From Candidatus Nitrosopumilus sp. (GTDB lineage: Archaea > Thermoproteota > Nitrososphaeria > Nitrososphaerales > Nitrososphaeraceae), in contig JACDCB010000076.1 of NCBI GenBank assembly GCA_013694585.1, positions 1 through 45,583 on the forward strand: DNA of 45,583 nt. The letters are read 5' to 3'. The position numbers and the translations under genes were made by a program. The notes beneath the pieces are model-generated. The model saw nothing but the letters and a program-made list of their open reading frames with translations, was not told where the DNA came from and did not search any database. Below, piece after piece: positions 1-45,583 of the stretch. The first letter of the stretch is position 1. Each line of letters begins with the position of its first letter.

Positions 1-388
1 TATCTAACTCAGATTCAAATTTTTTGGATAATAATTTGTTTATTTTTTCATCTGTAAACCAAGAAAAAATTACGGTCGCTTCGGATAGAGAACAACTAGA
101 AACGTTTTCGTTTATGGCGTAAACATTCTTGATGATTTTAGTTTTCGATTTTACTTCATCAATAACAGTAGCGTTAATATCTATTCCCACAGCCTTCCTA
201 ATTTGGAATTCTTCTCTGGCAATCCGTAGAGTTGAAGGATTGTTACCAATTCCGAGATGATAAAATACATCGTCTTTATTTAAATTCGAAATGTAGAACA
301 TTTTCCTAATAAAATCATCAGGAAGAACAACGCTGTCCCCGGTTAATACAGCATTAGGCAGTGTTGAGATAAATTCACTAATTTTCAC
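1..388 (-). CDS. SAM-dependent methyltransferase-like protein (3' part outside window)
   Basis: This reading frame is not in the ORF track because it runs off the window edge. It opens with GTG at 388, and an in-frame TAA lies three codons upstream, so the N-terminus is fixed. The visible 129 residues include DVFYHLGIGNN, followed about 20 residues later by AVGIDIN. This resembles the SAM-binding motif I and the acidic end of strand 2 in class I methyltransferases, especially the archaeal protein-lysine methyltransferase/Dot1-like group, which usually has YDLGSGDG. Here the glycine loop is degenerate (LGIGNN), so SAM binding is uncertain. The substrate cannot be told. It is the last gene before the Rieske gene on the same strand. 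Confidence 0.55.
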   Translation of the reverse strand, partial: MKISEFISTLPNAVLTGDSVVLPDDFIRKMFYISNLNKDDVFYHLGIGNNPSTLRIAREEFQIRKAVGIDINATVIDEVKSKTKIIKNVYAINENVSSCSLSEATVIFSWFTDEKINKLLSKKFESELD

Positions 389-427
389 GTATACTTACCT
401 TGTTTTGTGACAGTCATCCTACTAGCA

Positions 428-736
428 TTATATTTCGACAAATACGTTATCACCCTCTATCACCACATTGTATGGCTGCTGGGTTTTTAGTTTTTGTGGA
501 AACCATATAAGATCACCTGTTTGAACATTCCATTTAGCACCATGCCATGGACACACAAGTTCATTACCTTCTAAAACCCCCTCGTGTAATTCAGCTCCTG
601 CGTGAGTGCATATATTATTAATTGCATAGTATTCACCTTCAACATTAGCTATTACGATTTCTTTACCACCGGCAGTAATATTCTTTAATTTACCTTCAGG
701 AATGTTTGCGGCCTTATCCACCAAAAACTTTGTCAT
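428..736 (-). CDS. Rieske-type [2Fe-2S] ferredoxin
   Basis: This is a 102-residue soluble protein with the two Rieske cluster motifs CTHAG (about residues 43-47) and CPWHG (about 62-66), which give the two Cys and two His ligands. There is no signal peptide or membrane anchor. It therefore fits a small cytosolic Rieske ferredoxin, such as an electron carrier for an oxygenase or the NirD/BphF-like class, rather than the bc1 complex subunit. The length is normal for stand-alone Rieske ferredoxins. The redox partner cannot be identified from its neighbours, which are argF upstream and a methyltransferase-like gene downstream on the same strand. Confidence 0.9.
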   Translation of the reverse strand: MTKFLVDKAANIPEGKLKNITAGGKEIVIANVEGEYYAINNICTHAGAELHEGVLEGNELVCPWHGAKWNVQTGDLIWFPQKLKTQQPYNVVIEGDNVFVEI

Positions 737-786
737 ATAATTATTTCAAAATTTAGAATATTTTAAAGTATTCGATGCTTTATTAT

Positions 787-1743
787 TCATGAATGGTTTT
801 TACTCTGTGCGGATGAATCTCCCAAGATTTTGATCAATAGGGCTTTTTGCACGTGTAAACGATTTTCGGCTTCGCTCCAAATGGCAGAGTGAGGGCCATC
901 AATTATCTGAGATGTAACCTCTTTCCCCCTCTTTGCCGGCAGACAGTGCATGAAGATGAAATCTTTTTTTGCATATTTGATCAAGTCATCATTAACTTGA
1001 TATTTAGGGAAAAATATCTTTTCTCGGCTGTCAAGTTCATTTTCTTTTCCGATTGAAATGTGAGTATCCGTTACTATTACATCGGCATCAACAACTGCTT
1101 CAGTAGGATCCGATGTTATCAATAAAGTCGATTCATTTTTTTTAGACGATGTTCTTGCTATATCTACCACCCAATCCATCGGCTCAAAACCTATAGGAGT
1201 GGAAACTCGAATATTCATTCCCAATTTTGAACATCCTAGGAGTAAATCATTACAAACATTATTGCCATCTCCAATAAACGCCAGATTGATCCCTTTTAAT
1301 TTTTTTTTATATTCGTGGATAGTGAGCAAGTCCGCCAGAATTTGACAGGGATGAAATAAATCTGACAAGCCATTTATTACTGGAATGGTAGAATATTCTG
1401 ATAATTTTTCAATATCTTTATGATCATAAACTCTAGCCATTATCATATCAACATACAATGAAATAGTCCTAGCTGTGTCTTCCACCGATTCACCACGAGA
1501 CAATTGTAAATCGCTAAAAGACAGATTTATAGCATGCCCACCTAATTGAAGCATTGCTGTCTCAAAACTTATCCTTGTTCTTGTTGAGGGCTTTTGAAAA
1601 ATCATTCCCAAGATTTTCCCATTTAGGTATTTTGAATTAGCACCTTCTGCTTTGAACTGGTTTTTCAAGGATGATGCGTGATCCAGTAGGGCTAAAATTT
1701 GATCAGACCTCAAATCTTGGAGACTTAAGATATCTTCTTTCAA
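787..1743 (-). CDS. argF: Ornithine carbamoyltransferase
   Basis: This enzyme transfers the carbamoyl group of carbamoyl phosphate to ornithine, giving citrulline for arginine synthesis in the cytoplasm. The 318-residue length is normal. The carbamoyl-phosphate loop STRTR is at residues 53-57, HPCQ near 131, and the ornithine-side motif HCLP near 265. HCLP rather than an aspartate-loop motif separates it from aspartate carbamoyltransferase. It lies 43 bp downstream of ftsY on the same strand, so co-transcription is possible. No other arginine gene is in the window. Confidence 0.95.
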   Translation of the reverse strand: MKEDILSLQDLRSDQILALLDHASSLKNQFKAEGANSKYLNGKILGMIFQKPSTRTRISFETAMLQLGGHAINLSFSDLQLSRGESVEDTARTISLYVDMIMARVYDHKDIEKLSEYSTIPVINGLSDLFHPCQILADLLTIHEYKKKLKGINLAFIGDGNNVCNDLLLGCSKLGMNIRVSTPIGFEPMDWVVDIARTSSKKNESTLLITSDPTEAVVDADVIVTDTHISIGKENELDSREKIFFPKYQVNDDLIKYAKKDFIFMHCLPAKRGKEVTSQIIDGPHSAIWSEAENRLHVQKALLIKILGDSSAQSKNHS

Positions 1744-1786
1744 TAATAGTTTTGAAAAAAATCTTTAATTTAATGCTTTCAAATAG

Positions 1787-3145
1787 CTATTTCTTTTTCT
1801 TAAACCATCCGAATCGGCTTTTTTTCTCACCTTGTTCCTTCTTTTCTTCTTCTACTTTTTCTTCTTCTTCTACTTTTTCTTTAGTATTGGAAATTTTTTC
1901 AATTCCGGTTGTTGAGTTTTCATTAGAGGATGATTCAGGTTGTTCAACAGGATTATTGAAAGAAGACGATGAATCTATTTTCAACTCATCATTCACCGAT
2001 TCTTTAGCAAGACCTGGTAACACTTCAGTGCTATTTTCGGTTAAAAGTACTTCGGAATCATGACCATCTTCCGAAACAAAATCCGGATCAAAAACTCTGC
2101 TCCTTTCTTCTAGAACATCATCCTGTAATGGATTAACCGTGTCTTTACCTACATTAGCATCTTCAATATCAGGGACAACGTAATTCTCTTGGGGCAATGA
2201 TGTCTGAGTACCCCGATGAGAATCAAGTAGAGACTCGTTATTGAAAATAGTTTCAACAAATCTTTCTCTGTTGAACTTGATCATATCGTCGTATCCTTGA
2301 CCAACACCGAGATAAATAATCGGTTTAGAGGTAATGTAAGATATGGATATTGCTGATCCGCCTTTTGCATCAGCATCAGTCTTTGTCAGGATTGCACCGT
2401 CAAATTCTGTATATGAAAAGAACTCTCTGGCTTGATTAATCGTATCATTACCTGATAAAGAATCACCAACGAATAGTTTAATATCAGGTTTGATCACCTT
2501 TACAATTTTTCCAATTTCATCCATCAGATTCTTAGCAGTTTGCATCCTGCCCGCAGTATCAATTAATACAACGTCAATGTAGTGTTTTCTCGCGTACTCT
2601 AGCGCATCCCTGGAAACAGCTGACGGGTCTGCACCATATCTTTGAGATATCACTTTTATAGATAGTTTTTCAGCGTGTGAAGAAATTTGCTCTATTGCTC
2701 CCGCTCTGTGAGTATCAGCGGCAGCAATCACTATTGAAAATCCAGATTTTTTTAGTAAATTAGCTACCTTGGCTACGGTGGTCGTCTTTCCGGTTCCATT
2801 TATTCCTAAAAATACAATTTTAAATGGTCCACCTTTGCTTTGCTTCTTTTTATTGATCGCAGAAATCAAATCAACTGATCCTGCCTTGGCTAGAATCTTT
2901 GAAAAATTATCTTTTAACGTAGATGCAATAATTTGTTCAGTAGATTCATTCTTTTGTAATTTCATACCCACTAAATTATCTTTTATTTGCTGGGATAAAT
3001 CATCTATAACTTCTTGAGATACGTCACTCTCCAAAAGGGCAACATTTAGATCAAAAAGACTTTCATCCAAATCTTTTTCAGACAGTTCCCTTTGACTAAT
3101 GCTTTTCGCAGCATTCGAGAATGCTCGCTTTAATTTATCAAACAT
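1787..3145 (-). CDS. ftsY: Signal recognition particle receptor FtsY with long C-terminal tail
   Basis: FtsY is the SRP-receptor GTPase that docks SRP-ribosome complexes at the membrane. The N domain covers about residues 1-100. The G domain has the P-loop GINGTGKTTT (114-123), DTHRAGA (144-150), DTAGR (196-200) and TKTDADAKGG (254-263). The NG core ends near residue 303. Beyond it is an extra tail of about 149 residues that is acidic and Ser/Glu/Asn-rich, then has EEE/KKE clusters, and ends SRFGWFKKKK. FtsY proteins usually carry such charged extensions at the N-terminus, so this placement is odd. The tail could bind membrane or ribosome, which is inference. The gene sits between prefoldin alpha (upstream) and argF (downstream), and the pairing with prefoldin is common in archaea. 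Confidence 0.95.
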   Translation of the reverse strand: MFDKLKRAFSNAAKSISQRELSEKDLDESLFDLNVALLESDVSQEVIDDLSQQIKDNLVGMKLQKNESTEQIIASTLKDNFSKILAKAGSVDLISAINKKKQSKGGPFKIVFLGINGTGKTTTVAKVANLLKKSGFSIVIAAADTHRAGAIEQISSHAEKLSIKVISQRYGADPSAVSRDALEYARKHYIDVVLIDTAGRMQTAKNLMDEIGKIVKVIKPDIKLFVGDSLSGNDTINQAREFFSYTEFDGAILTKTDADAKGGSAISISYITSKPIIYLGVGQGYDDMIKFNRERFVETIFNNESLLDSHRGTQTSLPQENYVVPDIEDANVGKDTVNPLQDDVLEERSRVFDPDFVSEDGHDSEVLLTENSTEVLPGLAKESVNDELKIDSSSSFNNPVEQPESSSNENSTTGIEKISNTKEKVEEEEKVEEEKKEQGEKKSRFGWFKKKK

Positions 3146-3201
3146 ATAGACATCGCAAGTATGTAATCTAAAACGTTATCTTTGATAGATTTTGTCAGCC
3201 T

Positions 3202-3636
3202 CTAATGTGAATGTGTTGATTCATCATGGCTCCGCATCTGTCCAACATAAGAATTTACAGTATTCTGTATTTCCATCATGCGATGCGAAATTTGTTGTTT
3301 TTGATTTGATAATTGCTTTGTCGCTAATTCAAATTCCTTTATGCGTTGTTCTATAAAATTGACAGCATCATCCTTCTTCTTTTCAACTACTACCCCAGCG
3401 CCGATGTTTACTAGAACTTTTTCAATTGGATAAATAACACTTTTTACATAAACACCTATTCCTAGAGGAACTAATGATAGTGTTTCGGATTCTGAGGACA
3501 AACCTCTTAACGCTTCAAAGGAGTTGTGAGACTCCTCATATAATCGATGTAATACTGACTCCTTTGCCACTATATCATTATAATAAGCTTCAAGTAATTT
3601 CGATTCCTGTACTAAATCATTTACAGTTTGTTCCAT
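3202..3636 (-). CDS. pfdA: Prefoldin alpha subunit
   Basis: This is a subunit of the hexameric archaeal prefoldin, which holds unfolded proteins for the thermosome. The 144-residue protein has an N-terminal coiled-coil helix, a central hairpin region (LVPLGIGVYVKS, typical of the alpha-subunit beta hairpins) and a C-terminal coiled coil ending in a His/Ser-rich tail. The ORF track starts at 3672. I prefer the ATG at 3636 because a good ribosome-binding sequence (AGAGGTG) lies just upstream and the family starts near this point. It is followed by ftsY after a 56-bp gap, a recurrent archaeal arrangement. Confidence 0.88.
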   Translation of the reverse strand: MEQTVNDLVQESKLLEAYYNDIVAKESVLHRLYEESHNSFEALRGLSSESETLSLVPLGIGVYVKSVIYPIEKVLVNIGAGVVVEKKKDDAVNFIEQRIKEFELATKQLSNQKQQISHRMMEIQNTVNSYVGQMRSHDESTHSH

Positions 3637-3785
3637 ATTAACACCTCTTCTATCACCGCCATCCATGGTCATAATATGTGGTTTTATATTTGACTTTATT
3701 ATAACTTTGGCTTTATTTAACTTAAGTCAAGTTTGAGCTCTTGGTTGATGATCATATTATATTGCTTCGGAATATAATTTGTTAA

Positions 3786-4052
3786 CACACTATAGATCAA
3801 GTTATTAGAAATAGAATTGAATCCGGTTTATCCAAAATTGAAATAAATTCCGTTGAAAATTCCATCTTTGTTTTTGTTTGGAGCAAATATCAACGATCTT
3901 TCGGTCCTTATTTGGTCATATTAGTTAACACGCTCACTTACTGGACACACTTTGCAGTAACTTATGATCAAACTCTGTTTCAACCAAAGATCCTGCACCT
4001 CATGATCAAGAATGAATTGGGTATTATGAAACAAATATTGAGGATATCTTGA
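3786..4052 (+). pseudogene. Possible gene fragment without a start codon
   Basis: The 510-bp gap between prefoldin alpha and GAPDH holds an 88-codon open frame that begins right after a TAA and has no ATG, GTG or TTG in its first part. It would read IRNRIESGLSKIEI, later SFGPYLVILVN and TYWTHFAVTYDQ. The composition is protein-like and aromatic-rich, and more regular than the other frames here. I do not recognise the family. It may be the remnant of a gene that has lost its 5' end. An open frame of this length can also occur by chance. Confidence 0.25.
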
Positions 4053-4185
4053 GATGTGCTATCCTTGGTTGGAAGATAAATGGATTGTATAAAGTGTAAG
4101 TAAATAATTGGAAGTGACATAAAAGCTAGGTTATGATCACGACCATTAAAAATATATTAAATATTGTGAAAGTTACAAACCAAGA

Positions 4186-5232
4186 GTGTATCAAGTTTTT
4201 ATTAATGGTTATGGCATAATTGGAAGCCGATTGGCAACTGCCCTAACAAAGGATAAATCTATTAACCTTATAGGTATAGCAAAATATTCTGTCGATGAAA
4301 AAACACAAGAAGCAATAAACAAAGGATACAAGGTTTTTGTTCCTCGCAAATTAATTAGGGAATTTAGAAACAAAAACTACGAAATTTCAGGCAGTATAGA
4401 GGATGCAATAAACCAATCCGATTTGGTTATCGATGCTTCGACAGAAGGAAACGGAATTAAAAATAAGAGAAAATATTATCAGCCTCTTAAGAAGAAGGCG
4501 ATTTTTCAAGGAGGTGAGGATAGGTATGGAAGAAATTCCGTCGCAGACATAATCCACAATTCAAGGGTAAATTATGATAAAACTTTAGAAAAAGATTCTG
4601 TAATCCAAGGTAGTTGTAATGTTACTGGAATGGGTAAAATAATTCAACCGTTGATTGAAAATTACGGCGAATCAATTAAAAGATTTGATGTAGTTTTAGT
4701 GAGGAGATGGGCGGATCTCGAAGATAAGAAAGAAGTAAGGGATTCGATAGAATGGGATAAAAATCCACATCATCAAGACGACTTGAAAGATTTCATACCC
4801 TCTGCCAATTTGTATATCGATGCCTTAAAGGTGCCATCAAGGATGATGCATCTTCATCAAATGACAATCAGGTTTGTTGGGAGACCACCATCTAAGGTTA
4901 ATATCTTAGATACATTCAAAAATGAATTTGGAGTTGCTATTTTGAACAATGCAAAGGGCACCGGAGATATAAGAAAGAAGGCTGTAGAACTTAGATTCGA
5001 TCATGGAGATACATCCATGGTTCACATTCATAGTGAGTTGTTAAAAATTCAGGAGGATACTTTGAAGATTTCATATTCAGATGATCAAACTGGAATGGTA
5101 ATACCGGAAAACTACATGTTAATACAATCGATGTTGTTAAAACGACCCCGACCAGAAGCATTAAAACAAACTGATAAAATATTCTGTATGAAAAAGAAAA
5201 AGAAATTATTGGAATCGGAATTTCAGAACTAG
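4186..5232 (+). CDS. gap: Glyceraldehyde-3-phosphate dehydrogenase, archaeal type II
   Basis: This enzyme interconverts glyceraldehyde 3-phosphate and 1,3-bisphosphoglycerate with NAD(P); in autotrophic thaumarchaea it is expected to run in the gluconeogenic direction. The 348 residues start at GTG 4186. The Rossmann motif INGYGIIGSR is at 7-16. The catalytic cysteine is in GSCNVTGMGK (Cys144), and RFVGRPPSKV is typical of the archaeal GAPDH group, which is distant from the bacterial enzyme. The C-terminus is slightly extended and basic (KKKKK). It is monocistronic, in the opposite direction to both neighbours. Confidence 0.94.
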   Translation: MYQVFINGYGIIGSRLATALTKDKSINLIGIAKYSVDEKTQEAINKGYKVFVPRKLIREFRNKNYEISGSIEDAINQSDLVIDASTEGNGIKNKRKYYQPLKKKAIFQGGEDRYGRNSVADIIHNSRVNYDKTLEKDSVIQGSCNVTGMGKIIQPLIENYGESIKRFDVVLVRRWADLEDKKEVRDSIEWDKNPHHQDDLKDFIPSANLYIDALKVPSRMMHLHQMTIRFVGRPPSKVNILDTFKNEFGVAILNNAKGTGDIRKKAVELRFDHGDTSMVHIHSELLKIQEDTLKISYSDDQTGMVIPENYMLIQSMLLKRPRPEALKQTDKIFCMKKKKKLLESEFQN

Positions 5233-5344
5233 ACCATAGGGAACCTAATTTGAATAGATAATATTAATCATAATACTAGTTCGGAAAAAGTCTTTCAAGA
5301 ATATAAAAATAGATAATAAAGTGGGTTTAGTCGCAGCGTCAGGT

Positions 5345-6862
5345 CTATTTTTTTATTCCAAATATTCTATCAAAATAATCAGACGATTCTGCTAGCGAGG
5401 GATCTGATACGGTGTCTTCCCCTTCTGGTATTTGTGCCAATTTTCTTGCCAATTTCTTCTTGTATTCAAGCTGCATCTGTCTAGCTATTTGAATACGTTG
5501 AGCTTGTGGCGACCCTGCACCATGCATGGATTCGGTCAAGTAGCCAACGGCATTTCTACCGAGGGTCATATTTTCTATTAGCCGAAGTATACGAACTCTG
5601 TCTTCTGTCGATACACCTTTTCGTCCTTTCAGGTATTTATCAAGCAATGGACCGGTAATAGGCCCTCTAAAGTCCTTTTCAGAGGGCATCGTGACCATAA
5701 GACCTCCAGCAATGTCTTGAGCTAGTCTGCCTATTTCGTACGGAAAGCGGGTAACATTGTGCTTACACACATTCGCAAGCATATCATCATTAATGAAATT
5801 TCCAGCCTGAGTCTTGTATGCTTGATGTGAAGAAGCTATACCAGCCGCAAAAATTGTTTCATTCAAATGAGTCATCTCAATTAATTTGTCTTTAATATGG
5901 GAAGCGTTTGAAACTCCATTATATTCGGCGATAGCTGCAGAAGCACCAATCAATACATCTCCCAATCCGGTTTTACAAACATAACTACGCCTATGATAGC
6001 ACGTAAATCTTTCAACCAACATTGAAGCGAACTCCACCTCGCCTTCCATAAAGATCAATTCATTTGGAATAAACACGTTATCAAATATTATTAGTGCCTC
6101 TTGTCCAGAAAACTGAGAATTGCCTGAATCCAAGTCCCCCTCTTCCATACTTCTGGTATCGCACGATTGTCTTCCATAGATATAGGTAATACCTTTTGCA
6201 TCTACCGGTATAGCACCAACAATTGCATAATCTTTGTCTTCAGGTCTCATACGCATGGTCGGCATCACGATTAACCAGTGTGAATTAATACAACCTGTCT
6301 GATGAGCTTTAGCTCCCTTGATATAAACACCCTTGTCGTCCTTTTTAACAACATGGACAAACATATCTGGATCTTCTTGTTGAGAAGGGGATAAACTCCG
6401 GTCCCCTTTTGCATCCGTCATTGTCCCTCCAATGACATGGTTTTCATATTGAATCATTTTGATAAATTCAACTAATCTTGGATGATATGGTGTTTGATAT
6501 TTTTTATCAATTTCATAGGTTGTAGAATACAATGAGTTTAAGGCATCCATTCCCACACAGCGTTGAAAACAAGTTCCAGTTTGTTGTCCGAGCTTTCTTT
6601 GCATACGGTTTTGGTTCACCAAGTCTTGAGAACTTTCTGCTATATGCAAGAATCTATTAACCTTTAATCCTGTCAATGAGGAAGTTGCAGAACCTATTTC
6701 TGGATCTTCTACTGCTATATCATATGTAGCAGCCACAGCATTAATAGATGGTCTAATCATAGGATGATCAACCGGTTCTTTAACCATCTCTCCAAAAAGA
6801 TAAACCTGTAAATTTCTATTTCTTAAGCTTTCGATGTACTCAGACCCATTTTTAATAGGCAT
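5345..6862 (-). CDS. 4-hydroxybutyryl-CoA dehydratase
   Basis: This FAD and [4Fe-4S] enzyme dehydrates 4-hydroxybutyryl-CoA to crotonyl-CoA. It is the diagnostic step of the 3-hydroxypropionate/4-hydroxybutyrate CO2 fixation cycle of Thaumarchaeota and some Crenarchaeota. The 505-residue protein belongs to the HpaB/4-hydroxyphenylacetate hydroxylase-like family. The likely cluster ligands are Cys98 and Cys102 (TGTCFQRCVG) with His290 and Cys296 (YHRRSYVCK), matching the positions known in the clostridial enzyme within one to three residues. The MTMP-like stretch IVMPTMRM and NVFIPNE fit the flavin-binding core. It is transcribed alone, divergent from the TrmB-like regulator gene. An AT-rich box about 24 bp before the ATG suggests a leaderless or short-leader mRNA. 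Confidence 0.96.
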   Translation of the reverse strand: MPIKNGSEYIESLRNRNLQVYLFGEMVKEPVDHPMIRPSINAVAATYDIAVEDPEIGSATSSLTGLKVNRFLHIAESSQDLVNQNRMQRKLGQQTGTCFQRCVGMDALNSLYSTTYEIDKKYQTPYHPRLVEFIKMIQYENHVIGGTMTDAKGDRSLSPSQQEDPDMFVHVVKKDDKGVYIKGAKAHQTGCINSHWLIVMPTMRMRPEDKDYAIVGAIPVDAKGITYIYGRQSCDTRSMEEGDLDSGNSQFSGQEALIIFDNVFIPNELIFMEGEVEFASMLVERFTCYHRRSYVCKTGLGDVLIGASAAIAEYNGVSNASHIKDKLIEMTHLNETIFAAGIASSHQAYKTQAGNFINDDMLANVCKHNVTRFPYEIGRLAQDIAGGLMVTMPSEKDFRGPITGPLLDKYLKGRKGVSTEDRVRILRLIENMTLGRNAVGYLTESMHGAGSPQAQRIQIARQMQLEYKKKLARKLAQIPEGEDTVSDPSLAESSDYFDRIFGIKK

Positions 6863-6892
6863 ATATTAAATACAACGAGATATTATTTGAAT

Positions 6893-6963
6893 ATTTGGAT
6901 ATTTGGATATAACCCCTAAGGGACATTTATAGCATTAATGGACCTAGGCATTAATGGACCTAG
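6893..6963. repeat. Two short tandem repeats in the 4HBD / TrmB-like intergenic region
   Basis: Two different tandem repeats lie side by side here. ATTTGGAT occurs twice at 6893-6908. The 16-bp unit GCATTAATGGACCTAG occurs twice perfectly at 6932-6963, and the start of a third copy (GCATAAATAG) follows. They sit between the divergent genes for 4-hydroxybutyryl-CoA dehydratase and a TrmB-like DNA-binding protein. They could be operator sites or a recent slippage duplication. Confidence 0.8.
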
Positions 6964-6994
6964 GCATAAATAGAGCTGCATCTAAGGACAACTT

Positions 6995-7005
6995 ATTTTT
7001 AATAT
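6995..7005 (+). promoter_or_regulatory. Likely TATA box of the TrmB-like gene
   Basis: The AT-rich element TTTTTAATATC is centred about 23 bp before the ATG at 7023, the spacing expected when an archaeal transcript starts at or next to the start codon. It supports the downstream ATG rather than the track start at 6954, which lies inside the 16-bp tandem repeat and upstream of this box. Confidence 0.4.
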
Positions 7006-7022
7006 CGACGAACAACATATTT

Positions 7023-7370
7023 ATGAATCAAGGAAACCAAATCAAGATTTTACTAATGGAACAACTCCAAATAAATGAGTTGGAGACCGATATTTTTTTG
7101 GCGTTGATGAAGTCAGAAAAAACAACGTCTCATGGATTCCAAGAAAACACAAACCTAGCAGCTGATCAGATTATCGAAATCTCCAAAAGCTTAGAAAGGA
7201 AAGGAATGGTTATCGAAATTAATAAAAACGAATTTCGAGCATTGCATCCAAGGTTTGCAATAGTAAACAGATATAGAAGAATTTGTCAAGCAAATAACAT
7301 ACTGTTCAAAAAGAACACAAAAATCGACAACCTTGGAATAATGCTAGAAAACTATCAAAATCAGGTATAA
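7023..7370 (+). CDS. TrmB-like winged-helix DNA-binding protein
   Basis: The pattern LQINELETDIFLALMKSE ... ISKSLERKGMVIEI ... FRALHPRFAIVNRYRR matches the start of TrmB-family regulators: an N-terminal winged helix that ends where TrmB proteins read 'kAvpP'. At 115 residues from ATG 7023 it contains only the DNA-binding part and lacks the sugar-binding domain of classical TrmB. Short forms like this are numerous in thaumarchaea. The start at 7023 is chosen because a TATA-like box lies 23 bp upstream. It is divergent from 4-hydroxybutyryl-CoA dehydratase, so that gene or the two downstream unknown genes may be targets. This is inference. Confidence 0.6.
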   Translation: MNQGNQIKILLMEQLQINELETDIFLALMKSEKTTSHGFQENTNLAADQIIEISKSLERKGMVIEINKNEFRALHPRFAIVNRYRRICQANNILFKKNTKIDNLGIMLENYQNQV

Positions 7371-7428
7371 AGAGATCAGTATTATGTAAGGCCTAAATAT
7401 GGGAAAACGATTAACTTAATAATTTAGA

Positions 7429-7848
7429 ATGCAATCTTCAACTTCTTCAAACAATAAGGACAAAATTGCTTATTTTGGTGTAATAAATATCAATGAAAAT
7501 GGTAGAAATATCGGAGCAGTAGATATCTGGAGAAGCTTAATTACAAAGAACCTATTTTGTGAAGAAAAAAGATTAGGAATTCTGGATATCACGGATAAGA
7601 TAGGCATGCCCGAAATTAAGGACGAAGAAATTTGGGCCGTGGCTATAAATAAATTTAGAAAGGGAAAAGATCGATGGAAATTGATAAGTATTGTTAAAGA
7701 TGGTAAAACAGAGTTTTTGGATACCGATGATGAAACCAAAATAATTGTAGATACGTCAAATTTCAAGATCATTGATAAAGAATGGTGGAGTTTTTTGGTA
7801 TCAGAAAATGTGAACAAGAGTATAGAAATCACTGAAGAATTGAAATAA
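7429..7848 (+). CDS. Unknown protein, first of a coupled pair
   Basis: This is a 139-residue soluble protein I do not recognise. It has alternating beta-type stretches (KIAYFGVININENG, KLISIVKDGKTEFL) and an acidic, charged composition, with no membrane segment and no metal motif. The TAA stop is one base before the ATG of the next gene, which points to coupled translation and a joint role. It follows the TrmB-like gene by 58 bp on the same strand. The start ATG at 7429 is the first possible one after the preceding gene. Confidence 0.65.
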   Translation: MQSSTSSNNKDKIAYFGVININENGRNIGAVDIWRSLITKNLFCEEKRLGILDITDKIGMPEIKDEEIWAVAINKFRKGKDRWKLISIVKDGKTEFLDTDDETKIIVDTSNFKIIDKEWWSFLVSENVNKSIEITEELK

Positions 7849-7849
7849 C

Positions 7850-8146
7850 ATGATAAATGAATTTCCAGAGGAATACAACAATCTAGACATCGACGTTAGC
7901 ATAAAGCATGTAGTAGAAGGGGCGTTGGCTAGCAAACTATCGGGCTTTTTTCTGATTTATAACAACAAGTTCAGTTTTAGTGCAGTAGCTTTTGGTCGTA
8001 TAGGTGGACACAATATAAACGTCAAGATTTCTAGAACCACTGTTGACAAAATTAGAAAATTAAATTTGGATCCCGAAATATTGATATTGATAGTTCAGAG
8101 GAAAATTATTGAGGGAGATATTACCATTCTGATGAAGAAACAGTAA
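7850..8146 (+). CDS. Unknown protein, second of a coupled pair
   Basis: This 98-residue protein starts one base after the stop of the preceding gene (TAACATG). The sequence looks like a small alpha/beta fold, with FFLIYNNKFSFSAVAFGRIGG followed by a helix and ILILIVQRKIIEGDITIL. There is no cysteine, signal peptide or membrane segment. I do not recognise a family. Its tight coupling to the upstream unknown gene suggests the two products form a complex (inference). Confidence 0.65.
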   Translation: MINEFPEEYNNLDIDVSIKHVVEGALASKLSGFFLIYNNKFSFSAVAFGRIGGHNINVKISRTTVDKIRKLNLDPEILILIVQRKIIEGDITILMKKQ

Positions 8147-8167
8147 TTTTTTCGAAATATTGAAATT

Positions 8168-8974
8168 TTACAATACTGCGTCCTTTAAAGCAGTTCCACA
8201 AGAACAATTGTTTTGTTCCTCTGGGATCATAGTTATTACTTTCTCCAGAATCCTCCTGGTGGTTTCAACGTTCTTGTTTAAGGTTTCTATGATTTCTCGT
8301 GATGACACAGGCTGATCAGCCCAAACATCATAATCTGTAATAGTAGAAACAGAAAGATAACAAATCTCACATTCTCTAGCCAAAATGCATTCAGGAACTA
8401 GAGTCATTCCTATAATATTAGCCCGAAATACATCCCGATATATCTTAGATTCTGCGCGTGTAGAAAATCTTGGACCTTCGATACACACGTATGTTCCTTT
8501 AGTATGAACTCGAATGCCTAACTCATTAATACAATTGCTAACAATATTTCTCATATCCACACAGAAAGGATCTGCCACAGAAATATGGCACACTTTTGGT
8601 CCATCATAAAACGTATAAGCCCGTTTTTTTGTTAAATCAAAAAACTGATCAGGAAGCATAACATCTCCCGGTTTTATTTCATAGTCCAAACTACCTACCG
8701 CAGAAGGTGCGATAATTCTCTTAACTCCCAATTCTTTTAGTGCCCAAATGTTAGCCTGATAATTTATCATGTGTGGAGGAATTCTGTGACCTTTTCCATG
8801 CCTAGGAAGAAAAGCTATTCTCTGATTCTCAAATTTTCCAATAATAATGGCGTCTGAAGTAGGGCCGTATGGAGTATGAGGGTTAATTGATTGTTCTATC
8901 TTAAATAAATTAGGGTCATAAATTCCTGTACCACCTATTATGGATATTCCTACGGATTTATCAATAGATAGCAT
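8168..8974 (-). CDS. mtnP: S-methyl-5'-thioadenosine phosphorylase
   Basis: This enzyme cleaves 5'-methylthioadenosine with phosphate to adenine and 5-methylthioribose-1-phosphate. The 268-residue protein has GIIGGTGIYD, the phosphate loop FLPRHGKGHRIPPH, and GPRFSTRAES. TITDYDVW carries the two aspartates that mark 6-aminopurine (MTA/adenosine) use rather than guanosine/inosine use. A CSC motif near the C-terminus resembles the CXC disulfide of Sulfolobus MTAP II. It is preceded by apt with a 1-base TAATG overlap, so the adenine it frees would be taken directly by the partner gene's product. Confidence 0.94.
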   Translation of the reverse strand: MLSIDKSVGISIIGGTGIYDPNLFKIEQSINPHTPYGPTSDAIIIGKFENQRIAFLPRHGKGHRIPPHMINYQANIWALKELGVKRIIAPSAVGSLDYEIKPGDVMLPDQFFDLTKKRAYTFYDGPKVCHISVADPFCVDMRNIVSNCINELGIRVHTKGTYVCIEGPRFSTRAESKIYRDVFRANIIGMTLVPECILARECEICYLSVSTITDYDVWADQPVSSREIIETLNKNVETTRRILEKVITMIPEEQNNCSCGTALKDAVL

Positions 8975-9507
8975 TAGTAAACCACCATTGAATGAACACG
9001 ATATCCTCGTTCTCTTAATAGTTTCCCCCCATCCAAGGAGGATAACTCCATTACGAATGCAAATCCCGCTACTTCGCCTCCCAGGTCCTCAACCAAACTG
9101 GCTGCGGCGGATGCAGTACCGCCAGTAGCAAGTAAGTCATCGGCGATTAAAATTCTGTCACCTTTCCTTAATGAATCGGATTGCAATTCCATTACGGCCG
9201 TGCCATATTCAATCCCGTAAGCTTGCTTTATCGTAGTTCCAGGAAGCTTTCCAGCCTTTCTTACCATAATTACCCCTTTACTAAATTTCAAGCCCAATAA
9301 TGTAGATAAAATAAATCCGCGTGCTTCTATACCCGCAACATAATCTACTTCCTCATTGTGGAACTGGTCAAAAAAATGATTCCCAAGGATGTCTAAGGAT
9401 TTACCATCTCTAAATACAGGATTGATATCCTTGAACAATATTCCTTGCTTAGGAAAATCAGGATAATTCTTTATTAAATTTTGAATGTGGCTAATATCCG
9501 AATGCAC
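8974..9507 (-). CDS. apt: Adenine phosphoribosyltransferase
   Basis: APRT converts adenine and PRPP to AMP. The 177-residue protein has the PRPP-binding motif ILIADDLLATGGTASAA, and AGIEARGFI and VRKAGKLPG, all typical of bacterial-type APRT. The start is GTG at 9507. The stop overlaps the start of mtnP by one base, so the operon couples MTA cleavage to adenine salvage. MTA arises from polyamine and related SAM-dependent reactions. Confidence 0.95.
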   Translation of the reverse strand: MHSDISHIQNLIKNYPDFPKQGILFKDINPVFRDGKSLDILGNHFFDQFHNEEVDYVAGIEARGFILSTLLGLKFSKGVIMVRKAGKLPGTTIKQAYGIEYGTAVMELQSDSLRKGDRILIADDLLATGGTASAAASLVEDLGGEVAGFAFVMELSSLDGGKLLRERGYRVHSMVVY

Positions 9508-9606
9508 AAAATTTTTTTAGATTTATGCCTATAAAAAACATTACTAGAAGCTTTCAAGAAACAAATATTATAAATGCTTACCAGTTTAATTATGAGAATG
9601 ATATAA

Positions 9607-10209
9607 TTGAAACTTGCCGATGCAAAGAGAGATCCCTATAGGAAGCTTGCAAAAGAAAACAACTATAGGAGTCGTGCCGTTTACAAGCTTTCACAATTAA
9701 ATAAATCACATCATCTGTTGAAACAAGGGATGAAAATAGTTGACATAGGAGCAGCTCCCGGAGGTTGGTTACAATTTGCATCTAAAATAGCTGGAAATAA
9801 AGGAAAGGTCATTGGGATCGACTTGAAAGAGATCGAACCAATTTCAAACGTCATCATAATTAATGGAAATATAGAAGATGAACAAACGGTAACATTATTA
9901 TTTAAGTATTTGGAGGGCAAGGCCGATATAGTCTTGTCAGATCTTGCACCGAATGTATCGGGATTGTGGGAGATGGATCACCTAAAGCAAATTGACCTGA
10001 CAATGAAGGCTGTGGAGATTACTAAAAAAATCCTAAAAGTAAATGGAAATGCATTGTACAAAGTATTCCAAGGAGAAGCAACACCGGAATTTATCACTTA
10101 TGTAAAAAGCATATTTTCTGCAGTCCACATAACAAAGCCTGATGCAAGCAGGAAACAAAGTAGTGAGATATATTTATTGTGTAAGCAATTTAACCCAACA
10201 ATAGAATGA
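9607..10209 (+). CDS. rlmE: Ribosomal RNA large subunit 2'-O-methyltransferase (FtsJ/RrmJ family)
   Basis: This family methylates the 2'-OH of a uridine in the 23S rRNA A-loop with SAM. The 200-residue protein has the N-terminal KRDPYRKLAKENNYRSRAVYK with the first catalytic Lys, motif I VDIGAAPGGW, DLAPNVSG with the catalytic Asp, YKVFQGE with the second Lys, and RKQSSEIYLLCK with the catalytic Glu, completing the K-D-K-E set. The start is TTG at 9607; upstream ATG codons are closed by TAA. A substrate other than 23S rRNA is possible in archaea. Confidence 0.92.
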   Translation: MKLADAKRDPYRKLAKENNYRSRAVYKLSQLNKSHHLLKQGMKIVDIGAAPGGWLQFASKIAGNKGKVIGIDLKEIEPISNVIIINGNIEDEQTVTLLFKYLEGKADIVLSDLAPNVSGLWEMDHLKQIDLTMKAVEITKKILKVNGNALYKVFQGEATPEFITYVKSIFSAVHITKPDASRKQSSEIYLLCKQFNPTIE

Positions 10210-10221
10210 GCAATAAGATAG

Positions 10222-11400
10222 TTAATTTTTGCGTCCGATATTTAGCATTTTTTCAGCATGTTCCAACTTTGAAACATCTCCACTGTTCTTTATAATAGTC
10301 TCTAATAATTTTTGGGGGCGTCCTTCATTTAAAGAATCCCTCGCAATCAATATTGCGTCACTTAAAGATTCTACATCCCCTCCAACCATTAAGGCAGCAG
10401 CACTGTTAAGCAAAACAATGTTTTCCTTTGATTTATTGGATTGTATTCCATATATTATGCGTAAACTTTCATTTATTGATTCCATCCTATCCCTTACAAT
10501 TATTTCTTCGATTGAGGATTTAGGCAAACCCAGTGAAACAGGATCCAATAATTCATTTCGGACACTATACTTTCCATCCTGAAAAGTGATATGAATCACA
10601 GTGTTTCTGCTCGTGGTAGACAGTTCATCCATTCCATCATGGGATCGAACAATCATCGCGCGCTGCAAACCAAGAATAGGTATTATTCCAGGAATAAGGG
10701 TTAACAAAGATGGATCGGAAACTCCTATTACCTGACCATACAGATTTCTGCATGGGTTACACAAGGGTCCAACTTTATTAAATATTGTACGGATTCCTAG
10801 CTCCTTCCTCACCTTAGAAACATACCTTAATCCTGGATGAAATTTGGGAGCATAAAGGAAACCAAGGCCGTAATTTTCAATCGATTTTACAATAGACGAG
10901 ATATTGTCGTCATCCAATCGATAGCCTACATGTTCGAACAAATCTGCGCTACCACTTAGACTTGATGACGATCTGTTACCATGTTTTGCTATTGCTATTT
11001 TTTTACAAGAACTAGCAATCACGGCTGAAGTGGTGCTTATATTGAAGGTGTTTAAAAAATCTCCACCGGTTCCACAATTATCTATAATCGGGAGATCAGA
11101 CACGGGATTGATAGGGATGGAAGATCCCCTGATAATTTCAATTACACCCTTTAATTCTTCAAGGTCTTCTCCATTCAAGATTAAAGACATTAAGAAAGCT
11201 GAAATAAATACATCAGAACAACGTCCATTAATAATATTAGTCATTACTGTCCTAATTTCATTATTATTTAACCTCTGTCCGGTCGAGAGTTTCTTTAGAT
11301 AAATTTGGTTTTGCGAGTATAACTCATCTGTCTTATAGCTATTGTAATTACAATTAGTTGTACCTACATCTGTATCGATATTTTTATTCTTTGAGGTCAT
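10222..11400 (-). CDS. trpD: Anthranilate phosphoribosyltransferase
   Basis: TrpD joins anthranilate and PRPP to give phosphoribosyl-anthranilate in tryptophan synthesis. The 392 residues include an extra N-terminal stretch of about 30-35 residues compared with typical 340-350-residue enzymes. The PRPP loop DNCGTGGD and the following NISTTSA are present, as are KHGNRSSSS and DELS near the Mg sites. The start codon overlaps the trpG stop by 4 bases, so trpG-trpD form a pair. Other trp genes, including trpE, are not in the window. The N-terminal extension may mean that the true start is downstream. Confidence 0.94.
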   Translation of the reverse strand: MTSKNKNIDTDVGTTNCNYNSYKTDELYSQNQIYLKKLSTGQRLNNNEIRTVMTNIINGRCSDVFISAFLMSLILNGEDLEELKGVIEIIRGSSIPINPVSDLPIIDNCGTGGDFLNTFNISTTSAVIASSCKKIAIAKHGNRSSSSLSGSADLFEHVGYRLDDDNISSIVKSIENYGLGFLYAPKFHPGLRYVSKVRKELGIRTIFNKVGPLCNPCRNLYGQVIGVSDPSLLTLIPGIIPILGLQRAMIVRSHDGMDELSTTSRNTVIHITFQDGKYSVRNELLDPVSLGLPKSSIEEIIVRDRMESINESLRIIYGIQSNKSKENIVLLNSAAALMVGGDVESLSDAILIARDSLNEGRPQKLLETIIKNSGDVSKLEHAEKMLNIGRKN

Positions 11401-11987
11401 TTCTTTACCATTCGAATAAAATTAGATAGAATTTTTTTACCTTCAACAGTCAATATCGATTCAGGATGGAACTGTATCCCCTCTATCAGATATTTTTCGT
11501 GACAGGCACTCATTATTTCTCTGTCGTCTAATGAAATGGAAGTAATTTTCAAACATTTCGGAAAATTATCTTTATCAGCAATTAATGAGTGATAACGTGT
11601 CGCTACAAACGGGTTTTTAACACCTTCAAATAAATCAGTATTGTCGTTGAATTGGATATCACTGGTCTTACCATGCTTTATTTCATTTGCCCTTTTTACC
11701 GTTCCACCAAAGGCGTTCACAATGCCTTGATGCCCCAAGCAAATACCTAGAATTGGAACAGATGGTCCCAGTTTGGTTATCACCTCTGTACAAATTCCAA
11801 AATCCTTTTTGTATTTGGGATGTCCTGGACCGGGCGATATAATAATTGCATCAGGATTCATTTTAGATATACCTTCAATGGTGATCTGGTTATTCCGTTT
11901 CACTACAGGATCGGTACTTAATAAACCCATGATCTGAGCAATGTTATAAACAAAAGAATCGTAATTATCAATAATAAGGACTTTCAT
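11397..11987 (-). CDS. trpG: Anthranilate synthase component II (glutamine amidotransferase)
   Basis: This subunit supplies ammonia from glutamine to TrpE. The 196-residue class I amidotransferase has IDNYDSFVYN at the start, ISPGPGHP, the nucleophile Cys83 in GICLGHQG, and the His-Glu pair in QFHPES. This is the TrpG/PabA family; the direct fusion of context with trpD by a 4-base overlap favours tryptophan synthesis. It could also serve p-aminobenzoate synthesis, as in bacteria with a shared PabA. Confidence 0.93.
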   Translation of the reverse strand: MKVLIIDNYDSFVYNIAQIMGLLSTDPVVKRNNQITIEGISKMNPDAIIISPGPGHPKYKKDFGICTEVITKLGPSVPILGICLGHQGIVNAFGGTVKRANEIKHGKTSDIQFNDNTDLFEGVKNPFVATRYHSLIADKDNFPKCLKITSISLDDREIMSACHEKYLIEGIQFHPESILTVEGKKILSNFIRMVKK

Positions 11988-12044
11988 TTAACTAGTGGTC
12001 ACAATCTATTATCCAAAAGTTGATAATAATACTTTCTAAAAAGG

Positions 12045-12953
12045 CTAAACATGTAACATCTTTTTGTATTTGTCATACCTATCCAATATATTTTCACTAG
12101 TTACTCGCATTAATCCGTCTATTCCAAACTCCTCTATCGCAAAAGTACCCATCACACTTCCCATAAGAATTGATTCTTTAATTAATGCCAAATCCTCAAT
12201 TAAATGATTTTTAGATTTTGAGATTAAATATCCCATAAATCCACCAGCAAATGAATCCCCAGCTCCTGTAGGATCAGTAACGCTTTCTAATGGGTATCCA
12301 GGTATTGGGACAACTTCCTCACCAATAAAGAGTAACGCACCATGTTCGCCCTTTTTAATAATTGCAAAATTTGGACCATAGGATAATAGTTGTTTTCCAC
12401 ATTTAACAAGGTTAGAATTATTACAAAGCAATCTTGCCTCTTGGTCATTTATTACTACCCCATTAGTTTTCTCAATCATAGATATAACAGAATTCTTTTT
12501 ATTCTGAATCCAATATTCTATTGTGTCGCAAACAATTAACTCAGGGCTGTTAAAACTATCAATTATTTTTATGTTTTGTTCAGGATCATTATTTGCGAGA
12601 TAAATAAATTTTGAGTTTTTATATTCTACTGGAACAATCGGTTCAAAATTTTCAATTACGTTAAGTTCCGTTATGTTTGTCGTCCTATGAGATAGGTCAA
12701 AATCAAATGTAGAATCATAAAAGAATGTTTTTTTGTCATTGAATCGTTTTAAGCCCTTTATATCCATTTTATTGCCCAACTGAGTGTAATATTTATCTGG
12801 AAAATCATTACCAATCGCACCTATTAATGAGACAGGTACGAAAAAGGATGCAGCCATAGATGCATAAGTCGCAGCCCCTCCCAAGATACGCTCTTTGGTC
12901 TCAAAAGGAGTTCTTGTAGTGTCTAAAGCAATCGAACCAAAAACTGTAAGCAT
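12045..12953 (-). CDS. PfkB-family carbohydrate/nucleoside kinase
   Basis: This is an ATP-dependent kinase of the ribokinase/PfkB fold. It has GGAATYASMAA near the N-terminus and the PfkB signature 2 DPTGAGDSFAGGF with the catalytic Asp near the C-terminus. The track starts at 12998, but the extra 15 residues (CFQCFIFNTL...) are unlike the family. ATG 12953 gives MLTVFGSIALD, the normal N-terminal strand, and has a TATA-like box about 25 bp upstream. The substrate is unknown; candidates are a sugar, a nucleoside or adenosine. It is divergent from ubiX across 57 bp. Confidence 0.85.
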   Translation of the reverse strand: MLTVFGSIALDTTRTPFETKERILGGAATYASMAASFFVPVSLIGAIGNDFPDKYYTQLGNKMDIKGLKRFNDKKTFFYDSTFDFDLSHRTTNITELNVIENFEPIVPVEYKNSKFIYLANNDPEQNIKIIDSFNSPELIVCDTIEYWIQNKKNSVISMIEKTNGVVINDQEARLLCNNSNLVKCGKQLLSYGPNFAIIKKGEHGALLFIGEEVVPIPGYPLESVTDPTGAGDSFAGGFMGYLISKSKNHLIEDLALIKESILMGSVMGTFAIEEFGIDGLMRVTSENILDRYDKYKKMLHV

Positions 12954-12971
12954 TAGGAAGAGTATTAGAGT

Positions 12972-12984
12972 ATTAAATATAAAA
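12972..12984. promoter_or_regulatory. AT-rich box shared by divergent pfkB-type and ubiX genes
   Basis: ATTAAATATAAAA is the only clear TATA-like element in the 57-bp gap. It is centred about 25 bp before the kinase ATG at 12953 and about 33 bp before the ubiX ATG at 13011. It could serve both directions, or the two promoters may overlap. Confidence 0.45.
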
Positions 12985-13010
12985 CATTGGAAACACAATA
13001 AATAACGAAC

Positions 13011-13580
13011 ATGGGAGAAAATCTAAGGATAGTTGTAGGGATTACAGGAAGTTCCGGTGTAATTTATGGCATTGCGCTTTTGAGGGCACTAGAGAAATTT
13101 GAGATTGAAACCCATCTAGTGTTGAGCAAGTGGGCAGAGAAAAATATCGAGATTGAAACAGAGGAAAATGTCAATGAGATTAAAAAGATTGCGAATTTTG
13201 TATATGACGAAAATAATATGGCGGCTTCCATATCAAGCGGATCATTTAGAACCGACGGGATGGCAATTATTCCCTGTAGTATGAAAACCCTTTCCAGTAT
13301 TGCCAATGGTTACGACGATAACCTCATTTCTCGAGCAGCGTCCGTTACTATTAAGGAAAATCGTAGGCTTGTCATAGTCCCCAGAGAGACCCCTCTTTCA
13401 AAAATCCACATCTCAAATATGTTAAAGTTAGCAGAGATTGGAGTGGTAATATTACCAGCAATGCCAGGATTTTACCATAAACCAAAATCAATTGACGATC
13501 TAATTTCTCATATCATTGGAAAAACACTTGATCAATTTGGAATAGACAATGATATGTTCGCCAGATGGAATAAAAAATAA
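13011..13580 (+). CDS. ubiX: UbiX-family flavin prenyltransferase
   Basis: UbiX makes prenylated FMN, the cofactor of UbiD-type decarboxylases, from FMN and dimethylallyl phosphate. The 189-residue protein has VVGITGSSGVIYG at the N-terminus, PCSMKTLSSIANGYDDNLI, VPRETPLS and PAMPGFYHKP, all UbiX signatures. In archaea the partner UbiD acts in quinone or aromatic metabolism, and one is used in the archaeal mevalonate pathway. No ubiD is in the window. It lies head-to-head with the PfkB kinase gene. Confidence 0.93.
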   Translation: MGENLRIVVGITGSSGVIYGIALLRALEKFEIETHLVLSKWAEKNIEIETEENVNEIKKIANFVYDENNMAASISSGSFRTDGMAIIPCSMKTLSSIANGYDDNLISRAASVTIKENRRLVIVPRETPLSKIHISNMLKLAEIGVVILPAMPGFYHKPKSIDDLISHIIGKTLDQFGIDNDMFARWNKK

Positions 13581-13723
13581 AACTGGGCAGCCGCAACATT
13601 TGTTACAAAAGAGGCATCATTATGAAACAGAATCCTCTAGTATAGGTACTACTGACCTAAGAAATTTATTGCCCGAGTAAAATTATACTGCTTACCCGAG
13701 TATTTGCTATCTAGATAGGATAT

Positions 13724-14302
13724 TCATTTAATTTTTTCCCAAAGATCCATTTTTTCTAATTTTTTCTTCCTGTTATGTTCTTCAAGCATATGGTAAACTG
13801 ATTTGTGGGAGCTGCCCTTACATATCATTAAAATTGCATTTAAAGCTAGAGAGGTTTCGTCATAAGTACCAATGAATCCCACAAAATGCCCGTAGATCGA
13901 TATATCAGCACCAGAGAAATCCTCCAAATTCTTTCGAAATTTACCGCTCTGTCCAATAAGTCTAGATTTGATCCGGTCTAAAGAATTCATTGATTTTCCA
14001 GAATATTCTCGCAGATCAACAAGTTGTAGTAAAGAATCATCAGATAGCAACCTGTAGGCCCTTTCAGGAGAGAAGCCTTTTGAAATCGCCATTATTATTT
14101 CGTATGCTTTGAATATTCCACTATTTGTTAAGGATGCTTCGTTTTTTAATCGGATCGTTACATCTCCAGTATCTCCGTCTATATCTAGGATAATATTACA
14201 TTTTGATTCTATTTCAGATTTGACAGAACCTTTTTTCCCAACTATTACCCCTATACGATCTTTGGATACTTTGATTACCTTAAAAATATTGTCAAAAGTC
14301 AC
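13724..14302 (-). CDS. KH-domain RNA-binding protein (Pno1/Dim2-like)
   Basis: The 192-residue protein has two KH-like modules. The first has the GxxG-type loop GVIVGKKGS (about residues 17-25), and the second has RLIGQSGKFRKNLEDFSGADISIYG. The linker GFSPERAYRLL is typical of archaeal homologues of eukaryotic Dim2/Pno1, which bind the 3' end of small-subunit rRNA during ribosome maturation. It is the first gene after a gap of about 140 bp and lies near S17e and a ubiquitin-like protein gene on the same strand. The usual archaeal partners (RIO kinase, aIF1A) are not in the window. Confidence 0.88.
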   Translation of the reverse strand: MTFDNIFKVIKVSKDRIGVIVGKKGSVKSEIESKCNIILDIDGDTGDVTIRLKNEASLTNSGIFKAYEIIMAISKGFSPERAYRLLSDDSLLQLVDLREYSGKSMNSLDRIKSRLIGQSGKFRKNLEDFSGADISIYGHFVGFIGTYDETSLALNAILMICKGSSHKSVYHMLEEHNRKKKLEKMDLWEKIK

Positions 14303-14354
14303 TATATGATAGTGAACACTAAACTATAATATATTTTAAAAAAAAGAGTTAAAG

Positions 14355-14609
14355 TCATCCGCCATGTACAACTGACAAAATAGTAACAGTATCTCCGGAT
14401 GAAATTTTTGCTCCTCTGCCACCAAGTACAGAGGACTCGACGCCATTGATGGCTATCATTATTTCGCTCTCTTTTATCTTATTTTCTAAATCATATTCCC
14501 TCTCCAATAATGTGAGTATTTCATTAATGCTAGAATTAGCTACATTGATATTTACTTTGGAAAATCCAGCTAATTTCCTTATCCCACCGAGTAAATCAAC
14601 AGTTATCAA
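14355..14609 (-). CDS. Ubiquitin-like small archaeal modifier / MoaD-ThiS family protein
   Basis: The 84-residue beta-grasp protein ends in VVHGG, the C-terminal Gly-Gly needed for adenylation by an E1-like enzyme. ITVDLLGGIRKLAG and GDTVTILSVV fit MoaD/ThiS/SAMP. It may donate sulfur for molybdopterin or thiolated tRNA, or be conjugated to proteins. The sequence alone does not separate these roles. The start is TTG at 14609, two bases after the S17e stop, so the two genes are probably co-translated. No MoeB/E1 gene is nearby. Confidence 0.85.
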   Translation of the reverse strand: MITVDLLGGIRKLAGFSKVNINVANSSINEILTLLEREYDLENKIKESEIMIAINGVESSVLGGRGAKISSGDTVTILSVVHGG

Positions 14610-14611
14610 TC

Positions 14612-14851
14612 TTATTCTGCAGTTTCTTCACGAGATTCGGTATTTTCTTCAGAATATGAGAGTGAAGCATTCTGTTGGGCAAGGTTTCTATTTACATTCT
14701 TGGTAATGTAGCCTGCTATTTTGTTTCGTAATTCCTTTGAACGAACAATAGCAAAATTCTTTATAGTTTCTTTATTTTCGTTAAAATCACTAGTAAATTT
14801 ATCAGGATAACGTTCCAACAATTCGTTGGCCATTTTTTTGACTCTATCCAC
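14612..14851 (-). CDS. rps17e: 30S ribosomal protein S17e
   Basis: The sequence DRVKKMANELLERYPDKFTSDFNENK followed by SKELRNKIAGYITK is the core of archaeal/eukaryotic S17e, a small-subunit protein with no bacterial counterpart. At 79 residues it is slightly longer than the usual 60-70 because of a Ser/Glu-rich tail (SYSEENTESREETAE). It is encoded directly upstream of the ubiquitin-like protein gene with a 2-base gap. Confidence 0.9.
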   Translation of the reverse strand: MDRVKKMANELLERYPDKFTSDFNENKETIKNFAIVRSKELRNKIAGYITKNVNRNLAQQNASLSYSEENTESREETAE

Positions 14852-14930
14852 ATGATTAGAAAAAAAACAAGGGTATTTTATCTTTTATCTTAATTAGATT
14901 CCACCAAAGGGCGGGTCGAGGATAGATAGG

Positions 14931-15704
14931 CTAATTCATGAATCGTGTAGAATTCTTATAAAGAATTTCAGTTAAGTCATCAATGGATTTTTTTAACAAA
15001 ACAGAAGCAAAATAAACTATGCTAACCACCAAAGAAGGAGAAGTAAGGGCACCTTCAAAACAATTCTTGTATTTGACCGGACCATCAGTTTCTACCAGAA
15101 TCAGGTTAATATCAGCTTCTTTTAGCAAAGTTTGTTTGTCACTCGAGTACAGGAGATAGGGACCGAAAGAAACGAAATACCCTTTATCATTTATTCTTTT
15201 TAGATTGCTTTTATTCCCATCATACCAATGGAATACTGCATTCCTAATTTTATATGAAGGCAGTATCTCCATAATTTCATTGACTGATCTTCTAGAATGA
15301 AGAGACACCGGCTTGTTATTTGTTTCTGCTAGATGTAGCATTTTTTCGAAAACAATTTTCTGTCTTTCTAGTGTATTGTCTGGATCCAAATTAGCATATG
15401 TTGGATCAAGTCCAATTTCACCTATTCCATCAATAAAATCAAGTTTGGATTGGAAAAGACCTTCAAACAATTGCATGTCAGAAGAAACCGTTGCAAACTG
15501 TGGATGTATACCCACAAAAACCTTAAAAAGATCAGAGTCCTTAAAAAATTTTTCTTTTAATGATAATGCCTCTAAAGAGGAATTGAAATCTTCTGATACG
15601 CAAATTGATTGAACATTGGCCTGGCGCATGTAGTCGAATATGATACTATGATAGTTCTGATAATGTTTATCTGACAAATGTATGTGCGAATCGACGTAAT
15701 ACAT
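14931..15704 (-). CDS. TatD-family metal-dependent hydrolase
   Basis: This 257-residue TIM-barrel hydrolase has metal-binding motifs DSHIHL (5-10), GIGEIGLD, SLHSRRS, FHWYDG and ETDGP. The family acts as 3'-5' exonuclease or endonuclease on DNA or RNA and needs divalent metals. The order of His, Glu, His and Asp ligands is intact, so it should be active. It is probably transcribed alone and lies in the opposite direction to the histone gene. The precise substrate is unknown. Confidence 0.88.
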   Translation of the reverse strand: MYYVDSHIHLSDKHYQNYHSIIFDYMRQANVQSICVSEDFNSSLEALSLKEKFFKDSDLFKVFVGIHPQFATVSSDMQLFEGLFQSKLDFIDGIGEIGLDPTYANLDPDNTLERQKIVFEKMLHLAETNNKPVSLHSRRSVNEIMEILPSYKIRNAVFHWYDGNKSNLKRINDKGYFVSFGPYLLYSSDKQTLLKEADINLILVETDGPVKYKNCFEGALTSPSLVVSIVYFASVLLKKSIDDLTEILYKNSTRFMN

Positions 15705-15929
15705 ATTACATGATCATTATTAGATTCAACTAATTAATTATTAGTCTCGTTAATGATATTATTAACAAACGATTAATCTATCTACTAGTTATCTGAAATT
15801 CAATATTGTTTTAAGAATCAGTCAAGGTAAATTGCATTCTGAGTCTGAAATTATTATGGCCAACGATTGATAAAGAATTGATGCAGTAGTAAGAATGAAC
15901 ACTTTAATTGAATCAATTTTACATAGGCG

Positions 15930-15940
15930 TTTAATAAACA
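15930..15940 (+). promoter_or_regulatory. Likely TATA box of the histone gene
   Basis: TTTAATAAACA is centred about 28 bp before the histone ATG at 15964. This fits transcription starting a few bases before the start codon. Confidence 0.4.
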
Positions 15941-15963
15941 AAGTAATAAATTTAGTGGAATAA

Positions 15964-16191
15964 ATGGCAATAAACTCAGAATCGGAAATAGCCCTGGCTT
16001 CCATTCACAGAATTATAAAAAAGTACGGTGCCGAAAGGGTGAGTGATAGTGCAGCAGATGAATTGAGACATATACTAGAAGCATTAGGAGAAAATATTGC
16101 TAAACAGGCCGTACAGTTGGCCAGTCATGCTCACAGGAAAACCATAAAATCTGAAGATATAACTCTCGCATCAAAAAATTTTATAAAGTAA
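15964..16191 (+). CDS. Archaeal histone
   Basis: The 75-residue single histone fold reads LASIHRIIKKYGAERVSDSAADELRHI and ends with KTIKSEDITLAS. This matches HMf-type archaeal histones, including the RVSxxA and K-T-I-xxxDI DNA-contact regions. It has no eukaryote-like tails apart from about 8 N-terminal residues. It wraps and compacts DNA as dimers or longer polymers. It is monocistronic, just upstream of tRNA-Cys. Confidence 0.95.
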   Translation: MAINSESEIALASIHRIIKKYGAERVSDSAADELRHILEALGENIAKQAVQLASHAHRKTIKSEDITLASKNFIK

Positions 16192-16278
16192 GAATATAGT
16201 GTCAAGATCGTAATCATTTTTGATGTTATTGAAAAGTTCGCACTACAAGCTAGAAAGATAGAAAAACCATTACAAAAG

Positions 16279-16288
16279 AAATATAAGT
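16279..16288 (+). promoter_or_regulatory. Likely TATA box of tRNA-Cys
   Basis: AAATATAAGT lies about 32 bp before the first base of the mature tRNA, a spacing that fits an archaeal tRNA promoter with a short leader. Confidence 0.4.
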
Positions 16289-16315
16289 TTTCAATCAATG
16301 ATAAATCAAACAGTT

Positions 16316-16403
16316 GGTGGGGTGGCAGAGCGGCCATGCGTTCGCCTGCAGATTCAAAGATGCAGATAGCGAATATATAAGGGTTCGAATCCCTTCCCCA
16401 CCT
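16316..16403 (+). tRNA. tRNA-Cys (GCA) with an anticodon-loop intron
   Basis: The acceptor stem GGTGGGG/CCCCACC is perfectly paired and followed by T, the U73 discriminator typical of tRNA-Cys. The T arm is AAGGG-TTCGAAT-CCCTT, the D stem is GCA/TGC, the anticodon stem is TTCGC/GCGAA (16341-16345/16369-16373), and the variable loop is 5 nt. The anticodon loop is expanded to 23 nt. The anticodon GCA is at 16348-16350, and an intron of about 16 nt (roughly 16352-16367) follows position 37. CTGCA/TGCAG with 3-nt bulges GAT and ATA on opposite strands forms the bulge-helix-bulge cut by archaeal splicing endonuclease; the inner helix is only 2 bp. CCA is not encoded. Confidence 0.93.
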
Positions 16404-16414
16404 CTTAAGCAATA

Positions 16415-17014
16415 TTATCTCAGATGTATTTTGATAATAGATACACTTTTGGTATTTATTATTTTGTTGACGTCCTTTAGCAAAAATTCCATATTTATGT
16501 TATAAAAATATTCTGAATAGTCTTTAAATTTTTCCATGGAGCGATTTAGGATAGAGAAAAAAATGCCATTTTCTCCTTTTTGGAAGTGTACGTATGCTGC
16601 ATCAACCAAAATCAAACCATTTAAAAGACTTTTTGTTGGTCCCTTTGAATCTTTCCAAACGCTCTCGAGTACTTCATGAGATTTCCAATATCTTTCAATA
16701 TTAAATAAGAATACGGATGACATCACAGCATCTTCTCTGGATAAAAAATCGGTTACTTCATTCAATTCTTCTAAGCGGATCAAGGATCCTATCATGTTAA
16801 TGGGTCCAAAAAAATTATGATCATCCGCGCTCAGTGAGGTATTGTCCTGTGTACTAACGTCTATCTCGATAAAATAACTTGAAATCCTGATATCCCTAAC
16901 TTCTGCATGTTTGTAGTTTTGAAGCAGTGAACGCAGTGAACGCAAAACACTCTTGGAGTTTATGGGCAAATAGTTATTCCTATTGTCTAGATAAACAAGA
17001 TATCTTTTCTTCAT
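16415..17014 (-). CDS. DUF309-containing protein
   Basis: Residues about 105-145 read NIERYWKSHEVLESVWKD...LLNGLILVDAAYVHFQKGE. This is the DUF309 pattern: a helical domain with an H-E pair and a GLI helix, seen in bacteria and archaea. The N-terminal 100 residues are unrelated and begin KKRYLVYLDNRNNYLP. The function is unknown; the conserved His/Glu residues suggest metal or ligand binding, which is not proven. It converges on tRNA-Cys, 11 bp from its end. Confidence 0.75.
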   Translation of the reverse strand: MKKRYLVYLDNRNNYLPINSKSVLRSLRSLLQNYKHAEVRDIRISSYFIEIDVSTQDNTSLSADDHNFFGPINMIGSLIRLEELNEVTDFLSREDAVMSSVFLFNIERYWKSHEVLESVWKDSKGPTKSLLNGLILVDAAYVHFQKGENGIFFSILNRSMEKFKDYSEYFYNINMEFLLKDVNKIINTKSVSIIKIHLR

Positions 17015-17098
17015 GTAAATAGTTTGTTATTAACCAATTATAGTAAATGAGCCTTCTCATTTTAGGGCCAAAAGTAGTTAGGAATAGATATCCTGTTA

Positions 17099-17266
17099 TC
17101 AATAAACCGATTCAGACGAAGGTCTTAAACCTCTTTTTTTTGATACGAAACCACAATTACCACATTTATACACCCTTTTTCTTTTATATGTGTAGATAAC
17201 ATCTATTTCTTCTATCCAATCATGCGCAGTTTTTAACATACAATTTGTGCAAAATCTTTTTTCCAA
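17099..17266 (-). CDS. Small zinc-ribbon protein (not in the ORF track)
   Basis: This 55-residue frame is too short for the track. It starts with TTG at 17266 and reads MEKRFCTNCML, then YKCGNCGFVSKKRG, ending ESSVY-like before TGA. Two CxxC pairs about 29 residues apart form a zinc ribbon, and the tail is basic. An in-frame stop lies three codons upstream, so TTG is the only normal start. Such mini zinc ribbons often bind nucleic acid or ribosomes in archaea, which is inference. It lies between sucD and the DUF309 gene, on the same strand as both. Confidence 0.65.
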   Translation of the reverse strand: MEKRFCTNCMLKTAHDWIEEIDVIYTYKRKRVYKCGNCGFVSKKRGLRPSSESVY

Positions 17267-17327
17267 ATGGATTTACCAGTTATATTTGAGGTCAGACAAA
17301 TAAAAATAGATTTTCGGAACCATTTGA

Positions 17328-18245
17328 TTATTTTCTTAATCTTGTCCTTAACAATAACGGGACTTCTCGTGGGCTTTTTGCAACTGGAACACTTGCCTTA
17401 GCGTAGTTATTTATTTTTGAATCGGCAGATCCATAGTTTCCGTAAACTATAGCTCCAGCATGACCCATTCGTTTTTCTTTGGGGGCAGATCTTCCTGCTA
17501 TGTAGGCGACAACAGGTTTTGAGAAATTAGTCTTTATAATATAGTCGGCGAGTTGTTCTTCTGCATCACCACCTATTTCACCAACCACAACCACTGAATC
17601 AACATCTTCCCTGTTCCTAATTAACTCAAAAGAATCGATAAGATTAGTTCCATTAATTGGATCGCCTCCAATTCCCAGTCCTAAACGTTGTCCAAATCCG
17701 GAGTTGGATAGATGAAATGAAACTTCATACATTAAGGTCCCACTTCTTGAAAATACAACCGTATTGCCCTTAGTAAAAGGTTGAGCAGGCATGATTCCGA
17801 CTTTCATTATCTCGGGGATAATCACTCCGGGAGTATTTGGTCCAATCATTTTTGCTCCTTTTTTCTGAGCATACTCGTAGACTTTTATTGAATCAATAAT
17901 TGGTACGTGTTCAGGTATTGCTACTATTAGTTTAATTCCATTATCTAGAGCTTCTTTAGCTGCTTTATAAAAGAAAGGAGCAGGTACGAATATTCCAGAT
18001 ATTGCTGATCCTGATGCTTGTACTGCCTCCGCCATAGTATTGAAAACAGGAACATCCTCGAATTTAGAACCTCCTTTGCCCGGTGTGACGCCTGCGGCAA
18101 TATTCGTTCCATAAGATCGCATCAGTTTTGTGTGTGTTGACCCAAAGCTGCCCGTGATCCCTTGTATAATTACAGGTTTCTTTTCATAGTCAGCATCAGA
18201 TTCAATCCCTGATAAAATTCTAAAAATATCAAATTGTGTGCTCAA
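17328..18245 (-). CDS. sucD: Succinyl-CoA synthetase alpha subunit
   Basis: This subunit binds CoA and carries the phosphohistidine of succinate-CoA ligase. The 305-residue protein has QGITGSFGSTHTKLM and GVTPGKGG (CoA site), SRSGTLMYE, GEIGGDAEE and the phosphohistidine loop MGHAGAIV. The start codon is TTG 18245, 15 bp after sucC. In a thaumarchaeon the enzyme links succinate and succinyl-CoA in the TCA branch. Succinyl-CoA is also the intermediate that joins the two halves of the 3HP/4HB cycle. Confidence 0.95.
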   Translation of the reverse strand: MSTQFDIFRILSGIESDADYEKKPVIIQGITGSFGSTHTKLMRSYGTNIAAGVTPGKGGSKFEDVPVFNTMAEAVQASGSAISGIFVPAPFFYKAAKEALDNGIKLIVAIPEHVPIIDSIKVYEYAQKKGAKMIGPNTPGVIIPEIMKVGIMPAQPFTKGNTVVFSRSGTLMYEVSFHLSNSGFGQRLGLGIGGDPINGTNLIDSFELIRNREDVDSVVVVGEIGGDAEEQLADYIIKTNFSKPVVAYIAGRSAPKEKRMGHAGAIVYGNYGSADSKINNYAKASVPVAKSPREVPLLLRTRLRK

Positions 18246-18260
18246 ATTGTCCCACTTTCT

Positions 18261-19370
18261 TTAGTTGGTATTTATCTTTAGAACTACAGCATTTATTGCT
18301 TCCTCTACTGTGTCAAATAGGCGTGTATTACTTCCATTAAGCAATTCCTTTGCCTTTTCGGATTGCGCTCCAGAGATTCTAGCGTATACCGGCACTGTCA
18401 ATACATTATTCATATATGCCTCAAGAATACCTAGTGCTACAAGGTCTGTCCGCACAATTCCTCCATATAAATTCACAAGGATTGCTTTTATTTTCGGAAT
18501 CCTACTTATGACTTTAAGAGCTTCGTAAATAGTTTCGCTTGTGGCTCGTCCCCCAAAATCAAGGAAAGCTCCGGCTTTTCCATTTGCATCAGTAACCATA
18601 TCTAAAGTGGACATTACCAAACCAGCACCATTGCCTATAATTGCAATGTCACCTTCCAATTCAACAAAAGAGAATCCATTTTTAGCGGCTTGTTTTTCCA
18701 AATCGCTTAAATATAGGTATTTTTGCAAATCCTCGTGCCTAAAGAGAGCGTTATCATCTATGATCACTTTAGCGTCCAAGGCAAGTAAAGAGTCATCAGA
18801 GATGATAGCAAGAGGATTTATTTCGGCAAGTTCGGCCTCCTTCTCTACAACTACTTTAAAGAGATTCAGCAATAGATTGACAAAACTTTCTTTGGATTCA
18901 TCTGGGATATTCAAATTCGATGCGATAGCATTCGCTAACTCACCCGATATGCCGTCAATAGAGATATCTTGGATTATTTTATTATCAGTTTGTTCAATAT
19001 CAATCCCCCCTTCTGACGAAGCAATTATCGAGAAGCAGCGCTTGCTCCTGTTTAAGAAGATAGACAAATAGATTTCTTTAACAATATCAACCATTTTCTC
19101 TAAGAGGATACCCCTTGGCAATTCGCCTTTAACTTCTTTCTTCAATAATTCATCAAACTTTGTTTCTAATTCAGAAGTATCTTTGCATTTTTGAATTGCT
19201 CCTGCTTTGCCTCGGCCACCAACAGTTAGTTGAGATTTCAAGACAAAGGGAAAACCTAGTTTCTGAGCTCCGATTCTGGCATCTTCCACATTTTCAGCTA
19301 GAATAGACTCTGGTATTTTTATACCAAATTGATTAAATAGCTCTTTTCCTTGATATTCGAGAAGTCGCAT
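18261..19370 (-). CDS. sucC: Succinyl-CoA synthetase beta subunit
   Basis: The 369-residue protein combines an N-terminal ATP-grasp domain (MRLLEYQGKELFNQFGI, QLTVGGRGKAGA) with a C-terminal ligase domain (FLDFGGRAT, NLYGGIVR). It binds the nucleotide and succinate. It is slightly shorter than bacterial SucC (about 388), which is common in archaea. It is followed by sucD after 15 bp, the standard sucCD operon. The left arm of the inverted repeat described below lies 79 bp upstream of its start. Confidence 0.95.
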   Translation of the reverse strand: MRLLEYQGKELFNQFGIKIPESILAENVEDARIGAQKLGFPFVLKSQLTVGGRGKAGAIQKCKDTSELETKFDELLKKEVKGELPRGILLEKMVDIVKEIYLSIFLNRSKRCFSIIASSEGGIDIEQTDNKIIQDISIDGISGELANAIASNLNIPDESKESFVNLLLNLFKVVVEKEAELAEINPLAIISDDSLLALDAKVIIDDNALFRHEDLQKYLYLSDLEKQAAKNGFSFVELEGDIAIIGNGAGLVMSTLDMVTDANGKAGAFLDFGGRATSETIYEALKVISRIPKIKAILVNLYGGIVRTDLVALGILEAYMNNVLTVPVYARISGAQSEKAKELLNGSNTRLFDTVEEAINAVVLKINTN

Positions 19371-19448
19371 CTTTGTAAAGTTTTGAAAATACTCTTTATA
19401 AACAATCCTTTTTTATTTTTATTTAAGGATTACTGAAATAGGTTCTGT

Positions 19449-19497
19449 AAACTCCGTCTTATGAAGATATAAATTAAAGGAGTAATAGTCGTCAGAT
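19449..19497 (+). repeat. Left arm of a long inverted repeat
   Basis: AACTCCGTCTTATGAAGATA and the following AATTAAAGG...GTCGTCAGAT recur in reverse orientation at 20411-20459. Only a 2-nt gap, one further indel and about two mismatches separate the arms over nearly 50 bp. The arms are about 0.9 kb apart, too far for a terminator hairpin. They look like terminal inverted repeats of a small mobile element. Confidence 0.8.
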
Positions 19498-19563
19498 GAT
19501 TTTAAAAATTAAATATCTATTTCTTGGCTTGTGGATTCATTTCTCCTCACTCTTTATCTATAG

Positions 19564-20035
19564 GAAATAAAACATCAATGCGATTTTGTCATTAACTCTT
19601 ATAGTGATTTGGTCCCTAGTTTGAGTTCTTGTGATAGTTACAGAGTTTGGATTTCCATTCAATCATTACTAATAGCGTCTGGGAATATTTCAAAGATATT
19701 ATGCCCTGATGAGAAATACCCACAAAGGGAGTTACGAAAAAGATTATCAATCAAAGGAAATGAATCGTTTTCTTCACGAGCCGCAAGAAATTACTTAGAA
19801 CATGTTGATAAAAGACTTTAAAAATAATTTCAAGATTCTACGCATCATAACATAGCTTATGTTCTTATTGGTTATAGAGAAGCTCTGATTTGGGGAAATA
19901 TGGATTATGAGATTTTTTAATTCTAGTAATTTTACTTTTAGATTCTGAGGTCACATATATGAGATAAATCCATTATATGAAGAAATAAAGATTTTATTGG
20001 TCAAGGTTGCTATCGGTTGCTCAAATCGAGGTTGA
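19564..20035 (+). pseudogene. Decayed gene with in-frame stops and a frameshift
   Basis: An open stretch reads SLSSCDSYRVWISIQSLLIA, GNISKILCP, LRKRLSI and RAARNYLEHVDKRL, then stops at TAA and a second TAA. The same frame then continues FQDSTHHNIAYVLIG. After another stop the match resumes in a different frame as SNFTF...GHIYEINPLYEEIK, with a TGA where a Trp would fit. From memory, this order of motifs (LR..L, RN..EH.D.RL, a G-x-x-YEI-PL helix) resembles an uncharacterised family found whole in bacteria and archaea; the family has no known function. The ORF track reports only the 70-residue first piece (19609-19821). Confidence 0.55.
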
Positions 20036-20118
20036 ATAACTATGATTTCGGCTTTGAACTATCCTATTTTTATTCGATGATTAACATTGATAAAAAGTTA
20101 ATTAGTGATTTTGATAGT

Positions 20119-20325
20119 TTAAAACCTACTTTTTCTTTTAAATAATCCATATGTGTTTTGAGATTTTACAGGAGGATATCTTTCATTTTTGCCTAATGGG
20201 ATAACTTTTTCTTCTTTAGTTGGTGGCCTTTCATTTTCAGTGAATGTTAGAGTATAGTCTGCTTTAGTAGGTGCTTTTTCCCCAGTCTTGAAGGTAACTA
20301 TCTTAGGGGAACTGACTTTTTTCAT
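20119..20325 (-). CDS. Small protein with three PPTK-type repeats (YjzC-like motif)
   Basis: The 68-residue protein starts at ATG 20325, which has a strong ribosome-binding sequence GGTGGT just upstream. The track's TTG at 20337 would lie before that site. The body is three units of about 16 residues: FKTGEKAPTKADYTL, FTENERPPTKEEKVI and LGKNERYPPVKSQNTY. The first is close to the FKPGEKAP motif of bacterial YjzC-family small proteins. It is basic, with no membrane segment. The function is unknown. It lies inside the inverted-repeat segment. Confidence 0.65.
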   Translation of the reverse strand: MKKVSSPKIVTFKTGEKAPTKADYTLTFTENERPPTKEEKVIPLGKNERYPPVKSQNTYGLFKRKSRF

Positions 20326-20410
20326 ATATACCACCAACGAGACATGATATAAAAGATTAACCTTTATATTAGTGTATCAAACGGGTTTCCTAAAAACTTT
20401 TATGTTACGT

Positions 20411-20461
20411 ATCTGACGACTTTTTACACCTTTAATTTATATCTTCATAAGACGGAGAGTT
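20411..20461 (-). repeat. Right arm of the long inverted repeat
   Basis: ATCTGACGACTTTTTACACC and the following TTTAATTTATATCTTCATAAGACGGA form the reverse complement of the arm at 19449-19497. The outer part of this arm encodes the last residues of the membrane-anchored protein gene at 20445. Confidence 0.8.
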
Positions 20462-20975
20462 GACGGAGCCCTGAATTATTCCCTAAATTTTTCAAGTCCT
20501 GACTCACATTGAGCGAGTTTGATGTAATATTCTTGACATTCAGCAAATACAAAGAGTAATCTCTTAGATTATTCATTAGTTCCACGTAGTTTGGCATCAA
20601 AGATTGATTTGGTTGTCCGTTTAGTAAGGTCTGCATTAATTCATTATTTTGAATGATCGAGACATTAATGACATCGGTAATGTATGTCTCATTGACACTG
20701 ACACTATTTGCTTTAGCATCATTAATTTGATCTTGAACCTCGTTTTGCAATAACAAAAATTGACTATTGACTGATGTTAACGTATCATTTGGATCCAAGA
20801 ATGAAATGGTCATGTTACTCATTCCGCTATTTTGTATATTTTCGGATGGTAGAAACCATACAATGAAGCTAGCACCTATAATACCTATTACTAGAATACC
20901 GGTTAAGATGATTCCTTTTTTATTAATTTTTTTGATATTATTAGTATTATCATTTCCTTTCTTGTCTGTAGTCAT
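20445..20975 (-). CDS. Membrane-anchored protein of unknown function, C-terminus inside the inverted repeat
   Basis: The 176-residue protein has a Lys/Asn-rich cytoplasmic start, one membrane segment (GIILTGILVIGIIGASFIVWFL, about 25-46) and a helical, Asn/Gln-rich outer domain with many N-x-S/T sites. The final residues RQLSVL and the stop come from the right arm of the inverted repeat. The original C-terminus may therefore have been replaced when that sequence arrived. I do not recognise the family. It is probably transcribed alone. Confidence 0.6.
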   Translation of the reverse strand: MTTDKKGNDNTNNIKKINKKGIILTGILVIGIIGASFIVWFLPSENIQNSGMSNMTISFLDPNDTLTSVNSQFLLLQNEVQDQINDAKANSVSVNETYITDVINVSIIQNNELMQTLLNGQPNQSLMPNYVELMNNLRDYSLYLLNVKNITSNSLNVSQDLKNLGNNSGLRQLSVL

Positions 20976-21080
20976 CGATTTTTTTTGATTATACTATAAT
21001 TATTACTTTATGTTTAGCTAGATTTTTGGATAGAAATATAATCATAAACATATTATCTCAATAGAAGAGAAAGATTCATC

Positions 21081-21401
21081 ATGAATCAGGACAATAAATA
21101 CGCACTAAGAAGGATAAAGTATCAAGGAACACAGATGATTAATATTTGTGATCTCGATTTGGTGGGTAAAGAGATTAACAAAGGTGATTTTACGATAAAT
21201 ATATCAAAAGAATATTTTCAAGATGAAGAGATCAATGAAAAAGAGGCTGCAAGTTTACTAAAATCCTCGTCAGTGTTAAATTTAGTCGGTAAGAATATTG
21301 TTGCCCTCGCCCTAGGACTAAAGCTCGCAAAAGAGAATAGTGTAAAGGTGATTGAAGGTGTTCCCTTCTTGATGGTGTTTAGTTTTTTAGGAAATTATTA
21401 A
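21081..21401 (+). CDS. DUF424 family protein
   Basis: The 106-residue protein reads INICDLDLVGKEINKGDFTINISKEYF, then SVLNLVGKNIVALALGLKLA and VIEGVPFLMVFSF. This matches the archaeal DUF424 family, which is conserved across archaea and has an unknown role; a nucleic-acid or translation-related role has been guessed from gene context elsewhere. The length is normal. It converges with pyrF. Confidence 0.75.
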   Translation: MNQDNKYALRRIKYQGTQMINICDLDLVGKEINKGDFTINISKEYFQDEEINEKEAASLLKSSSVLNLVGKNIVALALGLKLAKENSVKVIEGVPFLMVFSFLGNY

Positions 21402-21428
21402 TTTACAAACAACTGAGTATCAGTGATT

Positions 21429-22208
21429 CTAATACTTGAGATCTTTTATTAGATCATAAATGTTCTTGATCTCATTCAATGGTGAATCAGAATTGACTAT
21501 TGCTCTCCCTATAATTAAATATGTAGAACCAGCCTCTAGTGCCTTTTTGATGTCTCCTCCCTGTGTAATAATACCCGGTGAGTAAATAGGGACGCTTTCA
21601 TTACCTTTAGATCCTAACTCTTTTAATATATCCAATCTATTTCCTCCAACTACCACACCATCTACACCCACAGACTTAGAATTATCGTAGAATACGCGAT
21701 AAACAGGCTTTGAACTCTCCGATGTGTCAAGACCGTTTGGAATCGAAAAGGAGGCTCCGTAGCCTTCGACCGCATCAGCATGGCTCATGTATACAAGAGA
21801 TATTACCCCAAAATTCAATGAATGAGCATAATCAACCGTAGATTTAAGACTGATTTTACCTATAAAAGGATTTACAATAACAGAATCGAATCCCAAAGAC
21901 GAAAGATATTTTATGGTAACCTGATTGGTATCAAAAATATCATTTAGTTTGAGATCTGCTATAATCTGCAGGTTGGAGTCATGAGCAATTTGTGTAATTT
22001 TCTTTAGATCGATTTTGGACAAGGGTAGTATCACATGGAAATTTAGCTTGATAGCACAAACATAATCATGCAACTGACTAATAATATGGCATACATAGTC
22101 GAATAAGTTTTCTACCCCATACGATGGATCTAGAGCCAAAACGATATTGCTGCTTTTCTCTCTTTTGATTGCATTAATCCTATTTGAGAAGGAATCGTTT
22201 TTGTCCAT
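21429..22208 (-). CDS. pyrF: Orotidine 5'-phosphate decarboxylase
   Basis: This enzyme decarboxylates OMP to UMP, the last step of pyrimidine synthesis. The 259-residue TIM barrel has IVLALDPSYG at the first strand, the catalytic IIADLKLNDIFDT (Lys and Asp array) and the phosphate-binding SPGIITQGGD near the C-terminus. It is somewhat longer than the usual archaeal enzyme (about 210-230), resembling the longer Mycobacterium-type group. It is preceded by an unknown gene with a one-base gap, so translation is probably coupled. Confidence 0.9.
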   Translation of the reverse strand: MDKNDSFSNRINAIKREKSSNIVLALDPSYGVENLFDYVCHIISQLHDYVCAIKLNFHVILPLSKIDLKKITQIAHDSNLQIIADLKLNDIFDTNQVTIKYLSSLGFDSVIVNPFIGKISLKSTVDYAHSLNFGVISLVYMSHADAVEGYGASFSIPNGLDTSESSKPVYRVFYDNSKSVGVDGVVVGGNRLDILKELGSKGNESVPIYSPGIITQGGDIKKALEAGSTYLIIGRAIVNSDSPLNEIKNIYDLIKDLKY

Positions 22209-22209
22209 T

Positions 22210-22920
22210 TCAAAATTTGATTAGAGGGTGCACATCATGCAATTTTATGATCTTTAGATATATAAAACCATGTTCATCGATATGATTTGAGAAAGAAGGA
22301 GCAGTTGATTTTTGCATGCTAAATTTCATGAAATATTTTTCAATTACTTCCTCTAATAAGACATAATAAAAGTAACTCGTATCTGAAGAGTCCGTCAAGT
22401 TTAAATGAGATCCCAAAACGTATTTCATATTGGATTCTTCGTCTGGAAGATCCGAATCATTTGACCCTGTTTTTGGGAAAAGAAACAATGGCAAAGTAGA
22501 TTCCTCATAGATGGTATGATATGCAACTAATTTCGACAAACTAAATAGATCCCGTAACCCAACACCTGTGTATTTGGTTGTTGCACCTATCTTTGCGGGT
22601 TTGAGGAACGACTGAGGCGGTATAGATAACTTAATGATAGGCGAATACAATGCTGATGTATCCTTAATAGAATGAACCATCGCAGCTTCCTCATTATTAT
22701 TGTTGATCTTATACGAAAGATATTGATTTTCCCCTGACTTTATGTTATCGACATAATAGGTAATTGAGTGTCCATTTAGAGTATCTAACTGAGCAGCAAA
22801 GATATCTGAATTTTGATAACTATATTCATAAATAGGAATTGGAATTCTCTCCAATGAGCAAACTAATCTAGCAAAATCATTTAGGGATTTTAATTTTATA
22901 TAAATTGGCGATTTTAGCAA
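22210..22920 (-). CDS. Unknown protein coupled to pyrF
   Basis: The 236-residue protein starts at TTG 22920 and ends one base before the pyrF start. It has strand-rich segments (PIYIKLKSLNDFARLVCSLERIPIPIYEY) and a GATTKYTGVGLRDLFSLSKL stretch. There are no Cys clusters or membrane spans. I do not recognise the family; it looks like a lineage-specific conserved protein. The coupling to pyrF suggests a link to pyrimidine synthesis, which is inference only. Confidence 0.7.
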   Translation of the reverse strand: MLKSPIYIKLKSLNDFARLVCSLERIPIPIYEYSYQNSDIFAAQLDTLNGHSITYYVDNIKSGENQYLSYKINNNNEEAAMVHSIKDTSALYSPIIKLSIPPQSFLKPAKIGATTKYTGVGLRDLFSLSKLVAYHTIYEESTLPLFLFPKTGSNDSDLPDEESNMKYVLGSHLNLTDSSDTSYFYYVLLEEVIEKYFMKFSMQKSTAPSFSNHIDEHGFIYLKIIKLHDVHPLIKF

Positions 22921-23264
22921 TTTGAAACGAACTTATGAACAAGGTAAAAATTATCCACATATAATTTTAATACAATAAAGTATATTAGATAGAAAACCAA
23001 GGCCGACATTTTAAAAGTAGACTTGAGCAATCAACCTTTTCGTATGGGCGAACATCCCCTTAGATAAACTTCTGAACGCCTACACACAATGTATGATCTA
23101 CATAATGCATGATGTACATAATAGCGAAATTTAGAAAAATTATTTAATTGTTGCAATTTGTACTCGTTTAATACATAAAAATAGATAAGTTACGTGGTTA
23201 ACGAATATTTCAGATAGAAATGAGAATAAATAACATTTAATATCGAAAAAAATCAAACCAAATT

Positions 23265-23924
23265 ATGCTAGGTTACTCTGATGATGATATCAAAAATGCA
23301 GCAGAGATAAGAGAATGGTTAACTAAACAAATTTTAGAAAAACAGGATGAAATAGAGAAAATAAAGATAAATCTCTCATTAATTGATTCTGTATTAAAAC
23401 AAGGAAGTTTTAAAACTGCGGCCAATCTTAATTTCTCAAAAAAATTCTCACCCAGTGAACAAAAAAATGAGATGAATTCGATGAAGAAAACTCCTAATCA
23501 ATATTATGAAAAACACAGAGAGAATGAGGAGCAAACTGAACCAAGAGAACAAGCCGTCGAAGAAACAAGACTAATAAAAAGATTAAAGGATAATACACCC
23601 CTTGCACGCGTTCATGTAACATCGGAAGAAGTGACAATTATCCCCGAAGATCCAATCAAAATTAGCATAGAAACTCCACCTTTTAGGTCATTCTTTTTAA
23701 ATAGAATATTACAAGGAATGAGAAACAAAGACCTTGATAAAATCAAACAAGGGCAATTGTCGGAATCGGATATGATAAGTTATGATATTATTACCGAAAA
23801 TGAAAATAAAGATATCCTCAAGAAAATACAAATCAAGAATTATAGAGATAAGGAAAGGATCAATGAAATTTTCAATACCGCCGCATGGGTGTTGACAAGA
23901 ATGTTAGATAAAGTCGACAAATAA
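23265..23924 (+). CDS. Unknown protein coupled to guaA
   Basis: The 219-residue protein has an N-terminal coiled-coil region (about residues 12-50, EWLTKQILEKQDEIEKIKINL), a charged, probably disordered middle with Glu/Gln/Arg, and a C-terminal folded part of about 100 residues (TSEEVTIIPEDPIKI ... FNTAAWVLTRML). It ends in TAATGG, which overlaps the guaA start by one base. There is no known motif. It is preceded by a 344-bp gap that must hold the operon promoter. The role is unknown. Confidence 0.75.
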   Translation: MLGYSDDDIKNAAEIREWLTKQILEKQDEIEKIKINLSLIDSVLKQGSFKTAANLNFSKKFSPSEQKNEMNSMKKTPNQYYEKHRENEEQTEPREQAVEETRLIKRLKDNTPLARVHVTSEEVTIIPEDPIKISIETPPFRSFFLNRILQGMRNKDLDKIKQGQLSESDMISYDIITENENKDILKKIQIKNYRDKERINEIFNTAAWVLTRMLDKVDK

Positions 23925-25459
23925 TGGACAAAATAGTTGTATTGGATTTTGGGTCACAATATAGCCACCTAATATGTAGGAGAATACGAGAATTAAATGT
24001 CTACTGCGAATTAGTTCCTTATAATACGCCAATCAAAAAAATTAAAGATCTAGAGCCAAAAGGAATAATTTTTTCAGGTGGGCCTGCCAGTGTTTACAGT
24101 AAAAATTCTCCTAAACCCGACAATGAAATATTTGAATTAGGTGTTCCTATTTTGGGTATTTGTTATGGACATCAGATCATTGTTGATCACTTCGATGGCA
24201 AGATAAAGAGAGTCCCGAACAGAGAATATGGGAACGCACTGTTGACAATAACTAACAAAACTAACTTATTCAAAAATATCGATGCAGATGGCCTGAAATG
24301 TTGGATGAGTCACAATGATGCCGCAGAAATAATCCCTAAAGGATTTGAAGTCTTAGGTAAAACAAGTAGTTCTTTTTCAGCAGCAATAGGAAATAGTGAC
24401 AAAAAGATTTTTGGATTACAGTTTCATCCAGAGGTAGCACATACTGAGAAGGGCGATAAAGTATTATTCAATTTCGCTAATGTGATTAGTGAAGCAAATC
24501 CTGAATGGAGTATGTCGAACTTTATTGAAACAAGCATTAATGATATAAAAATGAAGGTTAAAAATGAAAAAGTCCTATGCGCTGTCAGCGGAGGTATTGA
24601 CTCTACTACTTGTGCAATCCTCATACACAGGGCAATCAAAGATAATTTGACTTGCGTTTTTGTAGATAATGGATTATTGAGAGAGAATGAAAGAGAAGTT
24701 GTTGTAGACATATTCAAAGAAAAATTAAGAATACCTTTGAGAATCATAGATGCGAGGGAGAGATTTTTGAAAAGTCTTGAGGGATTAACAGATCCGGAAC
24801 AAAAAAGAAAAAAGGTAGGTGAGGAATTTGCGAGAGTATTTACAGAATTTGCTGAAAATGAAGGACCATTTCAGTGGTTAGCTCAAGGAACGTTGTACCC
24901 GGATGTTATAGAAAGCGGAGTATCTGGCGGTCCCGCTACAGTAATAAAAACTCATCATAATGTAGGTGGACTCCCCGAGTGGCTCCATTTAAAAATTTTA
25001 GAACCTTTGAGATATTTGTATAAAGACGAAGTACGGAAGGCGGCAAAAATAATGGGTGTACCTCAGGATTTGCTTACCAGACATCCATTTCCTGGGCCGG
25101 GGCTTGCAGTTAGAATTGTCGGTGAAACTACTCGAGAGAAGATAAATGTGGTCAGAAAAGCCAGCAAGATAGTAGAAGACGTACTAGTTGAAGATAATTT
25201 GTACAATAAAGTATGGCAAGCATTTGCGATAGTGGGAGATGATAAAGCGGTCGGAATTTTGGGGGATGAAAGGATTTTTGGTCATATTGTTTCCGTAAGA
25301 GTTGTTGAATCTGTTGATGCGATGACAGCCGATTGGGTAAGATTACCGTACTCCACTTTAGAAAAAATTAGTTCCAAGATAACGAACGAAATTGAAAATG
25401 TAACCTGGGTAACATATGCAATATCAAGCAAGCCACCTTCCACTATTGAACCTCAATAA
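23924..25459 (+). CDS. guaA: GMP synthase (glutamine-hydrolysing)
   Basis: GuaA converts XMP to GMP with ATP and glutamine. The 511-residue protein is the fused bacterial-type form. The amidotransferase domain (about 1-190) has GGPASVYS, the nucleophile in GICYGHQI and FHPEVAHT. The ATP pyrophosphatase domain follows with the P-loop AVSGGIDSTT, and the C-terminal dimerisation domain contains RHPFPGPGLA. Many archaea split these domains into two genes, so the fusion is worth noting. With guaB and purA also in the window, three enzymes of the IMP branch point lie within 12 kb. Confidence 0.97.
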   Translation: MDKIVVLDFGSQYSHLICRRIRELNVYCELVPYNTPIKKIKDLEPKGIIFSGGPASVYSKNSPKPDNEIFELGVPILGICYGHQIIVDHFDGKIKRVPNREYGNALLTITNKTNLFKNIDADGLKCWMSHNDAAEIIPKGFEVLGKTSSSFSAAIGNSDKKIFGLQFHPEVAHTEKGDKVLFNFANVISEANPEWSMSNFIETSINDIKMKVKNEKVLCAVSGGIDSTTCAILIHRAIKDNLTCVFVDNGLLRENEREVVVDIFKEKLRIPLRIIDARERFLKSLEGLTDPEQKRKKVGEEFARVFTEFAENEGPFQWLAQGTLYPDVIESGVSGGPATVIKTHHNVGGLPEWLHLKILEPLRYLYKDEVRKAAKIMGVPQDLLTRHPFPGPGLAVRIVGETTREKINVVRKASKIVEDVLVEDNLYNKVWQAFAIVGDDKAVGILGDERIFGHIVSVRVVESVDAMTADWVRLPYSTLEKISSKITNEIENVTWVTYAISSKPPSTIEPQ

Positions 25460-25600
25460 CCAGAAAGGTTGCGAGAAATTTGTTATATCGGTTATATGAT
25501 TACGAAGAATGCTATAGTCCAGTTCTTTCCTAAATAAACAGACAGTATTAAATTAGATAGTAAATATGGGAGTTGTTGATTCTTAATGGGATTGATAATA

Positions 25601-25819
25601 TCATACATCCTCATCTTTAGAATCAATCGGTTTATGCTTGTTCTTAAATTTGTTCTTGTTTTTTAATTTATTTTTGTTCATGCGATTGATTCGAAGTATA
25701 ATTAAGAAAGTCAAACCCCAAAGGATCAAAGCAATAGAAATTTGATTTATCATCCATAAATAACCTCCAATCAATGCGAGTCCAAACCCTGTAAAAGTAA
25801 GAATATTCTTCGTTTTCAT
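25601..25819 (-). CDS. Small membrane protein
   Basis: The 72-residue protein has two hydrophobic helices (ILTFTGFGLALIGGYLWM and ISIALILWGLTFLIIL) and a strongly basic tail of Asn/Lys repeats (KNKLKNKNKFKNKHK) ending DSKDEDV. It overlaps the stop of mptE by 4 bases (ATGA), so it is translated with it. The function is unknown. Confidence 0.65.
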   Translation of the reverse strand: MKTKNILTFTGFGLALIGGYLWMINQISIALILWGLTFLIILRINRMNKNKLKNKNKFKNKHKPIDSKDEDV

Positions 25820-26595
25820 AATACTTTATATTTGTTCACCCCATAAAAAGATGAATCGTGATTCGAAGTCGTAATGTGGGTTACCAAGGCTCTGGAATTT
25901 TCCAATAGCATTCCAACCAAATATTTTCCAATTTGCAATTTTTGTTTCTTCAATTCGAGGTTTGGCACTTTTCTTTTTGAAAAAAATCCGATTTTAGAGT
26001 CAAAATCCATACCTACAAGCAAGATCTCTCTCGCTAAAAACCCATCCGCAAGAAATACACTTCTATCGCCATCTGTAAATCCGCCAAAATTGTAGACATT
26101 CTTCAAGGGAAAATTTTGAGTCGTTCCTATAACATTACTAAAAGATGGAACCTGTGAAGTGATTTTATCGATGTTATCACCATGAGCATGTATTACCATA
26201 ATTGATCCTCCAGAATGAGCTCTGACTAAGGATTTATAATCCCCATCAAGATCCGTTACAACAAAATCTGGAATAATTCCTAAATCCAGACACATTTCAG
26301 TAGCACCATCAGCGGCTATCACCACTATATCCTCTGACACGGCATTATTAGATTTGCCTTTCTTGCAGCTGCAGATTTCAAGAATGTAACTTTGTACTGT
26401 GCTTTCTTCAATGCTAGGGCCTGCGCCTATCACCAATGCTTTGTTGTCTTGTATTTTTCGGAAACATTTTGGATCGATGCGTTCATTTGAGATCAAAGTT
26501 GATAAGTTCAAGGAATTGAGAAAATCCCTCTGAATGGGAATATTCAATAATCTAGCAATTATAAGATAATAAGGATACCAGTTATTAAAATGCAA
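25816..26595 (-). CDS. mptE: 6-hydroxymethyl-7,8-dihydropterin pyrophosphokinase (MptE-like, DUF115)
   Basis: MptE activates the pterin for folate or methanopterin-type cofactor synthesis and replaces FolK in many archaea. The 259-residue protein has ALVIGAGPS, VIAADGATEMCLDLG, FVVTDLDGD, VIHAHGDN and GGFTDGDRS, the ordered signatures of the DUF115/MptE family. The start is TTG 26595; a TGA lies directly upstream, so no longer start exists. Thaumarchaea need tetrahydropterin cofactors for C1 metabolism. It overlaps the small membrane protein gene downstream by 4 bases. Confidence 0.88.
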   Translation of the reverse strand: MHFNNWYPYYLIIARLLNIPIQRDFLNSLNLSTLISNERIDPKCFRKIQDNKALVIGAGPSIEESTVQSYILEICSCKKGKSNNAVSEDIVVIAADGATEMCLDLGIIPDFVVTDLDGDYKSLVRAHSGGSIMVIHAHGDNIDKITSQVPSFSNVIGTTQNFPLKNVYNFGGFTDGDRSVFLADGFLAREILLVGMDFDSKIGFFSKRKVPNLELKKQKLQIGKYLVGMLLENSRALVTHITTSNHDSSFYGVNKYKVL

Positions 26596-26739
26596 TCAAT
26601 TATTCAATAACCATTGAGTAGTATATCTTGATTTCAGTCCACTGAATATTTCCCCAAAAAATCGGGTCACAAGTTATTATATTTTTCAAAAATATATGCA
26701 CATTTAACTGTTAAATAATAAGATATATCAGAGCATGGT

Positions 26740-27162
26740 ATGGACATGAACGATATAGATAATAATTCAGATGATGAGTTAAAAAGGATATATGGTCTTA
26801 AGAATATTGCGGTAGTTGGAATGTCCCCAACTGAAGGAAAACCATCTAATTATGTTCCAAAATACCTAATTGAAAAAGGATACAATATCATCCCTGTAAA
26901 TCCTATTTATGAGGAGATCCTAGGTAATAAATCATATCCAAAGGTATCGGATATCCCCCATCATGTAGATATAGTAGACATATTTCGAAAATCTGAAGAT
27001 GTATTACCAGTAGTTAAAGATGCAATTCTAAAGAATGGAATCAACGTGATATGGATGCAATTGGGAATTTACAATAAGGAAGCAAAAGAAATTGCAGAAA
27101 AGAAAGATATCGGAGTCATTTATAACAGGTGTATCCTAAAAGAACATCAGCGATTGTTTTGA
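26740..27162 (+). CDS. CoA-binding domain protein (YccU-like)
   Basis: This 140-residue single-domain Rossmann protein has IAVVGMSPTEGKPSNYVPKYL (CoA-binding loop), IIPVNPIYEEILG, VDIVDIFRKSEDV and IWMQLGIYN. It matches the CoA_binding_2 family, relatives of the succinyl-CoA synthetase alpha N-domain without a catalytic partner. The role is unknown; it may bind CoA or acyl-CoA as a sensor or carrier. It is first of a co-directional run with DUF373 and uppS, with gaps of 94 and 41 bp. Confidence 0.85.
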   Translation: MDMNDIDNNSDDELKRIYGLKNIAVVGMSPTEGKPSNYVPKYLIEKGYNIIPVNPIYEEILGNKSYPKVSDIPHHVDIVDIFRKSEDVLPVVKDAILKNGINVIWMQLGIYNKEAKEIAEKKDIGVIYNRCILKEHQRLF

Positions 27163-27256
27163 TCACATATCTCTAATTTGAATATTAATCCGTAAAATTT
27201 TGAAAAGATAGAGTAACTTAATTAAATAGTAGATCATTTTATCTATTGTATCATTA

Positions 27257-28444
27257 ATGCCTAAATGGGGCCAACTTGACAATAAAGTGGATTTAAAAAA
27301 AAATGAAAATTATAACAAAATAGGTTCTTTGCAAAATTTTACTAAGGTTATCGTATTTTGTATAGACAGAGATGACGATATAGGTATTAAAGGAGGGCTT
27401 GAAACTCCAATTATTGGAAAGGAATTATGCATTAATGCCGGAACAAGGTTAGCGATTGAAGATCCAGAAGATTCAGATTGTAATGCGATTTTTGGAGCCA
27501 TAAAATCATATGAAGAATTTAAAATGAAGGGTTACGATGTCGAAATAGCCTTGGTTGCAGGCAAGTATAATAGAGGCATTGATGGAGATTTGAAAATCAC
27601 TCAAGAGATCGACATGGTTCTTGGTATATACGAAGCAGATGGGGCGGTAGTAATATCAGATGGAGAAGACGATGAAACGGCAATACCTTTGATTCAAGGT
27701 CGTATTCCAATTATATCTATCCAAAGGATTATAGTAAGACAAAGTAGAAGTGTAGAATATTCCTATGCTATTTTAGCTCGATATATCAAAATCTTATTTT
27801 ACGATCCACGGTATTCAAAATTTTTTCTAGGCCTTCCCGGTGCACTCCTAGTTACGAGTGGTTTGTCAATAATTTTTGGATTTTCTCGCGAAGCATTTGC
27901 ATTGGGTATCAGCATTTTGGGTGCAGCTTTTATTCTCAGAGCATTTGATATAGATAAATCAATAGCCACTTTGTCAAAGCCTACTCCTTCTGGATTCATC
28001 CGTGTATTTTCTTACTTTGCGGGCACAATGATAATTTTAGCATCAATTTTAAACGGAATTTCTCATGTTCCTCAGGAAATATGGGATTCAAATCAAGGAA
28101 TAACGTCAATCATAACAAACAAAGTTGTGCTAAGTAGTTTTGCAACTGGAACTATAACTCTACTGTGGATAGGAATTTCTACGATCTTCGCAGGGATATT
28201 GTTGAGTAACTGGTTCAAAGGAAGTATCAAAATAATATATGATATTCTGCGATTGGTCGTTTTGGCTCTATTTTACATACCCATGTTGCAATTGACTTCA
28301 CTAATTACTGAGCGTGGAAATCCATTCAATCTAATTTCTTCATTGTTAATCGGTTTAGCGGTTACCCTCATAGCGGCAACTTTTCTATTCCAATACTTTA
28401 GAAACCGAAAGGGCGGTGAAGCTCTCAAACATGACGACCAGTAA
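27257..28444 (+). CDS. DUF373 archaeal membrane protein
   Basis: The 395-residue protein has a soluble N-terminal domain of about 190 residues with VIVFCIDRDDDIG, DGAVVISDGEDDE and IPIISIQRIIVRQSR, followed by about six membrane segments. This is DUF373, nearly restricted to archaea and usually annotated as a predicted membrane protein of unknown function. The acidic motifs DRDDD and DGEDDE look like metal or nucleotide ligands. The next gene encodes a cis-prenyltransferase on the same strand, so a link to lipid or isoprenoid carrier biology is possible (inference). Confidence 0.88.
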   Translation: MPKWGQLDNKVDLKKNENYNKIGSLQNFTKVIVFCIDRDDDIGIKGGLETPIIGKELCINAGTRLAIEDPEDSDCNAIFGAIKSYEEFKMKGYDVEIALVAGKYNRGIDGDLKITQEIDMVLGIYEADGAVVISDGEDDETAIPLIQGRIPIISIQRIIVRQSRSVEYSYAILARYIKILFYDPRYSKFFLGLPGALLVTSGLSIIFGFSREAFALGISILGAAFILRAFDIDKSIATLSKPTPSGFIRVFSYFAGTMIILASILNGISHVPQEIWDSNQGITSIITNKVVLSSFATGTITLLWIGISTIFAGILLSNWFKGSIKIIYDILRLVVLALFYIPMLQLTSLITERGNPFNLISSLLIGLAVTLIAATFLFQYFRNRKGGEALKHDDQ

Positions 28445-28485
28445 GATATAATAGAGCATAAATGAGGGTATAAACATCTCTCCTA

Positions 28486-29295
28486 ATGTCTATAATAGAC
28501 AAGATTCTAAAACTACTGTATTCAACATCCAGACAAAATCTTATTTATAAAATATATGAAAAACACTTGACAAGCCAAATAAATCAATTTCCTTTCCCTC
28601 AACACATTGGAATTATTTTAGATGGAAATAGGCGATGGTCAAAAATAATGGATATCGATAAAGTGAAAGGCCATCAAATGGGTGCAGATATTGCGGAAGA
28701 TTTATTGAATTGGATATACGACCTAGGGATAAAAATAACTACAGTATATGTGTTATCAAATGAAAATCTTCATAGGGAAACAAATGAACTCGAAAATATT
28801 TACTCCTTGCTCGAGGATAAATTGATTGGTTTGTATAATGATAGTAGGATACATGATAAGCAGATACGAATAAAATCGATCGGAGAATTCAATATACTTC
28901 CAAAGAGATTGCAAGATATTTTGAGAAAGTTGGAAACGAGAACAGAAAATTATGAAAACATGTATTTAAACATCGCTATAGCATACGGTGGACAGAAGGA
29001 ATTAATTGACGCGATTAGAAAAATAGCGACTTCAGTAAAAGAAAACAAAATTGAAATAGATGATATAGATGAGAAGATTATTGAGGCAAATCTATATACG
29101 GCCCATCTCCCCCAAGCGGAGCCTGATTTGATTTTAAGAACATCAGGGGAAAAACGGTTAAGTGGATTTTTGCTGTGGCAAAGTGCATATAGTGAACTCA
29201 TATTTGTTGATATTTTTTGGCCAGAATTTAGAAAAATTGATTTGATGCGAGCAATTCGAACTTTTCAAAAGAGAGCTCGAAGATATGGTAAATAA
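28486..29295 (+). CDS. uppS: cis-Polyprenyl diphosphate synthase (UppS family)
   Basis: This enzyme adds isopentenyl units to build the long cis-polyprenyl carrier lipid used for protein N-glycosylation and cell-surface polymers. The 269-residue protein has HIGIILDGNRRWSK with the catalytic Asp, LSNENLHRE, and RTSGEKRLSGFLLWQSAYSE with the Mg/diphosphate-binding Arg and Glu. It is preceded by DUF373. Confidence 0.94.
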   Translation: MSIIDKILKLLYSTSRQNLIYKIYEKHLTSQINQFPFPQHIGIILDGNRRWSKIMDIDKVKGHQMGADIAEDLLNWIYDLGIKITTVYVLSNENLHRETNELENIYSLLEDKLIGLYNDSRIHDKQIRIKSIGEFNILPKRLQDILRKLETRTENYENMYLNIAIAYGGQKELIDAIRKIATSVKENKIEIDDIDEKIIEANLYTAHLPQAEPDLILRTSGEKRLSGFLLWQSAYSELIFVDIFWPEFRKIDLMRAIRTFQKRARRYGK

Positions 29296-29337
29296 ATTCA
29301 GGATTTAAATTAGACCAACTCCCTTCATACGTTATCA

Positions 29338-29490
29338 ATGCCTCAGCACGGAGAAATTGATAACAAGAAAAACTTAATCTATTGCGGATATTGGATGACA
29401 TTTGATGATTGGGAAGATATTCACAAGTATAGCCCCAATGTAGATGATTCAAACCATGATGTGAAAGAGACAGTTGAAGACATTGCATAA
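29338..29490 (+). CDS. Possible 50-residue protein (not in the ORF track)
   Basis: ATG 29338 opens a 50-codon frame reading MPQHGEIDNKKNLIYCGYWM then FDDWEDIHKYSPNVDD and ending EDIA. It lies between uppS and the Nudix gene on the same strand. The acidic, aromatic composition looks coding and fits the gap better than the minus-strand ORF of the track (29228-29563), which overlaps uppS. I do not recognise a family. Confidence 0.45.
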   Translation: MPQHGEIDNKKNLIYCGYWMTFDDWEDIHKYSPNVDDSNHDVKETVEDIA

Positions 29491-29571
29491 AGGGGCCTTT
29501 TCCATTAAGGTGTAGGAAGCGATATGATATAAACACGCTTTTATAATTGTTAAATTCATTCATTCAAGGCA

Positions 29572-30021
29572 ATGTATGATGAAATTTCGGCCGGGGCTGT
29601 ATTATATTTGGTTGACGAAAATTCCGAAATAATGTATTTGATCCTCAATTATAATTATGGACATTGGGATTTTCCCAAAGGGAATATGGAAATAGGGGAG
29701 ACAGAGATAGATACCGTATTTAGAGAAGTGTCAGAAGAGACTGGAATTAAAGACGTTCAAATAATCAACGGGTTCAGACAACAAATTTCATATAAATATA
29801 GGAAAAAATCAAAATTAGTAAATAAAGCAGTAATTTACTATTTGGCCGAAACTAAATCAAAGAAAGTGGTCCTATCATTTGAGCATATAAATTTTGAATG
29901 GCAAACTTTTGAGCAGGCATTACAAAAACTTTCGTTCGAAAACAGTAAACGAGTCTTAAAAATGTCAAAAGAATTTCTGGTAACAACAGAAAACATGAAA
30001 AGAAGTCCTATTAAATCCTAA
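29572..30021 (+). CDS. Nudix hydrolase (diadenosine tetraphosphatase-like)
   Basis: The 149-residue protein has the complete Nudix box GNMEIGETEIDTVFREVSEETGI (residues 37-59) preceded by HWDFPKG. The start SAGAVLYL and the WDFPKGN pattern are typical of Ap4A hydrolases of the archaeal/animal type. It would split diadenosine polyphosphates or related dinucleotides using Mg. The C-terminal helix is complete. Its 3' end overlaps that of the nuclease-like gene on the other strand by 11 bp. Confidence 0.88.
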   Translation: MYDEISAGAVLYLVDENSEIMYLILNYNYGHWDFPKGNMEIGETEIDTVFREVSEETGIKDVQIINGFRQQISYKYRKKSKLVNKAVIYYLAETKSKKVVLSFEHINFEWQTFEQALQKLSFENSKRVLKMSKEFLVTTENMKRSPIKS

Positions 30022-30628
30022 AAAAATTTTGTTTATAATTATCAAAATCAATTAAAAATGAGTTAAAAGAGCTTATTGGAACTATAGGTACTTGATTTAC
30101 ATAGCGAAATTCATTAGGCAAAAAAGTAATAACTATTGGATAAGAACATTCAATTCCAATCGATTTATTCTTTTCCATAAAGAGAATACCTCGTTCTTTC
30201 TGTTTATCTACTGCGCGAACCATTTCGGAGTAGGAATTTCGCTTCCAATGCTTACAGTCTACAACTAAAGCATTTTGTAATCTTATACCTACTACGTCAA
30301 TTTGTCGAGTTGGATTCCTAATCCGATAGTTTTTGTATACCACATAATTGTGAAATTTCATTATCTCAGAAGCAAATAATTCAAAATCCTTCCAGTCAAT
30401 TAACTTACAGACAGTCAAAATATCGGCACCACATTCAACTGCAGCTAACGCAATCATGATCTTATTATAGGAAGAGGCTTCGATTTGCTTGTATTTTATG
30501 AATATCCCTCTCTCGGACAGAAAATCTAAAACATCTATAGTTAAAAAACTATATTTGATTCTTATTTTGTTTATATTTGGATTAAATTCATTTAGTATCT
30601 TGATGAGCGAATTAGGATTGATTTTCAA
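30011..30628 (-). CDS. PD-(D/E)XK nuclease-like protein with N-terminal helical domain
   Basis: The 205-residue protein has a C-terminal half with the order of a restriction-endonuclease-like fold: Glu in FELFASEIMKFHNY (about 83-94), RQIDVVGI with Asp111, and LVVDCKHWKR with Asp124 and Lys126. This resembles the Mrr/Holliday-resolvase-like group. The N-terminal about 80 residues look like a winged-helix region (LTIDVLDFLSERG). No methylase or helicase gene is next to it, so a restriction system is not supported; DNA repair or a stand-alone nuclease is possible. Confidence 0.65.
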   Translation of the reverse strand: MKINPNSLIKILNEFNPNINKIRIKYSFLTIDVLDFLSERGIFIKYKQIEASSYNKIMIALAAVECGADILTVCKLIDWKDFELFASEIMKFHNYVVYKNYRIRNPTRQIDVVGIRLQNALVVDCKHWKRNSYSEMVRAVDKQKERGILFMEKNKSIGIECSYPIVITFLPNEFRYVNQVPIVPISSFNSFLIDFDNYKQNFFRI

Positions 30629-30658
30629 AAATTTGAGTAAAAAAAAGAGTTGGGAGTT

Positions 30659-31066
30659 TTATTTTACTATTACTGTACCAACCATCGCTGGATGCAAGGT
30701 ACAAAAATACGGATATTCGCCTGCTGTATCAAATTTATGCTCAAAGGTTTTTCCTTTGCTAGTCAGTGCTGTTGGACCAGCTAAACCTGAATCAAATGTC
30801 TTTCCAGCATCTGGTGCACCGGCGCTTCCAGATGTTACAGTATGGAATGCGGAATCATCGTTTGTCCACACTACAGTTTGACCTACAGTGGCTTCGATAG
30901 GATTTGGACTATATGACGTATCGGTCAAAGTAGATGCGCCCGGTACAATTGTTGCCTGTACTTTATCTGATTGAGCAAAAACACTAATGTTTGCGCTTGC
31001 TCCAATAGCGACTAAGCTAAGGATTGCAAGTAAACTTGCTGCAAGATAAATTGGTTTATTTACCAT
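30659..31066 (-). CDS. Secreted plastocyanin-like blue copper protein
   Basis: This is a type I copper protein, part of the large thaumarchaeal set of exported cupredoxins that move electrons in ammonia oxidation or respiration. The start is ATG 31066, giving a 135-residue precursor with a signal peptide (IYLAASLLAILSLVAIGASA) that ends near FAQ. The track start at 31138 would put 24 extra residues before the signal. The copper ligands are His75 (SAFHTV), then Cys122, His125 and Met128 (YFCTLHPAMVG). It is probably transcribed alone. Confidence 0.9.
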   Translation of the reverse strand: MVNKPIYLAASLLAILSLVAIGASANISVFAQSDKVQATIVPGASTLTDTSYSPNPIEATVGQTVVWTNDDSAFHTVTSGSAGAPDAGKTFDSGLAGPTALTSKGKTFEHKFDTAGEYPYFCTLHPAMVGTVIVK

Positions 31067-31197
31067 TTTTATCAATCTTAAATTAAAATTTACAGTAATA
31101 AATATCATAAGATTAAAGCGGGAGGAATTAAGTATCATAATTCACTTAATAAATATATTTAACCAATTGATCAGCAAAGATAATTACCCGATACAAA

Positions 31198-32001
31198 GTG
31201 AATGAGTTCATCACCCTGTTACAGCGAATCAGGCATTTTCCAATTTCGGATTCCGAAAAAAAGGTATTGTATAATATAATTAATAATAGACAAAGAGATT
31301 CGAACAACAAGATAAAGAAATTAAAGAATTTCTTCGGTTTTATAAGTAATAAGAAGGTTGAAAACCTTTCAACAACATCAGTTGAAACAAACAGTCTGAT
31401 GGAAAAAGGCATCATAGAACCAAATAACACCCCCATAGATTCGAACCCAAAGGTTGTTTCGAACCGACAGGTAACTAATGAAAAATGCAAATTAACTAGC
31501 TTGGGTCTCATCCATATCTTCAGCAATAAATATACCTATTCACCAGACTTTCTCATCAAATATAACGACGATATCGTCTTGCACGAATTGTTATTTAAGC
31601 ACTTCCAGTCCAACACGATAAAGACGGCTACAGCCAAGTTTTTTAACATAATTACAGAGTATTTGACAACGTCATCGAATTATATTATTAATTTGTCATT
31701 GGAGCAGGACAAACCCTTGACTCCAGATATGAAAGAAGAAATTGAGCATAAAATAAAGATCTTTTCTTTGATTTTAGGATTTAAGATAACAATTCTATTT
31801 AATGACTATAATATTATATCATCAAATATTGGGGCAAACAATGACAAAGTAATTTTTGCTATCCACCAAGTAGAAACTCTTATGAAAAAGAATTTATCTA
31901 AGGATCCAAAATTTCTAAATTTATTATCTATGGTATCGAGCGAATTTAATTCGGGCTATAATGACTTCACCAGTTTCATGGGTCAAGATAATAAACACTA
32001 A
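31198..32001 (+). CDS. Unknown protein, possible winged-helix
   Basis: The 267-residue protein starts at GTG 31198. The N-terminus reads like a helical bundle (RIRHFPISDSEKKVLYNIINNR), then a linker rich in Asn/Lys/Ser, then LTSLGLIHIFSNKYTYSPDFLIKYNDDIVLHELLFKHF. Many thaumarchaeal proteins of unknown role share this LTS-G-L/I-xx-I pattern, which could be a winged-helix domain. There is no membrane segment. The function is unknown. It is divergent from the blue copper gene. Confidence 0.6.
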   Translation: MNEFITLLQRIRHFPISDSEKKVLYNIINNRQRDSNNKIKKLKNFFGFISNKKVENLSTTSVETNSLMEKGIIEPNNTPIDSNPKVVSNRQVTNEKCKLTSLGLIHIFSNKYTYSPDFLIKYNDDIVLHELLFKHFQSNTIKTATAKFFNIITEYLTTSSNYIINLSLEQDKPLTPDMKEEIEHKIKIFSLILGFKITILFNDYNIISSNIGANNDKVIFAIHQVETLMKKNLSKDPKFLNLLSMVSSEFNSGYNDFTSFMGQDNKH

Positions 32002-32074
32002 TCCAAATTATATTTTCCAATCATTCTAAATATTGATCTATGAGACAAATTGAAAATCATTTAAAGAGCAATTC

Positions 32075-32371
32075 ATGACGAAAACAAAATATAATAAGTA
32101 TCCTATGCGTCAATTTACTAACGTAATGTCAAAAATATGTCTAAGATGTAATAAATCATTTAATGAAAGTGATGTTGAAGACGAAATATCACAAAAATAC
32201 CCATCTTGTCCTGATTGTTGGAAGGAATGGACAACCTATGCAGTCATGGTTATGAATGAGATGAGACTAGATATGTCCCTACCCGAACATAGAAAAGCTT
32301 TAAGAAAATACGAAAAAGGATTTTTTGATAAAACATTAGGGGAAATAGAAAAAAAACCGGAAAATAAATAA
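32075..32371 (+). CDS. Zinc-ribbon protein with YggX-like C-terminal part
   Basis: The 98-residue protein has two CxxC pairs (ICLRC at 22-25, CPDC at 45-48) that form a zinc or iron ribbon. They are followed by WKEWTTYAVMVMNEMRLDMS...EHRKALRKY, close to the W-x-x-W...INExRLxM...PxxRxxL core of bacterial YggX, the Fe(2+)-trafficking / oxidative damage protein. The fusion of a Cys ribbon to a YggX-like core is unlike the bacterial form. Iron handling or protection of Fe-S proteins is plausible (inference). The start could also be Met11 or Met18. Confidence 0.65.
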   Translation: MTKTKYNKYPMRQFTNVMSKICLRCNKSFNESDVEDEISQKYPSCPDCWKEWTTYAVMVMNEMRLDMSLPEHRKALRKYEKGFFDKTLGEIEKKPENK

Positions 32372-32388
32372 TTATATCAAAGTTGTAA

Positions 32389-32865
32389 TTATTCATCCAC
32401 CATCTCCATCAAAGTAGGAGGGACTACCCTCAGGATCAATTTGGGATTAGGTGTATTAAGGATTGATTCAAAAAAGCAGTCAAGTAGTTTTATTTTTTTG
32501 TGGGTTGGAAACCTAGTCAATACACTCGTCAGTGATGCCAACAGATCGTGCTTAAAAGAATCTATTATAGATGGATTTAATGAAATTTCAATCATATAAG
32601 AATAGAATATAGTACTAATTTCACTACTTTTCATGTCAGCCAATGAATTCAACCAAGAATCGAATATATTCATTAAAGACTGATTTTCAATTTTTCCATA
32701 ATTAGCAAAAACATTTTGAATAATTTCTTTTTTTTCTGCCGTATCGAAAGATAAGAACTCGTTCAGTCGACTTTTAATGATAGGAGTTCGAAGACCAGAT
32801 GGTAAATTTGATAAAATTATCAAAATGTTTTCTACAAATGATGATGCAGGATTATCCTTGTCCAC
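32389..32865 (-). CDS. Unknown all-helical protein
   Basis: The 158-residue protein is predicted to be mostly helices in repeated pairs (ENILIILSNLPSGLRTPIIKSRL, LMNIFDSWLNSLADM, SLTSVLTRFPTHKKIKLLDCFF), perhaps a short HEAT-like scaffold. It has no motif I recognise and no membrane segment. It converges with the YggX-like gene and is divergent from purA. Confidence 0.6.
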   Translation of the reverse strand: MDKDNPASSFVENILIILSNLPSGLRTPIIKSRLNEFLSFDTAEKKEIIQNVFANYGKIENQSLMNIFDSWLNSLADMKSSEISTIFYSYMIEISLNPSIIDSFKHDLLASLTSVLTRFPTHKKIKLLDCFFESILNTPNPKLILRVVPPTLMEMVDE

Positions 32866-33036
32866 ATGAGTCTGAAAAAATCAACAATATTTTTTTCTTT
32901 CCAATTAGCACGACTTTAATTCATCTAGAGTGAGAACATCACTTAAACGGTCATAATGAAGCGAAAATTTTCGCTCCAATTCAGATAAGATCTTTGTATT
33001 CCATCTCACGCAGAAGGCAAATATTAAAACTACTAG

Positions 33037-33049
33037 GATTAAATATTCT
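33037..33049 (+). promoter_or_regulatory. Likely TATA box of purA
   Basis: GGATTAAATATTC is centred about 28 bp before ATG 33072. This favours that ATG over the track start at 32994, which lies upstream of the box. Confidence 0.45.
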
Positions 33050-33071
33050 ATGTTTTTTAATAATATACCGT

Positions 33072-34082
33072 ATGCCTTGTATAGTTACTGTAGGCGGATT
33101 TTATGGAGATGAAGGAAAGGGAAAGATAATTGCCTATCTTTCTATAAAAGATAATTATGACATAGCAGCTAGAGGAGGTGTGGGCCCTAATGCAGGTCAT
33201 ACTTTTGTTCAAAACAACAAAGAGTTCAAAGTTAGGATGTTACCTAGTGCAGTATTAAACAAAGATACTAGACTTTTAATTGGTGCAGGTGTCCTCATAG
33301 AACCAAACATATTATTAAAAGAAATAGAGACATTCAATACTACCGATAGGACTTTTGTAGATTTTCAATGTGGCATTATAGAAAAGATTCATCAAGATAA
33401 GGATAAAAATAGTGATCATCTTAAGAATTTGATCGGTACTACTGGGACAGGGACTGGCCCTGCAAATGCAGACCGAGCATTGAGAAGTCTAAAACTTGCA
33501 AAGGATTTGCCAGAGATTGCTTTATTTTTAGAAGATGTTAGCAATTCCATTAACCATTCAATAGACAACAAAGAAAAGGTACTAATTGAAGGGACTCAGG
33601 GTACATTTTTGTCACTCTTTCACGGGACGTACCCTTTTGTAACTTCAAAAGATGTATCAGCCTCAGCCATTTGTTCTGATGTAGGTGTAGGCCCAAAAAA
33701 AATAGACGAAGTTTTGATTGTTTTTAAATCATATGTTACTAGAGTAGGAGAAGGACCATTAAATTCTGAAATAAGTACTGAGCAAGCAAAGGAAAGAAAT
33801 TGGTTAGAATACGGGAGCGTAACAGGAAGACAAAGAAGATCGGCTCCTTTTGATTACGACTTGGCAAAAAAAGCTATTCGAATTAATAGCGCAACACAAG
33901 TGGCGTTAACAAAATTAGACATTGTTTTCCCAGAATCCAAAGGTATTACAGATTTTTCAAAATTATCTGCAAAAGCTAAAGAATTTGTGGATAATATTGA
34001 ATCCGAGACAGGATTACCAGTGACCATCATTGGAACGGGGGCAGAGATAATGGACACAATTGATAGAAGAAATAAAAAATAA
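33072..34082 (+). CDS. purA: Adenylosuccinate synthetase
   Basis: PurA joins IMP and aspartate with GTP, the first step from IMP to AMP. ATG 33072 gives a 336-residue protein starting MPCIVTVGGFYGDEGKGK, the normal N-terminal P-loop; the 26 extra residues of the track are hydrophobic and unlike the family. Other signatures are GGVGPNAGHT, GTTGTGTGPA, EGTQGTFLS and GRQRRSAPFDY. The length of about 336 is usual for the shorter archaeal type (bacterial about 430). Its 3' end faces guaB across 615 bp. Confidence 0.95.
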   Translation: MPCIVTVGGFYGDEGKGKIIAYLSIKDNYDIAARGGVGPNAGHTFVQNNKEFKVRMLPSAVLNKDTRLLIGAGVLIEPNILLKEIETFNTTDRTFVDFQCGIIEKIHQDKDKNSDHLKNLIGTTGTGTGPANADRALRSLKLAKDLPEIALFLEDVSNSINHSIDNKEKVLIEGTQGTFLSLFHGTYPFVTSKDVSASAICSDVGVGPKKIDEVLIVFKSYVTRVGEGPLNSEISTEQAKERNWLEYGSVTGRQRRSAPFDYDLAKKAIRINSATQVALTKLDIVFPESKGITDFSKLSAKAKEFVDNIESETGLPVTIIGTGAEIMDTIDRRNKK

Positions 34083-34697
34083 TTCTAAAGGGCCGAAAGT
34101 ATCAATTTTTTGTTATCAACTTCAAAAGGCAAAAAAAAGGAAATGTTCTGGGTTTTGGCCCATGCATAATGTTATTTCGTTCAGACTTTGGTAGATATAG
34201 AAAGTAATGTTATTAAATCAACTTATTGGAAATAATTCCCTTTAAAGAACATCATTTTCGATGGAGAGACGTCCTGGACCAGACAAAAACAGGTTGAATG
34301 ATTCGCTAAATTAACAGTTCGAGTCCAAATCCGCCGATAAAACCTTGCGAGACCTTAACTAAGAGAGTCGCACCTACCGTCTCAATAATCAACAATATCG
34401 AATCAATAAGCGTGGATATGTCCACTATTACGGCAAATCCCTACATTACTTCCAGAAGGCTATCGGTTAAAGCCAATCCAGGAGGACTTCCTACTATATT
34501 ACCAAAAAATCCCGTGGTTTGTTCTACCCTTGAAGTTTGTCAAATCCTGAAAGATCAGCGCTATACCAACCACGATTCTACGCGGCAAAGGAGCGTATAA
34601 GGTAATTGCTTCACCACTAATTTGTTTAGTCAATTTACACAATCTGTATAAAAAAACACTATTTAGAATATTTATGAATAGAAAAGAGGTTAAAATT
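34083..34697. other. 615-bp gap between convergent purA and guaB, with degenerate reading frames
   Basis: No clear RNA or intact gene is visible. On minus, about 34310-34520 reads TTGFFGNIVGSPPGLALTDSLLEVM, one TAG, then GFAVIVDISTLIDSILL...TVGATLLVKVSQGFIGGF before a TAG, which is hydrophobic and protein-like but interrupted. On plus, a 62-codon ORF (34412-34600) is open but of odd composition. The stretch is also richer in G+C than the flanking gap sequence. It may be the relic of a membrane-protein gene or an unrecognised structured RNA. Confidence 0.3.
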
Positions 34698-36155
34698 TTA
34701 AATTACGTCTACATCGTGCGGATGGCTCTCTTTATAACCGGCGAGAGTAATTTTTATGAATTCTGCATTTTCCTGCATTTCGCCGATTGTATTGGCACCA
34801 CAATAACTTAGTCCCGATCTAACCCCTCCGACAAGTTGCCTTATAATCTCAATTACGCTGCCTTTATAAGGCACCATAGCTTCGACTCCTTCTGGAACGT
34901 AGTCATTTAAATCCTCATTATCGGAACTTGAGTCAGGGTTTTCTCGATATCTTCGACCTAAAGCAGCATAAAAAGATGCCATTCCTCTATACATTTTATA
35001 TTTTTTACCATTTTTTACTAGGGTTTTACCAGGGCTTTCATCAGTTCCTCCAAACATACTTCCTATCATGACAGACGACGAACCAGCTGCTAAAGCTTTG
35101 GTCATATCACCTGAAGTTCTAGTCCCCCCGTCGGAAATAATCGGGATATCATATTTCCTTCCCATTTTAACGCTATCAATAATTGCTGTTAATTGAGGAA
35201 CCCCAGAACCAGTGACAATTCTGGTGATGCAAATTGAACCTGATCCAACGCCTACCTTAACTGCATCAACCCCTGCATTTATCAAATCTTCAGTTCCCCT
35301 TCCTGTTGCAATATTTCCAGCTATAAGCTCACAAGAAGGAAATGCTTTTTTAATCAATTTTACAGTATTTATCGCGTTGTCACTATGCCCGTGTGCTATA
35401 TCAACAACAATAACGTCCGCTCCATTGTTTAACAATGACTCAGTTCTTTCAAGGTAATCACCCTTTACTCCTACCGCGGCCCCGACAAGTAATCTTCCTT
35501 TCTTATCTTTTGAAGCATTTGGATATTCCTCCATTTTCAAGATATCTTTCCCAGTAATAAGTCCGCTAATCTCGCCGTTTTCATTTATGACGGGCAGTTT
35601 CTCAATTTTATTCCTATGAAGAATTTCTTTTGCCTGTTCTATATTGGTACCAACTTTGGCAGAAACAACATCTCTAGTCATCAAATCGGACACCAGTACC
35701 TTTAGGTTTCTTTCAAAAACAGTATCTCTGCGTGTCAGTATACCACACAGTTTGTTGTTGGAATCTTTTACTAACAATCCGGATATTCCATTTTCGGACA
35801 TCACAGAGTTAGCTTCCTTTATAGTACTATCAGGATCAATGGTATATGGTTGTTCAATAACAACGGATTCACTCCGTTTTACCTTTAGAACTTGTTCTAC
35901 TTGATCTTGAATAGTCATGAATCTATGTATTATTCCAATTCCCCCCTCTCTTGCGAGTGCGATCGCCATTCTCGATTCGGTGACCGAATCCATGTTGGCA
36001 CTAATAATCGGGATATTAAGACTAACATTTGAGGAAAGTCTGGTTTTTAGACTGGTTTGTGATCGAGACACAATAGGTGATTTCTTAGGCACCAAGAGAA
36101 CGTCATCAAAGGTGAGGCCTTCTTTGAAGTACAATATTACCTTAATCCATATCAT
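34698..36155 (-). CDS. guaB: Inosine-5'-monophosphate dehydrogenase
   Basis: This enzyme oxidises IMP to XMP with NAD, the step before GuaA. The 485-residue barrel has FKEGLTFDDVLLVP at the start, the catalytic Cys309 in GVGSGSICITR, SDGGTRTSGD, and GGTDESPG. Two CBS motifs (about 104-160 and 161-212) are inserted in the barrel and could bind purine nucleotides for allosteric control. The C-terminal YKGSVIEII and the flap RGMASFYAALGRRY are present. The first 8 residues are unusual, so the true start could be a few codons in. Confidence 0.96.
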   Translation of the reverse strand: MIWIKVILYFKEGLTFDDVLLVPKKSPIVSRSQTSLKTRLSSNVSLNIPIISANMDSVTESRMAIALAREGGIGIIHRFMTIQDQVEQVLKVKRSESVVIEQPYTIDPDSTIKEANSVMSENGISGLLVKDSNNKLCGILTRRDTVFERNLKVLVSDLMTRDVVSAKVGTNIEQAKEILHRNKIEKLPVINENGEISGLITGKDILKMEEYPNASKDKKGRLLVGAAVGVKGDYLERTESLLNNGADVIVVDIAHGHSDNAINTVKLIKKAFPSCELIAGNIATGRGTEDLINAGVDAVKVGVGSGSICITRIVTGSGVPQLTAIIDSVKMGRKYDIPIISDGGTRTSGDMTKALAAGSSSVMIGSMFGGTDESPGKTLVKNGKKYKMYRGMASFYAALGRRYRENPDSSSDNEDLNDYVPEGVEAMVPYKGSVIEIIRQLVGGVRSGLSYCGANTIGEMQENAEFIKITLAGYKESHPHDVDVI

Positions 36156-36302
36156 GTTCTAGGATTATAAGCGTTTTCATTCTGAATGTATATTGACTAA
36201 GTTATTTTAGATAAATATAAATTTAGTATATAAAAAATTTTTTCTTTTATTTTATAATAAATTAAAAATTGTAGTAGGTATGATAATACCTAGCCAACAA
36301 CA

Positions 36303-37370
36303 CTACCCAGTGGAATTGAACGCTGTTTCAAATGGGGGTATTGACGAGGATGTATTGGAGCTTGACGAGGATGATGTGGGCGCTCCAGTAGGTATATTTA
36401 TGAACGGAATAGCGCCTAAACTATTACCACCACCTGCTGCACCTCCACCTCCACCAATGCTTCCTGTTACTAACGGAAGCTTACCATCCCATTTTTGGGC
36501 TTGAAGCCAGTTAAGATAGGTGGTACTATTATTAAGTTGAGTTTCGATGGTTTGTATAGCTAGAGACTCTCCTTGAGCTCTCAATATGTTAGCTTGGCGT
36601 TGACCTTCAGCCGAGGCAATGTTTGCTTTCTGTTCACCTAATGCTCTGGCTTCAGTTTGTTGTGCTTCAATCTGAATTCTTCGTAGTTCATTTTGAGCTT
36701 GCAGGGCACGCTGTTCGGCCTGAACTTTAGCCTCCACCGCTTGAACGAATTGATCTGAAAATTGGAAGTCAGTGATAGATATCGTGTCCATAACAATATT
36801 GTAAGGGGTCAGTCTAGCCTCTATTTGTCCTTCTATTTCAGTTTTTACCTGATCTCTTTTAGTAATCAATTCTTCTGCATTATATCTAGCAGTTACTTGC
36901 TTTACAGACTCCTGAATTGTTGGCACTATAACCCTGTTAGAATAATCAAGACCTATCTCCTTAAACAAAATTGGAACGGTGTCTGGATTGATTCGATAAT
37001 TCAACGCGACTTCGGTCGCCACATTTTGAAGATCTTTTGAAGCTGAAGTGGTACTCTCAGTAATCTTTTGAGTTCGAACTTCCATAGGTACTATTGTATC
37101 CCTAAACGGTAATACAAAATGCAAGCCTTCACTTAAAGAGACCGAGGTATCAACTGCCCCGAATTTTAGTAATACACCACGATTACCAGCCTCAACTATC
37201 TTCAAACTAGAGGTCAGTATGACAAAAATAAGAATAACAGCAATTATTGCAGGTATAGCTATTCTCAGTGGACTAGAAAAACCAAATCCACCTCCACCGC
37301 CTACATCTTCCAGTGGTTCCCCATCTGGAGTAATTCGCCTATTTCGTTTAGATTTAAAAAAATCTACCAT
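36303..37370 (-). CDS. SPFH/prohibitin-family membrane protein
   Basis: The 355-residue protein has a Gly-rich cytoplasmic N-terminus, one membrane segment (IAIPAIIAVILIFVILTSSL, about 37-56) and an SPFH domain with GNRGVLLKFGAVD, EGLHFVLPFRD and VRTQKITE. A long coiled coil follows (VEAKVQAEQRALQAQNELRRIQIEAQQTEARALGE), ending with a Gly-rich and Ser/Thr-rich tail. This is closest to prohibitin/HflK. Such proteins form ring scaffolds around membrane proteases or lipid domains. No NfeD or FtsH gene is adjacent. Confidence 0.9.
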   Translation of the reverse strand: MVDFFKSKRNRRITPDGEPLEDVGGGGGFGFSSPLRIAIPAIIAVILIFVILTSSLKIVEAGNRGVLLKFGAVDTSVSLSEGLHFVLPFRDTIVPMEVRTQKITESTTSASKDLQNVATEVALNYRINPDTVPILFKEIGLDYSNRVIVPTIQESVKQVTARYNAEELITKRDQVKTEIEGQIEARLTPYNIVMDTISITDFQFSDQFVQAVEAKVQAEQRALQAQNELRRIQIEAQQTEARALGEQKANIASAEGQRQANILRAQGESLAIQTIETQLNNSTTYLNWLQAQKWDGKLPLVTGSIGGGGGAAGGGNSLGAIPFINIPTGAPTSSSSSSNTSSSIPPFETAFNSTG

Positions 37371-37429
37371 GTTTATATTAACTTACGCATATACGTGATT
37401 TAAATATTTATAAATACTAATTCTCTGAA

Positions 37430-37720
37430 CTAAAATTTATCAAAATGTTCGAGGAATTCTTTGGAAAAATTAGCAGTTTCTGACAGATTTGAAGCCTCTT
37501 TCATATTATTATTTTTTATCCAAACAATATTTCCATCCAAGTCCACTAATATCTGCTTAGATCGTTCAAGGTATTTAAGAATGGCATTAATCTTGTCCAA
37601 TGACAGCGTAGGAGACAATGCCTTCCTCAAATCTCTTACCTTGGGAAATGGCTTAACATCCTTTATGGTATCAATAAAATAATCAACTTCCGCTTCAGTA
37701 TACACATTTAGCGCATCCAA
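37430..37720 (-). CDS. Small protein, possible winged-helix
   Basis: The 96-residue protein has EAEVDYFIDTIKDVKPFPKVRDLRKALSPTLSLDKINAILKYLERSKQILVDLDGNIVWIK, which looks like a winged-helix domain (helix, recognition helix, two-stranded wing) with a short helical tail. There is no effector domain. It lies 59 bp upstream of the SPFH gene on the same strand and could be co-transcribed with it. The family is not recognised. Confidence 0.6.
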   Translation of the reverse strand: MDALNVYTEAEVDYFIDTIKDVKPFPKVRDLRKALSPTLSLDKINAILKYLERSKQILVDLDGNIVWIKNNNMKEASNLSETANFSKEFLEHFDKF

Positions 37721-37896
37721 CCTTCTTTTCTTGTTGACTTTTTTCTTATTAATATTTGAATTTTAGACCCTCAGTTAATAAAACTTTATTGATACTAGAA
37801 AGATTCAAAACGTGAATGTAGTATATACCAACACAGCGTAACAGACATAATAGATTGATGATTAACGGGACAAGTTGAATTCAGAATTTAAAGAAA

Positions 37897-37910
37897 GAAT
37901 TATTTTATAC
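37897..37910 (+). promoter_or_regulatory. Likely TATA box of the DtxR-type gene
   Basis: The AT-rich TATTTTATACATA element lies about 25-30 bp before the TTG at 37930. This suggests that the transcript begins at or near that codon and supports the N-terminal extension of the regulator. Confidence 0.35.
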
Positions 37911-37929
37911 ATACATCAATTCAAGATAT

Positions 37930-38389
37930 TTGTCTGCTAGGAATTACAGTTCCAAGAAAGATAAGGAAAATAGAGACAATAGACTCGACCTTATTCGTAA
38001 TGCACATAATGAAAAAAAGGAAGACGAAATAAGAACAGATAGAATGGAAGATTATCTAGAAGTGATATATGAATTAATCCAGCAGAAGGGATATGCAACT
38101 ACAGCAGATATTTCAAAGTATCTAAATGTAAGTTCACCAAACGTGACTAAAATGGTTAAGAAATTAGATGAAAATCATTATCTTATTTATGAAAAATAGA
38201 GGTCTTAGGCTTACAGAGGCAGGCATCAAAACAGCACAAAACATACGAGAAAAACACAGTTTGTTTGCTGAAATCTTAAAGATGATAGGGGTAGAGGATG
38301 AAATTGCCCATTTAGATGCTGAAGGAATAGAGCATAATTTGCATCCACAAACGATAAAAAGATTAGAGAAACTAATCCCGATTCTTTAA
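37930..38389 (+). pseudogene. DtxR/MntR-family metal regulator broken by a frameshift
   Basis: The first frame (37930-38199) has a charged N-terminal extension of 38 residues, then MEDYLEVIYELIQQKGYATT and LNVSSPNVTKMVKKLDENHYLIYEK, the winged helix of the DtxR/IdeR/MntR family, and stops at TAG. The second frame (from about 38190 to 38389) continues without loss: RGLRLTEAGIKTAQNI, EKHSLFAEILKMIGV and HLDAEGIEHNLHP, the metal-binding and dimerisation part. The joint is at GAAAAATAGAGG, where one base gained or two lost restore the family pattern 'YEK-YRGLRLT'. The SH3-like third domain is absent, as in MntR. Either the gene is inactive or the base is a sequencing error. Confidence 0.8.
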
Positions 38390-38459
38390 AATTTCAAACC
38401 GAACTTCATTAATGAACTCGGGTAATTTCCCTCAATAGAGAAAATATTCCCACCAATTA

Positions 38460-38750
38460 TTATGGAAATGGAAGATCTATATCAATTTTTAAGTACGAAA
38501 TTTCTACAATCCCCTTATTAATAGGAGAGGAAATTCCACTCAATTTGTTTGCACCATCACCATTACACAAGTTTAAGAAATCACAGTTTGATTGAAAAGT
38601 TTGGTTAATATCATACTTTTTAGTGTAATAGTCCGATACTACTGGAGATTCTGAATATGTAAAGTTAGAGAAAGACCCATTTAAAGTTAAAACTAAGAGT
38701 AAGGATGATGCAAATATAACCAATAGTGTAACTTTCTTATATAAGCTCAT
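38460..38750 (-). CDS. Unknown secreted or membrane-anchored protein
   Basis: From ATG 38750 the 96-residue protein begins MSLYKKVTLLVIFASSLLLVLTL, a good signal peptide or anchor. The track start at 38798 would add 16 polar residues before it. The outer part has two Cys (CDFLNLC) spaced by five residues and several N-x-S/T sites. The family is not recognised. Confidence 0.5.
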   Translation of the reverse strand: MSLYKKVTLLVIFASSLLLVLTLNGSFSNFTYSESPVVSDYYTKKYDINQTFQSNCDFLNLCNGDGANKLSGISSPINKGIVEISYLKIDIDLPFP

Positions 38751-38798
38751 CTTAACTTGTAATTTATTTCGATATAAATTATAATTGCATTTCTTCAT

Positions 38799-39410
38799 AT
38801 AGTGCAGTTATTTTGATTCTAATGGATATACTAGAAAAAATGATATACAAAATAACAAAGTAATATGAATTAAACTATTATCAGAATATATCTATCTGTA
38901 GAAAAGAACTTGATATCATTTACTCGCACGTGATAGGACTAATAGCAAGAATTATAAAAACTACGCCATCAAAATTTTTATTGGACCAGAAATAGGTATA
39001 TAAAATAAGTCAAGATCACTTCTATCTATGTCTTATTGCTAAGTCAGATATTTTTTTTGAGATTCGCCACTATTAACAACCAAATTCCCATGATTCTGAT
39101 CCATTAAACTCATTAGAAGTGTTTTAGATCAACTCCCTAAGAATTAACTTTTAATTAAGATCAACTCTTATTCTAATGTCTTTTAAGAAATTTCCTATTG
39201 TTAATATGCATTATACCCTCATATTTAAGACGGGTAATAAAATCAAAAGAGATTAAAACCATCGGCAAGGAAAATTAAATAAGAATAATTACATTTAGTA
39301 TTTTAAACACTTAAAGATTTTAAGCCAATACCTACCAGTTAAAAAATGATAATCCGACATTAGTATTACTATATTTAGGAAAGATTAAATGTTTGTAATG
39401 AAACAATAAT
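38799..39410. other. 612-bp gap without a recognisable gene
   Basis: The sequence is very AT-rich and frames in all directions are short. AGATCAACTC occurs twice at about 39127 and 39158, separated by AT-rich DNA. No tRNA-like fold, no CRISPR spacing and no TIR were seen. It lies between a minus-strand gene and a plus-strand gene that run away from each other, so it should hold two promoters. Confidence 0.4.
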
Positions 39411-40196
39411 ATGGACAAGGATAAGGAGTACAAAGTGGTCTCTATCTCAGACTGGAAAAGATGGATAATATATAATCTAATTGGTGAGGGAGTACATAAC
39501 GTTCTCTTTGAAGATCAGATCAGAAAACTTTCTGGTAGACATTTTGAGGAGAATTTGATTTTTGCATTAAATAATCTCGTGGATAGTGGCTTGCTGTTAA
39601 AGTTGGAAACAAATAAAAAAAGAAAATTTATTGTCAACTATGAAAAACTGATTGACGCACAAAAGATTTTAAACGATAATAGAAATTGGAAATTAAGTAA
39701 AATTTCCAGAATTGAAGATGAAAAAGGGCAATATAACTCAAATAACATAAATCAATTTTATGCCGAGCCAGAAGGGTATAGTTTCTGGTTCAATTTAGAA
39801 GAGAGTCCTCGAAAAAAACGGAGTGTTTATAATATTTATCATCGAAAAACAGATGATCTTGAATTCGCGGCTCAAATAATAACCCAAAAATATTCCAAAA
39901 TATTATATTTGGGATCACTTCGACAAAATCGATCAATTATATCAAGGCTGTGGAAGGCTTGTCTAGATTTGTCAGATGAAAAGATAAGAGGTAATGGAGA
40001 TTTTATTTTGCAGGATTTACAAGATAAGGAGAGAAAAGCTTGCGGTAATAATAGACAGCGTGGAAAAATAGCCTTAGTTATATTCAAAAAATTAGAATAT
40101 GTTGAAGAGCGTGGCAAAAAGGGCAATTCTACAATATTTAAAATCACAGGAAGACACCCGCCTTTTTCAAAATTGGACGATCTAATAACAACTTGA
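39411..40196 (+). CDS. Unknown protein with winged-helix-like ends
   Basis: The 261-residue protein starts with a region that could be a winged helix (SDWKRWIIYNLIGEGVHNVLFEDQIRKLSGRHFEENLIFALNNLVDSGLLLKLE). The C-terminus has a second one (RQRGKIALVIFKKLEYVEERGKKGNSTIFKITGRHPPF). The middle is charged with Tyr/Asn-rich stretches. This suggests a DNA- or RNA-binding protein, but the family is not recognised. It is first of three plus-strand genes ending with an esterase. Confidence 0.6.
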   Translation: MDKDKEYKVVSISDWKRWIIYNLIGEGVHNVLFEDQIRKLSGRHFEENLIFALNNLVDSGLLLKLETNKKRKFIVNYEKLIDAQKILNDNRNWKLSKISRIEDEKGQYNSNNINQFYAEPEGYSFWFNLEESPRKKRSVYNIYHRKTDDLEFAAQIITQKYSKILYLGSLRQNRSIISRLWKACLDLSDEKIRGNGDFILQDLQDKERKACGNNRQRGKIALVIFKKLEYVEERGKKGNSTIFKITGRHPPFSKLDDLITT

Positions 40197-40246
40197 TACC
40201 AATAATTTAATAAACTTCAAAGGGATGAGAATAAAGCGCAAGCCTA

Positions 40247-40258
40247 TTATTAAATATC
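40247..40258 (+). promoter_or_regulatory. Likely TATA box of the gene at 40274
   Basis: TATTAAATATCT is centred about 22 bp before ATG 40274. This suggests that the two downstream genes have their own promoter and are not read only from the gene upstream. Confidence 0.35.
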
Positions 40259-40273
40259 TACATATTTTTATCT

Positions 40274-40822
40274 ATGGAAATTCTGGAGGAAAAGATTCTG
40301 GTTAAACAGATATTTAAAAAATATTCAGTAAACCCTAGAAATTGGAATTTCATCATATCTACGAATTCGATCCGCGATGGATTTTTTGATGCCACAGTGA
40401 CAAACTCTGACGAATCTTGGCAATTAAAAATTGATTCCATCTATAAACCATCTCCGATTATAACAGGGACAAAATTAGATATTGACACTATTAAGATGAA
40501 GAAAACCTTTGATGAAGACATTATCCCGTTTGGATATAGGAAAATAGATCCCCCAATGTTTATGAATATGTTTAGAAAGATTTCTGAAGAGCATGAAATG
40601 TTGTCCAAGAAAAATACAGATTACATTAGTAGGGAATTGAATTTGATGCTGAATTCCATGGAACCAACGGTACCTACAAAAGGTACAGATTATCTTTATG
40701 GACCTTTCCTATATACCAGTAAGAACCTAATTGGGAAGAGCTCTTATCACGACATCGTATCAGAAAAATTGGCTTTAAATATAAAAAAGAAGATAAAAGA
40801 GAGATATCCCGGATATGGATAA
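40274..40822 (+). CDS. Unknown protein upstream of an esterase
   Basis: The 182-residue protein reads EKILVKQIFKKYSVNPRNWNFIIST at the start, with FDATVTNSDESWQLKIDSIYKP in the middle and a Lys-rich helix at the end. There is no membrane segment or known motif. It ends 5 bases before the TTG start of the esterase gene, so both are probably translated from one mRNA. The function is unknown. Confidence 0.65.
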   Translation: MEILEEKILVKQIFKKYSVNPRNWNFIISTNSIRDGFFDATVTNSDESWQLKIDSIYKPSPIITGTKLDIDTIKMKKTFDEDIIPFGYRKIDPPMFMNMFRKISEEHEMLSKKNTDYISRELNLMLNSMEPTVPTKGTDYLYGPFLYTSKNLIGKSSYHDIVSEKLALNIKKKIKERYPGYG

Positions 40823-40827
40823 AAAAA

Positions 40828-41817
40828 TTGAACGGGAAGACTGATATCTTAAAACTTGAAAGCAAAATATTAAAAGATAATCCTTTAGAGGATCCTTATA
40901 AAAGGGACATAATAATTTACACTCCTAATAATTACTCGGCGAGTTTATCATCAGGGTATCCAACCATTTTTTTGTTACCCTCTTTTGGAAATGATAATTA
41001 TTCGACTATTAATTGGAATCCTTTTTCTATACCCATACATGAGCGGTTGGAGAAATTAAACTTGGATCAAAAATGTGGGGAAATGATCATTGTAATCATG
41101 AATTGTTTTAACAGATTGGGAGGAAGTCAATACATCAATTCCGTGGCTGTGGGCAGGTATGAAGATTATATTATAGATGAAATTATTCCGTTCATAGATT
41201 CAAATTATAACGTTTCAAAAAGAGCTGTTCTGGGGAAATCGTCGGGCGGGTTTGGAGCCCTTTCTTTAGGTATGCGAAATCCAAGAATTTTTAGTGCCGT
41301 AGCGGCACATTCATTTGATTCGGCGTTTGAATATTGTTATCTACCAGATTTTCCGATCGCAATTGATGTGTTAAGAAAGTACAAGAGTCCTAAAAGATGG
41401 CTTATTGATTTTTGGAATAAGGCAAATAAACACGATAAAAAGGACTTTGCGACATTAAGTATTATATCAATGGCTGCACATTATTCACCCAACCTGAATA
41501 ATCCAGACTTGTACACAGATTTACCTTTTGATATGGAGTCAGGAGAATTCAAAGAGGATATATGGAAATTATGGAAAGAATTTGACCCCATCAATAAAGT
41601 AAGTGGTTTTTCAGACAATCTGAAAAAAATGAAACTGTTGTATTTTGATTGTGGAAGTAACGATGAATTTAATCTGACCATAGGATCAAGAATATTCAGT
41701 AAAAGATGCAAAGATCTGGGTATAAATCACGAATATATGGAATTTGAAGGGGGACATTTTAATACAGGCTATAGGTATGAAACCTCTTTACAAAGAATAT
41801 GGAATGCTATTGGATGA
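40828..41817 (+). CDS. Alpha/beta hydrolase of the esterase D / S-formylglutathione hydrolase type
   Basis: The 329-residue protein has the nucleophile elbow GKSSGGFGALSLGMRNP with Ser138, an acid in DCGSNDEF and His in GGHFNTGY, the complete triad of the PF00756 esterase family. The N-terminus reads IYTPNNYSASLSSGYPTIFLLP, typical of a cytosolic esterase; there is no signal peptide. The start codon is TTG 40828. The substrate may be an acyl ester or a siderophore-like compound, not determinable here. Confidence 0.82.
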   Translation: MNGKTDILKLESKILKDNPLEDPYKRDIIIYTPNNYSASLSSGYPTIFLLPSFGNDNYSTINWNPFSIPIHERLEKLNLDQKCGEMIIVIMNCFNRLGGSQYINSVAVGRYEDYIIDEIIPFIDSNYNVSKRAVLGKSSGGFGALSLGMRNPRIFSAVAAHSFDSAFEYCYLPDFPIAIDVLRKYKSPKRWLIDFWNKANKHDKKDFATLSIISMAAHYSPNLNNPDLYTDLPFDMESGEFKEDIWKLWKEFDPINKVSGFSDNLKKMKLLYFDCGSNDEFNLTIGSRIFSKRCKDLGINHEYMEFEGGHFNTGYRYETSLQRIWNAIG

Positions 41818-42106
41818 ATATCGAATCGATATAATCAGATCATACACTTTATAATGGTAAATTAGAATCAACTCAAGAATTGGAGAGAACTAGATGAAAA
41901 TTAGTAACATGATATCCAGTCCACTCATAGGATGAAAACGTTCAAGCCTCATCATAACACAGCTCAACTCCATGATATCATAGTCTCAAGCCATTTACAA
42001 ATGATAAGATATGAATTATGTTTTTATAATGTCTTAATAATTGTCGGCTAATTAGGCATTATTGTTTATGGTGTAAAAAAAACCATTTCGAGAAGCAATG
42101 TCAACT

Positions 42107-43024
42107 TTAATGTATAATTGTAAGCCAATCACGTTTATCTTGATTATTACCTCTCACTATATTTTCAAAATGTTGTTGGATTTTTTTTGTAATTGGCCCA
42201 ACACCCCCATCACCTATTACCCTATGATCAATGAATCCTACCGGGACAATTTCTGATGCAGTTCCGGTCAAAAATATTTCATCAAAGTAATAAAGTTCGT
42301 CTCTAGAAATGTTTTCACAGTGAAGGTCGATACCATTCTGCTTAGCAATTTCAATAACAGTATCTCGGGTTATCCCTTCAAGCGCCCCTGTGGAAATTGG
42401 AGGAGTGTACAATACTCCACCCTTTACAAAGAAGATATTTTCCGCACTTGCTTCCACAACAAAACCGTTAGAATTTAACATTATCGCTTCATCGAAACCG
42501 GATTTCAAGGCTTCCATTCTTGCTAACGCAGAATTGGCATAATTTGCTACGCCTTTTGCATGAGTTGGCATCGACTTTATTCCCACCTTTTCCCAAGAAG
42601 ATACCATAATGTGAATCCCTTGCTCCATGTCTTCTTTTTTGATATGTTCAGTCCATTTCCATGCTGATATTGCTATAGATACCTTGTTGGGCAAAGGGTT
42701 AACTCCCAGCTTACCATATCCATAAAACGCAATGATCCTGACATAACATTCGTCCAATCTATTCGCCTTAACTACTTTCACTGTAGCCCTTTTGAGTTCA
42801 TCAGATGAATATTCAAACTTCATAAAGTAGGCTTTTCCGCTATTAAATAATCGTTTTATGTGATCGTTTAATCGAAATATTGCAATACCTTCTACAGTGT
42901 TATATGAACGAATTCCCTCAAATACGCCGGTCCCATAGTGTAATCCATGAGTTAATACATGCACCTTTGCTTCAGTATAATCAATTAAATTACCATCAAT
43001 CCAAATTTTATCACTTTCTATCAT
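42107..43024 (-). CDS. ilvE: Branched-chain amino acid aminotransferase
   Basis: IlvE transfers the amino group from glutamate to the 2-oxo acids of Leu, Ile and Val, using PLP. The 305-residue class IV aminotransferase has HGLHYGTGVFEGIRSY, VVEASAENIF and TGTASEIVPV. The PLP lysine is Lys157 (MPTHAKGVANY), at the expected place. It is preceded by lysC on the same strand with a 24-bp gap. A D-amino acid or 4-amino-4-deoxychorismate role is unlikely given EGIRSY and TASEIVPV. Confidence 0.94.
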   Translation of the reverse strand: MIESDKIWIDGNLIDYTEAKVHVLTHGLHYGTGVFEGIRSYNTVEGIAIFRLNDHIKRLFNSGKAYFMKFEYSSDELKRATVKVVKANRLDECYVRIIAFYGYGKLGVNPLPNKVSIAISAWKWTEHIKKEDMEQGIHIMVSSWEKVGIKSMPTHAKGVANYANSALARMEALKSGFDEAIMLNSNGFVVEASAENIFFVKGGVLYTPPISTGALEGITRDTVIEIAKQNGIDLHCENISRDELYYFDEIFLTGTASEIVPVGFIDHRVIGDGGVGPITKKIQQHFENIVRGNNQDKRDWLTIIH

Positions 43025-43048
43025 AAACAGTACACCAGAATAGTGTAA

Positions 43049-44467
43049 CTAATTTATGATCGAGCCTTTTGAGTGTATTGATCTAATGACTTCTTCAACA
43101 TTTTGATCCTCTACCAGGATGAGAATTCTCGAAGTCTCTTCTTGTGCATCTATGTTCAATATATTAATGTCTTGCTGACTAACGATACTACTAGTGTCAG
43201 AAACTATTTTAGGAATTTTCCACATGGAATCGCCAATAAGAGTAACCACCCCTCTTCCATATACCATTTCAACTTTAGAATAAAATGAGCGGAATACCTT
43301 TTCGTGTCTTTTTACATAGTCGCCATCCAAAAATAGGAATCTTGTCATTTCCAAATTGTCTTTTTTATAAGGAGATAATTTAATAAAATCATGATATTGT
43401 CGTTGCTTCTCAAATAATGCGGCAATATGAGATGCAGCTATGGATTCCATTCTAACGATCGCGCAGTTTTTTTTACCAGTAACAATCTTAATTTTGGCTT
43501 CCGTTTCGTGTTCATCATCTGACAAATGTTTCAGTATTTGTGTATAATTAGAAGGGTTTGAAATATTAGTAACTAATATGATTAAATTTAAGTCATGATC
43601 ATCTATATCTTTAATTGCAATTGGATCCAAGATTTTCATACCAAACATGCCTGCAAGTTTAGCTTCGTTGTAAGATAGAGTCTTCACGTTGTGAAGATTT
43701 TTGGAAACTATTTTAGGGTCTGCGCTTAATACGGAATTGTCCTTTTCAAAATCAAGAATAACATTAAACTGCGATGACAATAAAATCCCCAAATCCGCAG
43801 CTGATCTATCAGATCCTCCTCTTTCATAAGTGGTCTCCAGGCCGTCTACTGTTTTTCCAATAAAACCACCGATGCATAAAACATCATTCTCTTTAACTAA
43901 CCTAATTAGTGAATTCATCTGATTTTTAGATTCATCTAGCAAGAAACTAGCTGCTTCGAAATTATCATCTGTAACTATTGGCCATTCATCCATGTTCACA
44001 CTTGATGATTTAATGCCGTTACTTTTTAGAATATAATCCATCAGAGATGAAATCACTATTTCTCCGCTATAAGCAAGAATTCGTGAACGACTTACATCAA
44101 CAAACCGGCGATTTTCTGCCACTTGCTTAAGAGATATTAAAACAGTTTTGTTAAATCTCTCTAACTCGGACTCAAAATTTAGTCTATCAGGATTTGATAA
44201 ATATCTATTTGAGATTTCCAAATAAACAGTTTTTAGTATATCGATATCTACCGGATTAGATGAAGCATAATTTTTTGAAATCCGGATGGCAACATCGGTC
44301 ATAGACATATTTTTTCCTTCATAATTTGTAAGAGGAGCAGAAAATACGCAAATAATCTTAGATTTCTTCTTTAGTTCTCTAATTCTATCTATTATGATTG
44401 GGATTTTAACACCATCTACCCCTAAAGCTGATCCGCCGAATTTTGCAATTATTAATGGCTCCAACAC
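43049..44467 (-). CDS. lysC: Aspartate kinase
   Basis: This enzyme phosphorylates aspartate, the first step to Lys, Thr, Met and Ile. The 472-residue protein has IIAKFGGSALGVDG at the start, ERGGSDRSAADLG, and two C-terminal ACT domains (VEMVYGRGVVTLIGDSMW, SQQDINILNIDAQEETSRILILV) that usually bind Lys or Thr for feedback control. The start is GTG 44467. Downstream is ilvE, so the pair may serve aspartate-family and branched-chain synthesis together. Confidence 0.93.
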   Translation of the reverse strand: MLEPLIIAKFGGSALGVDGVKIPIIIDRIRELKKKSKIICVFSAPLTNYEGKNMSMTDVAIRISKNYASSNPVDIDILKTVYLEISNRYLSNPDRLNFESELERFNKTVLISLKQVAENRRFVDVSRSRILAYSGEIVISSLMDYILKSNGIKSSSVNMDEWPIVTDDNFEAASFLLDESKNQMNSLIRLVKENDVLCIGGFIGKTVDGLETTYERGGSDRSAADLGILLSSQFNVILDFEKDNSVLSADPKIVSKNLHNVKTLSYNEAKLAGMFGMKILDPIAIKDIDDHDLNLIILVTNISNPSNYTQILKHLSDDEHETEAKIKIVTGKKNCAIVRMESIAASHIAALFEKQRQYHDFIKLSPYKKDNLEMTRFLFLDGDYVKRHEKVFRSFYSKVEMVYGRGVVTLIGDSMWKIPKIVSDTSSIVSQQDINILNIDAQEETSRILILVEDQNVEEVIRSIHSKGSIIN

Positions 44468-44491
44468 AAAAATTAATACAATATCTTGTTA

Positions 44492-45580
44492 TTATTTATT
44501 CAGATACTCGTTAATCAGGGTGGCAGCCATGGCAGCCCCATTTGACGCCTTCCTTTCTTTTTTAAGACGGCTGCCTGAAAGATTTTCTTCTATAATTATA
44601 TCTAGATTATTGATATCCTCATACGAAAATCCCATTTCTCTGGCCCTATCCTCTTGCTCGAAATGGTTCTTAATTGGAATAAAAATACCAGGAGTACCGT
44701 AAACTAAGCATTCATCAATTGTGGATTTTCCTGCTAATGATATAACCAGGTCGGCGGCGTACACAAATTCATGGATATTGTTTACAAAGCCAATATTCCT
44801 ATAGGATTTATCTCCTTGATCATTAAGTGAAATATTAGATGAAAAAGATACTACCAAATCACAATCAAACCGTTTCCGTAGTCTCATAAAAGATTCTACA
44901 GCCCTTTTTATCAAATAGTGTCCAGCTGAGGTGCCTCCAGTAGTAATCAAAATTGTCTTTTTATTAAACGAAAACCTCTTCCGCAATTCATCTCTGGTTG
45001 CTTTTATCTCTCTAACTATTGGACCCACATAAACAAAATTGTCTCGATTATCTCCAGATTCGGGAATAATAACACAATCGCTAGACTTTATCAAGCTGCA
45101 CATCGAATTATTGAGAAATTTTTCAATATTAGACAATAGCCCATTTCTTATGAAATGAGTCCTAAGTATGTCTGTAATAAGGATTCTTGGAATATTCAGA
45201 TCCTTTCCAACAGATAAAGATGCGAAATCTTCGTCGGTTATAATTAAAGAAGTGGTTTCCAAATTTTTGTCTCTGGTAGATAACAATTTCTTTACCTTTA
45301 TTTTGGATTTTCGAAAGTAGGACACATATTTTAATAACCATACTAAACTGTTACTTAGCTTCCCGTCATCTATTGAAAACTCTGGAGGAAAATATAGATT
45401 ATGGGCGTTGAACTTTGATTCTTCCGAGGAATCATTCTCATTACATATAAAATCAAAAGCTTTTGAACCTGTAATGAAATCGAAATCAAAATAATTAAAT
45501 GACCTGGCAATTTCCTTTGCAATTGCAATATCCCGTGTAATATGTCCGAGTCCAATCGGGCTTGAAAAGAATAAGGTCAT
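44492..45580 (-). CDS. MurG-like glycosyltransferase (GT28 type)
   Basis: The 362-residue protein has the Rossmann start MTLFFSSPIGLGHITRDIAIAKEI, the middle FVYVGPIVREI, and the C-terminal donor-binding region ILITTGGTSAGHYLIKRA, ADLVISLAGKSTIDECLVYGTPGIFIP and HFEQEDRA, the order seen in UDP-sugar transferases of the MurG/GT28 class. It probably adds a sugar in cell-surface glycan or glycolipid synthesis; the sugar is unknown. The ATG at 45580 is three bases from the window edge. It fits the family N-terminus, but a start further upstream cannot be excluded. Confidence 0.82.
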   Translation of the reverse strand: MTLFFSSPIGLGHITRDIAIAKEIARSFNYFDFDFITGSKAFDFICNENDSSEESKFNAHNLYFPPEFSIDDGKLSNSLVWLLKYVSYFRKSKIKVKKLLSTRDKNLETTSLIITDEDFASLSVGKDLNIPRILITDILRTHFIRNGLLSNIEKFLNNSMCSLIKSSDCVIIPESGDNRDNFVYVGPIVREIKATRDELRKRFSFNKKTILITTGGTSAGHYLIKRAVESFMRLRKRFDCDLVVSFSSNISLNDQGDKSYRNIGFVNNIHEFVYAADLVISLAGKSTIDECLVYGTPGIFIPIKNHFEQEDRAREMGFSYEDINNLDIIIEENLSGSRLKKERKASNGAAMAATLINEYLNK

Positions 45581-45583
45581 GTT

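Follow-up and report, generated by a model that had tools for sequence, protein, structure and literature searches.

A probable non-autonomous, cargo-bearing transposon with an inverted interior beside sucC in Candidatus Nitrosocosmicus

RESULTS AND DISCUSSION

An insertion between sucC and a membrane protein gene

The window, meaning the whole 45,583-nucleotide stretch that was analysed, belongs to an assembly (G000) that is 90% complete and comprises 280 contigs. It was compared with a sister species (G010) and with congeners of Candidatus Nitrosocosmicus (G004, G006, G012, G013 and G014). The region of interest is flanked on the left by sucC, encoding the beta subunit of succinyl-CoA ligase (positions 18261 to 19370, minus strand), orthologues of which were present in 15 of 15 genus genomes, and on the right by an open reading frame for a membrane protein (20445 to 20975, minus strand). 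A preliminary description made from the sequence reported near-identical inverted arms about 0.9 kb apart at this locus, and these were confirmed. The segments at 19452 to 19485 and 20424 to 20457 were 97% complementary over 34 nt, and the pairing extended into 19484 to 19497 and 20411 to 20424. They include an exact 29-nt core (19452 to 19480, plus strand) that is identical to the reverse complement of 20429 to 20457 and occurs twice in the window, where dinucleotide shuffles gave an expectation of 0.00 even with three mismatches allowed. A search of the whole G000 genome with the full arm gave strong matches at these two sites only.

The preliminary description had proposed a search for an empty site in relatives, and one was found in four congeners (G012, G006, G013 and G014) whose SucC proteins were 93 to 96% identical to that of the window. 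Their alignments to the window ran up to 19440 and resumed at 20471, overlapping by exactly 8 bp, and each empty site carried a single copy of the octamer, which was CTGAAATA in G012, G006 and G013 and CTGAATTA in G014. In the window this octamer is duplicated around the insertion, as CTGAAATA at 19433 to 19440 and, with one mismatch, as CTGAATTA at 20471 to 20478. The empty site and the target duplication set the borders of the element at 19441 and 20470, giving a length of 1,030 bp, and the inverted arms are the terminal inverted repeats (TIRs) of this insertion. The left TIR (GGTTCTGTAAACTCCGTCTTATGAAG...GGAGTAATAGTCGTCAGATGA) occupies 19441 to 19498 on the plus strand, as delimited by TIR alignment and an in-sample profile match, and lacks 2 bp of the family consensus. 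The right TIR (GGCTCCGTCAACTCTCCGTCTTATGAAG...GGTGTAAAAAGTCGTCAGATAC) occupies 20410 to 20470 on the minus strand. The repeats are somewhat longer than the preliminary description stated, and the element is slightly larger than noted. That the arms arose by chance, or belong to the region upstream of sucC as a native palindrome with a structural or regulatory role, is almost certainly wrong: none were expected in shuffled sequence, the segment had no match to an RNA family in Rfam, and the arms are absent from the uninterrupted site of four close relatives, which already refutes this explanation.

The flanks were also as first described. The left arm is just upstream of sucC, the start of which (19370) is 70 bp from the left end of the element, and the right arm provides the C terminus and stop codon of the membrane protein gene. 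Comparison of C termini with those of empty-site orthologues revealed that the last codons and stop of this gene were replaced by the insertion, the protein ending in ...KNLGNNSGLRQLSVL in the window compared with, for example, ...KNLGNISVVLK in the orthologues.

The cargo gene and the remainder of the interior

The interior was initially reported to hold a decayed gene and a small protein, with no transposase, and the lack of a transposase was borne out. The DNA at 19499 to 20118, about 0.6 kb, is non-coding or decayed; it contained short frames only and no recognisable protein, and was 90.7% identical (559/616) in G010. No match to a transposase remnant was found in the left half of the element, and no transposase was found anywhere within 19441 to 20470. 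The cargo gene is a 72-aa open reading frame at 20119 to 20337 on the minus strand which matched PF14168 with an E value of 1.6e-4 and a score of 22.4 bits; since the curated gathering cut-off is 25 bits, it is referred to as YjzC-like only. The region upstream of it, up to the right TIR (20338 to 20409, minus strand), was identical in G010 at 65 of 72 positions. The YjzC-like frame itself was 95.9% identical between the two genomes, with a dN/dS of 0.25 that derives from only eight changes.

The YjzC-like gene was present in 4 of 70 family genomes and adjoined this arm sequence each time. Correspondingly, the cargo region was found at two loci only: the present one (G000 and G010) and another site in G013 and G014, where the copies have diverged to about 74% DNA identity, arm included. 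Between G013 and G014 the dN/dS of the gene was 1.4, giving no sign of constraint, and a search for a second TIR beside these copies found none. No YjzC-like gene was found in viral contigs.

The interior is inverted in the sister species

G010, the only other genome to share the insertion, carries it at the same site with the interior in the opposite orientation, a feature additional to those first described. The flanks aligned in one orientation at 95 to 96% identity and the interior in the other at 91.5%. The outermost arm bases were bound to position in both genomes, with GGTTCTRTAA on the sucC side and GGCTCCRTCAACT on the membrane-gene side, while the sequences inside the arms were exchanged between G000 and G010. 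In addition, both arms of G000 contained AAA and both arms of G010 contained AAAA, and this sharing within each genome is a mark of recombination or conversion between arms. The interior was thus flipped in one lineage after insertion, and the fixed outer bases, combined with the exchanged inner arm sequences, point to crossing over between the arms rather than to a second insertion. Misassembly is an unlikely cause, since ordinary reads are longer than the exact repeats, which measure 29 nt in G000 and 47 nt in G010. The locus offers a clear archaeal example of inversion through the arms of a transposon.

Two independent insertions in opposite orientations at the same target would also account for the arrangement, and different elements do occupy the same octamer, CTAAATCT, at another locus of these two species (G000:C163 and G010:C10). 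Such a history would, however, have swapped the outermost end bases, which instead stay by position in both genomes. Unless the ends were later converted, this refutes a double insertion, which we regard as highly improbable.

We also considered whether the segment is a dedicated, phase-variable switch whose flipping alters expression of sucC, the YjzC-like gene or the C terminus of the membrane protein. The two orientations in two species and the homogenisation of arms within each genome are what such a switch would produce, and there is a precedent in the inversion of the small, repeat-bounded Correia elements of Neisseria (reviewed in PMC10969869). However, the segment contains no recombinase frame and its immediate neighbours are sucC and the membrane protein gene, the outer ~12 bp of the arms are fixed, and general recombination would account for a crossover at any point of the arm. 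Moreover, the element does not include the conserved stretch immediately before sucC, which is unchanged between the two orientations, the membrane gene ends in nearly the same codons in either, and the data amount to just two snapshots at ~95% flank identity, so that the flip may be a single event. A dedicated switch is therefore very unlikely. It is also quite unlikely that a cassette carried by the transposase family considered below still inverts via its long TIRs to give a reversible orientation switch for cargo beside sucC.

Related TIRs on other elements of the genus

Related ends were searched for with the arm, with a consensus end and with a 21-sequence profile, the matches of which are partly in-sample. 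Alignment of the TIRs revealed a common layout of GGCTCTGTCAACTCTCCGTCNGAT, about 20 variable bases and GTGTAAAAAGTCGTCAGATGA. Each TIR consists of an outer end, GGCTCTGTCAACT, and two CGTCNGAT boxes about 35 bp apart which presumably serve as transposase-binding sites. Related TIRs of about 60 bp were found throughout the genus; most of them bound further elements that have small cargo genes and lack a transposase.

The suggested search for dispersed copies with such arms was therefore positive, both elsewhere in the G000 genome and across the genus. A second G000 element (C163:24867-26229) has TIRs that are 98% complementary over 56 nt, a perfect duplication of CTAAATCT and small open reading frames without a transposase, and its site is uninterrupted in G012, G013 and G014. 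Smaller examples were a 193-bp element with related ends in G004, duplicating CTTTCAAA, and a 738-bp element in another genus, duplicating GATTAAAT. The TIR type is not unique to the window element, and the family includes transposase-bearing members.

Several further features of these elements were observed. The octamer CTAAATCT is targeted by different elements in the two sister species (G000:C163:24867-26229 and G010:C10:66369-68483). It forms the left half of the palindrome CTAAATCTAGATTTAG, and element ends are found there in G006 as well. The site is either a hot spot or the result of the replaced interior of one insertion. The G000:C163 element also has an approximately 89%-identical relative on C1 of G010, and the two are rearranged internally, one half being inverted relative to the other (L121 2430-3735 versus L115 2959-4133). 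A Cys-rich protein of about 88 aa (CVHCGNN...CHKCNRDN), which matched no Pfam family, is encoded as cargo by elements in G000 and G010 (L121 2607-2870 and L115 3807-4070) and, by translated similarity, of a G014 element (L262).

A candidate mobiliser

Elements of 2.5 to 3.5 kb were identified in the family that encode a transposase of approximately 375 to 390 aa, in which SWIM and zinc-ribbon motifs are followed by an IS240/IS6-type DDE domain. These SWIM-DDE elements have further open reading frames, unlike the single-gene IS of roughly 0.8 to 0.9 kb, and several are flanked by perfect 8-bp duplications (CTGAATTG, CAATTTCA, TTAAATTT, CGCAGGGG, GAGATTCG and AAATATTA). Their TIR boxes vary by subgroup. 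The CGTCNGAT type was found on elements of 2.7 to 3.3 kb with a transposase of ~385 aa, two of them intact in G004, namely C29:41228-44545 (391-aa transposase frame, duplication CTGAATTG) and C175:31071-33825 (385-aa transposase), and on decayed copies, at G004:C60 (CCATTTAG) and in the sister species at G010:C10:66369-68483 (duplication CTAAATCT). The decayed G010 transposase shared 47% identity with the G004 protein across residues 180 to 375. At G004:C175:29192-33825, two elements of this TIR type were observed almost back to back with 8 bp between them, one containing an intact SWIM-DDE transposase and the other only a remnant of it.

A held-out TIR profile was built from eight G004 ends alone, all from transposase-bearing elements. 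It matched the right arm of the window element (20470 to 20411) with an E value of 9e-7 and an exact end at 20470. The match to the eroded left arm was weak (E value of 0.67) and nonetheless began at 19441. SWIM-DDE elements of the CGTCNGAT type have the same two-box TIRs as the window element, suggesting that a transposase of this group was its mover.

Other IS families with 8-bp duplications could have moved the element instead, for instance IS1595 or the short IS6-type ISs with transposases of ~207 aa. The latter are numerous in the genus, and one, from another genus of the family (L202), has ends starting with GGCTCTGTTAATTTAA. Against this, the held-out TIR match is to SWIM-DDE ends, and we consider a different IS family unlikely. 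As a source of the transposase, IS1595 was rejected because PF12762 is seldom found in the genus and not at all in G000 or G010. The short ISs were likewise rejected, as the similarity of L202 to the window TIR ends soon after GGCTCTGT and it has no CGTCNGAT boxes; L202 was the only short IS6-type element with readable ends, the TIR not being callable at most short transposase loci.

No SWIM-DDE transposase was found in the G000 assembly, where the sole match was a SWIM stretch within a 623-aa frame, and neither G000 nor G010 yielded an intact transposase of the CGTCNGAT TIR group. In the vicinity of the one intact transposase of G010, at C6, no CGTCNGAT ends were detected. As the search of the host assembly gave no transposase of this group, the window element is probably stranded and immobile today.

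The catalytic domain of the SWIM-DDE proteins matched PF13610 with an E value of 1.1e-17, and the SWIM match was sub-threshold (E value of 0.01). Scores against the NCBIfam model transpos_IS6 were 109.5, 105.7 and 115.9 bits, all under the cut-off of 125. Given these scores, and the published case for removing the archaeal ISs from the IS6/IS26 family (PMC6807381), membership of the transposase in IS6 is doubtful. Solved structures gave only weak zinc-finger matches to the transposase profile. Transposase relatives occur widely among archaeal assemblies, including those of Nitrososphaeria, Methanoperedens, Bathyarchaeia, Thermoplasmata and Asgard.

Interpretation and comparison with known elements

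The segment from 19441 to 20470 is most probably a non-autonomous, cargo-bearing DNA transposon of the mobile-insertion-cassette type, moved in trans by the SWIM-DDE group, a reading to which we assign a probability of about 0.88. The small non-autonomous mobile element with a YjzC-like gene envisaged in the preliminary description is supported by the empty sites, the target duplication and the related elements. Insertion with duplication of the target was shown by the comparisons above, and as its mechanism we propose that a DDE transposase acting in trans placed the element between the membrane protein gene and sucC, duplicating the 8 bp of CTGAAATA. The enzyme would most likely have come from the archaeal group with an N-terminal SWIM/zinc ribbon and an IS6-type (IS240) catalytic domain. 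On this reading, the element entered the ancestor shared by G000 and G010, after which arm-to-arm recombination would have flipped the interior in one lineage and would also keep the arms alike.

Functionally, the element is a mobile insertion cassette, as described for MIC231 of Bacillus cereus and mic-qnrD of Proteeae (PMC3913671). Like these, it has IS-type inverted repeats around a cargo gene, no transposase, a target duplication and presumed mobilisation in trans. Its site is empty in relatives, and candidate autonomous partners with matching ends are intact in G004 and decayed in G010. It differs in being archaeal, in having the ends of SWIM-DDE (IS6-type) elements rather than of IS231, in its TIRs of about 60 bp with two repeated boxes, and in its YjzC-like cargo, and its mobilisation in trans is proposed from sequence. 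Miniature inverted-repeat elements (MITEs), including the Correia elements, are also non-autonomous with TIRs and a target duplication, and inversion has been seen in Correia elements; the window element, in contrast, is 1,030 bp long with a coding gene and is not a short high-copy repeat, although the 193-bp element of G004 (L132) has related ends. With the archaeal IS6 elements of ISfinder (PMC6807381 and PMC7986276), the partner transposase shares the IS240/IS6-type DDE catalytic domain, and the ends have in common that they begin with GG and have G at position 7, whereas the partner has an N-terminal SWIM and zinc ribbon and multi-gene elements of 2.5 to 3.5 kb.

SWIM-type transposases were not mentioned in the published IS6 analysis, and neither these nor non-autonomous elements were mentioned in a published thaumarchaeal survey. 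The literature searched, which covered few subscription journals, did not describe SWIM-type elements or cassettes of theirs for these archaea, and this is not proof of novelty. The results indicate that Nitrosocosmicus, a genus of soil ammonia-oxidising archaea, is host to a family of cargo-bearing, transposase-less transposons, and point to the enzyme likely to move them. Apart from this family, the IS6-type DDE profile matched the single-contig genome G005 about 47 times, with many matches in near-identical frames of ~207 aa that represent a recent expansion of a short IS.
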